Shown here one piece after another: positions 1 through 64,000 of a stretch of 64,000 nt of DNA (its first letter is position 1; each line of letters starts with the position of its first letter). The position numbers were made by a program, and so were the translations under genes. Under the pieces are notes generated by a model. That model did not search any database, was not told the origin of the DNA, and saw nothing but the letters and a program-made list of their open reading frames with translations. The stretch lies in assembly GCF_011065895.1 (NCBI RefSeq), contig NZ_JAALCR010000007.1, positions 62,001 through 126,000 on the forward strand, given 5' to 3'. The stretch is from Paludisphaera rhizosphaerae. Lineage in GTDB: Bacteria; Planctomycetota; Planctomycetia; Isosphaerales; Isosphaeraceae.

Positions 1-399
1 GCGCAGACGGGCGACGACGCGGTCGGCCCGCGCGGTCGCCTTCTCGACCGAATCGCCCCCGGGGCAGCCGTCGCGGAAGATCGCCCAGCCGGGACGCTGG
101 GCGCGGATCTCGGCGGTCGTCAAACCCTCATAGTCGCCGTAGCGGAACTCGACGAGGTCCGGGACCACCTCCGCCCCCTCGCCGAAGCCGGACAACACGC
201 ACGTCCGAAAGGCTCGCTGGAGGGGGCTGGTGAGCACCTGGCAGAACTTCCACCCGTTCAGCCCCTGCCCCAGCCGACGCGCGTCCGCCTCGCCGACCTC
301 CGTCAGCGGGATGTCCGTCATGCTCGTATGCCGCCTCGTGGCCGACCACTCGGTCTCGCCATGACGCACCAGGAAAATCCGCGGCAACTTCGATCCCAT
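1..399 (-). CDS. Histidine phosphatase family protein (3' end beyond window)
   Basis: This is the N-terminal 133 codons of a phosphoglycerate-mutase-like histidine phosphatase; the frame runs off the window edge without a stop. An LVRHGETEW motif lies close to the N-terminus; its His is the residue phosphorylated during catalysis in this superfamily. Further on the frame reads TSPLQRAF and EFRYGDYEGL, both typical of the dPGM/phosphatase fold. Substrate cannot be told. Its start overlaps the stop of the upstream membrane-protein gene (ATGA; a second ATG three bases on sits 4 nt from AAGGAGG), so the two genes are probably translationally coupled. A decayed second copy of the pair lies at 1395-2745. 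Confidence 0.85.
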   Translation of the reverse strand, partial: MGSKLPRIFLVRHGETEWSATRRHTSMTDIPLTEVGEADARRLGQGLNGWKFCQVLTSPLQRAFRTCVLSGFGEGAEVVPDLVEFRYGDYEGLTTAEIRAQRPGWAIFRDGCPGGDSVEKATARADRVVARLR

Positions 400-917
400 C
401 ATGCCTCCTTCGGTATCGGTTCGGACGCTCCCCAACCCCCCACGCGACGTACCAGGAAAGCGACGGCGCGGCCGACGAGCCCAAGCATCCAGGCCAGGGC
501 AATCAGCAGAGCCGCCGTGATGATCGTCGCCAGAAAGCCGCCGGACACAGTCCCAATCGTCGGATTTGAATCCTCGGCCAATCCCAGGGCTTTGACGATC
601 TCGACCCCGACCGAACCGGCCGCGATCTGGAGCAAGGGAAAGAACTGGACGACGGCGACGATCCACCCGCCGTGAACCACCGTCCGAACCACCTGGGGAA
701 CGATATGAGCCGCATACCAGCCGAGCCCCAACACGGCGGCGATCCCCAGCGCCATCCCGACGAGGCCTGCGTTGAATGTGAGCAACAACCCGAGACCACC
801 CGGGACGAGCATATTGACGAGAGCGACGCCCAGCCAGGTCCACGCCAACGTCGTTCCCGAAGATGGCGCAAGCGGCTTGTCGACGATCGGCTCGGCAAAA
901 TCAGGGTCAGATCGCAT
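399..917 (-). CDS. Small polytopic membrane protein
   Basis: A 172-residue protein with about four hydrophobic segments (near residues 24-42, 46-66, 83-100 and 126-146) and short charged ends. No catalytic motif or known domain is recognised. The last codons contain the AAGGAGG that serves the downstream histidine phosphatase, whose ATG overlaps this stop codon, so it is the first gene of a two-gene unit. Its own start at 917 has only a weak ribosome site. A frameshifted remnant of a homologue lies at 2607-2775, so the pair was once duplicated. Function unknown; a membrane partner for the phosphatase is only a guess. Confidence 0.7.
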   Translation of the reverse strand: MRSDPDFAEPIVDKPLAPSSGTTLAWTWLGVALVNMLVPGGLGLLLTFNAGLVGMALGIAAVLGLGWYAAHIVPQVVRTVVHGGWIVAVVQFFPLLQIAAGSVGVEIVKALGLAEDSNPTIGTVSGGFLATIITAALLIALAWMLGLVGRAVAFLVRRVGGWGASEPIPKEA

Positions 918-947
918 GAGGGTCTCGATCCACGGCCCCGGATGAGA

Positions 948-1259
948 TCAGAAGTCGGAGAACTGGTCGATCGGGATGACCTTGTCGGGAAACCGCGCCA
1001 CGATCTCCAGTTCGCCCCCCATCGCCTCGACGTACTTACGGAGGGTGCTGATGTAGACGTCGGTGCGATGTTCGATCTTGGAGACGGCCGACGGCTTGAC
1101 CTTCAATCGCGCGGCGACCTCCTCCTGGGAGCGCCGCCGAGCCTCTCGCAGCCGCTGAAGATCGTGTTCTTCAGCCTTCATCTCGTCGGCTCGGCGACGA
1201 ACCTGTTCCTGCACCTGGGGTGTGAGGCCGTCGATGAAATCGCGTGCTCGGATCGCCAT
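948..1259 (-). CDS. XRE/HigA-type antitoxin-like regulator
   Basis: A 103-residue helix-turn-helix protein. The HTH reads SQEEVAARLKVKPSAVSKIE at about residues 44-63 and is followed by the conserved STLRKYVEAMGGELEI tail seen in HigA-like antitoxins. Such proteins bind their own promoter and neutralise a RelE/HigB-type toxin. I start it at ATG 1259; an upstream in-frame extension (to 1310) reads through what looks like the tail of a ruined toxin gene. No intact toxin is present upstream, so the gene may survive as a solitary regulator. It lies 30 bp upstream of the membrane-protein gene in the same direction. Confidence 0.85.
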   Translation of the reverse strand: MAIRARDFIDGLTPQVQEQVRRRADEMKAEEHDLQRLREARRRSQEEVAARLKVKPSAVSKIEHRTDVYISTLRKYVEAMGGELEIVARFPDKVIPIDQFSDF

Positions 1260-1261
1260 GG

Positions 1262-1365
1262 GCCGCCCTGCAACTCGATGATAACGGCCGTGATTTCCAG
1301 TTAATTCCAAGCTCCGGCGCTTGAAACCACGCCCAACAATCAGGGTCGAAGAGAACCTCCCACAT
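1262..1365 (-). pseudogene. Remnant of HigB/RelE-type toxin
   Basis: Just upstream of the antitoxin, an ATG at 1365 (behind GAGGGGG) opens a frame reading MWEVLFDPDCWAWFQ, which matches the usual N-terminus of HigB/Gp49-type toxins (MWEV...F..W). The frame then degenerates. About 50 bp further on, in another frame, ELTGNHGRYHRV resembles the C-terminal strand region of the same family. Intact toxins are about 100-120 residues, so most of the gene is missing, apparently by an internal deletion plus frameshift. The family assignment of so short a remnant is an inference supported by the neighbouring antitoxin. Confidence 0.5.
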
Positions 1366-1394
1366 CGGTCCCCCTCACGGAATTATACTCGGAC

Positions 1395-1477
1395 GTAGAA
1401 CTGTCGGCGTCCCCGGCCTCCGTCGACGGGACGTAGGTTGGGCTCATACGCCGCTTCGCGGCTGACCATTCGGTCTG
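1395..1477 (-). pseudogene. Decayed fragment of a histidine phosphatase gene
   Basis: On the minus strand this stretch reads TEWSAAKRRMSPTYVPSTEA, which lines up with TEWSATRRHTSMTDIPLTEV in the intact phosphatase at the window start. The nucleotide match to about 315-360 is also evident. There is no start or RHG motif upstream, so it is a dead fragment. The matching remnant of the membrane gene lies about 1.1 kb away beyond an esterase gene. Confidence 0.6.
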
Positions 1478-1606
1478 AGGGCAGCGAGAACCTGCCGCTC
1501 GTGCTTGAAGACGACATCCCGATTCGGCGAGCCCCCCGCCGGCGCTTCGGCCTCGAGGGCGAGCGGGTCCGGATGGATCGCCGTCGCATGCCGATCTCGC
1601 AACCCT

Positions 1607-2452
1607 TCAATCCTTCAGCGCCCGGTCGAGGAACTCGAAGAGGGCCTTGGTGGCGGGGTCGCCGGGGACGCCGAGATCGGCGTTGATCTTGTTGTGGTGG
1701 GTCTCGCCGGCCCCGAACGCCGAGGCCTGGACGCCCGCCGCTTTGAGCACGTTCGCCAGGTGTTGCGCCTGTACGGTGGTGTCGGGGTTGCCGGCGACGT
1801 AGAGAATCAGGAACGGCGGCAGTCCCTTTCCCGAGGCGACGTGCGTCACGGCGGAGAACTCGCGATGCTTCGCCGGGTCGTTGCCGAACTTCTCGCGGTG
1901 GCCGAAGGTCGGCAGCGGCAGCCCGTGCACGCGACGCCGGGTCTCGTTGGTCTCGATGATGGCGGGCACGTCGTAGGTGTCGCCGTCGACGGGCACGCAG
2001 CCCTTGAGCGCGGCCGGCGAGACGCCCTCATCCTTCAGGTAGCGCTGGTCGGTGCAGATCAGGGCGGCGAGTTGGGCCCCGGCGGAGTGTCCCATGACCA
2101 GGATGCGGTCCGGGTCGCCCCCGTACTCGGCGGCGTGGTCCTTGATCCAATGGACGGCCTTGGCGACGTCGCGGACGATGGTCTCCATGTCGACCTTCGG
2201 CAGGAGCCGGTAGTTCGCGGCGACGAAGACGAACCCCTTCTCCACGAAGACCCGAGGCTTCACCTGGACGTCCGACTTGTCCCCCGTCACCCACCCGCCG
2301 CCGTGGATCCAGAAGACGACGGGTTTCGCCTTCGCCCCCGACGCCCAGTAGACGTCCAGCACCTGGCGATCCTGGTCCCCATATCGAACGTCCTTCGCAA
2401 CCTCCGGCGCCTGAGCCAAAGTCGCGAGCATGAGCAGGGCCGAACCGAGCAT
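1607..2452 (-). CDS. Secreted alpha/beta-hydrolase esterase (BD-FAE/carboxylesterase-like)
   Basis: A 281-residue alpha/beta hydrolase with an N-terminal signal peptide ([15 protein letters not shown]). Motifs: oxyanion-hole HGGGW at 50-54, nucleophile elbow GHSAG with Ser123, a late Asp (AGNPDTT) and His (ETHHN) completing a plausible triad. Family members hydrolyse short acyl esters, often acetyl or feruloyl groups on polysaccharides; the substrate here is not evident. I use ATG 2452, which has GAGGA 8 nt upstream, rather than the TTG at 2467. The gene sits inside a decayed copy of the phosphatase/membrane-protein pair, suggesting insertion there. Confidence 0.88.
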
Positions 2453-2606
2453 GGGCTGAGTCCTCAAATCGCGGAGTCGCCTGTCGAATCGAAAGGTTGG
2501 ATTTCATCCCTGAAGCCGACGCGGTTCAAGGAAATTCGGCTGGCCATTACGACGAGCACGGAGGCCGCCCGCCAGGATCTGGTACGCGACGCGCCGGGCG
2601 ACCTGC

Positions 2607-2775
2607 CATCACGCCTCCTCTGGTGTCGGTTCTATCGCCGGCCGCGCTCTCATCCCGCAAGCATTTCAACAGGAAGCACGGGGCCGATCGGAGGCTTCGC
2701 GACGATGCACCCGCCGTAGATCACCGTCCGAATCACCTCGGAGACGACGATGTCCACTTACGGTCTGAGTCCTGG
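2607..2775 (-). pseudogene. Decayed copy of the membrane-protein gene
   Basis: The minus strand reads VVSEVIRTVIYGGCIVA, matching VPQVVRTVVHGGWIVA of the intact membrane protein; the + strand at about 2700-2745 is very similar to about 655-705. The part at 2607-2637 resembles the gene junction at 397-425. Stops and frameshifts interrupt it. The rest of the 2453-2864 gap shows nothing else coding. Confidence 0.6.
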
Positions 2776-2864
2776 AGCACGGCGGCGGTCGCTGGCGGCA
2801 TCCCGCCCCCGTCCGGATTGATCCGCAGGAAAACACATCATAAGTGGATTCGACAGGATTCTGC

Positions 2865-3341
2865 TCACGGATTCCTTGGTGGATGGGATCTCTCAAGGAG
2901 AGCGGCTTCGTGAGGTCCCATGAGCCGCAAATCGAGTAATCGGCTCGTCACGGCGAACATAGCGGAGGCCGACAGGCCGAACATCAGGACGCCGTTCGCT
3001 GCTTCGAGCGGGCCGAGCAAGCGCCAGCCTGCCGCCATCACGATGTCGCCGTACCCGAGGGTCGTGAAGTTCACGGCGGAGTGATAGAAGGCGGTCGCGA
3101 AATCCGGCAACGCCCCGCAAAGCACGAAGGCGAGGGCCCATTCGCCGACCTGCATCAAGAGGGCGACGAGAAGGATGACCATGACCCCCGCCGAGACGCT
3201 GACATTGCGCCAGAAGCTCCGTCCGGCATAGCCGACGCTGAGGAGCCATGCCACGAACCGGACGGTCACGGCGATGGCGATCGCCTGAATCACGATCGAG
3301 CCCGGGAGGACGACCAATGCGACGAGAGCCGAGGAAAGCAT
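2865..3341 (-). CDS. Two-TM potassium channel family protein
   Basis: A 158-residue protein with hydrophobic segments at about 1-32 and 48-72, a pore loop and a final segment at about 115-135. The pore reads NFTTLGYGDI, the K+ selectivity filter signature of the Ion_trans_2 family. No cytoplasmic RCK domain is attached, so it resembles a minimal KcsA/Kch-like pore. I take ATG 3341; a longer frame to 3413 adds an Arg-rich lead without a clear ribosome site. It is a stand-alone gene downstream of the HAD gene in the same direction. Confidence 0.85.
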   Translation of the reverse strand: MLSSALVALVVLPGSIVIQAIAIAVTVRFVAWLLSVGYAGRSFWRNVSVSAGVMVILLVALLMQVGEWALAFVLCGALPDFATAFYHSAVNFTTLGYGDIVMAAGWRLLGPLEAANGVLMFGLSASAMFAVTSRLLDLRLMGPHEAALLERSHPPRNP

Positions 3342-3455
3342 GGGTAATCCCCGACCAGCAGCTAGACAGAGAGCGTCAGTGATAGATCGATCCGCGGGGC
3401 GCCGTCGTGGCAACTCCCAGGCTCCAGGGCCTGGGCGAGGTTTGCGCCTTATTTA

Positions 3456-4208
3456 TCATGAACGTCCCAACACGAACTTCAACATCCCTTCCATGTCGTT
3501 CGACGTGGCGTCGGGCTTGGCGTCCAGCTCTTCCATGGGGAGGTTGAAGCGGTTCACCCAGTAGGTGGTGTAGCCGAAGCGTTTGGCTCCCCAGGCGTCC
3601 CAGCCGCCGAACGCGGTGAAGAGGATTTCGTCCTTGGCGAGGTGCAGGTGCTCCATCCCCAGGGCGTAGGCGCGGGGGTCGGGCTTGTAGGTGCCGTTGA
3701 CCTCGGTGCTGAGGAGTTCGTCGAAGAGGTCGGCGATCCCCGCGTTCTCGGCGTTGGCCTTCAGCATCTTCGTGCTGAAGTTGGAGACCGTGATGATGCG
3801 GATTCCGGCCGCCCGGAGCTTGCGGAGCGCGTCGGCGGCGTCGGGCCAGGGTTCCATGTGCAGGTAGGCGTCCAGCAGGTTCGAGCGTTTCTCGGGGGTC
3901 AGGTCGAGCTTCATCGACTCGGCCGTGTAGACGAGAGCGTCCTCGGTGACCTTGGCGAAGTCGGCATGGCCGCCGACGATCGATCGCAGGAAGCAGTAAT
4001 CGAACTGCTTCGCGCGCCAGGTCTTCGTGAACTCGCCCCCCTTGCCCGGGAACGCCTTCTCCACGGCCGGGACCACCGAGTTCGCGTTGAAGATCACGAA
4101 GTAATCAAACGCCACCGCCTTGAACCGAGGCGTCGATTCCTGAGCGTCCCCCCGACCGCACCAGACGACGAGCAAGGCGGCCAGAAATGGTCTCCGGAGC
4201 ATCAGCAT
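3456..4208 (-). CDS. Exported HAD-superfamily (haloacid dehalogenase type II-like) protein
   Basis: A 250-residue HAD protein preceded by a signal peptide, unusual because most type II dehalogenases are cytoplasmic. AVAFDYF carries the candidate nucleophile Asp35; TVSNFS is motif II; KPDPRAY carries the motif III Lys; and GGWDAWGAKRFGY is motif IV. Two departures are visible: the usual DAYGT loop is DYFVI, and the S-x-N residues before the last Asp are replaced (AFG). So it may be a phosphatase-like or inactive relative rather than a true dehalogenase. Start: ATG 4208 lies 6 nt after GGGGGAG. Confidence 0.8.
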   Translation of the reverse strand: MLMLRRPFLAALLVVWCGRGDAQESTPRFKAVAFDYFVIFNANSVVPAVEKAFPGKGGEFTKTWRAKQFDYCFLRSIVGGHADFAKVTEDALVYTAESMKLDLTPEKRSNLLDAYLHMEPWPDAADALRKLRAAGIRIITVSNFSTKMLKANAENAGIADLFDELLSTEVNGTYKPDPRAYALGMEHLHLAKDEILFTAFGGWDAWGAKRFGYTTYWVNRFNLPMEELDAKPDATSNDMEGMLKFVLGRS

Positions 4209-4796
4209 GGTCATCTCCCCCATGGCGGCATCGATTCGCGTCGGTCGAGTCTCCGCCCGACCGTCCGCCGAGGATACTCCATGGCCATGAGGCTGCGCGT
4301 GAATTTCGTCCGACCCCGCTCCAGAATCACCTCCCATGCTCATACTTCTAGGTGAGGGGCCCTGCACGCCCCCCGCTCTTTGATAAGCCGACGGTTGGAG
4401 ATGGGCCGCCCACACCAGCCCCTGCCGGAAGCCGTTTCTGGATCGAGAGTTGGAAACTGGTGCCATGACCACGCTTGCGTGGCGATGCGATGGGCGACGG
4501 TCGCACGGCCGCCCTCGCCGGTTCATGGCCACGCAAGCGTGGCCATGGCACCCAGAGCCGTCCTTCGGCGGTGGTATTGAGGGAAGAGTGTCGGAAAAGA
4601 GCGCGAACGAAGCCAAGCCGCCAGACACACAACATCCTTAACAACAAGGACTTCAAACCAACCCGACGATTGGCTTCGATTGAAACCGGAGCCGATCTGG
4701 GATTGCTGTTCGGCACGACTTGCGTGGGGTCCCAGCGGAGGCGTTTGCCCCCCTTCTCCGAGACCCAAACCCGAACCAATTATCGGGGGCGGCCCA
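4209..4796. other. Non-coding gap holding the first dispersed repeat
   Basis: About 590 bp without a convincing gene. It holds the 204-bp palindromic repeat described separately (4411-4614) and relatively AT-rich sequence up to 4790 in which short open frames have no ribosome site or recognisable product. Confidence 0.6.
4411..4614 (+). repeat. Dispersed palindromic repeat, copy 1
   Basis: It contains two palindromes, 4463-4486 and 4524-4547 (CATGGCCACGCAAGCGTGG core), separated by a GC-rich spacer and flanked by conserved arms (CCGTTTCTGGATCGAGAG on the left, GAGCGCGAACGAAGCC on the right). The whole unit recurs inverted at 35318-35520, and the palindrome pair recurs at 45774-45862. No transposase gene lies near. 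It resembles a MITE/REP-type non-autonomous element. Confidence 0.75.
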
Positions 4797-7700
4797 TCAA
4801 GAACCGGGCTGGGCGAAGGGGTCGTCGGGGAGGTCGGTCAGGGAGAGCCGGCGCTTCCATTCGCGGGCCTGGTCGGGCTTGTTCCAGGCGTCGTAGAGGC
4901 GGGTGAGGCGGACGGCGGCCTCGGTGAGGCGGCCTCGCGAGGGGGGTGGGATGGAGGCCTGGCGGATCTTCATCCCCTCGTAGCCGGCGACGACCAGCGG
5001 CTCGGCCTCGGCGAATCGGCCCTGGCCCATCAGGGTGCCGCCGAGTTGGCTCGCGGTGTTGAACCGCGACCAGTGGTCGGGGGCGAGCTTGAGCCGGATC
5101 GTCAGGCAGTCGCGGAGGACGGCTTCGGCCTCTGACCACCTCTCTTGCATCAAGAGGTTCGACCCGAGTGCGGCCATGGCGGAAGCCAGGGCGACGCGGT
5201 CGGTCCCGGCCGCAAGGCTCTGGACGGCCGCCCGCCGCAGGGGTTCGGCCCGGCCCCAGCGTCCGAGGACCTCGTCGACGATCGCCAGTCGGTCGCGGTC
5301 GCGGACGACGTCGGGATGCTCGGGGCCCTGGACCGACTCGCGAGCCTTCAGGGCGGCTTCGATCTGGGCGGCGGCCTCCGCCGGACGGCCCAGGCGGAAG
5401 GCGGCGGCGGCCAGGGTCTCCCGCGCGGCGATCGTGTCGGGGCTGTCGGGGCCCAGACCGGCCTCGCGGGTGCGGAGCGACTCGCGGAGCATGGCGAGGG
5501 CCTCGTCGGCCCGGCCCACTTCCTCGTAAACCCCGGCGAGGAGTTCGCGGTTGGCGATCGTGTCGGAGTGGTCGGGCCCCAGCTTCGCCAGGCGGGCCGC
5601 CAGGGCGGCCTCGTACAGCGGGACGGCGTCGGCCGGGCGACCGGCGCGCTGGTAGGCGAAGGCGAGATTGCCTCGACTCCGGATCGTGTCGGGGTGGTCA
5701 GCGCCCAGCTTGGCCTCGCGGACCTTGAGCGTGGCCTCGAACAGGGCGACGGCCTCCGCGACGCGGCCAGACTCCAGATAAGCGGCGGCCAGGCTGTTGC
5801 GGCCGGCGAGGATCTCCGGGTGGTCGGTTGCGAGCTTCACCTCGCGGGCCTTGAGCGTCGCCTCATGGAGGGCGATCGCCTCGGCGACCCGCCCGGCCTC
5901 GTAGTAGGTGACGGCCAGGTTGCTGCGGCTGGCGAGCGTCGAGGGGTGGTCGGGCCCCAGTTTCGCCTCCCTCGCCTTGAGGGTGGCTTCGTGGAGGGCG
6001 ATGGCCTCGGCGGTCCGGCCGACGGCCTGGTAGGCGGCGGCGAGGTTGTTGCGGCCGGCGAGGACGTCGGGGTGGTCCGGGCCGAGCTTCGCCTCTCGAG
6101 CCTTCTCGGTCGCCTCCTGCAAGGCGAGAGCCTCGGCAGTTCGGCCGACGGCGAGGTAGGCGGCGGCCAGGTTGCCGCGGACGGTCAGACTCTCCGGGTC
6201 GTCACGACCAAGGGCCGCCTCGCGAAGCTCCAGGGCGCGGGCGTACTGGCGGATCGCGGCCGGGTTCTCGCCCAGGTAGGCGTAGGTCATCCCCAGGGCG
6301 TTGCGGACCTCAGCCTCAACGGCCGGCTGGCCCTTGAACGTCTCGGCGATCCTCGGCTCGGCGTCGTCGACGGCCCGACGGATGGTGGCGTCCTTCCCCA
6401 GCCCCCCGTTCTGGCCCTCGGGCCGGGCGGCGGCCAGGACGTCGTCCCGGAGGAAGGCCAGGACCGACTCCGCTCGGGCGCGGGCCTGCTCGGCGGCGAC
6501 CCGCGAGCGCTCCGACTGGACCAACGCGGACTCGGCCAGGCCCCGAGCCTTCGACTCGGCCTCGTTGGCCTTGCGGAGGTCGCTGTTGGCCCGGGACTGC
6601 ACGGCGGCCACCGCGGCCAGCCCGACCAGCCCGGCGGCGGTCGTCGCGAAGACCGTGGCGACGGCCGTCCGATGCCGACGCGACCAGCGCCTGAGGCGGG
6701 CCGTCCAGGGCTCGCTCCAGGCGGTGACCGGCTCGTCGGCCAGCCAGCGTTCGACGTCCTCGGCCAGGGCCAGCGCGGTCGGGTAGCGGTCCTCGGGGCT
6801 CTTCGCGAGGGCCCTGAGGCAGACGGCCTCCAGGGGCTTCGGGACGTTCGGGTTGACCGACCGAGGCTCTGGAACGTCGCCGACCCGGGCCCGCATCAGG
6901 ACCACGTCGACCTTGTCCCCCATGGCCGGGGGCCTGCCGGTCAACAGGTCGTAGAGGATGGCCCCCAGGCCGTAGACGTCCGTCGCCGGGCCGAACGCCG
7001 CCACGTCGCCCGACGCCTGCTCCGGGCTCATGTAAGGCGGCGAGCCGATCACCCCGATCGTCGGCGCGAGGTCACAGCCGGAGATCGGCGTCAGGGTCGC
7101 CTCGACGACCGCCGGATCGAGCGGGGTCCGTCGGCCGGTGGCCTTGGCCAGGCCCCAGTCGATCAGCAGGGTCTCGCCGAATCGGCCGAGCATGACGTTG
7201 TGAGGCTTGAGGTCGCGATGCAACACCCCCTTGCTGTGGGCGAAGGCGATGGCCTGGCAGACGGCGATGAACCGCCCCAGCAGCTTCCGCATCTCCACGG
7301 AGTCCGGGTCGGGCCGGGGCGATTCCTTGTGGCGGGCCTCGATCGCCTCTTTGAGGCTGTCCCCCTCCACGAACCGCATGGCGTAGAAGGGGCGGCCGTC
7401 CTCGTAACAGCCCAGGCTGTAGATCGGCACGACGCCGGGATGCTCCAGCCCGGCGTTGATCTCGGCTTCCAGCAGGAACCGGTCGCGCATCTCGCCGGCG
7501 TCGGCCTTATCGGGGCGGATCTCTTTCAGGGCGACCTCGCGGCCCAGCTCCTCGTCGCGGGCGACGAAGATCCGCCCCAGCCCCCCCTGACGATGGAACC
7601 GGACGACCCGAAACCGCCCCCCCGCGCGGGTCGGCGTCTCCGAGACGTGCAGCCCGGTCGCCTCGACGTCACCATCCAGAGTGGCCGGGAAACCCTCAAC

Positions 7701-8039
7701 GGCGGCCAGCCTTGCGTTGAGGTCGCGGTCGCCGAGCTTTCCCAGGGCCGCTTGCAGCCAGTCGACCGGAGGAAGCGCCGCCAGGCTCCGGTCCACGTCC
7801 CCTTGATGATGGTCGAGGTGCTCGGCCGCGAGCGCCTCCAGGAGCCGCAAACGCGGCGGCGACAGGGCTCCGGCGTCGAGCAGGAGCCGCCCCAGGGGCC
7901 TGGAGCGGTCGGCCACCCAGGCGGCGAAGGCCGCCACGAGAGCGTCGCGGCTGACGAAGTCGTTCTGCAAGGCCAGCAGCCCCAGCAGCAGGTCGCGACC
8001 GGCGTCGGCTGGCCCGCTCGTCGAAGCGTTCTCGCCCAT
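4797..8039 (-). CDS. Membrane Ser/Thr protein kinase with TPR sensor domain
   Basis: A 1080-residue eukaryotic-like kinase. Residues 1-140 are an Asp/Leu-rich N-terminal domain of unknown fold. The kinase domain runs about 143-435: glycine loop GGLGRIF, ALKEI (Lys172), HRDLKPHNV (Asp276), DWG at 294-296 in place of DFG, then SPPYMSPEQASG. One transmembrane helix lies at about 458-480, so the kinase is cytoplasmic and the C-terminus probably periplasmic. From about 570 to 960 there are at least eight 42-residue TPRs of kinesin-light-chain type with REAKLGPDHPDTL-like linkers. Start ATG 8039 has AAGGAGGG 3 nt upstream. No partner phosphatase is adjacent except SixA, which is divergent. Confidence 0.92.
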   Translation of the reverse strand: MGENASTSGPADAGRDLLLGLLALQNDFVSRDALVAAFAAWVADRSRPLGRLLLDAGALSPPRLRLLEALAAEHLDHHQGDVDRSLAALPPVDWLQAALGKLGDRDLNARLAAVEGFPATLDGDVEATGLHVSETPTRAGGRFRVVRFHRQGGLGRIFVARDEELGREVALKEIRPDKADAGEMRDRFLLEAEINAGLEHPGVVPIYSLGCYEDGRPFYAMRFVEGDSLKEAIEARHKESPRPDPDSVEMRKLLGRFIAVCQAIAFAHSKGVLHRDLKPHNVMLGRFGETLLIDWGLAKATGRRTPLDPAVVEATLTPISGCDLAPTIGVIGSPPYMSPEQASGDVAAFGPATDVYGLGAILYDLLTGRPPAMGDKVDVVLMRARVGDVPEPRSVNPNVPKPLEAVCLRALAKSPEDRYPTALALAEDVERWLADEPVTAWSEPWTARLRRWSRRHRTAVATVFATTAAGLVGLAAVAAVQSRANSDLRKANEAESKARGLAESALVQSERSRVAAEQARARAESVLAFLRDDVLAAARPEGQNGGLGKDATIRRAVDDAEPRIAETFKGQPAVEAEVRNALGMTYAYLGENPAAIRQYARALELREAALGRDDPESLTVRGNLAAAYLAVGRTAEALALQEATEKAREAKLGPDHPDVLAGRNNLAAAYQAVGRTAEAIALHEATLKAREAKLGPDHPSTLASRSNLAVTYYEAGRVAEAIALHEATLKAREVKLATDHPEILAGRNSLAAAYLESGRVAEAVALFEATLKVREAKLGADHPDTIRSRGNLAFAYQRAGRPADAVPLYEAALAARLAKLGPDHSDTIANRELLAGVYEEVGRADEALAMLRESLRTREAGLGPDSPDTIAARETLAAAAFRLGRPAEAAAQIEAALKARESVQGPEHPDVVRDRDRLAIVDEVLGRWGRAEPLRRAAVQSLAAGTDRVALASAMAALGSNLLMQERWSEAEAVLRDCLTIRLKLAPDHWSRFNTASQLGGTLMGQGRFAEAEPLVVAGYEGMKIRQASIPPPSRGRLTEAAVRLTRLYDAWNKPDQAREWKRRLSLTDLPDDPFAQPGS

Positions 8040-8270
8040 CGTCCCTCCTTCGCGTTCAGCCTCGGTCCTCATCTCGCCCACCAGTCGACCATGATAGCTC
8101 GCATCCGCCGCCGTGAGAGAGTTGAGCGGCGTCGAAGGCCTGGTTCTTGCTCTCCGCCTATACTGAATATCGGGAGCTGGGTGACGGGAAGGCTGGAGCC
8201 GAGCCCGGGCCCAGACGTCGAGCCGGGGCGACGCCCGCCCTCGGTCATCAGATTCAGGTGGATCGCGAGC

Positions 8271-8771
8271 ATGTGGGAGCTGTACATCGTCCGCCACGGG
8301 ATCGCCGTCGAGCGAGGGACGCCGGGGATTCCGGATGACGAAAGGCCGCTCACCCCCAGGGGGGAGAAGCGGATGAAGGAGATCGGCGACGGCCTTGCCG
8401 CATTGGAGCTTCCGGTCGATCGGATCGTGACGAGCCCCCTGCCCCGGGCCCATCGCACGGCCGAGATCCTGGCCGAACGTCTGCGAATGGCCGGCGACGT
8501 CGAGATCGCCCCGGTCCTCAGCGCCGAGTCCACGGCCCGCGACATCGCCCAGTGGCTGGGCCTTCAACCCGAAGCCCCGCTGCTGATCGTCGGCCACAAT
8601 CCAGGGCTCGAGGAGCTGCTCGGCCTGCTTCTGCTAGGCGACCCCAAGGCCTTCCCCTTCACACTGAAGAAGGGAGGCATCGTGGCCCTCCGTCGCCCCG
8701 CAAGCGAACCGGAACGCTACACGATCGAATGGGCGGCGACGCCCCGGGTGCTCAGGAGGCTGTCGAACTGA
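8271..8771 (+). CDS. sixA: Phosphohistidine phosphatase SixA-like
   Basis: A 166-residue cytoplasmic histidine phosphatase of SixA size. YIVRHGIA supplies the catalytic His near residue 8; TSPLPRAHRTAEIL and LLIVGHNPGLEEL supply the other conserved Arg and His. SixA proteins remove phosphate from histidine phosphotransfer domains. The gene is divergent from the Ser/Thr kinase, 231 bp away. I chose ATG 8271, immediately before the conserved WELYIVRHG start; the frame is open far upstream, but only because it is antisense to the kinase gene. Confidence 0.88.
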   Translation: MWELYIVRHGIAVERGTPGIPDDERPLTPRGEKRMKEIGDGLAALELPVDRIVTSPLPRAHRTAEILAERLRMAGDVEIAPVLSAESTARDIAQWLGLQPEAPLLIVGHNPGLEELLGLLLLGDPKAFPFTLKKGGIVALRRPASEPERYTIEWAATPRVLRRLSN

Positions 8772-8919
8772 CCGAAGCCGCCGCAAGCCCGTCTTCGGGG
8801 CGATTAACGAAAATCAATCAGGCAGACGTTGATCTCGTCGACCTCGGCGCGTCACGCTGAATCCGAATGGTTGCGGCCTCACCGCCGCCTCTCCTCCTGC
8901 GGGTCGTGGAGTTCTGGAG

Positions 8920-11022
8920 ATGTTGAGTCGCGCGTGGATCGTCGCAGGCTGCTGCCTGCTGGCGGCAGGTTCGTCGGCGTCCGCACAGGGTCAGTCGCCG
9001 TCCAGGGGGCGACCGAACATCCTGCTGATCCTGGCCGACGATGTCGGCTACAGCGACCTCGGCTGCCAGGGCTCGGAGATCCAGACGCCGAACCTGGACG
9101 CCCTCGCCGCGCGCGGGGCTCGGTTCACGAACTTCTACAACTCGGCCCGATGCTGCCCGACGCGGGCGTCGTTGATGACGGGGCTGCACCCGGCCCAGGC
9201 GGGATTCCCGGACATGACCGGCCGAATCCCGTCGAACGCCGCGACGATCCCCGAGGTCCTCAGGCCGGCCGGCTACAACACCTACATGGTCGGCAAGTGG
9301 CACCTCAGCGAGGCCACCAAGCCCACCGACCGCGGCTTCGACGAGTTCTTCGGCATGCTCGGAGGCTTCAACAGCTTCTGGCATGAGGACCCGTTCTACA
9401 CCCGCTGGCCGAAGGGCCGACCCAAGCGCGAATACGCGCCGGGGACGTTCTACTCGACCGACGCCTTCGGCGACTACGCCCTCGACTTCCTGGAGCAAGG
9501 CCGCCAGGCCGGCAAGCCCTGGTTCATGTACCTGGCGTTCAACGCGGCCCACTTCCCGATCCACGCCCCCGAGGAAGACATCCAGCGCTACGAGCCCGTC
9601 TTCGCCGACGGCTGGGACAAGATGCGCGAGCGTCGCCTGGCCCGAATGAAGGAGCTGGGGATCATCTCCAAGGACGTCGAGTTGACGCCTCGGCTGGTCG
9701 TCCCGAAGAACTGGGCCAACGCGAACAAGGAATGGGCCGCCGACAAGGAGGTCCCCGCGTGGGACTCACTGCCGGAAGACCGTCGCAAGGATCTCGCCCG
9801 GCGGGCGGCGACCTACGCGGCGATGATCGACCGCATGGACCGTAACATCGGCCGCGTCGTCTCGTACTTGAAGGAGACGGGACAGCTTGAAAACACGTTG
9901 ATCCTCTTCCTGTCGGACAACGGCGCCTGCGGCGAATGGGATCCGTTCGGCTTCGACGGCAAATCGGGGCCGGACAACGTGCTGCACGTCGGCCCAGCGC
10001 TCAAGGAGATCGGCGCTCCGTCGAGCTATTCGAGCGTCGGCAGCGGCTGGGCGAACGCCTCGTCGACGCCCTATCGCTATTACAAGCAATACACCCACGA
10101 GGGGGGCGTCAAGACGCCGCTCATCGTCCACTATCCCGCCGGACTGACGCTTCCGCCCGGGACGATGAGCCCTCGGACCGGCTACATCACCGACATCCTG
10201 CCGACCTGCGTCGAGCTGGCCGGCGCGAGTTACCCCACCGAGCGGAACGGCGAGTCGATCATGCCGATGGAAGGTGCGAGCCTGGTTCCGCTGTTCAAGG
10301 GCGTCGAGCGTCCCAACCGACCGATCATCATCGAGCACGAGGACAGCAAGGCCCTCCGCGACGGCGACTGGAAGATCGTCCAGGAGCGCGGCGGGCGCCC
10401 CTGGGAGCTTTACAACCTGGCCAACGACCCGACCGAGATGCACGACCTGGCCGGCCGTGAGCCGGAACGAGTCAAGACCATGACCGCCGCCTGGGAGGCC
10501 TGGGCGCGGCGCGTGGGGCTGAAGGAGGGCGAGCCGAAGACCGTTCGCGGGACGATCGACCTGCAACCGGGCAAGGCTCTCGCGGGCGCCGAAGCGCCGG
10601 CGATCGCCAACGAGCCGCTGCGGATCCAGGCGACGGTCCGCGAGGCCGGCAAGGGGGGCGTCGTCGTCAGTCAGGGGGCGCAGGTCCAGGGCTGGTCGCT
10701 CTACGTCCGCGACGGCAAGCCGGTGCTGGCCGTTCGCCGCGACGGCTCTCTGTTCGAGTTGGCCGCCGACCGGGCCCTGGGCGACGGACAGGTCGAGTTG
10801 GCGGCCGAGCTGCGTCGCGACGGCGCGGCCCGGATCCTGGTCGACGGCGTCGAAGTCGCCCACGGCCGCGCCGGGGGCTGCATCCCCGCCCAGCCGAAGG
10901 ACCCGCTGATCGTCGGCGACGACCGCCAGGGGGCCGTCGGCTCTTACCAAACGCCGCGGCCGTTCCGCGGCTCGATCCTTCGCGCACGGCTCACCGTGGG
11001 CGACCTCGACGCGGCGGACTGA
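8920..11022 (+). CDS. Exported sulfatase with C-terminal beta-sandwich extension
   Basis: A 700-residue type I sulfatase with signal peptide (cleavage after about ASA, residue 22). [17 protein letters not shown] supplies the metal-binding Asp pair. CCPTRAS (Cys79) is the C-x-P-x-R signature whose Cys is converted to formylglycine. MVGKWHLSE and a later LFLSDNG complete the metal and sulfate site. After about residue 530 a roughly 165-residue extension resembles a LamG-like sandwich and may bind glycan. It likely removes sulfate esters from polysaccharides or sugars in the periplasm. The maturase is not in the window. ATG 8920 follows TGGAG. Confidence 0.92.
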
Positions 11023-11098
11023 CCTCCTCCCGTCGACCCGGCGGCCGGCGGTGAAGAGCCCCGGCCGATTGATTCGTTTCTCTTATTGGGCCCCTCCC

Positions 11099-12130
11099 AT
11101 GTCTGGTAAGCGCAGAAACGCCTTCACGCTGATCGAACTGCTTGTGGTCATCGCCATCATCGCCGTCCTGATCGCGCTTCTCCTTCCCGCCGTGCAGGCC
11201 GCTCGTGAAGCCGCCCGTCGAGCGCAGTGCGTCAACAACCTCAAGCAGATCGGCCTGGGGATTCACAACTACGAGAGCTCGACGGGCTCGCTCCCCTGGG
11301 GCCGCGGCCCGAACGTGGGGGTGATCGCCGAGAACATGATGTCGTCGGCCCTGGTCATGATCCTGCCCCACATGGAGCAGACCCAGGTCTACAACTCGTT
11401 CAACTTCGCCGACTTCAACAACCCAACGGGTCCCTTCAACCCGACGAACCTCACGAACCAGACGTCGATGGCGGTGCAGATCACGTCGTACCTCTGTCCC
11501 TCGGACATGGACCGCCTGACGAACCCCCAGGGCCACACCAACTACGCCGCCAGCGCCGGGGCCGACCCGCGCGTGAACGCCGACACCGCCGACGGCATGT
11601 TCCGCGGCGGCAACAACGGCACCAACCAGACGCGCACGTTGGGCCTTCGCGACGTGACCGACGGCCTGAGCAACACGGCCGCGTTCAGCGAGAAGAACAA
11701 GGGGATCGGCGGCCAGCAGGGGGACAACCTCGTCTACCGCGACACTCTCAAGCCCTCGTCGTCGGTCGCTCAGATCACAAACCCGGCGACGAACGGGACC
11801 CAGATCTACTACACGCTTTGCAAGAACGTCGACGCCACGCAGTCGACCACCGCGCTCCAGAACACGCGGTCGCAGTGCAGCAACTGGTTCAACGGCAACA
11901 AATCCCAGTGCCGCTACAGCCACACGATGCCGCCGAACACCGGCAGTTGCGGTTGGGGCGCCGACAACGACGGCGGCGCGATCACGGCCACGAGCCGTCA
12001 CGCCGGCGGGGTGAACGTCCTGATGGGCGACGGTTCCGTGAGGTTCATCAAGAACTCGGTCTCCCTGCCGACCTGGTGGGCCCTCGGGACGTGCGCCGGC
12101 GGCGAGGTGATCTCCGCCGACGCCCTCTGA
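11099..12130 (+). CDS. DUF1559 family prepilin-like protein
   Basis: A 343-residue protein with a type IV prepilin/pseudopilin N-terminus: a short basic leader, then [20 protein letters not shown], the methylation/cleavage motif and membrane helix. The rest is the DUF1559 (SBP_bac_10) domain, with the conserved [16 protein letters not shown] beginning and the C-terminal [18 protein letters not shown] signature. These proteins are expanded in planctomycetes and have H-x9-DG-type C-termini; their role (surface structure or secretion) is unknown. I prefer ATG 11099 to a GTG at 11051. It converges with a small lipoprotein gene, a common pairing. Confidence 0.93.
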
Positions 12131-12150
12131 TCCGACCCGCCCTGCCTTGC

Positions 12151-12546
12151 TCACTGAGGCTTGTAGGGGAGTTCGACGTCCAGGGTGTTGTTGCCCGCTT
12201 TGACCTCGAAGCCCAGCTCGGGCGTCATGCCCTCCGCCGACTTCATCGAATGCGGGACGACGACGGTGACGGAATTCCTTCCGATCGCCGTCGTCGTCTT
12301 GTACGTTCCGTCCGCGCCGATGTCGGCCGTCGCGATCTTCGCGTCGCGGCGGTTGATGTTCCTCGGGTCGAAGACGACCTGTCCCTTGGTCGCCGGCTTG
12401 CCCTTGATGGTGATCTTCCCCTGCACCGTCGCCTGTTCGGTCGTCGACTCCGCCGGCGGCGCGCCGTCGCCGCATCCCGCGACGATCGCCAGGCAGGCGG
12501 CCGTGGAGAACGATGCGAGCAAAAGACGCAGCGACGCGATGGACAT
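12151..12546 (-). CDS. Small lipoprotein with carboxypeptidase-regulatory-like fold
   Basis: A 131-residue lipoprotein. The signal ends in the lipobox AIVAGC (Cys25), followed by a low-complexity linker and a beta-rich domain reading GKITIKGKPATKGQVVF and GADGTYKTTT, the pattern of planctomycete carboxypeptidase-regulatory/transthyretin-like lipoproteins. It converges on the DUF1559 gene 20 bp away; such lipoproteins often neighbour DUF1559 genes, hinting at a joint surface role. Start ATG 12546 is preceded by GGAGAG. Confidence 0.8.
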   Translation of the reverse strand: MSIASLRLLLASFSTAACLAIVAGCGDGAPPAESTTEQATVQGKITIKGKPATKGQVVFDPRNINRRDAKIATADIGADGTYKTTTAIGRNSVTVVVPHSMKSAEGMTPELGFEVKAGNNTLDVELPYKPQ

Positions 12547-12785
12547 GGGAACGCTCTCCGATGCGGATAACGATGCGGCCCCGAAGGAGAGCGGGGCCTG
12601 GAGTTGGAATTATACCGACACCCTCCAGGCGGCGACCGGCGGAAGGCTGCCCTAAGGCCGGCGAGACGCTGGCCCACGTTCTTGTCCGCCGCCGCACGGC
12701 CTGGGATGCTGGATATGCCCTGGGGTCGAACGCCCCCGAGCCATCTCTCTCATCGGATGGACGTCTCGTTGCGGAGCCACCGGCC

Positions 12786-14912
12786 ATGCAGCCTTGGTTG
12801 CCACGCATCCGACGGCGATCGTGCACAGGCCTGATCGCGGTCGCAGCCCTCTGCGGAACGGCGTCGACAGTCTCTCTGCGCGCCGAGGAGCCGCCGAGGC
12901 CCGCAACCGGGCGAGTCAGCCTGGCGAGCGGTCGCGCGATCGACTACACCGTCCATCTCGACCGCAACTCGTTGCAAGACGCCCTGCAGGTCGGCAACGG
13001 TCTCATCGCCCTGACGTCCTCGGGGGCTCTTTTGCGCTTCGATCGATCCGAGGTCCGGCCGGACCGCGAGAGGGTCGACGTCGCACAGTTCGTCTGCCTC
13101 GGTCGGGGCGAGGACGGCTCCGTCTATGCGGGCCTGGACGACGGCCGCGTCTGCCGCGTCGACCCGACGACGTTGGAACTGACCGAGGTCGCGAAGCTCC
13201 CCTCCGCGCCGCGATGGATCGGCTGGAGACCGGCCTCGACGGGACGCTCGGCGGGGCTGGTCGCCGTCATCAGCGCGACGCGACACGTCGAGGATGAAGG
13301 TCGTCGCTATGAGGTCGGATACACGATCGTCCACGATCTGGCTGCGGGGAGGACGTTCAAACTACTATCCAACTGGCCGACGACGTTCCTGCTTGACCAC
13401 AGATCGCGGCTCTGGCTCGGGACCGACCGGGGCGAATGGGGCGGCTCGGTGGAGCGACTCGACTTGATCGGAGGGGCGGTCGATTCATTGGGCCAGGAAT
13501 CCTGGGACGGCGTCTACGGCTTCGTTGAGCTACGCGACGGCCAGGTCTGGGCGTTTTGCGGCACGACACACCTGGGCAGCCGCCGCAGCGCAATCACGCG
13601 TGTCGACGGCGAAAAACCCGAGAGGCTCTTCACGCTCCACCCGCCTCCGGCCGATCCACGGCAGCCGGCCGATCCCAACGATCCAAAGATGCCGATCACC
13701 CACATCGTCGAGGAAGACGATGGCCTGCTCGTCCTGTCGTACAGCGACGTCTTTCGGGTCGACCGTGGTTTGAAGAACTGGAAGAGAGTCGCCGAGTTGA
13801 AGCTTCGATATCGCGGGGGGCATCCCTACGCGATGGGCCTTTACCCCGCCGTCCGAACGATTGATCCGCCGGTTCGCCACGGCGAGCCTTACGTGCTCGC
13901 CACGGTCGGCAATGGGGTCGTCCTCCTGGATGATGAGAAGGCGACCCCGCACAAACTCCTCGGGCAGCTCGGCTCGTCATGGATCTCCCGGATCGAGAAC
14001 ACCACTGAGGGGACCTTGTTCCTCGAATCAGACGACCGGCTTCCGGCCTGGAAGCTCGGCGAGAACGGATGGGCCGTCGCCGACCTCGCGCCGCCTTTCG
14101 CAGCGGATCCGGCGAGCCCCTATGAGGCCTCGCAAGGTAGGTGGTCCGAGACCCACACGCTCGTAACAGCCAACGGGGCGATTTATACGATCAGCGGGAC
14201 TTCAGGCACCGGGACGCGGACCACGGCGCGTCGAGCGAACGGCAGATCGGAGCGGATCGGTCGCGAGACCTCGTGGCTCTTCCCAGGGAACTCGTTCGTG
14301 ACTCGCGACGGCACGCTGTGGAACGCTTTCTCCGGACTGACTCGGTTCGAGCAAGGACGATGGCAGCCCGTGGGCCGGACCGGCGAGGGCGAAAGCGAGG
14401 CATTTCCCACTCTCAGGGCCATCGACCTCAAAGGGCCGCCGTGGTTCTTGGTCGACGCCTCGGGTGAAGGCGGCGACCTCTGGCGACTCGTCCCCGGTCC
14501 TCGTCGGGAGGACGTGAGACTCACTCGCCAGGCCATCGGACTGGGTCCGACGACTCCCCAGGTCTACGACGCCCTCCCTCTATCGGGCGGTTCACTGCTC
14601 CTCGCGACCGACGTGGGCCTACGGAACTACAAGCCCGCCTCGGGCGAGATCTCGCCTTCCGTCTTCCCTGGGCCATCGGCTCCGGTGATCGCCATCGCTC
14701 GCGACGGATTGGGGCGGCTCTGGTTGGGAAACGACCGAGGGCTCTGGCTGAGCGAGGCCGGCGCGAAAGCCGCCGAAACGTTCGAGACCGTCCCCTGGGT
14801 CGGTCGAGGAGAGATCCTCGACCTCGCCCCCGACCCGCAGCATCCGGACGGAGTCATCGCCGCTCTCGGATCGAGGGGCGTCGCGTTTCTCAGGGCCTTT
14901 GCAAAGCCCTGA
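12786..14912 (+). CDS. Exported beta-propeller-like protein
   Basis: A 708-residue protein with a basic start and a signal-like hydrophobic stretch (LIAVAALCGTAS, ending near residue 37). The body repeats short propeller-blade motifs: RLWLGTDRGEW, LRFDRSE, and near the end RLWLGNDRGLWLSEAG. These resemble two-component-regulator propeller (Reg_prop) blades, but no histidine kinase or DNA-binding domain follows. It probably acts in the periplasm as a binding or sensing module. ATG 12786 lies just before the signal sequence; the frame is open upstream without a good site. Exact function unknown. Confidence 0.75.
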   Translation: MQPWLPRIRRRSCTGLIAVAALCGTASTVSLRAEEPPRPATGRVSLASGRAIDYTVHLDRNSLQDALQVGNGLIALTSSGALLRFDRSEVRPDRERVDVAQFVCLGRGEDGSVYAGLDDGRVCRVDPTTLELTEVAKLPSAPRWIGWRPASTGRSAGLVAVISATRHVEDEGRRYEVGYTIVHDLAAGRTFKLLSNWPTTFLLDHRSRLWLGTDRGEWGGSVERLDLIGGAVDSLGQESWDGVYGFVELRDGQVWAFCGTTHLGSRRSAITRVDGEKPERLFTLHPPPADPRQPADPNDPKMPITHIVEEDDGLLVLSYSDVFRVDRGLKNWKRVAELKLRYRGGHPYAMGLYPAVRTIDPPVRHGEPYVLATVGNGVVLLDDEKATPHKLLGQLGSSWISRIENTTEGTLFLESDDRLPAWKLGENGWAVADLAPPFAADPASPYEASQGRWSETHTLVTANGAIYTISGTSGTGTRTTARRANGRSERIGRETSWLFPGNSFVTRDGTLWNAFSGLTRFEQGRWQPVGRTGEGESEAFPTLRAIDLKGPPWFLVDASGEGGDLWRLVPGPRREDVRLTRQAIGLGPTTPQVYDALPLSGGSLLLATDVGLRNYKPASGEISPSVFPGPSAPVIAIARDGLGRLWLGNDRGLWLSEAGAKAAETFETVPWVGRGEILDLAPDPQHPDGVIAALGSRGVAFLRAFAKP

Positions 14913-15048
14913 CGCGTCCTCAGCGCCGTCGAGCGAGAAGATGACTCGCCCCGCCTGATACTTGCCCCGCCCGCCCCGGCCTGGCACATTCGACCCACGG
15001 GCGATGTGGCGAGTTGGTAACGCCGACGGCCGACAGGGAGCACGACTC

Positions 15049-16500
<1,452 letters not shown>

Positions 16501-16608
16501 GTTGATTTTCAGAAAAGTTCTCGCCTCAAGCTCGCTGATTATTTAAATTCCCTCACGCTGGACTGAATTGATGAGTCGATCACATCGTCCATCGAGAGGG
16601 TCGTTGAA

Positions 16609-17778
16609 ATGTTGGCTGCGTCGATGTTGTGCCTCGCCCTGGCCGTGACCGGGCAGTCGGACCAGAAGTGGGCCGTGGTGACCTCGCGAGAGGGGAACTT
16701 CACAGTCGAGATGCCCGCGAAGCCGACGCGGACGCGGTCGTCCAGCGTGCAAGGGTCGAACGGTCGCATGAAGATCGAAGAGATCCTCTGCGAGACGGGG
16801 CGAGGTGCTTTCATCGTCACCCGGATCGAGTCGCAGGTCACGATCGCGAAGAGTGCGGAGGAGGCGTTCCTGGACTTCGCCCGCGACTATTTCGCCGCCC
16901 AGTTCAAGGGGAAGGTCACGTCCGACAAGAAGGTCCGGCTCGACCTGAACGCCGGCCGCGACTTCACGGTGCGGGTGCAGGTCCCCGGCGAGGGGACGGC
17001 CGAACTCCGGGTCCGCGAGTATCTCCACGGCCGGACGATCTACGCGCTGATCGCCGGGTCGGAGCCCGGCCAGCCGCTGCCGCCCGAGACGGCGAGGTTC
17101 CTCGGCTCGTTCGCCCTGGGCATCCATCCCGAGGGGACCACGATCAAGGCCGACACTCGCGAGACCGAGGCCGTCGGTCGAGACCTCCCCGGCTGGGGGA
17201 CGGCCATCGACCCGGACGAGGACGTCACCTTCAACCCCTCCCAGAAATCCCTCATCCTGGAGATCCCCGGCACGCTCCACGACCTCGTCGCCGACATCGG
17301 CAAGTTCAACGCGCCGAGGGTCCTCCGCCCGGTTGAAGGGGACTTCGTCGCGACGGTCCGGATCGACGGCTCGTTCAACCCCAAGGGGAAGTCGACCAAG
17401 GAGAAGACGTACCCCCTCAACGCCGGCGGCCTGCTGATGTGGAAGGACGCGGAGAACTACGTCTCCATCCAGCGGACGGCGATGCTCGGCAAGGGAGACC
17501 AACTCAAGCCGCTGATCCTCTTCGAGGAACGCGAGGGGGGCCACCGCGGGGCCACGCACAACCAGATCCCCCCCAACGGCCCGCTCTACCTGCGTCTCGA
17601 ACGCCAGAAGGGCCGGATCACCGGCGGCATCAGCGAGAACGGCAAGAGCTGGAAGATCCTCAAACCCATGGACACCACCTGGGCCACGGGCCCCATGCAG
17701 GTCGGCCTCATGGGCGTCAACACGGCCTCTGAGCCGTGCAAGCTGAGGTACATGGACTACTCGCTGAAGTCAGACTGA
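16609..17778 (+). CDS. Exported DUF1349/concanavalin-like protein
   Basis: A 389-residue protein with a short signal peptide (MLAASMLCLALAVTG). The first ~190 residues form a domain of unknown type (VVTSREGNFTVEMP start). From about 195 a DUF1349-like lectin fold follows: GDFVATVRIDGSF, AGGLLMWKDAENYVSIQR, and GPMQVGLMGVNTASEPCKLRYMDY. DUF1349 domains are beta-sandwiches found in carbohydrate-active contexts and were named after a yeast protein said to regulate enolase; the next gene upstream being an enolase-superfamily protein may be coincidence. The two genes may share a transcript (108-bp gap). Confidence 0.75.
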   Translation: MLAASMLCLALAVTGQSDQKWAVVTSREGNFTVEMPAKPTRTRSSSVQGSNGRMKIEEILCETGRGAFIVTRIESQVTIAKSAEEAFLDFARDYFAAQFKGKVTSDKKVRLDLNAGRDFTVRVQVPGEGTAELRVREYLHGRTIYALIAGSEPGQPLPPETARFLGSFALGIHPEGTTIKADTRETEAVGRDLPGWGTAIDPDEDVTFNPSQKSLILEIPGTLHDLVADIGKFNAPRVLRPVEGDFVATVRIDGSFNPKGKSTKEKTYPLNAGGLLMWKDAENYVSIQRTAMLGKGDQLKPLILFEEREGGHRGATHNQIPPNGPLYLRLERQKGRITGGISENGKSWKILKPMDTTWATGPMQVGLMGVNTASEPCKLRYMDYSLKSD

Positions 17779-17790
17779 CCACCACGGCCG

Positions 17791-18399
17791 TTACCGATCC
17801 GACGGCTGAATTCGAGCCGAGAGCTGCTCGCAAAGCCACTGCTCGGACCACAGCCGCCGGACGGCGTTGAATGAGTTCGCCCGGGTCGCGGTGCGGAGAT
17901 AATCGCGGGGATCTTCGCCGTAGGTCACACCCACGATCACTCGGCCCCCGGACGTGACCGAATACCAATCCGCATCGGTTTGCAGTGCGGCGAGGACGTC
18001 CGTGCAGAGCTCTTCGAGTTCTTCGGCGTCCTCGCCGAACGCTCCGCTCTCGACTAGAAAAGCGAGTGCCCCGGCCACCCCACTGCTGTCAGGAAACTCC
18101 CCCAACAGCCAACCGTCGTCTGGGTTGGCCCATCGGAGCCATGCTGAAAGCTTTTCGAGATCGTCGAAAGCCTCCCACGCGTGGCCCTGATATCGATACC
18201 CCTTGACGTAGTAATCGGCGGCAACTCGCCGCAGGCCCTGCTCAGTGGCCACGGAATAGCCCAGCCAGTTACCCACTTGCCCCAGAATGAGTGCGAACGC
18301 GTACGGTGTTTCGTCCGGATATCGCTGACGAAAGTCACGGAACTCTTCGACGATCGCTCGCTGTAGAGTCTGTGCAAACGTTGAACGATCCATCGACAT
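17791..18399 (-). CDS. DUF4303 family protein
   Basis: A 202-residue cytoplasmic protein that reads like the DUF4303 family: an N-terminal helix, YAFALILGQVGNWLGYSVATE, then LRRVAADYYVKGY and a WLRWANPDDGW segment. Family function is unknown; relatives occur near polymorphic-toxin immunity genes. The stop of a small upstream gene (18405) is 6 bp before this start, so the two are one operon. ATG 18399 and ATG 18393 are both possible; I use the first. Confidence 0.7.
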   Translation of the reverse strand: MSMDRSTFAQTLQRAIVEEFRDFRQRYPDETPYAFALILGQVGNWLGYSVATEQGLRRVAADYYVKGYRYQGHAWEAFDDLEKLSAWLRWANPDDGWLLGEFPDSSGVAGALAFLVESGAFGEDAEELEELCTDVLAALQTDADWYSVTSGGRVIVGVTYGEDPRDYLRTATRANSFNAVRRLWSEQWLCEQLSARIQPSDR

Positions 18400-18404
18400 T
18401 CCGG

Positions 18405-18674
18405 CTATTCCTGTCGCTCGTGACTTCCGACTGTCAACGCTTGAAGCATGCCTGCCAGACGAAAGCCCTCGCGGCCTCCGTGCGTCTGCAGCCCCTTTAC
18501 CACAAAGGGGATCAATTCCTCGGTGATTTCCAGTTCGAGCGGGCAATGCCAGAAACACCGAGTGTGGAAACGGCGATAGAGTTCGGCGGCCTGCTCAGCG
18601 AGTTCGCTCCGCTTCCGCGACGGCATGATCTCGGCGTGCGAAAAAGACGAAGCATCGCCTTCAGAGGTCTCCAT
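18405..18674 (-). CDS. Small conserved-looking protein upstream of DUF4303 gene
   Basis: An 89-residue protein: acidic N-terminus, a basic helix (SRKRSELAEQAAELYRR), then WHCPLELEITEELIPFVVKG and LQTHGGREGFRLAGML. No family recognised. Predicted helical and soluble. It is placed head-to-tail with the DUF4303 gene with a 5-bp gap, which argues for a real, co-translated gene. The longer frame to 18752 has no clear site; I use the Met at 18674. Confidence 0.6.
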   Translation of the reverse strand: METSEGDASSFSHAEIMPSRKRSELAEQAAELYRRFHTRCFWHCPLELEITEELIPFVVKGLQTHGGREGFRLAGMLQALTVGSHERQE

Positions 18675-18783
18675 GCTCAAATCCTTCCGATCCCGGCCGC
18701 TTCGAAGGTTCCTACTTTTCGCAAGCTTCTCATGGAAGCTTATGCTCCTCATTCCACAAAAGCGAGCCTCGCCGACATTCGAA

Positions 18784-18824
18784 ACGCCAGCGGCCCCAAC
18801 GGATCATCGGGGCCGCTCTGCGTT
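18784..18824. terminator. Bidirectional rho-independent terminator
   Basis: AGCGGCCCC (18789-18797) pairs with GGGGCCGCT (18809-18817) over an 11-nt loop, and AAACGC on the left pairs further with GCGTTTT on the right. T-runs are found on both strands. It sits 20 bp past the end of the GH2 gene (minus strand) and is the only strong terminator seen nearby. Confidence 0.7.
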
Positions 18825-18841
18825 TTCAGGCGATCGGTCGG

Positions 18842-21073
18842 TCAGGGGGTGATCTTGTCGACCTGGAGGACGCCGACGTCGATGTACTGGCCGCCGCGGT
18901 CCTGTCGGCAGGAGACGGCGATCACGTTCTTGCCGGGCTTGAGCGTCTGAAAGGCCTCGGGGCCGAGCGGGGTCAACTGGTAGTTGTTCACATGCTTGGG
19001 CAACTTGAGTACCGAGACGCCGTTGAGGAAGACCTCCACGTCGTCGTCATGCTGGACGTCCAGCCAGACCTCGCCCTTGGGGGCCTCGGCCAGCGTGAAC
19101 TCCTTGCGGAGGCGGATCTCCGGGGTGTTCCACACGGTGTTCATCGGGGCCAGTTCCCGACGGGCCGAGCCGAATCCGCTCATGCCCGTAGGCCAGGCGG
19201 AGTCGTCGAAGTCGGGCTGGTTCCAGCCGTCGGCGGGGGTGTCCGTGGTGTACTTCCACGGCTGCGGGCCGGACTTGGCGGTGGGGACCAGCTGGGTGGT
19301 CCGATACGTCGTCTTCGTGTCGTACAGCCCCGCGTGGGCCGAGGCGACGGTCTCGGCGGGGAACTTCAGGACCTCGCGATCGTAGGTCATGAAGCCGTTG
19401 ACCTCGACCTCAACGTCCGTCGTCTGGGTGTAGACCCCGGCGGTGAGGCCCATGCCGGCGAGGACCTTCAGCCGGTCGATCAGGCCGAGGTAGCGCGCGC
19501 CCAGCTCGTTCGTATCCTTGAAGCTGACGTAGCCCCAGTTCCCCTTGTCGGTGAACGTGTGACCTTCCATCGGCAGGCCGAGGCCGCCGAACTCGCCCAG
19601 GACGACGGCCCGGTTTTCTTCGAGCGGAGGCATCCCGGGGCCGGGGTAGTTGTGCATGTCGTGGACGTCGCCGACGCCCTTGTCTGTCCAGCCGCTGGCG
19701 TTGTTCACCAGCCGGGAAGGGTCGTACTCCTTGGTCCAGGCGGTGACGCGCTCGGTGTCGTGCTGGCCCCAGCCCTCGTTGAACGGGACCCACATGACGA
19801 TCGACGGGTGGTTGTGGAGGGCGTCGATGATCGCCTTCCACTCAGTGTCGAAGCCGGCCCTGGATTCGTCCGTCTTGTTGTCGGCCGAGGGCATGTCCTG
19901 CCACACGAGGAAGCCCATCTCGTCGCAATGGCGGTACCAGCGGTCGGGCTCGACCTTCACGTGCTTGCGGATCATGTTGAAGTTGAGCTTCTTCGTCACG
20001 TCGAGGTCGTACTTGAGGGCCTCGTCCGTGGGAGCCGTGTAGAGGCCGTCCGGCCACCAGCCCTGGTCGAGCGGGCCGTACTGGAACAGCGGCTTGTTGT
20101 TCAACATCAGCCGGAGCACGCCGGCCTCGTCCTTGCCCAGCGCGATCTTCCGCATGCCGAAGTAAGAGCCCACCGCGTCGCCCCCGTCGCCGAGGTCCGC
20201 GCGCAGGTCGTAGAGGAACGGAGAATCCGGGCTCCAGAGCTTGGGATCGTCCAGCGGGATCGCGACCGGCTCGCCCGCCGCGCCCATCACGTGGGCGACG
20301 ACCTTATCGCCGTCGAAGACCGCGAACCGGACCGGCTTGCCGGCCTCGCCGCCGACGACGTTCGCCGTGATCTGGACGGCCTTGGCGTCCACGTCCGGCA
20401 CGATCTTCAGCGAGTCGATCCGCGCCGCGGGGACCGGCTCCAGCCAGACGGTCTGCCAAATGCCCGTGACGGCCGTGTACCAGATGCCGTGGGGCTTGAG
20501 CACCTGCTTGCCCCGGGGCTGGCTCCCCGTGTCGGAGGGGTCGGCGACGGCGACGACGACTTCCTGGTCTTCTTTCGAGAGGTCGAGCGCGTCGGTGACG
20601 TCGAAGGTGAACGGGTCGAAGCCCCCCTTGTGGCTGCCGACCGCCTTGCCGTTGACGAAGACGTTCGCCTCCCAGTCGACGGCGCCGAAGTGGAGCAGGA
20701 ACCGCGTGCCGGCGGCGGGCTTCGCCAGCGGGAAGGTGCGGCGGTACCAGAGCCGCTCGTCCGGCTGCACGCCCTTGCGCACGCCGCTGAGGGCCGACTC
20801 GATCGGAAACGGGACGAGGATCTGGCCCTCGAACGCCTCGGGCTTCGCCTCGGCCGCCGGTCGGACGGCGTAGTCCCACAGGCCGTTGAGGTTCGTCCAC
20901 TTCTCGCGGACGAGTTGCGGGCGAGGATACTCAGAGTGGACCGTGACCGGATCGACGTTCGCGGCCCACTTGGTCTTCAGGGTTCCCGACGCGGGCGCCC
21001 AGGGCTTCGCGTCGTCGGCGAGGCCCACAGCCGGCAACGCGGCCAGCAGAGCGCCGAGGAGGATGCGTCTCAA
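18842..21073 (-). CDS. Exported glycoside hydrolase family 2 (beta-galactosidase-like)
   Basis: A 743-residue GH2 enzyme with signal peptide (MRRILLGALLAALPAVGLA). Domains in order: jelly-roll sugar-binding domain about 45-215 (WYRRTFPL, FVNGKAVGSHKGGFDPF), Ig-like domain about 220-320, TIM barrel about 320-590, then a second jelly-roll. Acid/base Glu433 is in PFNEGWG and nucleophile Glu494 in VLGEFGG. It probably cleaves beta-galactosides or beta-glucuronides outside the cytoplasm. Start is TTG 21073, 7 nt after AAAGGAA. It runs alongside the large PVC cytochrome gene upstream, separated by a MITE-like element. Confidence 0.9.
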   Translation of the reverse strand: MRRILLGALLAALPAVGLADDAKPWAPASGTLKTKWAANVDPVTVHSEYPRPQLVREKWTNLNGLWDYAVRPAAEAKPEAFEGQILVPFPIESALSGVRKGVQPDERLWYRRTFPLAKPAAGTRFLLHFGAVDWEANVFVNGKAVGSHKGGFDPFTFDVTDALDLSKEDQEVVVAVADPSDTGSQPRGKQVLKPHGIWYTAVTGIWQTVWLEPVPAARIDSLKIVPDVDAKAVQITANVVGGEAGKPVRFAVFDGDKVVAHVMGAAGEPVAIPLDDPKLWSPDSPFLYDLRADLGDGGDAVGSYFGMRKIALGKDEAGVLRLMLNNKPLFQYGPLDQGWWPDGLYTAPTDEALKYDLDVTKKLNFNMIRKHVKVEPDRWYRHCDEMGFLVWQDMPSADNKTDESRAGFDTEWKAIIDALHNHPSIVMWVPFNEGWGQHDTERVTAWTKEYDPSRLVNNASGWTDKGVGDVHDMHNYPGPGMPPLEENRAVVLGEFGGLGLPMEGHTFTDKGNWGYVSFKDTNELGARYLGLIDRLKVLAGMGLTAGVYTQTTDVEVEVNGFMTYDREVLKFPAETVASAHAGLYDTKTTYRTTQLVPTAKSGPQPWKYTTDTPADGWNQPDFDDSAWPTGMSGFGSARRELAPMNTVWNTPEIRLRKEFTLAEAPKGEVWLDVQHDDDVEVFLNGVSVLKLPKHVNNYQLTPLGPEAFQTLKPGKNVIAVSCRQDRGGQYIDVGVLQVDKITP

Positions 21074-21132
21074 GGGTTGTTCCTTTCATGATCGAAGGCG
21101 GCGACGTCAAGACGTCGAACTCGCCAGGCAAC

Positions 21133-21290
21133 GGCCTTCCCCCCTTGCGGGGGAAGGTGGCCCGAAGGGCCGGATGAGGGGGATGATCGGCGTCGGATGC
21201 GCATTCCGTCGCATCCTCTTGCACGCAGCGGCGGTCGTCCCCCTCATCTGACCGCTGCGCGGTCTGTCTTCCCCCTCCAGGGGGGAAGAC
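21133..21290. mobile_element. MITE-like element with long inverted arms
   Basis: The left arm (about 21135-21183) is a CTTCCCCC...GGGGGAAGG hairpin followed by GGCCCGAAGGGCC and GGATGAGGGGG. The right arm (about 21238-21289) is its approximate inverse: CCCCCTCATC, a GACCGCTGCGCGGTC hairpin, then CTTCCCCCTCCAGGGGGGAAG. The core between them (about 55 bp) is non-coding. Imperfect copies of GACGTCAAGACGTCGA flank the element on both sides. No transposase; a related hairpin lies at 48870. Confidence 0.55.
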
Positions 21291-21317
21291 GTCAACACAT
21301 CGATTATCGCAGGTGGA

Positions 21318-24300
21318 TCACTCGGTTTCCACCGTCACGGCCATGACGACCGGCGCGGTCTGGTCCTCGCCCTTGACCAGCTCGATCCGCGAGATCGTCT
21401 CCGAGGGGCGTTCGGGCTCGACCTTGACGTGGCGGACCTGCCGACCGCGGAGGACGAACGCCGAGTCCGAACCGGGGACGTCGACCGGCCGGATGTAGTC
21501 GGCGAGATGGACGCCGTCGAGCAGCGCGTGGTCTTCGGTTTTGCCGTCGGCGTAGTGCAGGCGGACGACCATCGAGGTGGTCTTGCGCGGCTCGCCGCCG
21601 TTGTACGCCCAGCCGCCGATCCCGCCGAGGATGTGGATCGCCTTCGCCGGCGCGTTGCAGTCGATGGCCACCGAGCGGGGCATCTTCGGAGCGACCTCGC
21701 CGATCGGACCGTAGAGCATGATCGCGTTCGGGACGCGGTCCCCCTTCGGGTCGATGAGCTGGTAGGGCACGCCCTGGAACTCCTTGGGCTTCCAGTCGGC
21801 GAAGATCAGCCGCTCGACGGGCGACTCCGAGCCGTGGAACATCCCCCGGGTGGTGACGACGTCGGCCGCCTTGCGGAGGTCCAACGGCAGGTACTTGCCG
21901 CGCGCCGTGAGGAAGGCGAGCACGTCCTTGAGGCCCGCCTCGCCGAGCTGCTGCTCGAAGCCCTCGGGCATGATCGACTTCTTCGAGGCGGCCATTTCCT
22001 CGATGTCCTCGCGGAGGATCGAGTGGGTCTTCGCCTCGGCGTCGAGGATCTCGACGGCCGTGCGCGATTCCGACGCCAGCAGGCCGTTGAAGACCCGGCC
22101 GTCGGTCGTGGCCACCGTGTACTGGACGAAGTTCCCCTCGACGCTCCGGCTGGGGTCGACGACGTGGACGAGCAGCTCCGCCCTCGGGTGAGAGGCCATG
22201 CCGCTGAGGTCCGGGCCGACCTCCCCCCCCTCGCCGCTGTGCTTGTGGCACTTGGCGCACTGGGCCGTGAAGACCTGCTTGCCGCGGGCGGCGTCTCCCC
22301 CTTCCAGAACCACCTTCGACAACCGATCGACGACGGCCTGACGGTCGGCGTCTGGAAGCGCCCCGCCCCGCGCGATCAGAGCGGAGGCCCGCTCCGCCAG
22401 CTTCTTGTCAGGATGCGAGGCCAGCGCCTGCTTCTGGTCGAGTGCGAAGACGTCCCAGCCGATCTGGCCGGCGTCGACGGCGTCGAGCAGGTCGGCCGTC
22501 CATTCGGCCCGGCCGAGCAGCGCGCGGACGGCCGCCGTGCGAGCGGCCGGCGTCATCTTGGGCAGGGCTTCCAGCAGCGCCTTGCCCGTCGCCCGGGCGC
22601 GACCGCGAGCGAGGGCCTCGATCAGACCCGAGGCCAGCGCGGGGGACGTGCGTGGCGAGAGCCGGCTCGCCAGGTCGGCGGCGATCGCATCGTCGTCCGC
22701 ACGCATCTCGACGACCTCCCGGGCGGCGTCGGCGCGTCCGCGATCGGACACCTTCTCGTTGTCTACGTCTGCCAGCAGGTTCTTCACGACGACCTCGGCG
22801 GCCTCCTTCATCGCCGAGCTTCCCCAGCGCGAGCCGAGCGCGACGAGCCGGCCGCGCCCCTCCGCGGGGAGCTTCTCCAGCAGCGTGGCGAGAGCCTTCT
22901 CGGTCGCCGCGTCGAGCGCCGGCCGCTTGTCGGCGGGCCAGCCCTTGGCCTCGCCGAGCACGACCTGCTGCGCGATCGCGCGGCCGAACGGCGAGCCCGC
23001 CGAGTCGGCGAACGCGGCCAGCACGCCGCCGATCGAATCGACCGGCCCGCCGCGAGCGTGGTGCTCGGCGACCCGGCCGACGATCGTCAGCAAGGTCGGC
23101 GAAGGCTCCTGATCCGCCTTGATCGCGGCCAGGGCCTTGAGGAAGGGTTCGGCGTGGGCCGCCGCAGCGCTGGTGGCGGCGTCGGGGAGCCAGCGGTCGC
23201 CGGCGCCGAGGCCGGAGGCCAGCGCCTTCGCCACGGCCTCGCCGGCTTCGGGGGTGTTCGGCGCGTCGGCCAGGGCGAGGAGCGCCGCCAGCCGGACCTG
23301 GGGATCGGCGTCGTTCAACAGGCCGGCGGCCACGATCGCCTTGACGGTCTCGGCGTCGTGCGGGGCGACCTGCAGGGCGTTCCGTCTCACGCCGGCCGAG
23401 GGATGCTTGAGCGCCCCCAGCACGGCCGTGCGGGCCTTGGCGTCGCCGTCGACGGCCCCCAGGCCGCGGAGCGTCCAGAGGGCGTGGATCGCGCCGGCGT
23501 TCAGTCCGATCGCGTCGACCTTCGGGTCGGCGGCCATCGCCAGCAGCGCGGGGACGACGTCGGGCTTGCCGCGTTCGATCAACAGGCGCTGGGCGTGCAG
23601 CCGCCAGAACTGGTTGTCGCTCCCGAGCGCCGCGACCAGGCCGTCGGCGTCGGCGGGGTCGAGGGGCTTCCACGAAAGGGCCGGCGCGTCTTTCCAGAGG
23701 ATCCGGTGGATTCGGCCGTGGGTCTTGTCGCGGAGCGGGGTCTCGTAGGCGTTCCCTTTACCCGTCTTGAAGCCCTGGGGCGTCGGGTTGTGCTGCACAA
23801 TGTAGTTGTACCAGTCGATGACCCAGACGTGGCCGTCGGGTCCGACCTCTCCCCAGATCGGCGCCGTCCATTCGTCGTCGCTGGAGACGAGGTTCCAGCC
23901 GTTGTACGCGGCGAAGTCGCTCCCCTTGGGCTGGAGCGTGAACGTGGCCATCAGGTGCCCCGTCGGCTCGGAGACGAACGCGGTCTTGTTCCAGTAGGGC
24001 GCCGGATAGGTCCGGGCCGTGTAGAGGGCGTGGCCGGCGGCCGCGGTGAAGCCGCCGTGGTTGTCGACCTGTCGGACCTTGTCGGTCTCGGGGTAGATGT
24101 GGTTGGTCGCGGAGATCATCCGCAGCACGGCCGGCGACCAGCCGCGGACCGACTCGTAATACCGGTTCGGCACGCCCAGAAAGACGCTCGGGCAGCCGTT
24201 GGCCGTGGAGGCGAAGACCAGGCCCTCCTCGCTGAAACCCAAACCCCACGAGTTGTTGGACGTGCTGCGGAGGAACTCCAGCTTGGAGCCGTCGGGCTTG

Positions 24301-25628
24301 AACCGGTAGATCCCCTGGCCGAAGTCCACGTTCTCGCCGCCGACGACGCCCTTGAAGGCCGAGTAGCCGACCATGCCGTAGATCCAGCCGTCGAGCCCGT
24401 AGCGGAGGTTGCTCGGCCCGGCGTGGGTGTCGCTGGTCCCCCAGCCGGTGAAGAGCACCTTGCGGACGTCGGCCTTGCCGTCGCCGTCCGTGTCCTTGAG
24501 GAAGAGCGTGTCCGGCGCCTGGAGCACGATCACGCCGCCGTCGAAATAGCAGAGGCTCGTCGGGATGTTCAGGCCCTCGGCGAAGACGGTGAAGGTCTCG
24601 GCCTTGCCGTCGCCGTCGCGATCCTCGCAGATCTTGATCCGGTCGCGGCCGGTCTCACCCCGGCTCTGCTTGGTGTTGGGGTAGTCGAAGCTCTCGGCGA
24701 TCCAGAGCCGGCCCAGGTGGTCCCACGTCGCGCAGATGGGCTTGGCGATGGCGGGTTCGGCGGCGAAGAGGGAGGGCTCGAATCCCTTGGGGACGATCAG
24801 ATGTTTGAGCGACTCCGCCGGCGAGAGCGGCTCGGGCATCGTGCGGTAGGGTTCGCCCTGCGAGCCGAAGCGCTGCGCGGGAAGGTAGTTGGGGATGTCG
24901 CCGGCGGCCGCGACGACCTTCGCGGGCGTCAGGCCGGGCGTCACTGTCGGCCGCGAGTCGAAGACCGGCCGGCCGACCGCCCAGCGAATCCCGCGCTCCA
25001 GCAAAGCCTGAAATCCGGGCTGCTCCCACGTCCGCGAGTCGTGGCCGTAGGCCGTATAAAAGACGCGGCCCTTCCCCTGTTCTCGGGACCAGGTGTACGG
25101 CTCCTGGTCGCGGAGCTGCAAGACGTGGCGGCCCTTCTCGTTGTGCTTCTCGTGGACGTAGGTCTCGTCCCAGGTCTTGAACGGGACGAGCCCTTTCATG
25201 ATCGGGTGTTCGGCATCGGCGACCGTCGTCTCGAAGACCCCCGTCTCATGGCTCTTGAACTGACCGCCGATCAGGGCGACGCACTCCGGCGAGTTCCGGA
25301 AGCAGAACGACGCGCAGTGGAGCGGCACGAACCCGCCGCCCCCCTCGACGTAATCCAGCAGCGCCTTCGCCCGATCGGGGGCGATCTCGTCGATGTTGGC
25401 GTACAGCAGCAGGGCGTCGTACTTCTTGAGATTCTCCAGGTTCAGAGCGGCGACGTCCTCCGTGTAGGTCGCGTCAATCCCTCGGAGAGCCAGCACCGGC
25501 GTAATCTGGGCGGCGCGGTCGGCCGGCGCGTGATGGCCGCGGTCGCCGAGGAACAGCACGCGGATCGGAGCCGAGTCGGCCGGTGCGGCCGCTAGCAGCC
25601 CCGACAGGAGGATCAGGAGGTGCGTCAT
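21318..25628 (-). CDS. ThuA-PVC dehydrogenase-HEAT-cytochrome c multidomain protein
   Basis: A 1436-residue exported protein. After a signal peptide (residues 1-19): ThuA-like glutamine-amidotransferase fold, about 20-215 (VLFLGDRGHHAP); PVC-type membrane-bound dehydrogenase/beta-propeller domain, about 265-660 (DGDGKAETFTVFAEGLN, KDTDGDGKADVRKVLFTGW); HEAT-like helices, about 670-1085; cytochrome c with CAKCH at 1124-1128, followed by GPDLSGMASHP; then a C-terminal beta-sandwich, about 1255-1436 (GGIGGWAYNGGEPRKTTSM, NPCBM-like). This layout is characteristic of planctomycete periplasmic oxidoreductases that probably oxidise sugars or alcohols, passing electrons to the haem. Substrate unknown. 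Start ATG 25628, before the signal peptide. Confidence 0.9.
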   Translation of the reverse strand: MTHLLILLSGLLAAAPADSAPIRVLFLGDRGHHAPADRAAQITPVLALRGIDATYTEDVAALNLENLKKYDALLLYANIDEIAPDRAKALLDYVEGGGGFVPLHCASFCFRNSPECVALIGGQFKSHETGVFETTVADAEHPIMKGLVPFKTWDETYVHEKHNEKGRHVLQLRDQEPYTWSREQGKGRVFYTAYGHDSRTWEQPGFQALLERGIRWAVGRPVFDSRPTVTPGLTPAKVVAAAGDIPNYLPAQRFGSQGEPYRTMPEPLSPAESLKHLIVPKGFEPSLFAAEPAIAKPICATWDHLGRLWIAESFDYPNTKQSRGETGRDRIKICEDRDGDGKAETFTVFAEGLNIPTSLCYFDGGVIVLQAPDTLFLKDTDGDGKADVRKVLFTGWGTSDTHAGPSNLRYGLDGWIYGMVGYSAFKGVVGGENVDFGQGIYRFKPDGSKLEFLRSTSNNSWGLGFSEEGLVFASTANGCPSVFLGVPNRYYESVRGWSPAVLRMISATNHIYPETDKVRQVDNHGGFTAAAGHALYTARTYPAPYWNKTAFVSEPTGHLMATFTLQPKGSDFAAYNGWNLVSSDDEWTAPIWGEVGPDGHVWVIDWYNYIVQHNPTPQGFKTGKGNAYETPLRDKTHGRIHRILWKDAPALSWKPLDPADADGLVAALGSDNQFWRLHAQRLLIERGKPDVVPALLAMAADPKVDAIGLNAGAIHALWTLRGLGAVDGDAKARTAVLGALKHPSAGVRRNALQVAPHDAETVKAIVAAGLLNDADPQVRLAALLALADAPNTPEAGEAVAKALASGLGAGDRWLPDAATSAAAAHAEPFLKALAAIKADQEPSPTLLTIVGRVAEHHARGGPVDSIGGVLAAFADSAGSPFGRAIAQQVVLGEAKGWPADKRPALDAATEKALATLLEKLPAEGRGRLVALGSRWGSSAMKEAAEVVVKNLLADVDNEKVSDRGRADAAREVVEMRADDDAIAADLASRLSPRTSPALASGLIEALARGRARATGKALLEALPKMTPAARTAAVRALLGRAEWTADLLDAVDAGQIGWDVFALDQKQALASHPDKKLAERASALIARGGALPDADRQAVVDRLSKVVLEGGDAARGKQVFTAQCAKCHKHSGEGGEVGPDLSGMASHPRAELLVHVVDPSRSVEGNFVQYTVATTDGRVFNGLLASESRTAVEILDAEAKTHSILREDIEEMAASKKSIMPEGFEQQLGEAGLKDVLAFLTARGKYLPLDLRKAADVVTTRGMFHGSESPVERLIFADWKPKEFQGVPYQLIDPKGDRVPNAIMLYGPIGEVAPKMPRSVAIDCNAPAKAIHILGGIGGWAYNGGEPRKTTSMVVRLHYADGKTEDHALLDGVHLADYIRPVDVPGSDSAFVLRGRQVRHVKVEPERPSETISRIELVKGEDQTAPVVMAVTVETE

Positions 25629-25859
25629 GGAGGTTCGCTCTCGCGGAATCGGGAGACGTGTTCGTCGCACGGCGAAGTGAATCGTCCCCTGATTCTAGCG
25701 GATCAGCCGGGGATCCTGTACAGAGCCGGCCGCCTCACAGCGGGGGCGACGGCTGATTCGGACGAGTGTAGGATGATCTTCGACCGCAAGATTCGACGGG
25801 CTTCGACGAATCGCAGGGTGGAACCCATCGTGCGCACGTCTTCGTTGAAGGAGCAGCCT

Positions 25860-27587
25860 GTGACGGACGCTCGGCGTGGTCTTTGGTTCGGCCTCGGTCC
25901 GGTCTTCGCCTTCGAGACGCGGTCGTGCTCGCGACGGTGGCAGTGGTACGCGGGCAGGGCGTTGTTCGTGGCGATGCTGCTGGCGGCGCTGGCGTTCGTC
26001 CACCACTACCGTCCGGCCAACGCGACGACGATTCAGGGAATGGCGAAGCTGGGCCAGAACTTCTACATCGCGCTGGTCGGGATGCAGTTGACGCTGGTGC
26101 TGCTGGCCGCGCCGGCAGCCACGGCGGGGGCCGTCTGCCACGACCGGGCGACGGGCATGATGACGCACGTCTTGACGACGGACCTCACCCCCGCCGAGAT
26201 CGTCGTGGGGAAGCTGGCCGCGCGGTTGGTTCCCGTCCTGGGCCTGATCGCCTGCGGGCTGCCGCTCGCGGCGCTCCTGACGCTGCTGGGGGGAGTCGAT
26301 CCCGATGCGCTCTTCGGCGCGTTCCTGGTCACGTTGGGCGTGGCGGTGCTGGGGTGTTCGCTGGCCTTCGCGTTCTCGCTCTGGGCGAAGAAGCCGCACG
26401 AGGCTCTGCTGGGGGCGTTCGCCGTCTGGGCCCTCTGGCTGCTGGGCCGGCCGTTCGTCAACCTGCTGAATTCCGCCTTTGGACTGGCGCTGAACGTCCC
26501 GCCGATGCTCGACAACCCCTACGCCCTTTGCTTCCGCCCCTACTGGTGGCCGGGCTCGGTCTCGGCCGAGGATTACGTGTGGTTCGCGGGCCTCTGCCTG
26601 GCGGCCTCAGCGGCGCTGACGGGCCTGTCGATCCTGATGCTCCGACGCGTCTGCACGCGGACGGACGTCCCTCGCAAGTCGAGCCTGCGCGGCCGGCTCG
26701 CGGCGATCGGCGAGCGGATCAACCCATTCCGATGGTTCCCGGAACCACGGCTGGACTTCAACCCGGTCCTCTGGCGCGAGTGGCGGCGGACTCAGCCGTC
26801 CGGGTTGGGTCGGGTGATCAGCGGGCTCTATGCGCTCGTGGCGGCGACGGCCAGCGTGGGGGCGATCGTCGCGCCAAGGTCGACCTTCGCGATGGCCTGG
26901 GTCAACGGTTTGCAGGTCTCGATCGGGATGCTCTTGCTAGCGGTCGCGGCGGCGACGGCGCTGGCCGAGGAGCGGGTCCGCGGCAGCCTCGACGTCCTGA
27001 TGACGACGACCCTGTCCACCCGCGAGATCGTGGTAGGCAAGTGGCTGGGGACCTTTCGGCGCGTCCCCTCGCTGGCCTTGCTGCCGACGCTGGTCGTCCT
27101 CTGCGGCGATCCGTGGAAGTCCTTCTACATCCCAACCATTCTCACGACGTTCCTGTTCGTCCTCGTCTGCGGCGCGGCGGTCTCGGCGCTGGGCCTGCTG
27201 GCGGCGACGTGGTGCTCCCAACCGGGCCGCGCGGTGGCCGCGACGGTCTCGATCTACGTCCTGATCGCCGTCGTCCCGCTGTTCGTCGGCGGCTTCCTGG
27301 GCGGCCCCAATAACGAGGGGGCGATGATGCTCAGCCCGTTCTTCTTCGCCGGCGAACTCGCCGCCGACCTCTGCACGCGGGGCGCCGGCCGCCAACACAT
27401 CGACGCGGCGTTCAAATGGATCTGCGTTTACGGCGTCCTGGCCGCAACCTTGATCGTCCTGACCCTCCGCACCTTCAACCACTGCCTGGGCCGCGTTGAG
27501 GACGGCTGGGCCCAAGCGGGCGGGGTCCGGCCGACACGGAGGTTCGCGGCCCCGCCTCGACCGAACCTCGGCGATCAGCAATCGTGA
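25860..27587 (+). CDS. ABC-2 type transporter permease, long (duplicated) form
   Basis: A 575-residue integral membrane protein with 11-12 hydrophobic segments. Two similar halves are visible: HVLTTDLTPAEIVVGKLAARL in the first and VLMTTTLSTREIVVGKWLGTF in the second, each followed by membrane helices, the coupling-helix pattern of ABC-2 permeases. No ATPase gene is adjacent, so the partner must lie elsewhere. I start at GTG 25860, which has GAAGGAG 6 nt upstream; an ATG at 25773 has no good site. It is divergent from the PVC cytochrome gene. Confidence 0.8.
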   Translation: MTDARRGLWFGLGPVFAFETRSCSRRWQWYAGRALFVAMLLAALAFVHHYRPANATTIQGMAKLGQNFYIALVGMQLTLVLLAAPAATAGAVCHDRATGMMTHVLTTDLTPAEIVVGKLAARLVPVLGLIACGLPLAALLTLLGGVDPDALFGAFLVTLGVAVLGCSLAFAFSLWAKKPHEALLGAFAVWALWLLGRPFVNLLNSAFGLALNVPPMLDNPYALCFRPYWWPGSVSAEDYVWFAGLCLAASAALTGLSILMLRRVCTRTDVPRKSSLRGRLAAIGERINPFRWFPEPRLDFNPVLWREWRRTQPSGLGRVISGLYALVAATASVGAIVAPRSTFAMAWVNGLQVSIGMLLLAVAAATALAEERVRGSLDVLMTTTLSTREIVVGKWLGTFRRVPSLALLPTLVVLCGDPWKSFYIPTILTTFLFVLVCGAAVSALGLLAATWCSQPGRAVAATVSIYVLIAVVPLFVGGFLGGPNNEGAMMLSPFFFAGELAADLCTRGAGRQHIDAAFKWICVYGVLAATLIVLTLRTFNHCLGRVEDGWAQAGGVRPTRRFAAPPRPNLGDQQS

Positions 27588-27841
27588 GCCGCGGCCGGCC
27601 AGGGCTCAATGAGTGGATCGTGTGAAGGGAACGCGATTTCTCGCCGAGAACTCAATTGAGGCGAGAGGCGCGGCCGCTTCCTGCCGATATTGACGATCAG
27701 GGAGGGCTCGACGGCGACAGTCGACGTTGCACCGTCGTACACCTCGACGATCAGGCGGGCACTGGGCGTAGCCACGCGTTCACATCGACTTGCAAGCGCG
27801 GGGCGGCCTCGACCTCATGTCATCTCCGCAGGGGACCTAGA

Positions 27842-29644
27842 ATGCGGCCGGGCTTGCTCCGAACGCTTGCGGCCATCCCCTTGTTGCTCCTGGCGTTCGA
27901 AGGCGCCGTCGGAGGCGAAGAGCCGTCGACCGCGGACGTCCTGAAGGAGCTCATGAAGCGGATCGACACGCTCGAAGAGCAAAACAAGGATCTTCGAAAC
28001 AAGCTGGAGAAGTCGGGAGAGGCCGAGAACCCCGACGAACAGCTCAGGCGGCAAGTGCAGGAGCTTCAGGATCGCCTGAACGCCATCGAGAAGAACCGCG
28101 AGCCCCATCTGCCGGCGGCCATCGAGGACAAGGACGTCGAACCAGCACCAGCCGCCGGAACGCGTGAAGACGGATCGTTCAGCGATTACATGGACGGCAA
28201 GGTCGTCGAGCCCTCGAAAAAGCCGGGAGTCGTCGCCAAGAAGCCCGACGCCGGAGGAGAGCCGCCGAAGGCCGACGCCCCAACCAAGGCGCCCACGGAA
28301 TTCGTCGTCGGCAAGCAGAAGAAGATGAGCGGGGAGTGGAACAACGGGCTCCAGTTCCGGTCCGAGGATGACGCGTTCTCGCTCCACGTCGGCGGTCGCG
28401 TCGATTTCGACAACGTCTGGTATCAGCCGACCGCCAAGAACATGCGATTCGGCAGCGACAACGCGACGCGATTGGCGGACGGCAGCTCGTTCCGGCGTAT
28501 GCGTCTACGAACCGACGGCCGGCTCTACGACTGGGTCGACTTCGTCTTCGAGGTCAACTTCGCCAACCTTCAGGACTTCTCCAACCAGAGCGCCGCGGCC
28601 ACCACGGTCGGAGCGGTCGGCATCACCGATTCGAACCTAACCTTCCGCGAGATCCCCGTACTCGGGAACGTCCGGGTCGGCCACTTCCTGGCTCCGATCA
28701 GCCTGGAGCACATGACCAGCTCGAACTTCGTCTACTACATGGAACGGTCGCCGCAGTTCGACGCGTTCGTGAACCGATTCGACTACGTCAACGGCATCAA
28801 CTTCTTCAACACCTATCTGCATGATCGTGTCACGCTCTCGTCGGCCCTCTTCCGCTCGGGGAGCACGACGATCAACCCGTTCGGCGCGGGAGCCGGAGAC
28901 GGTGAGTACGCCTTCGCCATCCGGAGCACCGGCCTCCCCATCTACGAGGACGGCGGCCGCAAGCTGATCCACCTCGGCATGACGGTCATGGAGCGCACGC
29001 TGGACAACCACAGCTCGTCGCCCGGCGACCGAGCCCTGGTGCGCGCGGGCGCCACCAAGACCGACCTCCCCAACGTCATGCAGACCGGCACCTTCTACTC
29101 CCCGTACGGCGAGTATTACCTGAACCCGGAGATCGCGATGATCCTGGGGCGGTTCTCGCTCTCGGGTGAGTACCTTTGGTCGTTCGCCCCCTCGGCCTAC
29201 ACCGGGATGACGGCTAACTCCGTCCTCTCCGGCCCCGTGGGGAGGCTCGACTATCACGGCTTCTATGTGGAGTCGGGCTACTTCCTCACCCGGGGCGACT
29301 ACCGCCGATACAACAAGAAGCAAGGGAGCTGGGACCGGACGGTCCCCCTCGAAAACGCCTGGTGCATGAGAGGCCCGGACGGGAAGCTCAGCACCGGCCG
29401 AGGCGCGGTCCAACTGCTTGCGAGATTCAGCTATCTGGACCTGGTGTCCGGAGACCCGGTTCTGACGGCCAAGGCCGGGGCGCGGGCCGGCGTCGAGAAT
29501 GACGTGACGCTCGGCGTCGCCTGGTACATCAACCCCCAGGCGAACATGCAGGTCAACTACGTCCACACCCAGATCAACTCGGTGCTCCGCAGCGCGAGCG
29601 GAAGCTTCGACGGACTCGGCCTCCGCTTCCACTACGACTTCTAA
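27842..29644 (+). CDS. OprP/OprO-like phosphate-selective porin
   Basis: A 600-residue outer-membrane porin. A signal peptide (to about GAVGG) is followed by a coiled coil at about 33-85 (ADVLKELMKRIDTLEEQNKD..., possibly trimerising or anchoring to the wall), a Pro/Lys-rich linker to about 155, then an OprP-type beta-barrel: LHVGGRVDFDNVW, RRMRLRTDGRLYDWVDFVFE, and a C-terminal GLRFHYDF ending in Phe, as outer-membrane barrels do. It is likely a phosphate or anion channel. AGGGGA precedes ATG 27842. The small Cys/His-rich gene follows by 60 bp and may share its transcript. Confidence 0.88.
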   Translation: MRPGLLRTLAAIPLLLLAFEGAVGGEEPSTADVLKELMKRIDTLEEQNKDLRNKLEKSGEAENPDEQLRRQVQELQDRLNAIEKNREPHLPAAIEDKDVEPAPAAGTREDGSFSDYMDGKVVEPSKKPGVVAKKPDAGGEPPKADAPTKAPTEFVVGKQKKMSGEWNNGLQFRSEDDAFSLHVGGRVDFDNVWYQPTAKNMRFGSDNATRLADGSSFRRMRLRTDGRLYDWVDFVFEVNFANLQDFSNQSAAATTVGAVGITDSNLTFREIPVLGNVRVGHFLAPISLEHMTSSNFVYYMERSPQFDAFVNRFDYVNGINFFNTYLHDRVTLSSALFRSGSTTINPFGAGAGDGEYAFAIRSTGLPIYEDGGRKLIHLGMTVMERTLDNHSSSPGDRALVRAGATKTDLPNVMQTGTFYSPYGEYYLNPEIAMILGRFSLSGEYLWSFAPSAYTGMTANSVLSGPVGRLDYHGFYVESGYFLTRGDYRRYNKKQGSWDRTVPLENAWCMRGPDGKLSTGRGAVQLLARFSYLDLVSGDPVLTAKAGARAGVENDVTLGVAWYINPQANMQVNYVHTQINSVLRSASGSFDGLGLRFHYDF

Positions 29645-29704
29645 CACCCCCATGGGCGCCCCGCCCCGCCTTCATCGCCCACTCGACCTCCAAGGGAAGG
29701 AACC

Positions 29705-30181
29705 ATGAAGCGATCGTCTCTTGCGCCGTCGGCCTTCGCGGCGCTCGGCCTTCTGACCCTGCCGGGCGCGGGAGCTTTCGGCCAGGCTCCGACCGACTCC
29801 AAGCCCGTCACGCCCCTGGTCACGGCGGAAGCCCCTCCCCTCGCCGGCCATCGCTGCCTGGTTCACCACCGGCATGAGCCCGCCTGCGCGACGTGCGTCG
29901 CCGTGCAGTCCACCACCACGACCACGGCGTACAACTACGCCTCGAAGTCCAGGGTCGTCTGCTATCCGAAGGAGCGCTGTTCCTGCCTCAGATGCGTGTT
30001 CCATCTCCACGGACATCATCAGGGCTGCGAGCCCGTCGTGAAGGCGGTCGTCAAGCGGGACCTCGTGAAGACCAAGGTCACGGAGGAGAAGCAGGAGACG
30101 ACCTACGAAGGCTCGCTTGCGCCAGCGCCGCCCCCCGCGAGCTGTCGGTTGCACGGCCTCGGCTGCCGGGGCGAGCACTGA
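29705..30181 (+). CDS. Exported Cys/His-rich small protein
   Basis: A 158-residue protein with a signal peptide (cleavage near GAFGQ). The mature part is packed with Cys and His: CLVHHRHEPACATC, then CYPKERCSCLRCVFHLHGHH and a C-terminal CRLHGLGCRG. Twelve Cys and many His suggest metal binding or disulphide cross-links. No domain recognised. AAGGGAAGGA lies just upstream of the ATG. Its position right after the porin suggests a common task in the envelope, but that is only inference. Confidence 0.7.
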   Translation: MKRSSLAPSAFAALGLLTLPGAGAFGQAPTDSKPVTPLVTAEAPPLAGHRCLVHHRHEPACATCVAVQSTTTTTAYNYASKSRVVCYPKERCSCLRCVFHLHGHHQGCEPVVKAVVKRDLVKTKVTEEKQETTYEGSLAPAPPPASCRLHGLGCRGEH

Positions 30182-30330
30182 CCGACGATTGCCGAGTCCC
30201 CTACCCGCCCTGGCTCGACCGTGGAGGGACTCGGACCGGGCGCATTCGAAACGGCAACAGGCCGTCCCGGACGCGCCTTGCAAGGTGCGCCCGGGAACAG
30301 CCTGGTCGTTACGCTTTTATCTGGGTGGGA

Positions 30331-30612
30331 TCAGCCGAGGAACTCGGAGAGCATCCGGTCGAGGGCCAGCTCAAGCCGTTCAGGGGTGTCGTAAGTCCCC
30401 TCGGCGATCTGGCGGCGGATCTCTTCGACCCGTTCGTGACGGATCTCAGGAAGACGGCTGATGCCGTCGAGCATCTGGCCCAGGGGCGAGATCTCGACCT
30501 GGTCGCGAGGAGCCCCAGCATGGACGGTTTCGCCGGCGTCCACGCTGAACGAGGCCAGCCGCGGGTAAATGGGTTGAGGGCCTTGCGCGCCCCCTGCGCC
30601 GAAGATTTCCAT
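30331..30612 (-). CDS. flgM: FlgM-like anti-sigma factor
   Basis: A 93-residue protein with a poorly conserved N-terminus and a C-terminal FlgM pattern: VEISPLGQMLDGISRLPEIR, then RVEEIRRQIAEGTYDTPERL and LALDRMLSEFLG. FlgM binds sigma-28 and is exported through the flagellar machine once the hook is complete. Planctomycete FlgM proteins have this same short form. No other flagellar gene is in the window. AAGGAGG lies 7 nt before the ATG. Confidence 0.75.
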   Translation of the reverse strand: MEIFGAGGAQGPQPIYPRLASFSVDAGETVHAGAPRDQVEISPLGQMLDGISRLPEIRHERVEEIRRQIAEGTYDTPERLELALDRMLSEFLG

Positions 30613-30858
30613 CGTTCGCCTCCTTATGGGGTGCCGTGGCCGAAGGCCTGGCCTTCAGCGGATCAGGGTGCCGTTCGATTCGGACGGCTGAGAGTCTTCT
30701 TCAGAAGAGCGAGCCGACTGACGGTCAGCCGGGGTTCTCAGCTCCGGTCTTCGTCCACTGCATTGACGTCCGAGGTCGAACGTCGATGGTTTCAGTATCG
30801 GACCCCTGGCCCCCGCCAGTTGAGTCAAAACCGGAAAAAACCTCCCGCCAGGACCCAA

Positions 30859-32145
30859 TCAGCGCCGGATTCGCCCTTGCTGCGCCGGGGACTTGAGTCC
30901 CTCAGCCAGGGCCTGCGAGGTCTGGGCCAGCCCCTGGGTGAGGGACTGGACTCTCGCCTGGAGCTTCTGGACCTCCTGCTGCTGGTCGGGGGTTGAAGCG
31001 CGGGCGAGCAGGACGTCCAGGGTCTTGGCGGCGTCATGCAGCTCCTCGGCCCCCTTGCTGAAGACCTGGGCCGTGTCGTAAACCGCCTGCACCCGCAGGT
31101 CCTCGTTCGACGGCTTGTAGAACGGGCTGAGGACGAAGGGGTTGGTGTAGATCTTCTGGACGAGCTTGTCGGCCCAGTCGGTGGCGTCGCGGATGTTGGA
31201 GATCGACCGTTCGATGTCGGCCTTGCCGTCGGTGACGATCTGGACCCCCTGGGCGGTCAGCAGCTCGGCCTGGTAGGCCACGCGGTTGCCGCGAGCGGCC
31301 AGCATGTCGACCTGCTCGATGGTCCGGTCGATCCTCGGCCGGTGGACGGACAGTACGTCCTTGACCGAGCCGACGGCGTCCTTCGCCGAGCCGATGGTCA
31401 GGCGGATGTTGTCGCGGTTGTCGCTGAGGATCAGCTCGACCAGGCGGGTGATGACGTCGAGCCGGGTGACGGCCGCCTCGATCCTCGGCGAGGTTCCGCC
31501 GATCCGCTTGGCCAGCTCCTCGACGTTCCCAACGGTCGTCTCGATGGCCGGGCGAAGGGCGTCGCTCATGTCCTTGACGTTGCTGGAGGCGTCCTCGAAC
31601 GAGGCCAGGATCTGCCGGAGCCGGGGGCCGACGGCGTCGACCGTCTGGCGGATCTCGCCGATCGTGTGGCTGAGGTGGTTCCGCTCCTGCGGGCCCAGGC
31701 CGACCTGCTCGATGATCGGGTCGAAGAACGACGACTCGACGCCCGTGATCGTCTGCCCGGAGACGAGAGCGACCTCGGACGAGCCCGAGGAGACCACGTT
31801 GACGTGGCTCATCCCCGTCAGCCCCGGCGCGATGGTCACCTTCACGTCCTGGCGGAGCTTCTTCAGCAGCTTCTCCGGCATGGAGAGCCGCACGCGGGCC
31901 CGCAGCGTCCCCTCGACCTCCACCAGCGAGAGGTCCACGACGTTGCCGGCGTCGAGGCCGGCGATCCGGACCGGGCTGCCGATGCGGATCCCCTGGCCGT
32001 CTCGGAAGACGACGTCGAACACCGCCTGCCGGGCCAGGAACCCGGGGCCGTCGCTGGCCAGGCCGGCGAGCACCACCACCCCGGCCAGGGCCGCGAGCAC
32101 CAGCAGGCCGATCCAGACTTCCCTCATCGACGATCGTGGACGCAT
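30859..32145 (-). CDS. MCE/MlaD family substrate-binding protein
   Basis: A 428-residue MCE protein. One N-terminal membrane helix (about 8-28) is followed by the single MCE domain, about 40-115 (VVFRDGQGIRIGSPVRIAGL, GMSHVNVVSSG), and a long helical region about 150-410 that should form a coiled-coil tunnel, as in MlaD/YebT/PqiB-like proteins. These proteins bridge membranes and carry phospholipids. The MlaE-type permease gene lies 57 bp upstream in the same direction, GGGAGGGAG precedes ATG 32145. The ATPase (MlaF-type) is not in the cluster. Confidence 0.88.
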   Translation of the reverse strand: MRPRSSMREVWIGLLVLAALAGVVVLAGLASDGPGFLARQAVFDVVFRDGQGIRIGSPVRIAGLDAGNVVDLSLVEVEGTLRARVRLSMPEKLLKKLRQDVKVTIAPGLTGMSHVNVVSSGSSEVALVSGQTITGVESSFFDPIIEQVGLGPQERNHLSHTIGEIRQTVDAVGPRLRQILASFEDASSNVKDMSDALRPAIETTVGNVEELAKRIGGTSPRIEAAVTRLDVITRLVELILSDNRDNIRLTIGSAKDAVGSVKDVLSVHRPRIDRTIEQVDMLAARGNRVAYQAELLTAQGVQIVTDGKADIERSISNIRDATDWADKLVQKIYTNPFVLSPFYKPSNEDLRVQAVYDTAQVFSKGAEELHDAAKTLDVLLARASTPDQQQEVQKLQARVQSLTQGLAQTSQALAEGLKSPAQQGRIRR

Positions 32146-32202
32146 CGGGCTCCCTCCCGGCGCCGCGGCCCTTTCGCCCGAAGGCGAAGAGGCCCGGCCC
32201 CG

Positions 32203-33084
32203 TCACGGGGTCGGCGGTTGCAACAGCGAGGGCCCGTAGACCGGGACCGCGTGGTAGACGAACAGGAACCAGGTCATATTCAGCAGCAGGATCGCCGCCA
32301 TCCCCAGGCAGGCCGCCCGAACGACGGCCGACGAGGTCGCGGCGATCGGATCGGCCTCGGGATGATCGTCGCGTCGGAGGCCCTCAGCGCAGGCCGGGGC
32401 GGCGATCGCCAGGCCGAAGAGCACCCCCTTGACCACCACGCCGACGACGTCGCGATACCAGAGCATTCGGACGAGCATCAGGAAGTACATGTCCGTCGAG
32501 AGCCCCATCAGGGCCTCCGACGACTTCCAGCCCACGACCGTCCCGACGACGCATCCCCAGAGCGACAGCAAGGGCGTCGCCGCGACCGCGGCCATCATCC
32601 GGGCCGCGGCCAGCCGGCCGCCGCGGAGGGCCGACGGGTCGGCGGCGTCCCGGCGGAGGCGCCTCAGTTCGGGGACGATTCGGCCGGGGAGCAGCCCGGC
32701 GAGCGTCAGGCCGGTCATCATCGAGGCCAGGTTCCGCAGCAGGCCCACTCCCACCACGGCGCCGGTGCCGTCGACGAACGTGCTGCCGAAGTACGCCTGC
32801 ATCGACAGGAACGAGCCCATCGCCACATGGACCAGCCCCACCAGCGGGAACCCCGCGCAGAGCATCCATGAAAGCTCATGCGTCGCCGCATGGCGGAGGG
32901 TTTCGCCCTCCTCGTCGTCGCGGCCGGCGACGATCGCCCCGGCGGCCGAGGCCGTCACCATCGCCGTGGCGCCCAGGTACGTCAGGGCCCCGACGACCAG
33001 CCCGCCGACCCACGCGATCGGGGCGAGCAGCCCGGGGATTTCCGGGGCGCGTCCGCCTGTATTCGCGCTCGTGCTGGTGCTCAT
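32203..33084 (-). CDS. MlaE-type ABC permease
   Basis: A 293-residue membrane protein of MlaE/YrbE type: about five hydrophobic segments, with GGRLAAARMMAAVAATPLLS forming the conserved coupling/EQ-loop region and WGCVVGTVVGWKSSEALMG after it. It would drive lipid transfer together with the MCE protein encoded 57 bp downstream. AGAGGGA lies 8 nt before ATG 33084. No MlaF ATPase lies between the two, so the transporter lacks a visible motor subunit in the cluster. Confidence 0.78.
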   Translation of the reverse strand: MSTSTSANTGGRAPEIPGLLAPIAWVGGLVVGALTYLGATAMVTASAAGAIVAGRDDEEGETLRHAATHELSWMLCAGFPLVGLVHVAMGSFLSMQAYFGSTFVDGTGAVVGVGLLRNLASMMTGLTLAGLLPGRIVPELRRLRRDAADPSALRGGRLAAARMMAAVAATPLLSLWGCVVGTVVGWKSSEALMGLSTDMYFLMLVRMLWYRDVVGVVVKGVLFGLAIAAPACAEGLRRDDHPEADPIAATSSAVVRAACLGMAAILLLNMTWFLFVYHAVPVYGPSLLQPPTP

Positions 33085-33097
33085 CGTCGCGTCCCTC

Positions 33098-33502
33098 TCA
33101 TGACCTGGGAATGGTCCGGCGGACCTGGGTGGTCGGCTGATGCTGGGGAGTGGCCGTCGGCCCGGCCGGCGACTTCCCCGCCAGCCAGTTCTGCCAGCGT
33201 TCGACGGCCGGCTGACGCTCCGGAGCCTCTTCCCAGGGAACGTAGCCGAAGTCCTGGCCGGTCCGCTTCTTCAGCTCCTCGTGGGCCGCCAGACGGACGA
33301 CCGGATCCGGGTCGTCCAGGCGGCCGACCAGGGCCGGAATCACCTGCGCCCCGGGCCGGCGGTCGCCCAGGCTCAACGCCCGGGCGCGGACCATCGGCGC
33401 GGGATGCTCGATTTTGCGGAAGTTCCGCGGCTTGGCCATCCCGCATCCCTGCGACTGGGCCAGCAACAGGATCAGCGCGGCCGTCCCGAGCGATCGTCTC
33501 AT
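33098..33502 (-). CDS. Small HEAT-repeat lipoprotein
   Basis: A 134-residue exported protein: a signal peptide ending AQSQGC (likely lipobox, Cys20), then one or two HEAT-like helical pairs (APMVRARALSLGDRRPGAQV, DPDPVVRLAAHEELKKRTG) and a Trp-containing tail (WQNWLAG). It stands first in the probable lipid-transport operon, ending 13 bp before the MlaE start, so it may be an accessory protein. I prefer Met 33502 over 33523 because the signal sequence begins there. Confidence 0.72.
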   Translation of the reverse strand: MRRSLGTAALILLLAQSQGCGMAKPRNFRKIEHPAPMVRARALSLGDRRPGAQVIPALVGRLDDPDPVVRLAAHEELKKRTGQDFGYVPWEEAPERQPAVERWQNWLAGKSPAGPTATPQHQPTTQVRRTIPRS

Positions 33503-33644
33503 CCTTGGGCACTGCTCTTCCATGAACAGCGTTCCCGGGGACGACGCCTCGACGCCGACGCGCGTCGCGGTCGTCCCGGATCGTCGCGGACTTTAGTCGA
33601 AGTCGATAAGCCCGGCAATCCCAAACGACCTTCCTGCCCCGGCC

Positions 33645-34775
33645 TCACCTGAGGAGTTCCAGCCCCGGCAGCTTCCCGCGGACGAGCATCGCCTCGCGGA
33701 AGGCCTCGAAGATGGCCCGATGGCCCTTCACGCTGGGATGCTTGTCCCAGGGAGAGACCCGGAACTCGTCGACCGACAGGCTCTGAAAGGCGTGGCTCAG
33801 GTCGATCACGTCCAGGCCGTTCGCCAGCACCGCCGACCTCATCACCTTCTCAACGGCCGGGCTGGCGAGCTTGGCGTCGGCCCGGGGGATCATGACGATC
33901 GTCATCGGAACCCCGGCGCTCTGGGCGAACTCGGCCCATCCCCGATAGCCGCCTTGAAGGATCGACTCGGCCTGGCCCTGGAGCTTGCCGCGAAGGACGT
34001 CCGGCGGATCCGTCGGCGAGGCCCCGCAGCGGTCGAGGGCCTGGCGGACGTAGTCGAGCACCGGCGGGATCTCCGGCCGGGGCTCGGCCCGGACGATCGC
34101 TTCCAGGTGCATCTCCTCCAGCGCCGGGTCGAGGACCGTGGCGTCGCAGAGGATCCAGTCGGGTTGATACCCGGCCGCCTCGTCGACCATCCGGGACAGC
34201 CGCCGCGAGGGCGAATCGCCCGAGACCGAGAGGTTGACGACCTCCACGCGGGTCGCCGGGTCGGTCGCCCCGTCGAGCCAGGGCTCCATCAGCCGGGGGT
34301 ACGCCTCATCGTCGCCGACGCCGTGGCCCATCGTGTTCGACGACCCGAAGAAGACGATCCGGTAGACGTGGTGCGGCTTGGGGAGGGCGACCTCCGGAGT
34401 CCGATACCCTTTCGAGTTCGTCCGAAACCGGGCCCCGTTCCAGACGAGGTCCGCGTTCGGCCGCAGCCTGAGATGGATGTAATCCTCGGTCGGCTGGGCG
34501 ATCCCGGACGCTCCGAAGGGGACCCAGCCGGGGGGCGGAGCGTCGGGGTCGGCGTCGCGGTTGGCGTCGATGAGGGCCTCGTAATAGCCCCGGGTCTGCA
34601 TCGCCCCCAGCTCGCGGCCGAGCCGGGTCTTCCCCTGCGCAGCGCGGACCCAGTCGTTCTCGCGCCCGAAGGCCGAAGCCGCCAGGATGACGAGACAGGC
34701 GACGAACGACAGAGCGTCCGCTCTCCCCTTTGCGGACGACATCCCGGCCCCGTGGCCTTGCGCGGGCTTGGTCAT
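33645..34775 (-). CDS. SGNH/GDSL-like hydrolase, exported
   Basis: A 376-residue protein with a signal-like stretch (LSFVACLVILAASAFG, about residues 22-38). An SGNH-type fold is indicated by block I VFFGSSNTMGHGV, block II-III VNLSVSGDSPSRR, and a final WDKHPSVKGH carrying the Asp-x-x-His pair (DKHPS). The Ser in block I would be the nucleophile. Related proteins are O-acetyl esterases or acetyltransferase-like enzymes acting on polysaccharides. The start at 34775 may be a little upstream of the real one (Met12 is also possible). Confidence 0.78.
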   Translation of the reverse strand: MTKPAQGHGAGMSSAKGRADALSFVACLVILAASAFGRENDWVRAAQGKTRLGRELGAMQTRGYYEALIDANRDADPDAPPPGWVPFGASGIAQPTEDYIHLRLRPNADLVWNGARFRTNSKGYRTPEVALPKPHHVYRIVFFGSSNTMGHGVGDDEAYPRLMEPWLDGATDPATRVEVVNLSVSGDSPSRRLSRMVDEAAGYQPDWILCDATVLDPALEEMHLEAIVRAEPRPEIPPVLDYVRQALDRCGASPTDPPDVLRGKLQGQAESILQGGYRGWAEFAQSAGVPMTIVMIPRADAKLASPAVEKVMRSAVLANGLDVIDLSHAFQSLSVDEFRVSPWDKHPSVKGHRAIFEAFREAMLVRGKLPGLELLR

Positions 34776-35745
34776 GACGAGTCCCTATGATCGACGGCGC
34801 CGCCCCGGCCCAGGACGTGACAGAGAGCGGCCGCCGGCGACGCCTCCCAATACCTCAAATCCCCCCCCTCGTCCAGCCGGACCGACCTTCCCGACGGCGC
34901 TGGGATCGGCTTCGATTTTGGCTCCGTTCGCTGCGACAACCAGACCCAAAATCGCACCTAACTCCTTTGCACCAAGAACCCTGCATCCGACAACCCGGCC
35001 GCTTCGTTCGCGCGATCTTGCGAGACGACTCACTCCGCATCTCGAGAAGCTCGATCAAGGCGGCTCATCCTGCGTCTCCTCGCCGCTCGCCCTCGACCTG
35101 GCTCCGAATCGGGTTCGTTCGCCACCGATTCAGAGCCGATTCGACAACCACAACCAAATCCACAATCACGACTTGCGCCGAACCAAGAAGTTGGCTTCGT
35201 TTGACGAAAACAGCGAGTCGCAGCACCAATCTTCGCTGTTGAACGATCAGCCTCGGGGGGCATGCCCACGCAAGCGTGGCCATGCGATCGGCGACGGCCG
35301 CGCAGCCGACCCGAGTCGGCTTCGTTCGCGCGTTCTTCGGACATCCCTCGCCCAACATCACCAGGAAAAGACAACTCTGGGTGCCATGGCCACGCTTGCG
35401 TGGCCATGCGAAGGGCGAAGGTCACGCACTCGCCCTCGGCGGTTCATGGCTACCCAAGCGTGGACCTGACACCCGACTCCAACCCTCAATCCAGAAACGG
35501 TTTCCGGCGGGTGCTCGTGGAGTTGGGCGAAAATCGTCGGCTTTCACCCTCGCACGGTGAGCCCGCAATCCAACCGAGATGCCAAAGAGCGCAGGAACGG
35601 CGACTCCCTCTACTTCAGAGTTTACGACCAAATCGCATTCGACCGTCCGTCGGACGTCACAGCCGCTTCAACCGCGCCAGTCCGTCGCGGCTTTTGAAGA
35701 CGGATGTCAGGTATGGCGTCTGGATCGACGCCCCCTGAGTACCCA
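34776..35745. other. 970-bp gap with repeat copy 2
   Basis: No convincing gene. Short open frames in all directions lack ribosome sites and recognisable products. The section 35261-35520 is occupied by the dispersed palindromic repeat. The sequence at about 34900-35250 is less GC-rich than its surroundings. Confidence 0.6.
35261..35520 (-). repeat. Dispersed palindromic repeat, copy 2 (inverted)
   Basis: The stretch 35318-35520 is the reverse complement of copy 1 at 4411-4614, including both outer arms (GGCTTCGTTCGCGCG and CCAGAAACGGTTTCCGGCGG). Palindromes are at 35385-35408 and 35445-35468 (the latter degenerate); an extra palindrome, 35261-35284, lies just outside. About 70% identity by eye to copy 1. 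Confidence 0.75.
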
Positions 35746-36051
35746 TCAGTGGAACTGCAAGACCGACTCGGTGATGTAGCATTTCCGGCAAAGGAACACG
35801 TAGATCATGCCGCCGTCCTTGAGACCCTCGACGCTGCCGAGGTGGTCGAGTTGGCCGTAGAGTTCCATCGGCTCGCCGCATTCCGGGCATTCCGGCGTCT
35901 CGTCGCCCTGGATCCAGTCGGGATCGCCGCCGAGCTTGTGCCGATCGCCGGCCTCCTGATGGCCGTAGCTGCCGTCCACGAGAGCCTTGGCCTTGGACGA
36001 TTCGGGGGCCATCCGCAGCGGAATCTCGGGGATTGGCTCGCGGTCGCTCAT
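35746..36051 (-). CDS. Small zinc-ribbon protein
   Basis: A 101-residue cytoplasmic protein. A CPECG pair near residues 54-58 and a CRKC pair near 88-91 make a four-Cys zinc ribbon, with a GGMIYVFLCRKC strand between. No enzyme domain. Start Met 36051 has GGAGGA 7 nt upstream; a longer frame to 36078 is less likely. Function unknown, perhaps nucleic-acid or protein binding. Confidence 0.65.
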   Translation of the reverse strand: MSDREPIPEIPLRMAPESSKAKALVDGSYGHQEAGDRHKLGGDPDWIQGDETPECPECGEPMELYGQLDHLGSVEGLKDGGMIYVFLCRKCYITESVLQFH

Positions 36052-36154
36052 CGGCACGTCCTCCATTCCTCGGACCAAACTCGACGGTCTTTCCCCGCCG
36101 AATCAAACGTTCGTACGATCAGATTCCGCTTTGTGGACCGGACCGGGCCGCGAC

Positions 36155-36528
36155 TCAAAGGGGAAGGATGCGCACACGACTTCGGGATTCCTCAACGACC
36201 ACCAACGCCCCGGCCGACAACTCGGCTTCGTAACGCGTCAGAGCCGCAAGAACGATCGCCCCGATATGCTCGGGAAGGACTCGCCGCCCCCGCACCTGGA
36301 GAACACTCGGCCCCCCGGCGTGAGTCAGGGCCAGGGCGGTGCCGAAGTCGAGGTCGTGAGTCAGCACGACGCGGCTCTCGGCCAGCGCCCATGCCATGAT
36401 CGTCGAGTCGTCGGCGCGCGGATCGCCGACCTCCGCCCAATGGACGGCGGGCCAGCCCGCCTGAGTCAGCAGCGGCCCCCACTCGACTCGACCGACAGGT
36501 TCATGTCCACGACGATCCGGAGGCTCAT
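36155..36528 (-). pseudogene. DUF5615 (PIN-like) toxin gene, frameshifted
   Basis: The ATG at 36528 overlaps the antitoxin stop (ATGA). The frame reads MSLRIVVDMNLSVE, the expected start with the first PIN-like Asp, then breaks. In another frame the protein continues as EWGPLLTQAGWPAVHWAEVG and DDSTIMAWALAESRVVLTHD, DLDFGTALAL, as in DUF5615 toxins. The break coincides with a direct duplication of 5 bp (ACTCGACTCGAC on the + strand at 36481-36492). Removing one 5-bp unit restores 122 codons, the usual length. So the toxin is probably inactive, unless the duplication is a sequencing or assembly error. Confidence 0.75.
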
Positions 36529-36752
36529 CCGACCACCAACTCCTCCTCCCGTTCCTCAAGCCGCCAGGCCGCGTAAGCCAGAGCCTCGTCCAGGTCGGCC
36601 GGTTCGAGATAGGGATACGCCCGGAAAATCCGCTCCCGCGACTCACCCGAAGCCAGCAGGCCGACGATCGTCCCGACCGTCACGCGCAGCCCCCGGATGC
36701 ACGGCTTGCCGCCCATCACCTTAGGATCATGAGTGATTCGTCCCAGATTCAC
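36525..36752 (-). CDS. DUF433 antitoxin
   Basis: A 75-residue DUF433 protein: ITHDPKVMGGKPCIRGLRVT, then VGLLASGESRERIFRAYPYL and LDEALAYAAWRLEE. DUF433 proteins are winged-helix antitoxins that pair with DUF5615 PIN-like toxins; the toxin gene follows with an ATGA overlap and is frameshifted. Start is GTG 36752, 3-8 nt after GAGGAGGGC. It probably represses its own promoter, by analogy with the family. Confidence 0.85.
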   Translation of the reverse strand: MNLGRITHDPKVMGGKPCIRGLRVTVGTIVGLLASGESRERIFRAYPYLEPADLDEALAYAAWRLEEREEELVVG

Positions 36753-36966
36753 GGCGCCCTCCTCACCGATCCTTGTCCGCTGAAGCGCGCAATCAGTCGT
36801 CCCGGCCGCTGATCGGGAGCCGGTAGCCCGCCGCTTCAGCCAGGCCCCGCCCCGGCCCAGAATACCAAGTCGAGTAGGCTGGGTCTCGACCCACCTACCG
36901 GAAGCCCCTCCGCGCCGCCGCGCCATGGGCGACCGCTGCGAAAGAAACTCTCTGCAATGCCTGAGA

Positions 36967-37779
36967 TCAAGCTGAAGAGACCATCAATCCAGCCTGCCCC
37001 TGTTCCACCCTGGGAACGCCGATCAGGTACGGAATCGGCAGCGGCGATCCGGGGGAAGAGACGACGCCAGACTCCCAGGAATAAGACTCGGGGGCGGCTT
37101 CTCGCGCCAGTTCCAGCAGTTCGGCCGGGGTCCGCATCCGGAGCGTCGAGACGACGCCGTCGAAGAGGATGGCGAGCGGCAGGACCGGGACCACGTACGT
37201 CCAGAACAGGCGGGACCAGCGGAACGGCCGGACCTTCGGCGTGAGGATCAGCACCCCCAGCGGCACAAGCGCCTGGACGGCGAGCGCGGGCCAGGTCCGA
37301 CTGGACGGCTCCACGATCGCAATCCCCCGGCGATCGCGGACGGCCGCCGCCAGGAGGTCGTGGGCGTCGTCGTCCCGGAAATGGTGAAAGGCGGTAAAGA
37401 GAGTGCGGAAGCCGGACAGGTTCGGCGGGACGGAGGCGGCGTCGACCGGCGACGGCTCGAAGCTCAGGCCAGGCGTCGACGTGGAAAGGGTGGAGAGCGC
37501 CTCGACATTCGGATACTTATCGGTCAATCGCACCGACGCGTCCATTCCGGCCGCCCGAAGCGCCGGCAGGAGCGTGGGCCAGGGCCCGCCGCCGCCGGAG
37601 CAGAGGTCGGTGATCTGATGAGCGCCGCTCCGCCTCATCGCAGAGGCCAGGATGGGGGCCATCGCGTCGTAGAGCCTCGCCTGGCGGATCGCGGTCACGA
37701 GGTAATCGGTGGCGGCGTCGCGGAAGAGCCTGGGCCACCAGGAGAGGTCTTCCAACTCCACGAGATGCAGGCGCTTCAA
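36967..37779 (-). CDS. SAM-dependent methyltransferase-like membrane-associated protein
   Basis: A 270-residue protein. The first part is a class I methyltransferase fold: ITDLCSGGGGPWPTLLPAL is the SAM-binding motif I, then VRLTDKYPN (acidic loop), and FTAFHHFRDDDAHDLL (motif with His-His). The C-terminal part has two hydrophobic stretches (about 170-210), so it may sit at a membrane. Target unknown. The start is TTG 37779, with GGAG 8 nt upstream, rather than TTG 37797. The downstream gene is oriented the same way. Confidence 0.78.
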   Translation of the reverse strand: MKRLHLVELEDLSWWPRLFRDAATDYLVTAIRQARLYDAMAPILASAMRRSGAHQITDLCSGGGGPWPTLLPALRAAGMDASVRLTDKYPNVEALSTLSTSTPGLSFEPSPVDAASVPPNLSGFRTLFTAFHHFRDDDAHDLLAAAVRDRRGIAIVEPSSRTWPALAVQALVPLGVLILTPKVRPFRWSRLFWTYVVPVLPLAILFDGVVSTLRMRTPAELLELAREAAPESYSWESGVVSSPGSPLPIPYLIGVPRVEQGQAGLMVSSA

Positions 37780-37943
37780 GCCACGATCTCCGATCAAAGT
37801 CCGGGCCGCGCCGGCAGCGATTTGCTTTGGGCTCGAAGGCCGTCGGCGACCTTGGCGATCGAGCCACGCATTCGGATCGAGAGCCGTCTTTCGAGAATGC
37901 GACGACTTCCATCAGCCCCAACCTACAGATCCGTGGCATGAGA

Positions 37944-38459
37944 TCACGCGAGATTCTCAGCCCCGCGCCGTTCGTACTCTGGCCAGCCGTACGACCCTTC
38001 TTGCTCCTCGACGCCAAGCTCGCAATTCGACGCCTTGGGAAGCGCCGCGAAGATCCCATCCTTGCGGGCCTTGAGCAAAACCCCGCGGAGCATGTCGCCG
38101 AGAACAGCGACCAGGGAAGCTGTATCGCCGGAGGACAGTTCGCGAGGCGTGCCGTCTGGGAGGATCAGGGCGAGCGTCCCCCCCGCCTCGACCACCTCAT
38201 ACGTCCTGGCCCATTCGGGCCGCTCCAGGACGGTGTCCTCGATGAACTCGTTCCAGTCGCCATCCGGCTCGGGATCACGGCGGGTGTCGAAGACGAGGCA
38301 CATCCAACCGCTATCATACAGCCCGAAGCCGACGTCGATCCTCGACACCCGTTTCCCCTCGCCTGGGCCGGGATTGGCCTCTGGATCGAAAGACTTCACG
38401 CGGTCAGCAACGAAGGCGTAGACATCGGAGAAATCCTGCCGCAGGTCAAGTCGTTCCAT
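37944..38459 (-). CDS. Conserved-looking hypothetical protein
   Basis: A 171-residue soluble acidic protein, alpha/beta by composition. Segments: DVYAFVADRVKSFDPEANPG, then RIDVGFGLYDSGWMCLVFDT and GGTLALILPDG, LVAVLGDMLRGVLLKAR. No family recognised; its length and Trp/Gly spacing are reminiscent of SMI1/SUKH-type immunity proteins but this is not established. Start Met 38459 is close to GGAGG. It stands alone, followed by the methyltransferase gene 164 bp away. Confidence 0.6.
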   Translation of the reverse strand: MERLDLRQDFSDVYAFVADRVKSFDPEANPGPGEGKRVSRIDVGFGLYDSGWMCLVFDTRRDPEPDGDWNEFIEDTVLERPEWARTYEVVEAGGTLALILPDGTPRELSSGDTASLVAVLGDMLRGVLLKARKDGIFAALPKASNCELGVEEQEGSYGWPEYERRGAENLA

Positions 38460-38641
38460 CCTCAGACCGCCTCCACACGCATAATGATAGACCGATCCAT
38501 CAACGCTGGATCGCAATTCCGCCTCCAGGACGAATTGTGCGCCCGATTCGCCGATTCATGCGATCGGCGTTTGCAGGCCCGCAACGCAGCCGAGATTGGC
38601 GACTCGGCCGCGCGGGGCTCTTCAGGGCCGTCACACCTCGG

Positions 38642-39352
38642 TCACGCTGCCGAGCGTCGTCGTCGACGCTGGCAGGCCAGCACGCCGAGTCCGCCGCAGC
38701 CCAGCAGCACGATCGAAGCCGGTTCCGGGACGGCGGCGTCTCCGAGGTTGAGGCTTCCTTCCAGGGCGACGACTTCGGTCGATCCGGGTCCGAACACGGT
38801 CACGCGAAACAGTCCGTCGGTGAACTCCGGACCCTTCAAACCGAGCGGCAAGGCGTCGCTCGAAAGCGCCTTCTGGGATCGGTCGAGCAAGGAAAGGATC
38901 GTCAGACCGGGGATCGTCGTCGCGCCGTCCAGGCTCGTGGGTTGATCCGCTTCGATCCCATCTCCGTTAACGCCGGGGATCGAGGTCGGTTGGTTGTCAG
39001 CCGTCCAAACGGTGAAGGCCGACGTCGCATAGCTCGGCTGGAACGTCAGCGAGCCCACGTGGACCGTAAGCCCCAGCGGGGCCACGAAGGGGGTGTTCGT
39101 GAGCCGATTCGCGTAGAGATAACGCCCCATCCCCGGGTCGCTCAAACCGTCGATGGTCGCGGTGTCGTAAACCAGCGTACCCGTAAACGCATCACCGACC
39201 CGAACCCCGCCGCCGAAGTTCCCATTGACGTCGTTGACGACCGTAATCGTCCCCGAGAAGTTGAACGTCACCAGTTCGGCAGAAGCCCTCCCGCCAACAC
39301 CCAGAACCACCGCCGCGAGCACGACGCATCGCCCTGCCATCCAATTCCGCAT
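38642..39352 (-). CDS. PEP-CTERM sorting-domain protein
   Basis: A 236-residue exported protein. A signal peptide (to about RASA) is followed by a beta-rich domain (VTFNFSGTITVVNDVNGNF) and a C-terminal PEP-CTERM anchor: VPEPASIVLLGCGGLGVLA, then an RRRRR tail. PEP-CTERM proteins are handled by an exosortase and exported to the surface or matrix. No exosortase gene is in the window. I use Met 39352, where the signal sequence begins. Confidence 0.85.
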   Translation of the reverse strand: MRNWMAGRCVVLAAVVLGVGGRASAELVTFNFSGTITVVNDVNGNFGGGVRVGDAFTGTLVYDTATIDGLSDPGMGRYLYANRLTNTPFVAPLGLTVHVGSLTFQPSYATSAFTVWTADNQPTSIPGVNGDGIEADQPTSLDGATTIPGLTILSLLDRSQKALSSDALPLGLKGPEFTDGLFRVTVFGPGSTEVVALEGSLNLGDAAVPEPASIVLLGCGGLGVLACQRRRRRSAA

Positions 39353-39861
39353 GACAAAACATCCTGTGTGGCATCCGGAGTCGATTCTTGGAAAGGTATC
39401 TCGACCCCACCCCTGCTTGGAGGGACGCCCACAGGGTAGCATCCCCGAGAGGCCCGATCCACACTTTTAACCGCACAAACTGACATACCTGTTTCAACTG
39501 AATAAACCATCACAATCTCCCGGCGCTGGAGCTGAGTTTGTCCGTAAGGGACACTGTCATCGCTCCGGAGAATCCCGGAGGTCGCTCGCAGCCCGCTACT
39601 CCGGCCGGAAACGGCCACCGATGAACCGGATGGACACCGATCGAGAGGAGGTCCTCATCGATCTTCGCTCTCCTTCTCTCGATGGCTCCCACCGGAGTCC
39701 ATCCCGGCCCATCGGCGGCCTGCATCTGCTCTTCCCACTCAGCGGACAACCACGTGTCGCGTCGTGCGGACAAACTTGATGTCGCGTGACAGGTGGTAGA
39801 CCCGGATAGAATCGACCGGTGATCGCGTCGCATGAGCCATCGCCGAGTCAGGAATTGATCC
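39353..39861. other. 509-bp gap without a gene
   Basis: Nothing coding is convincing on either strand. The 39440-39520 part is AT-rich for this genome and may carry the promoter of the PEP-CTERM gene; I cannot place -35/-10 elements with confidence. Confidence 0.5.
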
Positions 39862-40836
39862 ATGAAGCCGTCCCTCCGTCTCATCGCCGTCCCCTTGGTT
39901 CTCGCCCTCGCCTGGCTCGGTCTGCCCGTCAGGGTCGCCCAGGCGCAGGAGGCTGCTGACGCCGTCCGGGTGCTGAGTTTCAATCTCTGGCACGGCGGCG
40001 ATGCGGGGAAGCAGCCGCTCGACCGGACGATCGAGGTCATCAAGCAGTCGCAGGCCGACGTCGTGGGATTACAGGAAACGGGCGGGATCGCTCCCAGGGA
40101 CGAACCGCGTCCCGATCGAGCGGCCGAGATCGCGAGGCGGCTGGGATGGCACTACTTCGACCAGGGGGGCCGGACGGGGATCATCAGTCGGTTCGAGATC
40201 GTCGCCCCCACGCCGAAGAAGTGGGGCGTGAAGTTGGCGCTTCCCTCGGGGCGGCGGATTTACGCCTTCAACGTCCACCTGGCGCACAGCCCGTACCAGC
40301 CCTACCAGTTGCTGAAGATCCCCTACGGCGACGCCCCGTTCGTCACCACCGAGGCCGAAGCGGTCCAGTCGGCCCGTGACTCGCGAGGCAGCCAGGTGGC
40401 GGAGATGCTGGCCGAGGTGAAGGCCGTCGCCGCCGAGAAGCTCCCCGTCGTGCTGACCGGCGACTTCAACGAGCCGTCCCACCGAGACTGGACGGAGGCC
40501 GCCGCCAGGGCCGAACTCTGCCCCCTGAAGGTGGAATGGCCGTCGACCGGGGCCGTCGAGAATGCGGGGTTCGTCGACGCCTACCGGAGCGTCCATCCCG
40601 ATCCGGTGGCATCGCGCGGCCTGACGTGGACGCCGACGACCAAGCCCGGGGATCCCAAGGACAAACACGATCGCATCGACTTCGTCTTCGTGGGCGGTCT
40701 TGAGCGTCCAGGAGCGGCCGTGAAGGCCGTCCGGATCATCGGCGAGTCGCCAGAGTCCGCCGACGTCGTCGTCAGCCCCTACCCCTCCGACCACCGGGCG
40801 GTCGTCGCGGAGTTACAGCTTTTCGGCGACCGCTGA
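39862..40836 (+). CDS. Exported endonuclease/exonuclease/phosphatase family protein
   Basis: A 324-residue EEP-fold hydrolase with a signal peptide (to about VAQAQ). Motifs: LSFNLWHGG, LQET (metal-binding Glu), NVHLAHSPYQ, GDFNEPSH (catalytic Asp/Asn), DRIDFVFVG and SDHRAVVA. The family covers DNases, phosphoinositide phosphatases and sphingomyelinase-like enzymes; substrate cannot be told. An exported form suggests a phosphodiesterase acting on lipids or extracellular DNA. A neighbour of no obvious partner genes. Confidence 0.88.
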   Translation: MKPSLRLIAVPLVLALAWLGLPVRVAQAQEAADAVRVLSFNLWHGGDAGKQPLDRTIEVIKQSQADVVGLQETGGIAPRDEPRPDRAAEIARRLGWHYFDQGGRTGIISRFEIVAPTPKKWGVKLALPSGRRIYAFNVHLAHSPYQPYQLLKIPYGDAPFVTTEAEAVQSARDSRGSQVAEMLAEVKAVAAEKLPVVLTGDFNEPSHRDWTEAAARAELCPLKVEWPSTGAVENAGFVDAYRSVHPDPVASRGLTWTPTTKPGDPKDKHDRIDFVFVGGLERPGAAVKAVRIIGESPESADVVVSPYPSDHRAVVAELQLFGDR

Positions 40837-40859
40837 TCCAGGACTTCACGAATCAGGGT

Positions 40860-42032
40860 TCAGAGCGTGTAGTCCGTGTACTCCGCCTGGCAGGCCGTGC
40901 CGAACGCCACGCGGAGGGTGCGTTCCTGGGGCAGGCACTGGACGCAGGCGGAGGTGATCCAGTAGTCGCTGTGCATGCAGATGGTGGCGTCGGAGGGCTC
41001 GCCGCCGTCGTGGTCGGACATGATGCGTTTCAGGTCGTCCGACGAGAGGCCGGCCGCGTTCTGGAGGAGTTCGTCGAACCGGCACATCCGGCGCAGCGAC
41101 GAATCGAGCACCCGACGCCCGCGGAGCGGTCGGGGGGCCCTGGCGTTGTAGACGCCCTCGACGGGAACTTCCACGGCCGCGGTGGCGGGGCAGACGTAGT
41201 TGTTGGCGTGGAAGACGAAGTCGTCGCCGTCGTTCGGCCGGCGGACCTCCGCCCGGGTGTTCGACAGTTCCAGCGACGCAACGTCCCCCGTCGCGTCGGC
41301 CAGCATCAGCAGGCCGCTCCCCCAGCGCGAGTTCCGCGAGAGTTTGTCGACGGCCTCGGACACGGTCGCGGCCTCGGCCAGGGTCTCGCTGATCCGCATC
41401 GAGATGGTCGGCCCCGCCCGCCCCGGGTCGAGCGTCGCGAGCGTCTGAGAGTAGTCGTAGGTGATCGCCAGCCCTTTCTCGTTCACCCCGTCGATCGCGC
41501 CGGCGAGCGGGGCGACGGTGAACTCGATCGAGCGCAGTCCGTGGGCGGGCCGGCTTTCGCGGATGAAGAAGAACGGCTGAACGGGGGGCAGGTAGTCGAA
41601 GTTGTGGGCGATGATCGGCCGACCCGTCGCCGAAGCCGCGCCTCGAATCGCCAGCGCCGAGCAGCCGCCGGGCGGCGGCACGTCGACGGCCCCGTCCACG
41701 CTCCCCAGCAGCCCCTCCACCGCCTGCAAGAGCCAGACGCCGTCCACCGGCGCGTCAGCCCCCGACGCGATCCCGAGCGTCCGCTGATAGTTCCCCGGAG
41801 AGCCCGCCGCCACCGCCGGTGACGACACCCGCCCCGCCCTCGTCCGGGCAATCCGCCGAAACGCCCCGAACGGCAGCCACCACGGCCGTTTCAGGCAGAA
41901 CGCCTCGATCTTCCGAAGATCCTCGTAAGCCCGATGGATCTCCTTGCCCAACGCCGTCCCCTGGGCGCGACCCATGTCGTATGCATCCCCCTGACATACG
42001 AGAGCGCGGGAAGGCGTCTGTATTTGAGGCAC
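40860..42032 (-). CDS. C45-type autoproteolytic acyltransferase/hydrolase
   Basis: A 390-residue protein resembling acyl-CoA:6-aminopenicillanate acyltransferase/peptidase C45 (Ntn-hydrolase). PPGGCSALA holds Cys124, the likely self-cleaving nucleophile; RPIIAHNFDY and the GAIDGVNEKGLAITYDY core follow. Cleavage before the Cys would give two chains. No signal peptide. Start is GTG 42032, 5 nt after GAGGA. Substrate unknown; family members act on amide or acyl bonds of small molecules. Confidence 0.85.
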   Translation of the reverse strand: MPQIQTPSRALVCQGDAYDMGRAQGTALGKEIHRAYEDLRKIEAFCLKRPWWLPFGAFRRIARTRAGRVSSPAVAAGSPGNYQRTLGIASGADAPVDGVWLLQAVEGLLGSVDGAVDVPPPGGCSALAIRGAASATGRPIIAHNFDYLPPVQPFFFIRESRPAHGLRSIEFTVAPLAGAIDGVNEKGLAITYDYSQTLATLDPGRAGPTISMRISETLAEAATVSEAVDKLSRNSRWGSGLLMLADATGDVASLELSNTRAEVRRPNDGDDFVFHANNYVCPATAAVEVPVEGVYNARAPRPLRGRRVLDSSLRRMCRFDELLQNAAGLSSDDLKRIMSDHDGGEPSDATICMHSDYWITSACVQCLPQERTLRVAFGTACQAEYTDYTL

Positions 42033-42121
42033 GGATGTCCTCGGTGTGGAGGGCGAGATGGGAAGTTCTCGAAGTCAGGCCACTGGGTCATCCCATGATA
42101 GCACGCCCGTCCCGAGTAAGG

Positions 42122-42247
42122 TCAGGAGATCCTCGGCCCGCCCGGCCGTCCTCCCCAGACGCCCTGCTTGAACTCCCGGACCGACGAGCCGAGCTGCTCG
42201 ATCAGCCCGAGGACGAAACCGACGAGTCGCCTCCAATGCCTGCGCAT
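42122..42247 (-). CDS. 41-residue small protein (candidate)
   Basis: ATG 42247 has a strong ribosome site (AGGAGG, 7 nt away) and opens a 41-codon frame. The N-terminus is basic (MRRHWRR), a mildly hydrophobic helix follows (LVGFVLGLIEQLG) and the tail is Gly/Arg/Pro-rich. It could be a membrane-binding peptide. It lies 84 bp after the small membrane-protein gene on the same strand. No homology recognised; support rests mainly on the ribosome site. Confidence 0.4.
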   Translation of the reverse strand: MRRHWRRLVGFVLGLIEQLGSSVREFKQGVWGGRPGGPRIS

Positions 42248-42331
42248 GCCGTCGCCTCCTGACTTGGATTCGAGTCCCGAAGCCGGCGAGCCAGTCGATC
42301 AGGCCTCCCCGTCGACCTCCGCCTTCGGTCA

Positions 42332-42568
42332 TTAAGCAGCCAGGCCCGTCAGGAATTTGGCGACGCAATACAAACCCGCGACACCAATGAGGAGGAAGCC
42401 GATGTTGCGGAACTTTCGCGTCCTGGCGACGTCCTCTTCGGGACTGGTCGACTTGTAGAACGCTTGCGGCTGCAGCGCCATGAAAAGGCCGATCACCAGA
42501 GGGATCGCAATATCGACCATGCCCGCCACGACAACCTCCCGATGATCGGTCTTGCAAGCTGAGCTCAT
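42332..42568 (-). CDS. Small two-helix membrane protein
   Basis: A 78-residue protein with two membrane helices (about 19-33 and 55-75) joined by a polar loop (STSPEEDVARTRKFRN). The start at 42568 lies 2 bp after the stop of the ACP-like gene (TGACGATG), so translational coupling is likely; an inner Met at 42520 would give a shorter version. Function unknown, but tight coupling to an ACP-like protein makes a shared role likely. Confidence 0.65.
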   Translation of the reverse strand: MSSACKTDHREVVVAGMVDIAIPLVIGLFMALQPQAFYKSTSPEEDVARTRKFRNIGFLLIGVAGLYCVAKFLTGLAA

Positions 42569-42570
42569 CG

Positions 42571-42831
42571 TCAGCCGAGGCCCAGATCGTACACGAGGTG
42601 GGCCTCCGGGACGATCTGCTCCTCCGGGATGGCGAACTCGCGATGCACGATCAACTTGAGCCTCTCCCAGACCTCGGCCGGGTCGACCGCTTCGCCTCGC
42701 TCTTGAAGGAGTTTGACGACGAACCCGTGGATGTCGCCGAGGCGGACGAGCGTCCGAGCCACGTGGTTCGGGATGGAGACGTCGAATTCCTCTTCGATGG
42801 TCATCACAAGTTCAACGATATCCAGGCCCAT
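42571..42831 (-). CDS. Acyl-carrier-like protein, apparently circularly permuted and lacking the pantetheine Ser
   Basis: An 86-residue protein. It begins MGLDIVELVMTIEEEFDVSI, which is helix II of an acyl carrier protein (normally GLDSVE...), continues with helix III/IV-like sequence (LGDIHGFVVKLLQERG), and ends VWERLKLIVHREFAIPEEQI followed by LVYDLGLG, which resembles ACP helix I and the loop before the DSL motif. So the order seems rotated, with ends at the phosphopantetheine site. The attachment Ser is Ile. Alternatively it is the join of two truncated ACP units. ATG 42831 fits best; a TTG at 42861 gives 96 residues. Confidence 0.65.
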   Translation of the reverse strand: MGLDIVELVMTIEEEFDVSIPNHVARTLVRLGDIHGFVVKLLQERGEAVDPAEVWERLKLIVHREFAIPEEQIVPEAHLVYDLGLG

Positions 42832-43120
42832 CGCTTTCACCACCTCGCGGGGGAGATTCAACGGAGACTCGCCGAGCGCATCTGATCTGACCGATCAACT
42901 CGTCGTTCGTCTTGATGGACTGCCTCGCCTTTCGATTCAAGTTGAATCGACTCGACCATCGATGACAAGGTGACGACCTGCGTCTCGGCCGCCTTGAGAT
43001 CGTCGGACGTCCGTCTTGTGCGGCCTCACGGCTTGGGAAACAATGCGGATATAAGGCGTTGCGGCGTCGTTGCCTGCGTTTCGCGCGGCGGTCGGTCGGC
43101 GTATCGAGGGGCTCTGAGAC

Positions 43121-44647
43121 ATGGAATCGAACATCGCCCAGCCCGCGTCGGCGGCCTCGTCCGAGGACGCGATCCTGGCGGCCGTCCTGGTCAAGAACGG
43201 CGTTTTGACCCAGGACGAGATCGAGGAGGCCCGCCGGTTCGCCGAGGAGCACCGCCGCGATTTCAAGCAGGCGATCCTGGAGAAGAACCTCATCTCCCCC
43301 GAGCGGCTCAACCAGCTCGCCTTCGAACGCCTGCGCGCCCTCGCCGACGCCCCCGCGCCCACTCCCGACGCCGCCACGACGACGCCCGCGCCGGCCCCGT
43401 CGGATTCCAAGGCCGTCATCGTCCTGACCGACCGCAACCAGGTCCAGCGCGACGTTCGCAAGGACCTGCAGGCCCTCTCCCAGACGGCCTCCGTCCCCGA
43501 GCTGGTCGGCCAGATCCTCGAACGGGCCATCGACTGCCGCGCCACCGACATCCACTTCGACCCGATCGACAACGGCCAGCGGATCCGATACCGGATCGAC
43601 GGCCAGCTCCAGGACATCGTCTTCCTCGAATCGACCGTCGCCGCCGCGGCGCTCAGCCGGATCAAGGTCATGTCCAACCTGAACATCGTGGAGCGCCGGC
43701 ACTCGCAGGACGGCCGCATCACGATCATGTACAACAACAAGCCGCGCGACCTTCGCGTGGCCACCTTCCCGACGATCTACGGCGAGAAGATCGTTATCCG
43801 AATCCACGAGGTCCTCACCGACGTCGTCGGCTTCCACCACCTGGGGATGTCCAAGGGCCAGGCCGAGGTCATGGACCGGCTCATCACCCAGCCCTACGGC
43901 GCCATCTTCGTCGCCGGGCCGGTCGGGGCCGGCAAGACTTCCACCCTGTACAACTCGCTGGAGCGCATCAACTCGCCGCTGCGCAACCTGATGACGATCG
44001 AGGACCCGATCGAGCATCGCATGCCGGGCGTGAACCAGACCCAGGTCGGCGGCGGCCCCGGCGAGATGAGCTTCAGCGAAGGCCTCCGCGCCCTGCTCCG
44101 CCAGGACCCGGACATCGTCATGATCGGCGAGATCCGCGACGAGGAGACCGCCCGCATCGGCATCCGCGCCGCCCTGACCGGCGTGCTCGTCTTCAGCACC
44201 CTGCACGGCTCAGACGCCCCCAGCACCATCAGCAACCTCTACAACTTCGGCATCCCCGGCTATCAGCTCTCCAGCAGCCTCCTCGCTATCGTCTCACAGC
44301 GCCTCGTCCGCAAAATCTGCCCCAACTGCCGAACTTGCTACACCCCCGACGAGAAGCTGCTGCTCTCCCTGGAATTGGACCCGGATGAGCACCAGGGGGT
44401 CCAGTTCCACCGCGGAACCGGCTGCCCGGCCTGCTTTCAAACGGGCTACATCGGCCGGACCGGCGTTTTCGAAATCATGGTTGTCAGCGAGGAGTTGCGC
44501 GATCTGATCTTCCAGCAGATCCCCCGCGACGTCCTCCGGCGCGTGGCCATCGACCTGGGAATGCGAACGTTGAAGCAGTCCGCGGTCGATAAGATTCTTG
44601 AGGGCGTCACCACGGTGGAGGAGGTCTACCGCGTGGTGTCGTTCTGA
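43121..44647 (+). CDS. GspE/PilB-type secretion/pilus ATPase
   Basis: A 508-residue hexameric ATPase of the type II secretion/type IV pilus family. N-terminal MshEN-like domain about 10-75 (LVKNGVLTQDEIEEARR); N2 domain about 115-235 (ATDIHFDPIDNGQRIRYRID); Walker A GPVGAGKTS (Lys272), Asp box MTIEDPIEH, Walker B DPDIVMIGEIRDEE; zinc-binding CPNC and CPAC pairs around 402-440. It powers pseudopilus or pilus assembly. No inner-membrane partner (GspF/PilC) is next to it. Start ATG 43121. It is divergent from the ACP-like gene (289-bp gap). Confidence 0.93.
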   Translation: MESNIAQPASAASSEDAILAAVLVKNGVLTQDEIEEARRFAEEHRRDFKQAILEKNLISPERLNQLAFERLRALADAPAPTPDAATTTPAPAPSDSKAVIVLTDRNQVQRDVRKDLQALSQTASVPELVGQILERAIDCRATDIHFDPIDNGQRIRYRIDGQLQDIVFLESTVAAAALSRIKVMSNLNIVERRHSQDGRITIMYNNKPRDLRVATFPTIYGEKIVIRIHEVLTDVVGFHHLGMSKGQAEVMDRLITQPYGAIFVAGPVGAGKTSTLYNSLERINSPLRNLMTIEDPIEHRMPGVNQTQVGGGPGEMSFSEGLRALLRQDPDIVMIGEIRDEETARIGIRAALTGVLVFSTLHGSDAPSTISNLYNFGIPGYQLSSSLLAIVSQRLVRKICPNCRTCYTPDEKLLLSLELDPDEHQGVQFHRGTGCPACFQTGYIGRTGVFEIMVVSEELRDLIFQQIPRDVLRRVAIDLGMRTLKQSAVDKILEGVTTVEEVYRVVSF

Positions 44648-44683
44648 CTCGATCGATCCGGGCGTACCGACAGGAGGTCGGCA

Positions 44684-45745
44684 GTGCACGCGCATCGTCT
44701 CCGCAATCGTCTCTCGGCGGCGGCCCTGGTCGCGGCCTCGGCCCTGGCTGCGCCCCAGCTCGCGAAGGCCGACGACAACCCGGGCCTCTTCGGCCGGCTC
44801 TTCCGGATGGGCAGCAACAACGGGTCGAACGCGGCGAAGGCCAGGCCCAACGGCTCGCTCCCCTACGGCGGCGACAAGCCCGCCGCGGCCGGCCGCAACG
44901 CCAACCACGATCACGACCATGACGCGGGAGGCGACCAGTTCATCCCCCCCGCGACGGCTTCGCGAGGCCCCGCGACCCCCGCGCCGGCTGCAACCGCCGC
45001 CGGCCCGCTCTCCGGCCCCGGCCCATCGACCCCCGAGGTCGCCGACACGGGCTCGGCCCCCCCGATCACGCCCCGTTCCCGCGTCAGCAGCGCGGCGACC
45101 GAGGCCGACCCGCTGCTGACCCGCATGGCCCTGGGCCGCTCCAACGACGGCGCCCAGTTCGGCATGTTCCTCCAGATCTTCGCCGACGGCACCGTGATCG
45201 ACTCCGAGGGCGTCCACCGGCTCTCGCCGACCGACATCCGGCCGCTCGCCGAGCTGGTGGGGTCGGGCGAGCTCTCGCGCAACCGGGGCCACTGCGGGGC
45301 TCCGTCGGGCGACTACATCGAGGAGGTCCACGTCGTCGTTTTCGAGCGCCGGCTGGGCCGCCTGACGGCTCAGCCGTTCTCGTACTCGGGCAATCCCCAG
45401 GGCTGCGACGCCTCCGTTCGGCAGCTCCACGCCCTGATCGAGAGCCTGCAAGCCCGCCTCAGCGGCCAGCCCGCCGCCGCGACGGTCGCCGCTTCGCCGA
45501 CCGGCCCCGCGCCCTCCTCGCCCCCGCTGAACCTTACCCCGACGCCGACTGCGACGACGGCCGCCCCGATCGTCTCGGCCCCGGCCCCGATCGTCTCGGC
45601 CCCGGCCGCCATGCCGCCGCAAGCCGCGTCGGCCTTCGGGGGAGGCCCGGTGCGGACGGCCCGGCCGTCGACGGGCCGCGTTCTGCCCCCCCTTGACGGC
45701 GCGACCGGCCCGGTTATCCCCCTGACCCCGGTCGACCCGCACTGA
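44684..45745 (+). CDS. Exported Pro/Ala-rich protein
   Basis: A 353-residue protein starting at GTG 44684, 7 nt after AGGAGG. A signal peptide (to about AKA) is followed by a Gly/Asn-rich linker, a His/Asp stretch (HDHDHDAGG), a Pro/Ala-rich linker, a compact domain at about 135-250 (RMALGRSNDGAQFGMFLQIF, GHCGAPSGDYIEEVHVVVFE) and a C-terminal Ala/Pro tail with a 21-bp duplication (APIVSAP twice). It starts 36 bp after the GspE-like gene, so it may share its transcript. Family not recognised. Confidence 0.72.
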   Translation: MHAHRLRNRLSAAALVAASALAAPQLAKADDNPGLFGRLFRMGSNNGSNAAKARPNGSLPYGGDKPAAAGRNANHDHDHDAGGDQFIPPATASRGPATPAPAATAAGPLSGPGPSTPEVADTGSAPPITPRSRVSSAATEADPLLTRMALGRSNDGAQFGMFLQIFADGTVIDSEGVHRLSPTDIRPLAELVGSGELSRNRGHCGAPSGDYIEEVHVVVFERRLGRLTAQPFSYSGNPQGCDASVRQLHALIESLQARLSGQPAAATVAASPTGPAPSSPPLNLTPTPTATTAAPIVSAPAPIVSAPAAMPPQAASAFGGGPVRTARPSTGRVLPPLDGATGPVIPLTPVDPH

Positions 45746-45773
45746 GGTTGGCCCACTCAATCGTGATAGCCGC

Positions 45774-45868
45774 CATGCCCACGCGAGCGTGGGCATGCGA
45801 TCGGCGTCGATCGTGCAGCCACTTTCCCACACCGGTCCATGGCCACGCGTGCGTGGCCATGGTACCCG
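45774..45868. repeat. Dispersed palindromic repeat, copy 3 (short)
   Basis: Two palindromes at 45774-45797 (CATGCCCACGCGAGCGTGG core) and 45837-45862 (CCATGGCCACGCGTGCGTGG core), 39 bp apart, matching the palindrome pair of copies 1 and 2. The outer arms are not clearly conserved. It lies between the exported Pro/Ala-rich gene and the Fur-family gene. Confidence 0.7.
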
Positions 45869-46022
45869 AGGATCACTCTTCCAAAGACGGCATCGCAGCT
45901 CGTCGAGCCCGCCGCGATCTGGCAATCCACCCGTCCGTCGCATACAATGGATAATGATTCTTGATCGGCAGCGGCTGCGAACGTCTCTCGCAAGCTCGCG
46001 GCCTGGGTGGAAGGATGCGGCC

Positions 46023-46523
46023 GTGGCGAAGACTCAGACCGACGACCTGGCTCCCCTTGAGGTGCCGGAATCTCCCGAGGACAAGTTCCGGGAATTTCTG
46101 GAAATCCGCGGTGAGAAGCTGACCGATCCCCGGCGCAAACTGGTCCGTCACATCTTCAGCAGCCACAAGCACTTCGACGCCGACGAGCTGGTCCGCGACC
46201 TGCACGACGCCGGCCACGCCATCAGCCGATCGACCGTCTATCGGACCCTCCGCCTGCTCGTCGAGGCCGGACTTCTGCGCGAGCTGCGGCTCACGAACCG
46301 CTCGGCCTACGAGCACGACTACGGCTACCCGGCCCACGACCACCTGCACTGCACCGTCTGCAACCGAGTGGTCGAGTTCCGCAACGAGGAACTCCTCAAG
46401 CTCCGCGCCGAGGTCAGCCGCGCCCACGGCTTCCGCGCCACCGGCCACCGCTTCCTCATCGAAGGCGTCTGCTCCAGTTGCGACCGCTCCCACAGCCCCC
46501 GACGACGGCTGGACCTGATCTGA
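46023..46523 (+). CDS. Fur-family metal/peroxide-responsive regulator
   Basis: A 166-residue Fur-family repressor. Winged helix: LTDPRRKLVRHIFSSHKHFD, then SRSTVYRTLRLLVEAGLL. Dimer/metal domain: HDYGYPAHDHLHCTVCNRVV with CxxC, and a second CSSC near the C-terminus, forming the structural zinc site. It may be Fur, PerR or Zur; the metal cannot be told. Start GTG 46023 is 6 nt after GGAAGGA. No obvious target gene is adjacent. Confidence 0.9.
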   Translation: MAKTQTDDLAPLEVPESPEDKFREFLEIRGEKLTDPRRKLVRHIFSSHKHFDADELVRDLHDAGHAISRSTVYRTLRLLVEAGLLRELRLTNRSAYEHDYGYPAHDHLHCTVCNRVVEFRNEELLKLRAEVSRAHGFRATGHRFLIEGVCSSCDRSHSPRRRLDLI

Positions 46524-47184
46524 CCGAAGGCGGCCGGCCGCGATCCCAAAGGCGGCGAACCGATGCCGCCGCCCGGGGTACGCATCGTTCCGGATCAACT
46601 CCTCGACCCGGTCCGCAACGCCCTGCCCCCGGGGGTCGCACAGGCGATCGCCGCCGACCAAGGCGTGAAGGCGTTTCGACGAACGAGCCGCTTCAGGTCG
46701 TGCCCCGGCCTACACGAGTCCTGGAAGTCGGGGCACCCCGACTTTAATCCAGCGACGGTTTCCACATATGGGTCGACACTGCGCCTGAAGGGCTGACGAT
46801 TAAGGATCGCTTAACCACGAACCCTTTCGCCGCCCGGCTCGTACTACGACCGAAATCAGCGCCGTTCTCCGTCGTCGCCCGCGACGCTCGGATCGATGCG
46901 GCCGAGGTCGAAGTCGAAAGCGTCGACGACGCACCTCCGCCCGTAGGAGTCCGGCAGGCTGATTTGCGGCCTGGCCTTGCGCCGGCGGCGGCTTTCCCGC
47001 GCTCGATCTCGCCTCGGCCGTCGGGACGCAGGCCCTCTCGCACATAATTCACAGATCTTTTCATGAAGACAAGATCATTTGTTTCACTTCGACTCGCATT
47101 CGAGCGCACGACTGGTTAGATTGGCATTCGAAGGTTGAATCCAGGGCCCGCCGGGGCGGGCCGTTCGATGGAAAGGATCAGAGA
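46524..47184. other. 661-bp gap
   Basis: No gene convincing. Open frames here lack ribosome sites. A hairpin is at 46725-46744; an AT-richer stretch (about 47045-47120) precedes the carbonic anhydrase gene and probably carries its promoter, but no clear -35/-10 pair could be assigned. Confidence 0.55.
46725..46744. terminator. Perfect-stem hairpin, terminator-like
   Basis: AAGTCGGGG pairs with CCCCGACTT around a CA loop, followed on the + strand by a short T/A stretch. It lies about 200 bp after the Fur gene. It could be a terminator or part of another dispersed repeat; the T-tract is short. Confidence 0.4.
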
Positions 47185-48081
47185 ATGGACGTCATCTACC
47201 GGTACGACCCATACGCCGATCCCAAGCCGAGGCCGGCGGCGGACGCCAAGGGCGCGATCAGGACGCTCCGCGAGGGGAACGATCGCTTCCGCAGCTACAT
47301 CGACCTCATCCAGCATGGGATCGAGGAAGGTCGGAACGGGAACGCGCAGTCGGTCGTGGTCGAGGCGGAGCCGGTCCGGATGCGGATTGCGCGCGCCGTC
47401 GGCGGCCAGCCGCACACGCCCTACGCCCTGGTCCTGGGCTGCTCCGACGCCCGCGCCCCGATCGAGCACATCTTCGACCAGTCCTCCAACGACCTCTTCG
47501 TGATCCGGGTCGCGGGGAACGTTCTGGGGACGGAGTGCCTGGGGAGCATCGACTACGCCGTCCGCAACCTGGGCTCGTCGCTGTCGGTCATCCTCGTGCT
47601 CGGCCATACGACGTGCGGCGCGGTCTCGGCGGCCGTCGACCTGTACCTCGCCCCTCACGACTACCCGGCGCTGGGGCTCACCCACGCGCTCCGGTCGATC
47701 GTCGACCGCGTGCAGATCGCCGTGCGAGGGGCCGACAAGGCGATCTCTCGGGTGTGCGGAAGCGCCGCCAGGAACCACCCCGGCTATCGGGACGCCCTGA
47801 TCGAGGCTTCCATCTACCTCAACGCCGCGCTCACCGCGTTCGACGTCCATCGCGAGGTCAAGCTGTTCGACGACGAGTCCCGAATCCGGATCGTCTTCAG
47901 CGTCTTCGACCTGTCCGACCTGGGGGTCCGCGCGCTTCCCGGCAGTCGCGACGAAGCCGCCACCTTCGGCGAGGTGACCGGGAAGCCGGCCGACCTCGAA
48001 AACCTGGGCGACGAGATCGCCAAGGCGGTCGTGGCCAAGGGGATGCTCGGCCCCGAGACTCAATCCGCCTTGAAGGTGTAA
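47185..48081 (+). CDS. Beta-class carbonic anhydrase
   Basis: A 298-residue beta-carbonic anhydrase that interconverts CO2 and bicarbonate. Zinc ligands: Cys86 in CSDAR, His141 and Cys144 in HTTCGAV; the Asp-Arg dyad is in CSDAR. The enzyme is longer than the usual 200-220 residues, with an extra ~80-residue N-terminal region before CSDAR and an extra C-terminal tail. AAGGA lies 8 nt before the ATG. Its 3' end overlaps that of the convergent grpE-like gene by 22 bp. Confidence 0.92.
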   Translation: MDVIYRYDPYADPKPRPAADAKGAIRTLREGNDRFRSYIDLIQHGIEEGRNGNAQSVVVEAEPVRMRIARAVGGQPHTPYALVLGCSDARAPIEHIFDQSSNDLFVIRVAGNVLGTECLGSIDYAVRNLGSSLSVILVLGHTTCGAVSAAVDLYLAPHDYPALGLTHALRSIVDRVQIAVRGADKAISRVCGSAARNHPGYRDALIEASIYLNAALTAFDVHREVKLFDDESRIRIVFSVFDLSDLGVRALPGSRDEAATFGEVTGKPADLENLGDEIAKAVVAKGMLGPETQSALKV

Positions 48082-48806
48082 ACCGAAACCACTTCGGGCC
48101 GGACGACCTTTTCGCCGGCCTGGAAGCCGGGCCGAATCCGCGCGGCGATCGTCTTGGCCAGGCCCGGGTCGGGGGTCGAGACGGTCGTCACCGCGCGTTG
48201 GCGGCGGGGGTCGAACACGTCTCCTTCGGCACGGAAGGGCTCGACGCCCTGGCGGAACATCACATCCTCCAGGGCGGTCTGGATCGACTCCAGCGTGCCC
48301 CGGAAATCGTGGGCCTCGGGCGCGAGCGCCGCCGCCATCTTGCCGACGTCGTCGTGAAGCTGGATCAAATCGACGAAGATCGGCCGCTGCATCTTCATCA
48401 ACAGGTCCTGCTTGTACTCCTGAAGCTCCGCATGGAGCCGATCGACGATCCGCTCGCGGTTGGCCTCGGCGCGGACCTCGCGGTCGAACTGGCCCTGGAG
48501 CCCCGCCAGCTTCTTCCCCAGGTCCTCGCCCAGCTTCGCGACCGCCTCGCGGATCTCGCCCGCGAACGCGGCCAACGGCGGAGCCTCGGGCTCGACGGGG
48601 GGCCCGGGAGTGGGCTCAGGCTCGGGCTGGACGACGCCCTCGGGTTCGGGCTCGAAGCTCTCGGGTTCGATCTGAGAGACGACCGGCGCGGCGTCGAGCG
48701 TCAGTTCGACGGCCTCGTCCTCGGCGATGGGAGGTTCGGAGCCGGTCTCGGCCGGGGCCTCGGGGACGGGTGCAATCTCGTCGCGATCCTCGACGTCGGG
48801 CGACAC
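48060..48806 (-). CDS. grpE: GrpE-family nucleotide exchange factor
   Basis: A 248-residue GrpE-like protein. Residues 1-75 are acidic and Pro/Glu-rich; a long coiled coil follows (AGEIREAVAKLGEDLGKKL, ELQEYKQDLLMKMQRPIF), then the beta-domain with EGDVFDPRRQRAV and a C-terminal RPEVVSVYTF. GrpE releases ADP from DnaK. Start is GTG 48806, 7 nt after AAGGAG. No dnaK or dnaJ lies nearby, so it may be a second copy. It overlaps the carbonic anhydrase gene at the 3' ends. Confidence 0.82.
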   Translation of the reverse strand: MSPDVEDRDEIAPVPEAPAETGSEPPIAEDEAVELTLDAAPVVSQIEPESFEPEPEGVVQPEPEPTPGPPVEPEAPPLAAFAGEIREAVAKLGEDLGKKLAGLQGQFDREVRAEANRERIVDRLHAELQEYKQDLLMKMQRPIFVDLIQLHDDVGKMAAALAPEAHDFRGTLESIQTALEDVMFRQGVEPFRAEGDVFDPRRQRAVTTVSTPDPGLAKTIAARIRPGFQAGEKVVRPEVVSVYTFKAD

Positions 48807-48869
48807 GGGCGGGCTCCTTCAGGAACGAGCAGCGACGCGAGGCGAGATAGATATTGAGCCGTAGCAGAA

Positions 48870-48896
48870 GTCCCCTCTCCCGCCGGGAGAGGGGAC
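48870..48896. repeat. GC-rich inverted repeat related to the 21-kb element
   Basis: GTCCCCTCTCCC pairs with GGGAGAGGGGAC around GCC. Downstream CACCCTCATCCGG resembles the GGATGAGGGGG part of the element at 21133-21290. Probably an abraded relative of that family. Confidence 0.4.
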
Positions 48897-49011
48897 CATT
48901 CACGCCGGCTGTTGATTGCGTCACCCTCATCCGGCGGTTCAACCACCCGGACTCGAGGCGACGACGGCTATCGAGACAGATCGTCTCAGCCGCCGGAAAG
49001 CGCGCCCGCGA

Positions 49012-49542
49012 TCAGACGCCGGCGGCGGCCTTAAGAGCCTTCAGAGCCGGCTCGTAGTCGGGCTCCTGGGCGATCTCGGGGACGATCTCGACGTAGGTGA
49101 TCTTGTTCGAGGCGTCGACGACGAAGACGGCGCGGGCCAGCAGCGGGACGGGGAGGCCCTGGATGAGGACGCCGTAGTGCTCGCCGAAGCTGTGGTCGTG
49201 GGCGTCGGAGAGGTTCTTGATGTTCTCGATGGCGGCCTCGGTGCAGAACCGGGCCTGGGCGAACGGCAGGTCGGTGCTCACCGTGTAAGCGGCCACCTTG
49301 TCGCCCAGCTCCTGAAGCACCTCGGCGAAGTGCTTCGTCTGCTTGTTGCAGACCGGGGTGTCCAGCGAGGGGACCACGTTGAACAGCCGGGGCTTGCCGG
49401 CGGTCTCGGCCAGCGAAACGAACGCCAGCCCCGCGCCGACGGCCTTGAAGTCGGGGGCCGCGTCGCCGGCCTTAAGCTTCGGGCCGACCAGCTCGATCGG
49501 GTTCCCCTTGAACGTCACCTCGCCCTTGCGCGTCTCGGCCAT
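49012..49542 (-). CDS. tpx: Thiol peroxidase
   Basis: A 176-residue atypical 2-Cys peroxiredoxin. Peroxidatic Cys65 is in LDTPVCNKQTK and the resolving Cys100 in LPFAQARFC; N-terminal VTFKGNPIELVG is the usual Tpx start. It reduces peroxides with thioredoxin. Length is normal for Tpx. Start ATG 49542. It lies beyond the grpE-like gene on the same strand, 205 bp away. Confidence 0.93.
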   Translation of the reverse strand: MAETRKGEVTFKGNPIELVGPKLKAGDAAPDFKAVGAGLAFVSLAETAGKPRLFNVVPSLDTPVCNKQTKHFAEVLQELGDKVAAYTVSTDLPFAQARFCTEAAIENIKNLSDAHDHSFGEHYGVLIQGLPVPLLARAVFVVDASNKITYVEIVPEIAQEPDYEPALKALKAAAGV

Positions 49543-49693
49543 GGCTGGATTCTCGCACTTTCTCGATAATGAGGTCGACTCTCAGGAAGCCGACAAGCTC
49601 TGGTCGACCTTTAAGGTAGCCTTCCGCGGCGCGCCCCCGCAAGCCGCGGCCGGCCGCGAAGGATCCCGAGCCGCATAAACACGGAGGCGACCG

Positions 49694-50242
49694 ATGAACG
49701 AGAATGTCGGCCGATGCCTGGAGGAGATCTTCTCGAGCGACCGCACGATCCAGGGAGACGCCTATCAGTCCCTCATGAAGGAAACCGAGAGCCCGGTCGA
49801 CTGGGCCTACGAGGCATGGGACGACCTGCTCAAGGGCCTGTCCCACAAGGACAACCACGTCCGTTCGATCGCCTCGCAACTGCTCTGCAACCTGGCCGTC
49901 AGCGACCCCGAGGCCCGGATCCGCGACGCCTTCGATCCCCTGCTCGCCGTCACGAAGGACGAACGCTTCGTCACCGCGCGGCACTGTCTCCTCTCGCTCT
50001 GGAAGATCGGCCTGGCCGGCGAGGACCGCCGGGAAATGGTCGTCGCCGGCCTCGCCCACCGCTTCGCCGAGGCCGCGGAGGAGAAGAACGGCACCCTGAT
50101 CCGCTTCGACATCTCCCAGGGGCTCCGCAAACTTTACGACCATTCCCGAGACGAGACGATCCGCGAGCAGGCCCTCGCACTCATCGAATCCGAACCCGAC
50201 CTGAAGTACCGCAAGAAGTACGCGGGCGTCTGGAAGAAGTAG
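49694..50242 (+). CDS. HEAT-repeat-like helical protein
   Basis: A 182-residue all-helical soluble protein. Segments such as LLKGLSHKDNHVRSIASQLL and ARHCLLSLWKIGLAGEDRRE look like HEAT repeats. No active site. GGAGG lies 7 nt before the ATG. It ends about 100 bp before mnmG. Possibly a scaffold; no specific function can be assigned. Confidence 0.75.
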   Translation: MNENVGRCLEEIFSSDRTIQGDAYQSLMKETESPVDWAYEAWDDLLKGLSHKDNHVRSIASQLLCNLAVSDPEARIRDAFDPLLAVTKDERFVTARHCLLSLWKIGLAGEDRREMVVAGLAHRFAEAAEEKNGTLIRFDISQGLRKLYDHSRDETIREQALALIESEPDLKYRKKYAGVWKK

Positions 50243-50340
50243 CCGCGTCGCGGGCGGGCTGGAGTCCGGGAAGATCACTTGGCTAAGATGAATTCGTTCA
50301 TCTTCTGCGAAGCCGAGCCCGCACCCGAGAGTCGCCCTCC

Positions 50341-52197
50341 ATGTCCGCGTCCGCCAGCCGGGATCCGTATCAGTTCGACGTCGTGGTGGTGGGCGCCGGG
50401 CACGCCGGGGTCGAAGCGGCGCTGGCCGCCGCGCGGCTGGGACGGCGCACGGCCCTCTTGACCATGAACGTCGACGCCGTTGGGCAGATGAGCTGCAACC
50501 CGGCCATCGGCGGCGTCGCCAAGGGGCAGATCGTCCGCGAGGTCGACGCCCTCGGCGGCGCGATGGGGGTTCTCACCGACGCCTCGGCCATCCAGTTCCG
50601 GCTCCTCAACCGCGGCAAGGGGCCGGCCATGCACAGCCCCCGCGCCCAGTGCGACAAGAAGGCCTATCAGGCTCTCGCCAAACTGACCGTCGAGAACCAG
50701 CCCAACCTCACGCTCCGCCAGGAGATGATCGAGGCCGTCGAGGTCGAAGGGGGCCGCGTCGCCGGCGTCCGCTGCCGAGGGGACGTCCTCTATAAGGCGC
50801 GTTCGGTCGTTCTGACCACCGGCACCTTCCTTCAGGCCCTGATGCACACCGGCGAGGTTCGCACTCCGGGAGGTCGCGGCGGCGACGCCTCGGCCGAGGG
50901 GCTATCCGGCAGTCTCCGCGGCCTCGGCTTCGAGCTGCGCCGGTTCAAGACGGGGACGCCGCCGCGGCTCAACGGTCGGACGATCGACTTCGACCGCCTG
51001 GACCCGCAACCGGGCGACGCCGAACCCGTCGCCTTCTCGTTCCTCACCGACCGGATCGAACAGGTCCAGGTCCCCTGCCACATCACGGCCACGTCGCAGG
51101 CCGTCCACGAGATCATCCGCGCCAACCTGCACCGCGCGCCGATGTACTCGGGACGGATCCAGTCGACCGGCCCGCGATACTGCCCGTCGATCGAGGACAA
51201 GGTGGTGCGGTTCGCCGACCGCGAGTCGCACCAGATCTTCCTGGAACCCGAGGGCCGCAACACCCGCGAATACTACTGCAACGGCATCTCCACCAGCCTC
51301 CCCCGCGACGTCCAGGAGGAGATCATCCCCCTGATCCCCGGCCTGGAACACGCCGAGATCATGCGCTACGGGTACGCCGTCGAGTACGACTTCGCCCCCC
51401 CCGAACAGCTTAGCCCAACCCTGGAAACCAAGGCCGTCCCCGGCCTCTTCTTCGCCGGCCAGCTCAACGGCACGACCGGCTACGAGGAAGCCGCCGCTCA
51501 GGGACTTGTCGCCGGGGCCAACGCGGCGCTCTCGGCGGCCGACGCCGAGCCGTTCACGCTCGACCGATCGACGTCGTACATCGGCGTCCTGATCGACGAT
51601 CTGGTGACCCGCGGGGTCGATGAGCCCTACCGGATGTTCACCAGCCGCGCCGAGTATCGGCTGCTCCTCCGCCACGACAACGCCGACCTCCGCCTCACCG
51701 AGCGGGGTCGGGCCGTCGGACTGGTCGACGACGCCCGCTGGGCTCGCTTCGAAACCCGCCGCGACGCCATCGCCGGCCTCCGCGAACGGCTGACGACCAC
51801 CCGCAAGGGGGGCGTCGCCCTATTCCAGACGCTCCGCCGCCACGACACGACCTGGGCCGACCTCGCGGCCCTGGACCCGGACCTCGCCTCGGCCGGGATC
51901 CCGGCCGACGTCGTCGCCCAGGTGACCATCGAGGCGAAATACGAGGGCTACGTCGGCCGCCAGGTCGAGCAGATCGAGCGGTTCCGCCGCCTGGAAGACA
52001 AGGCGATCCCCGCCGACTTCGACTACGCCGCGATTCCCCAGCTTCGCGCCGAGGCCCGCGAAAAGCTCGCAAGGGTCCGCCCCCGCTCACTCGGCCAGGC
52101 GGGCCGAATCAGCGGGATCAGCCCGGCCGACCTCGCCACCCTGCTCGTCCATCTCCGCCGCCGCCCCGCGTCCACCGCCGACGGGTCGGCCCGCTGA
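50341..52197 (+). CDS. mnmG: tRNA uridine-5-carboxymethylaminomethyl modification enzyme MnmG
   Basis: A 618-residue FAD-dependent enzyme that, with MnmE, installs the (c)mnm5 group on wobble U34 of tRNAs. The N-terminal FAD fold reads VVVVGAGHAGVEAALAAARL; the signature SCNPAIGGVAKGQIVREVDA follows, then the conserved GRIQSTGPRYCPSIEDKV and GLFFAGQLNGTTGYEEAAAQ. Cys residues after FAD-binding are as expected. Length is normal. mnmE and rsmG are not adjacent. The ribosome site before ATG 50341 is weak. Confidence 0.97.
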   Translation: MSASASRDPYQFDVVVVGAGHAGVEAALAAARLGRRTALLTMNVDAVGQMSCNPAIGGVAKGQIVREVDALGGAMGVLTDASAIQFRLLNRGKGPAMHSPRAQCDKKAYQALAKLTVENQPNLTLRQEMIEAVEVEGGRVAGVRCRGDVLYKARSVVLTTGTFLQALMHTGEVRTPGGRGGDASAEGLSGSLRGLGFELRRFKTGTPPRLNGRTIDFDRLDPQPGDAEPVAFSFLTDRIEQVQVPCHITATSQAVHEIIRANLHRAPMYSGRIQSTGPRYCPSIEDKVVRFADRESHQIFLEPEGRNTREYYCNGISTSLPRDVQEEIIPLIPGLEHAEIMRYGYAVEYDFAPPEQLSPTLETKAVPGLFFAGQLNGTTGYEEAAAQGLVAGANAALSAADAEPFTLDRSTSYIGVLIDDLVTRGVDEPYRMFTSRAEYRLLLRHDNADLRLTERGRAVGLVDDARWARFETRRDAIAGLRERLTTTRKGGVALFQTLRRHDTTWADLAALDPDLASAGIPADVVAQVTIEAKYEGYVGRQVEQIERFRRLEDKAIPADFDYAAIPQLRAEAREKLARVRPRSLGQAGRISGISPADLATLLVHLRRRPASTADGSAR

Positions 52198-52803
52198 AAT
52201 TGCCCCGAGCCCGGAAACTCCTCTCCCCCGTCTATCGCCGTAAATCATCGCCGTAGCCTCCCATCCCCCGCCGCGTCCGACAACCGAGATTGACAGAATC
52301 GCGCATTCGGTATTTGCTGTGCAGGACGTCTCCCCTTACCAGTCCTTCCAGAACGAAGTCCTGGAAAGCTGGGGAGATGGTTCCTTGCAGTCTTCAGGAA
52401 GAGGCTGACGCCGATGGCGAGACCGCACCAATGTGGTCATCCGATCAGCGACAGTCCGTGCCGTCGGCCTTCGCGGGTCCACGGCGCGTCGTCCAGGTTG
52501 GCTCTCGTCAACACGAGCCCTCTCCTCAGCCTCCCCTGATTGACAAAGACTCACGACTTTTTACAATTGGTCGAATTGGCAATTTCGGTAATTTTTATAG
52601 TCTTCGCAGGTTTTAACGCTTAGGCTTTTCACGGAGGTCAAAAGCCTCGGCGTGGGAGTCGGCAGGATCGCGATCGAGATCGTGACAGGGACGTGTCGCA
52701 GGGAGGCCGAACGGGGCGGTATCGGGTTCGCAGGAAGGTCGCCGGAGGGGCGGCAGTGCGAGCTTGAAAACGACCCCGAGGGATCATCGGGACTCAACCA
52801 ACC
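52198..52803. other. 606-bp leader/intergenic region before the HTH-receiver gene
   Basis: No gene is convincing here. It contains a hairpin-like stretch near 52337-52370 (CCAG...TCCTTCCAG against CTGGA...GCTGG), the promoter at 52540-52567, and AT-rich sequence with a 9-nt rhythm (52566-52600). The promoter would give a 5' leader of roughly 230 nt before the response-regulator gene. Confidence 0.6.
52540..52567 (+). promoter_or_regulatory. Near-consensus sigma-70 type promoter
   Basis: TTGACA (52540-52545), 16 bp, then TACAAT (52562-52567). In a genome this GC-rich such a match is unlikely by chance. It points at the HTH-receiver gene starting at 52804, giving a leader of roughly 230 nt. 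Confidence 0.6.
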
Positions 52804-53385
52804 ATGAAGACCGTTTACACGACGGGCGAGGCTGCGAAGATCTGCAAGGTCAGTCAGCAGACCATCATCCGCTGTTTCGACTCGGGCCAATTGAAGGGGT
52901 TCCGGGTACCCGGCTCGCGATTCCGGCGGATTCCGCGGGAGGCGCTGTACCGGTTTATGAAGGACAACGGGATCCCCACCGACGCTCTGGAGAGCGGGCG
53001 GCGGCGGATCCTGATCGTCGACGACGATCAGGCGGTGGTGGACCTGATCGCCGAAGTGCTGACGGCCGACGGCCGGTTCGAGCACAAGGCGGTGAACAAC
53101 GGGTTCGGGGCGGGGATGCTCGCCAAGGAATACCACCCGGACCTCATCATCCTCGACGTCATGTTGCCGGACATCAACGGCCAGGCCGTCTGCGAGCTGA
53201 TCCGCCGGGATCCCAGCATCTCGGACATCAAGATCATCTGCATCTCGGGCATGGTTGAGGAAGACAAGATCGCCGAGCTGAAGACCTCCGGCGCGGACGA
53301 TTTCCTCCACAAGCCGCTCGATATCGATGAACTGATCGCCAAGATCTGCCGACTGTTAGATATGGAGACCAGCCCTAACGCCTGA
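52804..53385 (+). CDS. Response regulator with N-terminal excisionase-like HTH
   Basis: A 193-residue regulator with reversed order. Residues 1-60 form an excisionase/MerR-like winged helix (YTTGEAAKICKVSQQTIIRC, FRRIPREALYRFM); residues 68-190 are a receiver: RRILIVDDDQAV, phosphoacceptor Asp118 in LIILDVMLPD, Ser/Lys switch residues (CISGM, HKPLD). DNA-binding plus receiver in this order is a planctomycete-type arrangement. The histidine kinase follows, its GTG only 75 bp after the stop. Start ATG 52804, supported by the upstream AT-rich promoter region. Confidence 0.92.
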   Translation: MKTVYTTGEAAKICKVSQQTIIRCFDSGQLKGFRVPGSRFRRIPREALYRFMKDNGIPTDALESGRRRILIVDDDQAVVDLIAEVLTADGRFEHKAVNNGFGAGMLAKEYHPDLIILDVMLPDINGQAVCELIRRDPSISDIKIICISGMVEEDKIAELKTSGADDFLHKPLDIDELIAKICRLLDMETSPNA

Positions 53386-53460
53386 GTGCGAAGCGCCCGA
53401 CGCGCCGCCCGATCCGGGGGGCCGACGGGCGGAAGGGGGTCGGGAAGGAGCCCGATCGTC

Positions 53461-55476
53461 GTGCGGTTCCAGTCGGGACGAACAACACCGGGAGAGCCGC
53501 TGCTCGGCCGCCTGTACGGGCTGGCGCGGCTGCCGGTCCGTCCTCATTCCGCGCGCGTCGTCGCCGCGGTCTTCGCCGACGCGGTCGAAGCCGAGGACGA
53601 CGAGTCGGGCCCGGTCGTCCCCCGGACGCTCCCCGACCTCGACCCGGGCTGGCTCGCCGCCGAGGCGACGCCCGGTTCCCCAGGCGCGCTCCAGGTTCTG
53701 GCGAACGCCCCCTGGTGGCCTTCAGCGACAGCCTCGGGCCCCGCGGCCGAGGCGATCCAGAAGCTCTGGCGTCACGCCGTCGCGACGGCCTCGGCGTGTC
53801 GGTCGCTAGCGAAAGAACACGACGACCGCGATCCCGACGGTCTGATCCGCGCGGGGATGCTGCACGGCCTGGGTCGCTGGGCCCTGGCGGCCGTCGATCC
53901 TGAACGCCTGGCCCTCTGGCTGGCCGAACCCGATCGCGAAGCCCGCCGCCGCCGCGAGATCGCCGAGTTGGGCCTCGACCTCCGCGAAGTCGGCCGATGC
54001 CTGGCGGAGCGCTGGGGCTGCGACCCCTTGATCGTCGACGCCGCATGGCTTTACGGCGAGGACGACGCCGACCTGCTGGCCGCTGCCCGCGAGCCAGCCC
54101 GGTTAGCCCTCGTCCGCGAGGCCATCCGCCGCGCCGAGGCCACCCCCTGGGCGCTGGACCCGCCCGACGGCCGCACGCCGGCCATGCCGGCCGACCCCCG
54201 CCTGAGGATCCTCGTGGCCGAAGTCCAGGCTCGCACCGGGGCTCCGTTTACGGCCGCCGACGCCTCTCCCTTCGAGGAGCGGGCCGTCCGCGACGCCGCC
54301 CGGCTCCGAATCCGGCTCGCCGAGATGACGCGCACCGCCGCCAGCCGGCAGCGGCTCATCGACGCTGTCGCCGACTCCGTCCCCGACGAAACCCCGGAGA
54401 ACTGGGCCGTCCGCGCCGGCCGAGCCTGGTGCGGCGAACCCGAGGTCAACGCCGCCCGCGTCGTTTGGCGCGAGCCCCGCATGGGCGCGGCGGCTCCAGG
54501 TCTCGACGACGAGCCCGAGTCCGAGAACCCGTCGCGCCGGGGTGCCTCCTGGACGATCCCCCTGGAATCGGCGGGCGAATCCATCGGCGAAATCCAGCTC
54601 TGGCTCGACGCCGACGTGCAGGCTCTCCACGACCGACTTGGCCCCACGCGAGTGATCGAAGCCTGGAAGTCGTGGTCGGCCCATGTCGCCGGCCGGGCCT
54701 TGCAAGATCGTCGCCTGCGCGCCGCGGTGGAGGGCTCTCGCGAGGCTTCGCGATCGGCCCGGGCTCGGCTTCAGACCGCCAAGCTTGACGCCCTCGCCGA
54801 ATTCGCCGCCGGCGCGGGACATGAGTTGAACAACCCGCTGGCCGTCATCGTCGGCCGGGCCCAACTCCTTCAGGCCAAGGCCGAGGACCCGGAGACGAAG
54901 CGGTCGCTGGGAATCATCCTCAGCCAGGCGCAGCGGACGCACCGGATCCTCCGCGACCTCATGTTCATCGCCCGTCCTGGCACCTCCCGCCCCCGGCTCT
55001 GTCGACCGGCCGACGTCCTGCGCGCCTGCCTGGCCGACTTCCAGGCCGAGTGCGAATCCCGCGGCCTCCGTCTGGTCGGCGAATTCGACGAGCCCGAGCA
55101 ACAGGCGTGGACCGACCCTGACGGCCTGCGACACGTCGCCGACGTCCTGATCCGCAACGCACTCCAGGCCTCCTCCGGCAACGGCGGCGGGACGATCCGC
55201 CTCCGCGCGGGGCGGCAGGGCCGCGAGCTTCGCATCCAGGTGGCCGACACCGGCAAGGGGATCGCCCCGACCGAAGCCCCCCACCTCTTCGACCCCTTCT
55301 TCTGCGGTCGGCAGGCCGGCCGCGGGCTGGGCCTGGGCCTCGCCCGGGCCGCCCGGATCGTCGAGCGCGCCGGCGGCTCTCTGACATGGGACCCCGCCCC
55401 CGGCCAGGGCTCGATCTTCCACGTCCGCATCCCCTGGGAACGCCCCCCCGAAGAGCCCGCCGCACGCGGAGCTTGA
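53461..55476 (+). CDS. HDOD-like/histidine kinase, partner of HTH-receiver protein
   Basis: A 671-residue cytoplasmic sensor kinase without an obvious membrane helix. Residues about 95-215 resemble an HDOD/HD fold, with LWRHAVATA and HGLGRW where an active enzyme would have H-D. Then a region of unknown type with a GAF-like stretch, and the kinase core: AAGAGHELNNPLAVIVGRAQ (His454), ADVLIRNALQAS (N box), VADTGKGIAP (G1), GRGLGLGLARAARIVE (G2). The preceding response-regulator gene is the probable target. GTG 53461 lies after GGAAGGAG. Earlier GTG 53386 is also open. Confidence 0.85.
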   Translation: MRFQSGRTTPGEPLLGRLYGLARLPVRPHSARVVAAVFADAVEAEDDESGPVVPRTLPDLDPGWLAAEATPGSPGALQVLANAPWWPSATASGPAAEAIQKLWRHAVATASACRSLAKEHDDRDPDGLIRAGMLHGLGRWALAAVDPERLALWLAEPDREARRRREIAELGLDLREVGRCLAERWGCDPLIVDAAWLYGEDDADLLAAAREPARLALVREAIRRAEATPWALDPPDGRTPAMPADPRLRILVAEVQARTGAPFTAADASPFEERAVRDAARLRIRLAEMTRTAASRQRLIDAVADSVPDETPENWAVRAGRAWCGEPEVNAARVVWREPRMGAAAPGLDDEPESENPSRRGASWTIPLESAGESIGEIQLWLDADVQALHDRLGPTRVIEAWKSWSAHVAGRALQDRRLRAAVEGSREASRSARARLQTAKLDALAEFAAGAGHELNNPLAVIVGRAQLLQAKAEDPETKRSLGIILSQAQRTHRILRDLMFIARPGTSRPRLCRPADVLRACLADFQAECESRGLRLVGEFDEPEQQAWTDPDGLRHVADVLIRNALQASSGNGGGTIRLRAGRQGRELRIQVADTGKGIAPTEAPHLFDPFFCGRQAGRGLGLGLARAARIVERAGGSLTWDPAPGQGSIFHVRIPWERPPEEPAARGA

Positions 55477-55952
55477 TCGACCGCCCGAGATCGTCAAAAC
55501 AGACGACTCGCGACCTGCGGAGGTCGTAATCGCTCAGGGGACCTGGATGGAGGCTCCCGCCTCCGAATCCAGCGCGCCGTCAACTCCACGACGGCGCCGT
55601 CGGCCCCCCGCCAGTCGCTCGATTTCAAACGCCGGTGCCAGGTCGTCGCCTGGTCTTGACACGCGCCGACGAGCCGGCGGATCGACCGGCGAACACTCAT
55701 ATGCATGCGCGATGGTCGAGAACCGCGTCGTAGACTCCCTCGTTTTAGGGATATCGCCAAGACCGACCTCTTCCCCACACTTTACAATCAAATTTGTGTC
55801 ACTTTCGAACTTTTTTCCAGTTTACTGGGCTAACTCGTCTCCTTTCTCGCATTGTCTTGCGAACGATGAATTCGCCGACGAGTTCCCCCCTCGATCGACG
55901 TCGAGGGAGTCGCGCTCACGTGATGGGGCTGAAACGTCAGGAGGCCCGATCG
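55477..55952. other. 476-bp gap
   Basis: No gene convincing. An AT-rich stretch (about 55775-55830) may carry the promoter of the TPR gene. A minus-strand frame at 55494-55778 reads like low-quality protein and lacks a ribosome site. Confidence 0.5.
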
Positions 55953-58361
55953 ATGAACGTGGAACACGACCAACCGACCCTTTTCCACCGAGTCCACGCC
56001 CGCCACGGTTCCATCCTGCTCGTCGCGCTCGCTCTGGCCGGGACCGCCTCGGCGGGCCTCGCACTGACCTGGCGGGCCGCAAAGGCAGAGCGACGAGCCC
56101 TCGACGCGCTTGAGAGCGAAGTCGCCCAGCGCCGGTTCGCCCAGGAGCAACTGGCCGTCGCCCTTGAGGAACTCGACGAACTGTACGCCGACCTGGGAGA
56201 ATGGTGGTTGGCGAACGCCGACGGGTTGACCAGTCTTCAGCGTCAATGCCTGACAAAAGCCCTGCCTCGCTACGAACGGTTCGCGGAGGCTCAGGGCGAC
56301 GCCCCCGACGTCCGCCGCGCCACGGCGACGGCCATTCACCGGGTCGGCCAGATCCGCATGGCGCTCGGCCGCCCCGGCGACGCCGAAGGACCCTTCGAGC
56401 AGGCCGTGGCGATTCGACGACAGCTTGCCGACTTTCCCCCCCACCACCCCGCCGACCGCCTCGCCCTGGCTGAAAGCCTTCGGGCGCGCGGAGCCGTTCT
56501 GAGCACCCTGCGGCTCAAAACCGCGGCGGAACAGCTCGATCGCGAGGCCGCCGATCTGGCCGACTCCCTCGTCGCAGAAAATCCCGGCGAGCCGCTCTAC
56601 CTCGGCGTGCTGATCGAATGCCTGAACGATCTGAGCCAGCGGCAGGAAGACCTGGCGCGAAACGATGAGGCCGAAACGACCCACCAGCGAGCGCTCAGCC
56701 TCGCAAGATCCCTCGCGGCCTCGAATCCGACCGCCCCCAGACATCGAGAGCTGCTGGCCCGGCTTCTCAGCCGCGAGGGAGCCCGCGCCGGTGTGCGGGG
56801 CGAGTGTGACGACGCGGAAGCCGCTCTGCGTCAGACGATAGGCATCCTGAAGGATCTTCAGATCGACGCCCCGAGCCGCATCGACTACCGCGCCAGGCAC
56901 GCGGCGGCTCTGGGCGACCTCGCCGTCGCCCTGAGCAAGGCAAAGCGGCCTCGCGACGCCGACCCCGTGTTGCGCCGATCGGTCGCGATGCACGACGAAC
57001 TGGCCGAGGAGCATCCCGACGTCCTTCTCTACCGCCGACGTTCCGCCGCAGCCTGGCACAACCTGGGCGTGCTGCATGACCGACTCGGCCGGGCAGCCGA
57101 CGCGGAAGCGGCCTGGCGCCATTCCATCAAGCTGTACGAGGACTTGCTTCGCGATTTTCCTGACGATCAAGAATCTCGCGCCGACCTCGCCGCCACCGCC
57201 GCCCTGCTGGCCTCGAAGCTCGATAGCGTCGATCAATCCGCGAAAGCCCTGGAATACCGTGTGATGCAGGCGGACGCGGCTCGATCGCTCGTCGACCTGG
57301 CTCCTGAGAACGTCAACCGTCGCCTGGCGCTGGCGAACGCCTGGATCGACATCGGGGGGAGCTTGATGGGCGTCGGCCGCACAGACGAGGCTCTGGGCTA
57401 CCTCCGGAATGGCCTGGCGGCCTATGAACCTGTGAGCGGCCAGCGCTCGCTGAACATGCAGGGCCTTTCGTATCTGGCCTGCGGGCTAACCAACCTGTCT
57501 CAATGCCTCAAGCTCCACCGCGACGGGCTTGAGGAAGCTGAGTCCGCACTACGGCGTGCGGCCGACTTCCACAGACGCCTGGCGAACCAGCGTCCCGACG
57601 ACCTCGACTTCCAGCGGGCCCTCGGCGAGGATCTGGTCCGCCTCGGAGAGCTGCGAAGACTCCAAGGGAAGTCCGCGGAGGCCGTCGATTTGTGCGAGCG
57701 GGCCCTGGCCTTTCAGCGATCCAACCTTGCCGACAACCCGTCCGACCTGGCCGTGCGCCAGGCCTTTCGGGAAGCGCACTACGAGCTGGCCAAGGCCAAG
57801 CGGGCTCTTGGCGACCGGGCGGGAGCCTCGGAAACCGCTGAGTCGCTCATTCGCGACATGCCCGACGACCCCCAGGCCCTGGCGATGGCCGTCGGGTTCC
57901 TCGAAAATCGAGCCGTCGCCAAGGCCGCCGTCGACAAGGCGGCGGATCTCGGAGCCCGCAATGCGAGTATCCAGAACTTGCTGGCGTACGTCCTGGCCAC
58001 GACGTCCCATCCGGGCCTCCGGGATCCGTCTCGGGCCGTGGAACTGGCTCGTAGGGCGACGGGATTCTCGCCTCTGAACGGCGCGTACGAGTCGACACTC
58101 GGTCTGGCCCTGTTCCGCTCCGGTCAGTACGACGAGGCTGTCGTCAGGCTCGAACGTGCAGAATGTCTTCCCGGCCGTCTGGAAGGCCTCGACGCCCTGG
58201 CCCTTACTCTGGCACACACACAGAAAGGCGACCTGTCGACCGCCCGCAGGCACTACGAGCACGCCATGAAATGGGCCGAAATCCACTCGCTCATCGATCA
58301 GGAAGTCTTCGAAGACCTCCGCGCGGAGGCTGAGGCGGCTCTCAACGACGAGACGTCGTAG
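55953..58361 (+). CDS. Membrane TPR protein (kinase-less relative)
   Basis: An 802-residue protein with an N-terminal cytoplasmic stub, a transmembrane helix at about 19-38 (GSILLVALALAGTASAGLAL), a coiled coil (ALDALESEVAQRRFAQEQLA), then about 700 residues of TPR-like helices (RVGQIRMALGRPGDAEGPFE, and AWHNLGVLHDRLGRAADAEAAW). Such tails are usually fused to planctomycete Ser/Thr kinases; here the kinase part is missing. Repeats resemble those of the kinase at 4797-8039. AGGAGG lies 9 nt before ATG 55953; ATG 55923 is an alternative. Confidence 0.82.
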   Translation: MNVEHDQPTLFHRVHARHGSILLVALALAGTASAGLALTWRAAKAERRALDALESEVAQRRFAQEQLAVALEELDELYADLGEWWLANADGLTSLQRQCLTKALPRYERFAEAQGDAPDVRRATATAIHRVGQIRMALGRPGDAEGPFEQAVAIRRQLADFPPHHPADRLALAESLRARGAVLSTLRLKTAAEQLDREAADLADSLVAENPGEPLYLGVLIECLNDLSQRQEDLARNDEAETTHQRALSLARSLAASNPTAPRHRELLARLLSREGARAGVRGECDDAEAALRQTIGILKDLQIDAPSRIDYRARHAAALGDLAVALSKAKRPRDADPVLRRSVAMHDELAEEHPDVLLYRRRSAAAWHNLGVLHDRLGRAADAEAAWRHSIKLYEDLLRDFPDDQESRADLAATAALLASKLDSVDQSAKALEYRVMQADAARSLVDLAPENVNRRLALANAWIDIGGSLMGVGRTDEALGYLRNGLAAYEPVSGQRSLNMQGLSYLACGLTNLSQCLKLHRDGLEEAESALRRAADFHRRLANQRPDDLDFQRALGEDLVRLGELRRLQGKSAEAVDLCERALAFQRSNLADNPSDLAVRQAFREAHYELAKAKRALGDRAGASETAESLIRDMPDDPQALAMAVGFLENRAVAKAAVDKAADLGARNASIQNLLAYVLATTSHPGLRDPSRAVELARRATGFSPLNGAYESTLGLALFRSGQYDEAVVRLERAECLPGRLEGLDALALTLAHTQKGDLSTARRHYEHAMKWAEIHSLIDQEVFEDLRAEAEAALNDETS

Positions 58362-58372
58362 CCGCCGCTCGG

Positions 58373-58675
58373 TCAGACCAGCTTCCGGGGAGTAGCCTCG
58401 GGACGAGATTCGGGCTGATCCTTTCGTGCACTGAATCCATCCTTGAGCCGGTCCGCGTACGGAATCAGCCACATCAACAGCCGAATCCGGCCCAGAAGGT
58501 TCGACAGCAGGAACGTCGCCCAGAGTCCAAGCAGAGCGACGCCGATGGAAAGATAGGCGAGCAAGCCCGGCCAGAAATAATAGCCGGCAAGCGCGCCGAC
58601 CAGCACCGCGCCCAGGGCCGCCGCGTTCGCGAGGTGAAGCGCTTTCAAGATCAAGGGGCCGAGCGACGCGGGCAT
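58373..58675 (-). CDS. Small membrane protein
   Basis: A 100-residue protein with two hydrophobic stretches (about 8-33 and 36-60) and a polar tail (LKDGFSARKDQPE). No family recognised. GAGGA lies 8 nt before ATG 58675. It converges with the TPR gene, 11 bp between the stops. Confidence 0.6.
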   Translation of the reverse strand: MPASLGPLILKALHLANAAALGAVLVGALAGYYFWPGLLAYLSIGVALLGLWATFLLSNLLGRIRLLMWLIPYADRLKDGFSARKDQPESRPEATPRKLV

Positions 58676-58839
58676 GAGTCGGATCCTCGTTCGAATCACG
58701 AAGTCGCGACGCCGGTCGAGTACGAATCGATCGACTCGCTAACCGAGCGGATTCTCGGGGATCCCTTCATGCAACCCTCGCGCCTGCGCAAACGCCGACG
58801 AGGGCGGCGGGATCGCGCCGCCCCCGATCGCGGGTTGGT

Positions 58840-59139
58840 TCAGGCGATGGCCTTGTGCGCGACCATGTTGTCGGCCAGGGCGTGGCAGTCCGGGCAGAGG
58901 AACGTGACGTTCAGCGGCTCCTCATAGTCCCAATGGTGACGCTGGAGACGCTGGCGACGACGGCACCAGGAGCAACAACGGGGGCGTTCGATCAAGCCCA
59001 GCGACTCGGCCAGAGCCGCCGCGTAGCGCGCCGAGCGGGTGCGAATCCGTCGGGGCTTGATTGAGTCGAGGCAGATGTCCAGATGACGGCCGAGACGAGC
59101 GAACAGGTCGTGCTGACGCTTGCGCCGGATCTTTTTCAT
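58840..59139 (-). CDS. HNH-like zinc-binding protein
   Basis: A 99-residue basic protein. A Cys pair (CCSWC, about 54-58), a central RQRLQRHHWDYEEPLNV and a second pair (LCPDCHALADN) give the CxxC...HH...CxxCH layout of HNH nucleases and related zinc folds. It has a strongly basic N-terminus (MKKIRRKRQ). It may bind or cut DNA, though the flanking metal-binding His/Asn are only partly recognisable. The start at 59139 has no good ribosome site. Stand-alone gene. Confidence 0.6.
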   Translation of the reverse strand: MKKIRRKRQHDLFARLGRHLDICLDSIKPRRIRTRSARYAAALAESLGLIERPRCCSWCRRRQRLQRHHWDYEEPLNVTFLCPDCHALADNMVAHKAIA

Positions 59140-59535
59140 CGTCGCAACCCGTATGTTGGAGTCGGTGGCCACCTCAGATCGAACGCTGGAAGAAAGGAGC
59201 GCGATCGCGAGCCGACTGCGGGCTGCTAGTGACGTCCATGAACGGCCATCCTGAGGTCGGCCCGTTCTCGTCACCGCAAGTATAGAGCAAAATGGATACC
59301 CAGTTCGCCCTACTACCCCTTGATACGAACATGTTCGCAGCCAGGTTCTTCCAATTATTCCAATTACGCCGATTCGCCGCCCGTTTGGACGTTGCGTGGG
59401 CGCCTCGCGGTTCCTGGCGGAGGGGCGTTGGGCGGGCGGAGCGGATCGACGGTCCTGGACACGGAGCGGGCACTTCTGCATACTCTGGACGCAGCCCCGG
59501 AGGCCGGGGTTCGCGTAGGGAGGGGGTGCAGGACG
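59140..59535. other. 396-bp gap with 9-nt phased repeat
   Basis: No gene. The section 59344-59379 has a 9-nt rhythm (TTCTTCC-AATTATTCC-AATTACGCC), similar to 52566-52600. It probably holds the promoter and leader of the sulfite oxidase operon. Confidence 0.5.
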
Positions 59536-60744
59536 ATGGGATCGGATCACGTGGAGAAGCCAACCGGCCCGGAAAGGCCGGCGACGGACCGTCGCGGGTT
59601 TCTAGGAGCGGTGTGGGGCGGAGCGCTGGCGGCGGGCGGACTCAACCGCACAACCGACGCCTCCACCCTCGCCGACGAGTCACCGGCCGGCCCGGACCGG
59701 CGCATGATCGTGCGCACCGAGCGGCCCCTGAACCTGGAATCCCCCTCTCCGGCCCTCGACTCGTTCCTGACCCCCAACGCCGAGTTTTTCGTCCGCAGCC
59801 ACCACGGAGCGCCGGCCGTCGGCCTGCGGCCCTGGGAGGTGGTCGTCGAGGGACTGGTCGAAAAGCCCCTGACACTCAGCCTCGAAGACCTGGCGGGGTT
59901 GAAGACGATCACGGTTCCGGCCGTCCTCCAGTGCGCGGGCAACGGCCGCGCCCTGTTCCGCCCCCGAATGCCGGGGCAAGCCTGGGAGCGCGGAGCGGTC
60001 GGCCACGCGGAATGGTCGGGGGTCCGACTGGCGGACCTGCTGGAGAAGGCCGGCGTCAAATCGGACGCGGCCCACGTTCATATGGTCGGGGGCGACGTCC
60101 CGCCCAACCCCAAATCGCCCGCCTTCGTCCGCAGCCTTCCGCTCGACCGCGCCCGGGCCGAGGACGTGATCCTCGCCCTGACCATGAACGGCGAGCCGCT
60201 CCCCATCCTGCACGGCGGCCCCGCGAGAGTGGTCGTCCCCGGCTGGGGCGGGAACTGCTGGTCCAAGTGGATCCGCAAGCTCGTCGTCTCGGCCGAGGAG
60301 GCCCAGTCCTTTTATATGAAGGCCGGCTACCGCATCCCCCGCACGCCGGTCCCGCCGGGGACCAACCCGCCTCCCAGCGATTTGATCCCCGTCCAGTGGA
60401 TGAACGTCAAATCGCTCATTACCTCGCCGGACATCGGCGGGAAGGTCGGCCGGGGGCCGGTGGAAGTCCGCGGCGTCGCCTGGACGGGCGAGGGCCACGT
60501 CGTGAAGGTGGAGGTCGCCACCGTCCAGGACCCGACCTGGCGCGAGGCCGAATTGCTCGACGCCCCCCGCCAGGGAAGCTGGCGGCGGTTCAAGCTCGTC
60601 TGGACGCCCCCCGCCGCCGGCTCGTTCACCCTCCAGGCCCGCGCCACCGACTCCCAAGGGGAGGTCCAACCAGAGACGCCCCCCTGGAACAAGTCCGGCT
60701 ACCTGTGGAACGGCTACGACCGCGTGTCGTGCACCGTCGAGTGA
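59536..60744 (+). CDS. Tat-exported sulfite oxidase-like molybdoenzyme
   Basis: A 402-residue molybdopterin oxidoreductase of the sulfite oxidase family. A Tat signal (TDRRGFLGAVWGGALAAGG) precedes the Moco domain with LQCAGNGRALF (Cys133, the Mo ligand) and VPGWGGNCWSKW; the C-terminal dimerisation Ig-like domain ends SGYLWNGYDRVSC. It oxidises sulfite to sulfate in the periplasm. The diheme cytochrome c gene starts 10 bp after its stop, as in SorAB systems. ATG 59536 follows a GGAGG-rich stretch. Confidence 0.9.
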   Translation: MGSDHVEKPTGPERPATDRRGFLGAVWGGALAAGGLNRTTDASTLADESPAGPDRRMIVRTERPLNLESPSPALDSFLTPNAEFFVRSHHGAPAVGLRPWEVVVEGLVEKPLTLSLEDLAGLKTITVPAVLQCAGNGRALFRPRMPGQAWERGAVGHAEWSGVRLADLLEKAGVKSDAAHVHMVGGDVPPNPKSPAFVRSLPLDRARAEDVILALTMNGEPLPILHGGPARVVVPGWGGNCWSKWIRKLVVSAEEAQSFYMKAGYRIPRTPVPPGTNPPPSDLIPVQWMNVKSLITSPDIGGKVGRGPVEVRGVAWTGEGHVVKVEVATVQDPTWREAELLDAPRQGSWRRFKLVWTPPAAGSFTLQARATDSQGEVQPETPPWNKSGYLWNGYDRVSCTVE

Positions 60745-60754
60745 GGATTGACTG

Positions 60755-61510
60755 ATGCGTATTTCCTGGGTCGTCCTGATCCTCGCGGCCGTCACGGCGG
60801 GGAGCTTCGTCGTCGGCTATCTAACTCAGCGGAACCGCGCCGCGGCCATCGCCCAGATGCGGGCGAAGATCGCCGAGGAGGAGGTCCGAGTCGCTCAGGA
60901 GGCCGCCGCCAAGGCGGCTGCGGCGCCGCAGCCGAAACTGCCGAGCGCGGCCGACGACGCCGACGATGAGGAGGCCGCCTACCAAAACGCGATGGCGCGG
61001 CGAGCCCTCACCGACAACTGCCTGATCTGCCACGAAGAGGGCATGTTCACCGGCCAACGCCTGACCGCCGCCCAGTGGAAGGCCGAGGTCGACAAGATGA
61101 TCTCGTGGGGCGCGATGATGCCCGACGCCGACCGTAGCAACGTCGAGACCTACCTCTCGAAGCACTTCGGCGAGAAATCCCCTCTCCAGACTCCCGGTCG
61201 AGTCGCCCTGGCCGGCCTCCCCACGCGGGAGATCCCCGGCGACCCGAAGGAGGGGATCGAAGGCGCCGACCTGGCCAAGGGGGCGCAGCTCTTCCTGGTC
61301 GTCTGCGCGAGTTGCCATGGCCCGACCGCCCTGGGGACCGACCTCGGCCCCGCCCTGGCGGATCGCGCCGTGCTCACCCACGCCGGCGACTACCATAAGC
61401 AGGTCCGCGACGGCCTCCGCAAGATGCCCGCCATGAATTCCATGCTCAGCGCCGACCAGCAGCGCGACATCCTGGCCTGGCTTCGCACCCGAGACGCCGC
61501 CAAGCCCTGA
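60755..61510 (+). CDS. Diheme cytochrome c, electron acceptor of the sulfite oxidase
   Basis: A 251-residue cytochrome with an N-terminal membrane anchor (VVLILAAVTAGSFVVGYL) and a coiled-coil linker. Two haem motifs are visible: CLICH at 89-93 and CASCH at 184-188. Distal Met candidates are MMPDADR and KMPAMNS. Being 10 bp behind the molybdoenzyme, it probably takes electrons from sulfite to the respiratory chain (SorB-like). Confidence 0.88.
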   Translation: MRISWVVLILAAVTAGSFVVGYLTQRNRAAAIAQMRAKIAEEEVRVAQEAAAKAAAAPQPKLPSAADDADDEEAAYQNAMARRALTDNCLICHEEGMFTGQRLTAAQWKAEVDKMISWGAMMPDADRSNVETYLSKHFGEKSPLQTPGRVALAGLPTREIPGDPKEGIEGADLAKGAQLFLVVCASCHGPTALGTDLGPALADRAVLTHAGDYHKQVRDGLRKMPAMNSMLSADQQRDILAWLRTRDAAKP

Positions 61511-61518
61511 GCGGCTTT

Positions 61519-61902
61519 TTAGCCCCGCTCGTCATCCTCCAATCGGTCGTCAGGCGGGAAGTGCCGCGCGAGATCCATGCTGTCGTGAAGGACGCGGGCG
61601 ATCTCCAGACACCCGTCGTGTGCGACACGATACAGGAGGAAGTGACGAGGCTTTCGGATACGCCCAATTGATCGACTAACATGGTCTCGGCTGTGACGAA
61701 GGTGGTACGTGAAAGCCCCGTTCGCCAGTTCTGGGCGTTCCTGGACTCCAACGCGCCGGGGGTCTTCCACGAGATCCAAAATCGATTGCGTCAGCAATTC
61801 TTCATAACGCAGGCGGACTCGTTCGCCGAATTGCTCGTGCGACCAGCCGAGGATCGCTTCGATATCCCGCTCAGCCTGGGGAGAAAGGCGGAACCGCGTC
61901 AT
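61519..61902 (-). CDS. parE: ParE/RelE-type toxin
   Basis: A 127-residue toxin: FRLSPQAERDIEAILGWSHE, then ELLTQSILDLVEDPRRVGV, and a C-terminal LYRVAHDGCLEIARVLHD strand. ParE toxins poison DNA gyrase. The antitoxin gene ends 3 bp upstream. Appears intact. Length is somewhat above the usual 95-100 residues, due to a C-terminal tail. Confidence 0.88.
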   Translation of the reverse strand: MTRFRLSPQAERDIEAILGWSHEQFGERVRLRYEELLTQSILDLVEDPRRVGVQERPELANGAFTYHLRHSRDHVSRSIGRIRKPRHFLLYRVAHDGCLEIARVLHDSMDLARHFPPDDRLEDDERG

Positions 61903-61905
61903 GGG

Positions 61906-62205
61906 TTAATCGGCTGATTGGGATTCGCCGGCCTTCGCCGCGCGGCGGCCGATCTGGGCGATGGCGTTCCTCAATTCACTGGCGTTTGAAAGACTCAACC
62001 CCTGCCCCTGGTCGAGCGTCCGAAACCCATCCGAGGCCAGTCCGCGCAGCAACGCCAATTTTTGTTCCTCGGCCCGCGTCCGCCGTTCCAGAAGCCTCAA
62101 GCCCGCCCGAAGCACCTCGCTGGCGTCCTGGTATCGGCCGGCCTCCACCTGCTCTTCCACGAAACGGTCGAAATGCTCGGTGAGCTTGATGTTCCGGGTC
62201 GGCAT
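61906..62205 (-). CDS. parD: ParD-type antitoxin
   Basis: A 99-residue antitoxin: ribbon-helix-helix start RNIKLTEHFDRFVEEQVEAG, then DASEVLRAGLRLLERR, and a disordered C-terminal part that would wrap the toxin. It binds its own promoter as a dimer. Start ATG 62205 has GGGAGA upstream. An in-frame ATG at 62247 would add 14 residues. Confidence 0.88.
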   Translation of the reverse strand: MPTRNIKLTEHFDRFVEEQVEAGRYQDASEVLRAGLRLLERRTRAEEQKLALLRGLASDGFRTLDQGQGLSLSNASELRNAIAQIGRRAAKAGESQSAD

Positions 62206-62263
62206 GGAGGTCGTCTCCCTAGGATCTCGGTCCAGCCTGGCAAGCAACGAAAGCTCAGTCCGG

Positions 62264-63247
62264 TCACCCGTGGGCCAGCATCTCGCGGGCGAAGAGTGAG
62301 GCGCCGAGGACGCCGGCGTCGTCGCCGAGGGTCGCCAGGACGAACTTGATGGTCCGGTTCGGGTCGGTGATGATCTGGCGGCGGGCGGCCTCGGTGACCA
62401 TGTCGAGGTAAGGCTGCCCGAGCGCCTGGGTCACGCCGCCGCCGATGACGACGATCTGCGGGCCGAAGACGTTGACCAGGCCCCCCAGGCCCGTCCCGAG
62501 GTAGAAGGCCGCGCGTTCGACCTCGCGAACGGCGACCTCGTCCTTGTTGCGGACGGCCTCCGCCAGGTCGCCGCTCTTGAGCCTCCCCTTGCGCTGGATC
62601 TTCTCGCCGAGGGGGCAGTCGCGCTTCTTCGACGCCTTGACGAGCCGGTTGGAGATGGCCGTCTTGCTGGCGAGGGCCTCCATGCAGCCCTTGGACCCGC
62701 AACCGCAGCGCGGGCCGCCGGCCTTGACGACGACGTGGCCGATCTCGCCGGCGTTGTTGGTCGAGCCGCCGACGATCCGGCCCCCCTGGATCAGGCAGCC
62801 GCCGATCCCCGTGCCGACGAACGCGGCGATGACGTCCGAATACCCCCGCGCCGCGCCCAGCATGAACTCGCCGTAGCCGCCGACGCGGACGTCGTTGTTG
62901 ACCTTCACCGGCACGCCGAGCGCCTTGGAGAGGTCGGGCCCCAGGGCGAAGTTCTTGACGTTCATGTTGGCGCTGTAGAGGATCACGCCGGCGTCGGCGT
63001 CGAGCGGCCCCGGGGACCCGACGCCCGCCGCGGCGACGTCCGAGCGCGAGAGCCGGGCCTCGGCGAGCGCCTCGTCGATGCAGTCGAGCATCGTCTTGAG
63101 GATCGCCTCCGCCCCTTCCTTGGCCGGCGTGTTCCGCTTGCCCCGGCCGAGGATTTTGTGGTCGGCCGCGACCACGCCCGCCATGATCTTCGTGCCCCCG
63201 AGATCGACGCCGATCACCGGAGGCCCGCCCCCGTGCCCTTCCGCCAT
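62264..63247 (-). CDS. ROK-family sugar kinase (glucokinase-like)
   Basis: A 327-residue ROK protein. ATP site VIGVDLGGTKIMAGV; VKVNNDVRVGGYGEFMLGAA; GTGIGGCLI; zinc motif CGCGSKGCMEALAS with preceding GEIGHVVV; and AGVLGASLFA at the end. No DNA-binding domain, so it is a kinase, probably glucokinase. Start Met 63247. It lies about 100 bp from the ftsH end, same strand. Confidence 0.9.
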   Translation of the reverse strand: MAEGHGGGPPVIGVDLGGTKIMAGVVAADHKILGRGKRNTPAKEGAEAILKTMLDCIDEALAEARLSRSDVAAAGVGSPGPLDADAGVILYSANMNVKNFALGPDLSKALGVPVKVNNDVRVGGYGEFMLGAARGYSDVIAAFVGTGIGGCLIQGGRIVGGSTNNAGEIGHVVVKAGGPRCGCGSKGCMEALASKTAISNRLVKASKKRDCPLGEKIQRKGRLKSGDLAEAVRNKDEVAVREVERAAFYLGTGLGGLVNVFGPQIVVIGGGVTQALGQPYLDMVTEAARRQIITDPNRTIKFVLATLGDDAGVLGASLFAREMLAHG

Positions 63248-63345
63248 TGGGATGCGCCCCTGGGTTGAATTGCGACCGCGGCCTGTCACCGCCTGAGTCG
63301 TCCGCACATTCTAGCGGACGAGCCGTCGTCGCGTAAGCCGGGGCT

Positions 63346-64000
63346 TTAGGAAGAAGGGGTCGCCCCGGCGAGGATCTCGTCCAGCTCGGCGGCGTCGACG
63401 GTCTCCTGTTCCAGCAGGCGGTCGACCAGGCGGTCGAGCGCGTCGCGGCGGTCTTCCAGGATGCGGCGGGCCTTGGTCATGGACTCGTCGACGATCCGGC
63501 GGACTTCCAGGTCGATCTCGCGGGCGGTCTGCTCGCTGTAGCCGCGGTCGGGGGTTGAGCCGCCGCGGGGGGAGTCGCCGCGGTCGGGCGCGTAGCGGAG
63601 GCGGCCCACGACGGGACTCATGCCGAAGTCCAGCACCATCCGCGAGGCGATCTCGGTCGCCCGGCTGAGGTCGCTGGAGCAGCCGTCGGACGGCTCGCCC
63701 AGCACAATCTCCTCGGCGAGCGTCCCGCCCAGCAGGCCGCAGATCGCATTCTCCAGCGCCGTGCGGGTGTGGAGGAAACGGTCGTCCTCGGGCCGGTACA
63801 TCGTGTACCCCAGCGCCGCCGATCCCCGGCCGATGATCGTCACCTTGTGGACGGGATCGGTCTGGGGGAGGCTCCGCGCCACCAGGGCGTGGCCCGATTC
63901 GTGGACGGCGATCCTTCGCTTCTCGTCGGCGCGGAGCAGCCGCTGACGCTTCTCCGGACCGGCGATGAGGCGTTCGACGCCGTCCTCAAACTCGGCTCTT
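63346..64000 (-). CDS. ftsH: FtsH ATP-dependent zinc metalloprotease (C-terminal part)
   Basis: The C-terminal ~218 residues of FtsH; the frame is still open at the window edge, so the AAA domain lies outside. RRIAVHESGHALVARSL is the HExxH zinc motif; YMYRPEDDRFLHTRTALEN-like sequence, GGTLAEEIVLGEPSDG (third metal ligand region) and SSDLSRATEIASRMV follow, typical of peptidase M41. It degrades membrane and short-lived cytosolic proteins. The extreme C-terminus is short and acidic. Confidence 0.93.
   Translation of the reverse strand, partial: RAEFEDGVERLIAGPEKRQRLLRADEKRRIAVHESGHALVARSLPQTDPVHKVTIIGRGSAALGYTMYRPEDDRFLHTRTALENAICGLLGGTLAEEIVLGEPSDGCSSDLSRATEIASRMVLDFGMSPVVGRLRYAPDRGDSPRGGSTPDRGYSEQTAREIDLEVRRIVDESMTKARRILEDRRDALDRLVDRLLEQETVDAAELDEILAGATPSS

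Follow-up and report, generated by a model that had tools for sequence, protein, structure and literature searches.

Regulators of the PhoB/OmpR type combine a receiver bearing active-site residues with direct-repeat operators and a kinase encoded next door. A search match names this type for the receiver—and only the receiver—of the regulator described here, whose output domain is instead an HTH_17 domain placed ahead of the receiver. For that domain, the relevant comparison is BldC of Streptomyces, a wHTH regulator forming head-to-tail multimers on DNA with a 9-bp repeat. According to PMC5859096, Arg30 of BldC mediates binding to 9-bp direct repeats AATTXXXX(C), His46 is needed for binding, and Phe21, Val23, Trp31, Ile40, Leu43 and Gly44 make up the hydrophobic core of the multimer. 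RdfS and Xis-type oligomeric wHTH proteins, as presented in the excerpt of PMC11963761, likewise belong to HTH group 17 and form head-to-tail oligomers on DNA, as we propose for our regulator; they are recombination directionality factors of mobile elements, and that excerpt describes neither a receiver nor a kinase for them. No system like the present one is among the matches listed in our literature searches (titles and abstract starts), in keeping with an earlier, sequence-only reading of this DNA that had called the combination undescribed.

The locus lies in a 64,000-nucleotide stretch of Paludisphaera rhizosphaerae (the window; Table 1). We read it, with a probability of about two in three, as an autoregulated intracellular two-component system whose regulator would bind DNA in a BldC-like manner under the control of its receiver.

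Table 1 Features of the regulator–kinase locus, in window positions
Feature	Position	Strand	Remarks
mnmG, frequent upstream neighbour	50341..52197	+	context, probably outside the system
-35 box TTGACA	52540..52545	+	conserved in relatives
-10 box TACAAT	52562..52567	+	16-bp spacer
9-bp direct-repeat array, -10 register	52560..52618	+	TTTACAATT GGTCGAATT GGCAATTTC GGTAATTTT TATAGTCTT CGCAGGTTT TAACG; proposed as the regulator's operator
5' leader, ~230 nt	52574..52803	+	start inferred from -10
Response regulator gene	52804..53385	+	HTH_17 then receiver, 193 aa
Histidine kinase gene, no membrane-like segment	53461..55476	+	671 aa from GTG
HDOD domain of kinase	53743..54042	+	Pfam, partial profile match
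HisKA domain, H454 in FAAGAGHELNNPLAVI	54793..54978	+	Pfam; H454 invariant, n=25 sequences
HATPase_c domain, N566 + GRGLGLGL	55111..55437	+	Pfam; both invariant, n=25 sequences

The coordinates given by the sequence-only reading are correct, and its placement of the HTH before the receiver agrees with Pfam: HTH_17 covers regulator residues 4–55 (E 1e-9, 38.9 bits against a cut-off of 27) and Response_reg residues 69–181 (E 7e-24). The active site of the receiver is intact: its acidic pair (D73, D74), the acceptor Asp (D118), S148 at the Ser/Thr position and the Lys (K170) are all invariant in an alignment of 28 sequences. The HTH is close to invariant among relatives (R23 wholly so, n=28), and its AlphaFold model is weak (block pLDDT 39–63). 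BldC and the regulator share a MerR-like/HTH_17 winged helix and repeat arrays of varying length. A weak alignment to 6amk (E 0.86) makes R23, V16, F33, P36 and G37 of the regulator compatible with BldC residues, those facing Arg30, Val23 and Gly44 being identical, and puts C14, C24 and R39 in place of Phe21, Trp31 and His46. BldC has 68 residues, no receiver and many target genes, whereas the regulator fuses its HTH to a receiver with an intact active site and only one strong array was seen for it. We propose that it would work like BldC without being a member of that family, the receiver behind the HTH setting it apart.

The kinase was started at a GTG because near relatives also start at that point. 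It carries HDOD (residues 95–194, E 4e-15, 56.2 bits against a cut-off of 22.9 for PF08668), HisKA (445–506) and HATPase_c (551–659) domains. The HDOD-like domain suspected from the sequence thus clears the curated cut-off, and the 'broken HD motif' remarked on at the time is the ordinary state of HDOD domains. The match covers only profile positions 88–189 of 196, about half the profile, whereas most of the distant kinases, those outside the class, cover the profile almost completely. Since the highest 19-residue hydropathy mean is 0.96, we expect no transmembrane helix, and the earlier description of the kinase as soluble holds for this protein; a value of 1.6 is exceeded by 8 of 38 downstream-frame sequences (two of them, L119 and L128, not the kinase) and by 13 of 77 kinases of a second locus set, so solubility applies to the window kinase and not to all relatives. 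The structure model (mean pLDDT 85.3, pTM 0.57) aligns in VIA-align mostly over residues 432–662, that is, with kinase cores. Three HDOD chains in the PDB (3m1t, 3ljx and 3p3q; 275–288 residues, named phosphohydrolase or MmoQ) have the HDOD domain in common with the window kinase and align over that part only.

At E 0.01, HDOD is found in 23 of 25 family kinases and in 3 of 11 other kinases of the class (Pfam; the 11 come from 15 non-family class loci, omitting the short kinases L119, L128 and L129, and L120, which is without a kinase); aligning the two kinase alignments with hhalign gives a strong match in the kinase core and a weak one in the N-terminal part. Outside the class, an HDOD kinase follows the regulator in all nine genomes tested, of 13 fetched. 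Among seven distant HTH-receiver loci (L321–L327, 35–50% identity), such a kinase occurs at one and HDOD at none. HDOD is a plausible sensor of an internal signal for the kinase.

The pair itself is conserved. The regulator is present in 40/40 family and class genomes, our own included (six belong to one genus), and a kinase follows it on the same strand at 39 of these loci. A kinase also lies downstream within 1.2 kb of the regulator at 64 of 65 further loci, duplicates removed, from the second set, which comprises the 80 closest of 562 loci. The survey of relatives that had been suggested thus finds the genes linked, and the linked pair with its HTH in front, as first read, now has strong support from conservation and gene order. 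The age and breadth of the system had escaped that reading. Viral contigs yielded no relative of regulator or kinase; at least 5,000 plasmid records match, all below 60% identity, and ten among the matches listed lie at 30–34%. The upstream gene, which from its sequence we take to be mnmG, was considered as a functional partner and rejected: 22 of 57 further second-set loci and 5 of 36 first-set loci with 2.5 kb of room show no mnmG ahead of the regulator, which points to inherited gene order.

The promoter proposed earlier, TTGACA-16-TACAAT, is a single match (52540–52567; one found against a shuffle mean of 0.2), ends 236 nt before the regulator gene and is kept in relatives. It occurs in 74 of the 78 second-set loci examined, against a shuffled mean of 0.85, and the spacer is 16 in 73 of these 74, as it is in 35 of the 36 first-set loci that have the promoter (40 examined). 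The scan found none in the remaining four first-set loci; for one of these, G024, the composite of promoter and repeats sits further upstream. An AT-rich leader with phased repeats had also been claimed. Its length of about 230 nt and its repeats stand; AT-richness ends after the first 50 nt (GC 0.36 in 52568–52617, 0.64 in 52618–52803). A CAGGGAGG block within it (52699–52706) recurs among relatives. An RNA element was sought there and discarded, as Rfam gave nothing even at E 1 and 23 leaders yielded no consensus structure.

The repeats form an array of a unit reading AANNTYGGY, the first copy starting at the -10 box and the array crossing the inferred start site; we propose it as the operator of the regulator. 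The BldC repeat is likewise 9 bp long with one AT-rich half, and its C stands where the present unit has Y. In the window alone, the 9-bp self-similarity of the 50 nt behind the -10 box is reached in a fraction of 0.0004 of 5,000 shuffles, 16 periods having been looked at. Period 9 stands out in relatives as well, at z 17.1 (n=23, the 25 family loci less L101, moved to the others, and L115, without a promoter in the scan), 5.9 (n=13) and 15.5 (n=57, second set), all against shuffles that ignore the kinship of the sequences; periods 8 and 10 are raised too (z 3.7 to 5.8). A strict GGYAR pair at period 9 is present in 43 of 74 second-set promoters and absent from 31, with 0 to 4 at seven other periods. 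By eye, some Gemmata-type loci have two repeats or none, with an equally conserved HTH. Outside the class the strict pair occurs in 0 of 13 loci, and the period-9 signal there (mean z 5.9, 13 loci; 7 of 13 at P < 0.05 singly) is suggestive, several of its best windows being coding or off-site. The phased repeats had been noted before, though not as an operator-like 9-bp array joined to the promoter.

From this arrangement we infer that the pair probably controls its own production. The kinase would use its HDOD-type N-terminal region to sense an internal cue and would phosphorylate D118 of the receiver. Regulator copies would line up head-to-tail on the 9-bp-spaced direct repeats, as BldC does, and since the array extends from the -10 box over the start site, repression of its own operon would be the most likely outcome. 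Phosphorylation would then strengthen or release the regulator filament.

An activator site, with the regulator aiding RNA polymerase in positive feedback, is a rather unlikely reading of the array. Relatives of MerR are capable of activation, and two-component systems commonly regulate themselves positively; the repeats, however, begin at the -10 box and continue past it over the inferred start site, 11 of the 12 positions in the two promoter boxes agree with the consensus, and the 16-bp spacer contrasts with the 19–20 bp of MerR-activated promoters.

The array might instead be the operator of another regulator, making the pair that protein's target and not autoregulated. The genome does encode an HTH_17-receiver paralogue with ~37% identity to the regulator, and a second match with an E value no higher than 1e-25 is present in 39 of the 40 genomes. 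Yet 38 of 45 family genomes contain a single copy of the composite of promoter and array and none contains two (control 0; absent in seven, four of them one genus), and it directly precedes the regulator of the pair in 30/30 fetched loci. The paralogue's upstream region has no such array by eye, and autoregulation by the linked regulator is the simpler account; we consider this second alternative unlikely.

Searches for further sites of the proposed autoregulator gave the following. An 18-bp pattern has 36 matches in its own genome (control 21), four without mismatch, the own promoter among them. Thirty of the 36 were fetched and six were not; at the 29 other fetched matches, the locus midpoint (for the truncated L158, not the match itself) lies in an open frame of 151 to 1,006 codons on either strand, although open frames in GC-rich DNA are weak evidence against sites. 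None was taken as a site. A 29-bp pattern has 30 matches in six genomes of the genus, of which 11 overlap the promoter, including all with two or fewer mismatches. The other 19 carry three mismatches each, against seven control matches, and for this reason a regulon of other targets is not established.

It is also conceivable that this is an ordinary two-component pair whose promoter conservation is an artefact of comparing near relatives. Receivers are plentiful (55 matches to the regulator within its own genome), and the sampling of a single genus for six genomes and of the closest loci for the second set leans the same way; the pair, the fixed-spacer promoter and period 9 nevertheless persist where regulator identity is only 64–80%, and we judge this account improbable. 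That the repeats are phased AT tracts bending or opening the AT-rich segment without a specific protein is more improbable still, given a period of 9 as opposed to the 10–11 bp of curved DNA, a period-11 signal below shuffles, and GG, Y and A recurring in register across genera.

To our knowledge, few planctomycete regulatory circuits have been worked out. Here a pair kept across the class combines a near-invariant HTH with an operator-like array, single-copy in the family, for which short DNA would suffice as a direct test. Should the regulator occupy the array as proposed, two separate ideas would come together: BldC-type cooperative assembly on direct repeats and control by a phosphorylated receiver. 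Tentatively, and at somewhat less than even odds, the regulator may be a core one as old as the phylum, in which receiver phosphorylation would switch a BldC-type filament on the 9-bp repeats of its own promoter, making a single-copy autoregulatory switch, while the HDOD kinase would read a metabolic or cell-state signal from inside the cell. Its wide distribution hints that the system serves a core function of the cell.

The regulator carries an N-terminal HTH_17 domain (residues 4–55) followed by a receiver (69–181), as judged by Pfam, confirming the sequence-only reading in its placement of the DNA-binding domain in front. An alignment of 30 sequences has 44 invariant columns among its first 60 (43 of them informative, residue 1 having been set to M in all rows). 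The HTH stretch, which in the window reads TTGEAAKICKVSQQTIIRCFDSGQLKGFRVPGSRFRRIPR, is nearly unchanging among the aligned relatives, unlike the N-terminal half of the partner kinase, which diverges freely. The kinase, whose GTG start was chosen because near relatives start at the same place, comprises HDOD, HisKA and HATPase_c domains (Pfam); no membrane-like segment was found in the window protein, in keeping with its earlier description as a soluble HDOD-like kinase. A second HTH_17–receiver protein is encoded in the same genome (G000:C45:12225-12788, locus L002; ~37% identical to the regulator), with such a second match present in 39 of 40 genomes; no kinase of the partner type was found within 3.5 kb around L002.

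Features of the regulator–kinase locus (window coordinates)
Feature	Position	Strand	Basis
-35/-10 pair TTGACA-16-TACAAT	52540-52567	+	scan of region
Regulator gene, 193 residues, ATG start	52804-53385	+	open frame, Pfam domains
Kinase gene, 671 residues, GTG start	53461-55476	+	open frame from 53386, Pfam domains

At a cut-off of E 1e-25, all 40 family or class genomes, our own included, hold a regulator match; in the 39 relatives the top hit is 64–97% identical. Linkage of the two genes in relatives, the absence of which the earlier reading named among its refutations, is borne out by the survey of architecture and synteny: in 39 of the 40 loci (L120 being the exception) the regulator is followed in the same orientation by such a kinase, with ~0.5–0.75 kb between the genes in L118 and L123. 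A further collection of titled records kept the 80 closest of at least 562 places encoding relatives, and so leans to close relatives; titles include Singulisphaera, Aquisphaera, Gemmata, Pirellula, Fuerstiella and Thermoguttaceae. Among these 80, the kinase is within 1.2 kb of the regulator in 77 of the 78 loci with room, or 64 of 65 once the 13 that duplicate loci of the first set are removed from the 80. Because the regulator DNA of L105 matches that of L193, family f1 takes in Singulisphaera sp. GP187, and an Isosphaeraceae source for the window is probable. In a sample spread evenly over the phylum, 115 of 294 genomes gave matches at E 1e-30, paralogues included. One contig titled Candidatus Kuenenia stuttgartiensis (L259) holds an Isosphaeraceae-like locus, with a 76% identical regulator and an HDOD-like kinase; the title may be a mislabel. 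No description of an HTH_17–receiver regulator with an HDOD kinase was found among the titles and abstract openings listed from the open-licence literature, consistent with the claim that the system was undescribed, absence from print itself being unproven.

Pfam HDOD (E 0.01) is detected in 23 of 25 family kinases and, among kinases from the remaining families in the class, in 3 of 11 tested. With a family-derived profile, HDOD-like regions were recovered in kinases of Gemmata- or Gemmataceae-titled loci, and none at a useful score in Pirellula- or Pirellulales-titled ones. The partner kinase in four loci (L222, L223, L242 and L253) is a bare transmitter of 231–234 residues with hardly any sensor part. 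Outside the class, where the regulator is 50–60% identical, 12 of 13 loci have a kinase bearing an HDOD-like region immediately after it; Pfam HDOD adjoins the regulator in all nine genomes tested of these 13, with near-complete profile coverage in seven (in L311, E 6e-48, profile positions 1–195). Because HDOD stands beside the regulator in such distant genomes, mostly as a near-full profile, an HDOD kinase is probably ancestral to the system, and the window HDOD would be a worn form.

The proposed promoter is upheld at the sequence level: the region contains one site versus 0.2 in shuffles, and the promoter recurs in 36 of 40 anonymous loci. A slightly different scan located it in 74 of 78 named loci, whereas shuffles gave a mean of 0.85 and at most 3; the spacer is exactly 16 in 73 of the 74. 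Aligned across the genus, the upstream region runs 5' to 3' from the conserved promoter through a conserved AT-rich block to a leader kept only in patches. A CA-N-GGAGG-like block (52699–52706) lies ~100 nt before the regulator start; by visual count, GGAGG occupies this position in 17 of the family's 23 leaders, among which no start codon conserved behind the block and no RNA structure were found. Further upstream on the same strand is mnmG (50341–52197), likewise placed, where 2.5 kb of upstream sequence was available, in 31 of 36 relatives of the anonymous set and in 35 of 57 additional named loci. A second AT-rich stretch (55700–55900, GC 0.50) falls between the kinase and a long open frame (55794–58361), TPR-like by eye.

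The phased repeats noticed earlier are real; we now read them as a 9-bp array that starts at the -10. With the sequences arranged in 9-base register, beginning two bases ahead of the -10, the approximate family consensus is NNTAYAATT GGNNNNNTY GGYAANNTY GGYAANNTY NNTAGNNTY CGYARRNTT TRMCG. Over the 50 bases that follow the -10, self-identity at period 9 reaches 0.475 versus 0.248 shuffled (z 17.1, family, n = 23), these shuffles, like those for the promoter, ignoring relatedness among loci; with one genome per genus it is 0.469 (n = 18). Other loci with the promoter give 0.375 (z 5.9, n = 13), and the 57 named loci that are not Isosphaera-like 0.404 (z 15.5, 45 bases). The rise at periods 8 and 10 is smaller (z 3.7–4.4 for n = 23; 5.0–5.8 for n = 57). 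The strict pair GGYAR-N4-GGYAR occurs in 43 of 74 named promoters versus 0.09 in shuffles (33 of 62 without duplicates; 24 of 36 anonymous loci), and seven other spacings tried yield 0 to 4 of 74. A period fixed across families whose leaders otherwise differ argues for selection. Outside the class an operator is doubtful, since the strict pair is found in 0 of 13 loci (300 bases upstream searched) and a freer test, in which period 9 is raised (z 5.9), places several of its top-scoring windows at unsuitable positions.

Promoter and two repeats, searched as one composite pattern with up to three mismatches, occur in 38 of 45 family genomes, once in each; the reversed control pattern gave 0 matches in the 45. 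The regulator is just downstream in all 30 matches fetched. Of the other eight, G002, G005, G012, G013 and G014 agree with regulator-match coordinates; the remaining three are G341, G342 and G345. Four of the seven genomes without the composite belong to one genus (g6); in another, G343, a near match precedes the regulator. Within the genus no further strong array came to light, hence the circuit is narrow or its additional targets carry weaker sites.

The published account of BldC, a Streptomyces wHTH protein, describes protomers that each cover one 9-bp direct repeat, AATTXXXX(C), in head-to-tail multimers, with Arg30 reading the C-G pair (PMC5859096). The repeat here, AANNTYGGY, shares that frame, the C of the BldC repeat being replaced by Y. 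In a weak alignment (E 0.86), Arg30, Val23 and Gly44 face R23, V16 and G37, all invariant, whereas Phe21, Trp31 and His46 face C14, C24 and R39. BldC is small and lacks the receiver present here, and the regulator is thus not classed as a BldC-family member. The shared frame and the three matching positions nevertheless lead us to favour, by analogy, a regulator that works like BldC.

We suggest that the near-consensus promoter would fire by default. As the array spans the -10 and ~50 bases beyond, a regulator filament there would block RNA polymerase; the outcome would be autorepression, which the adjacent kinase would tune by phosphorylation.
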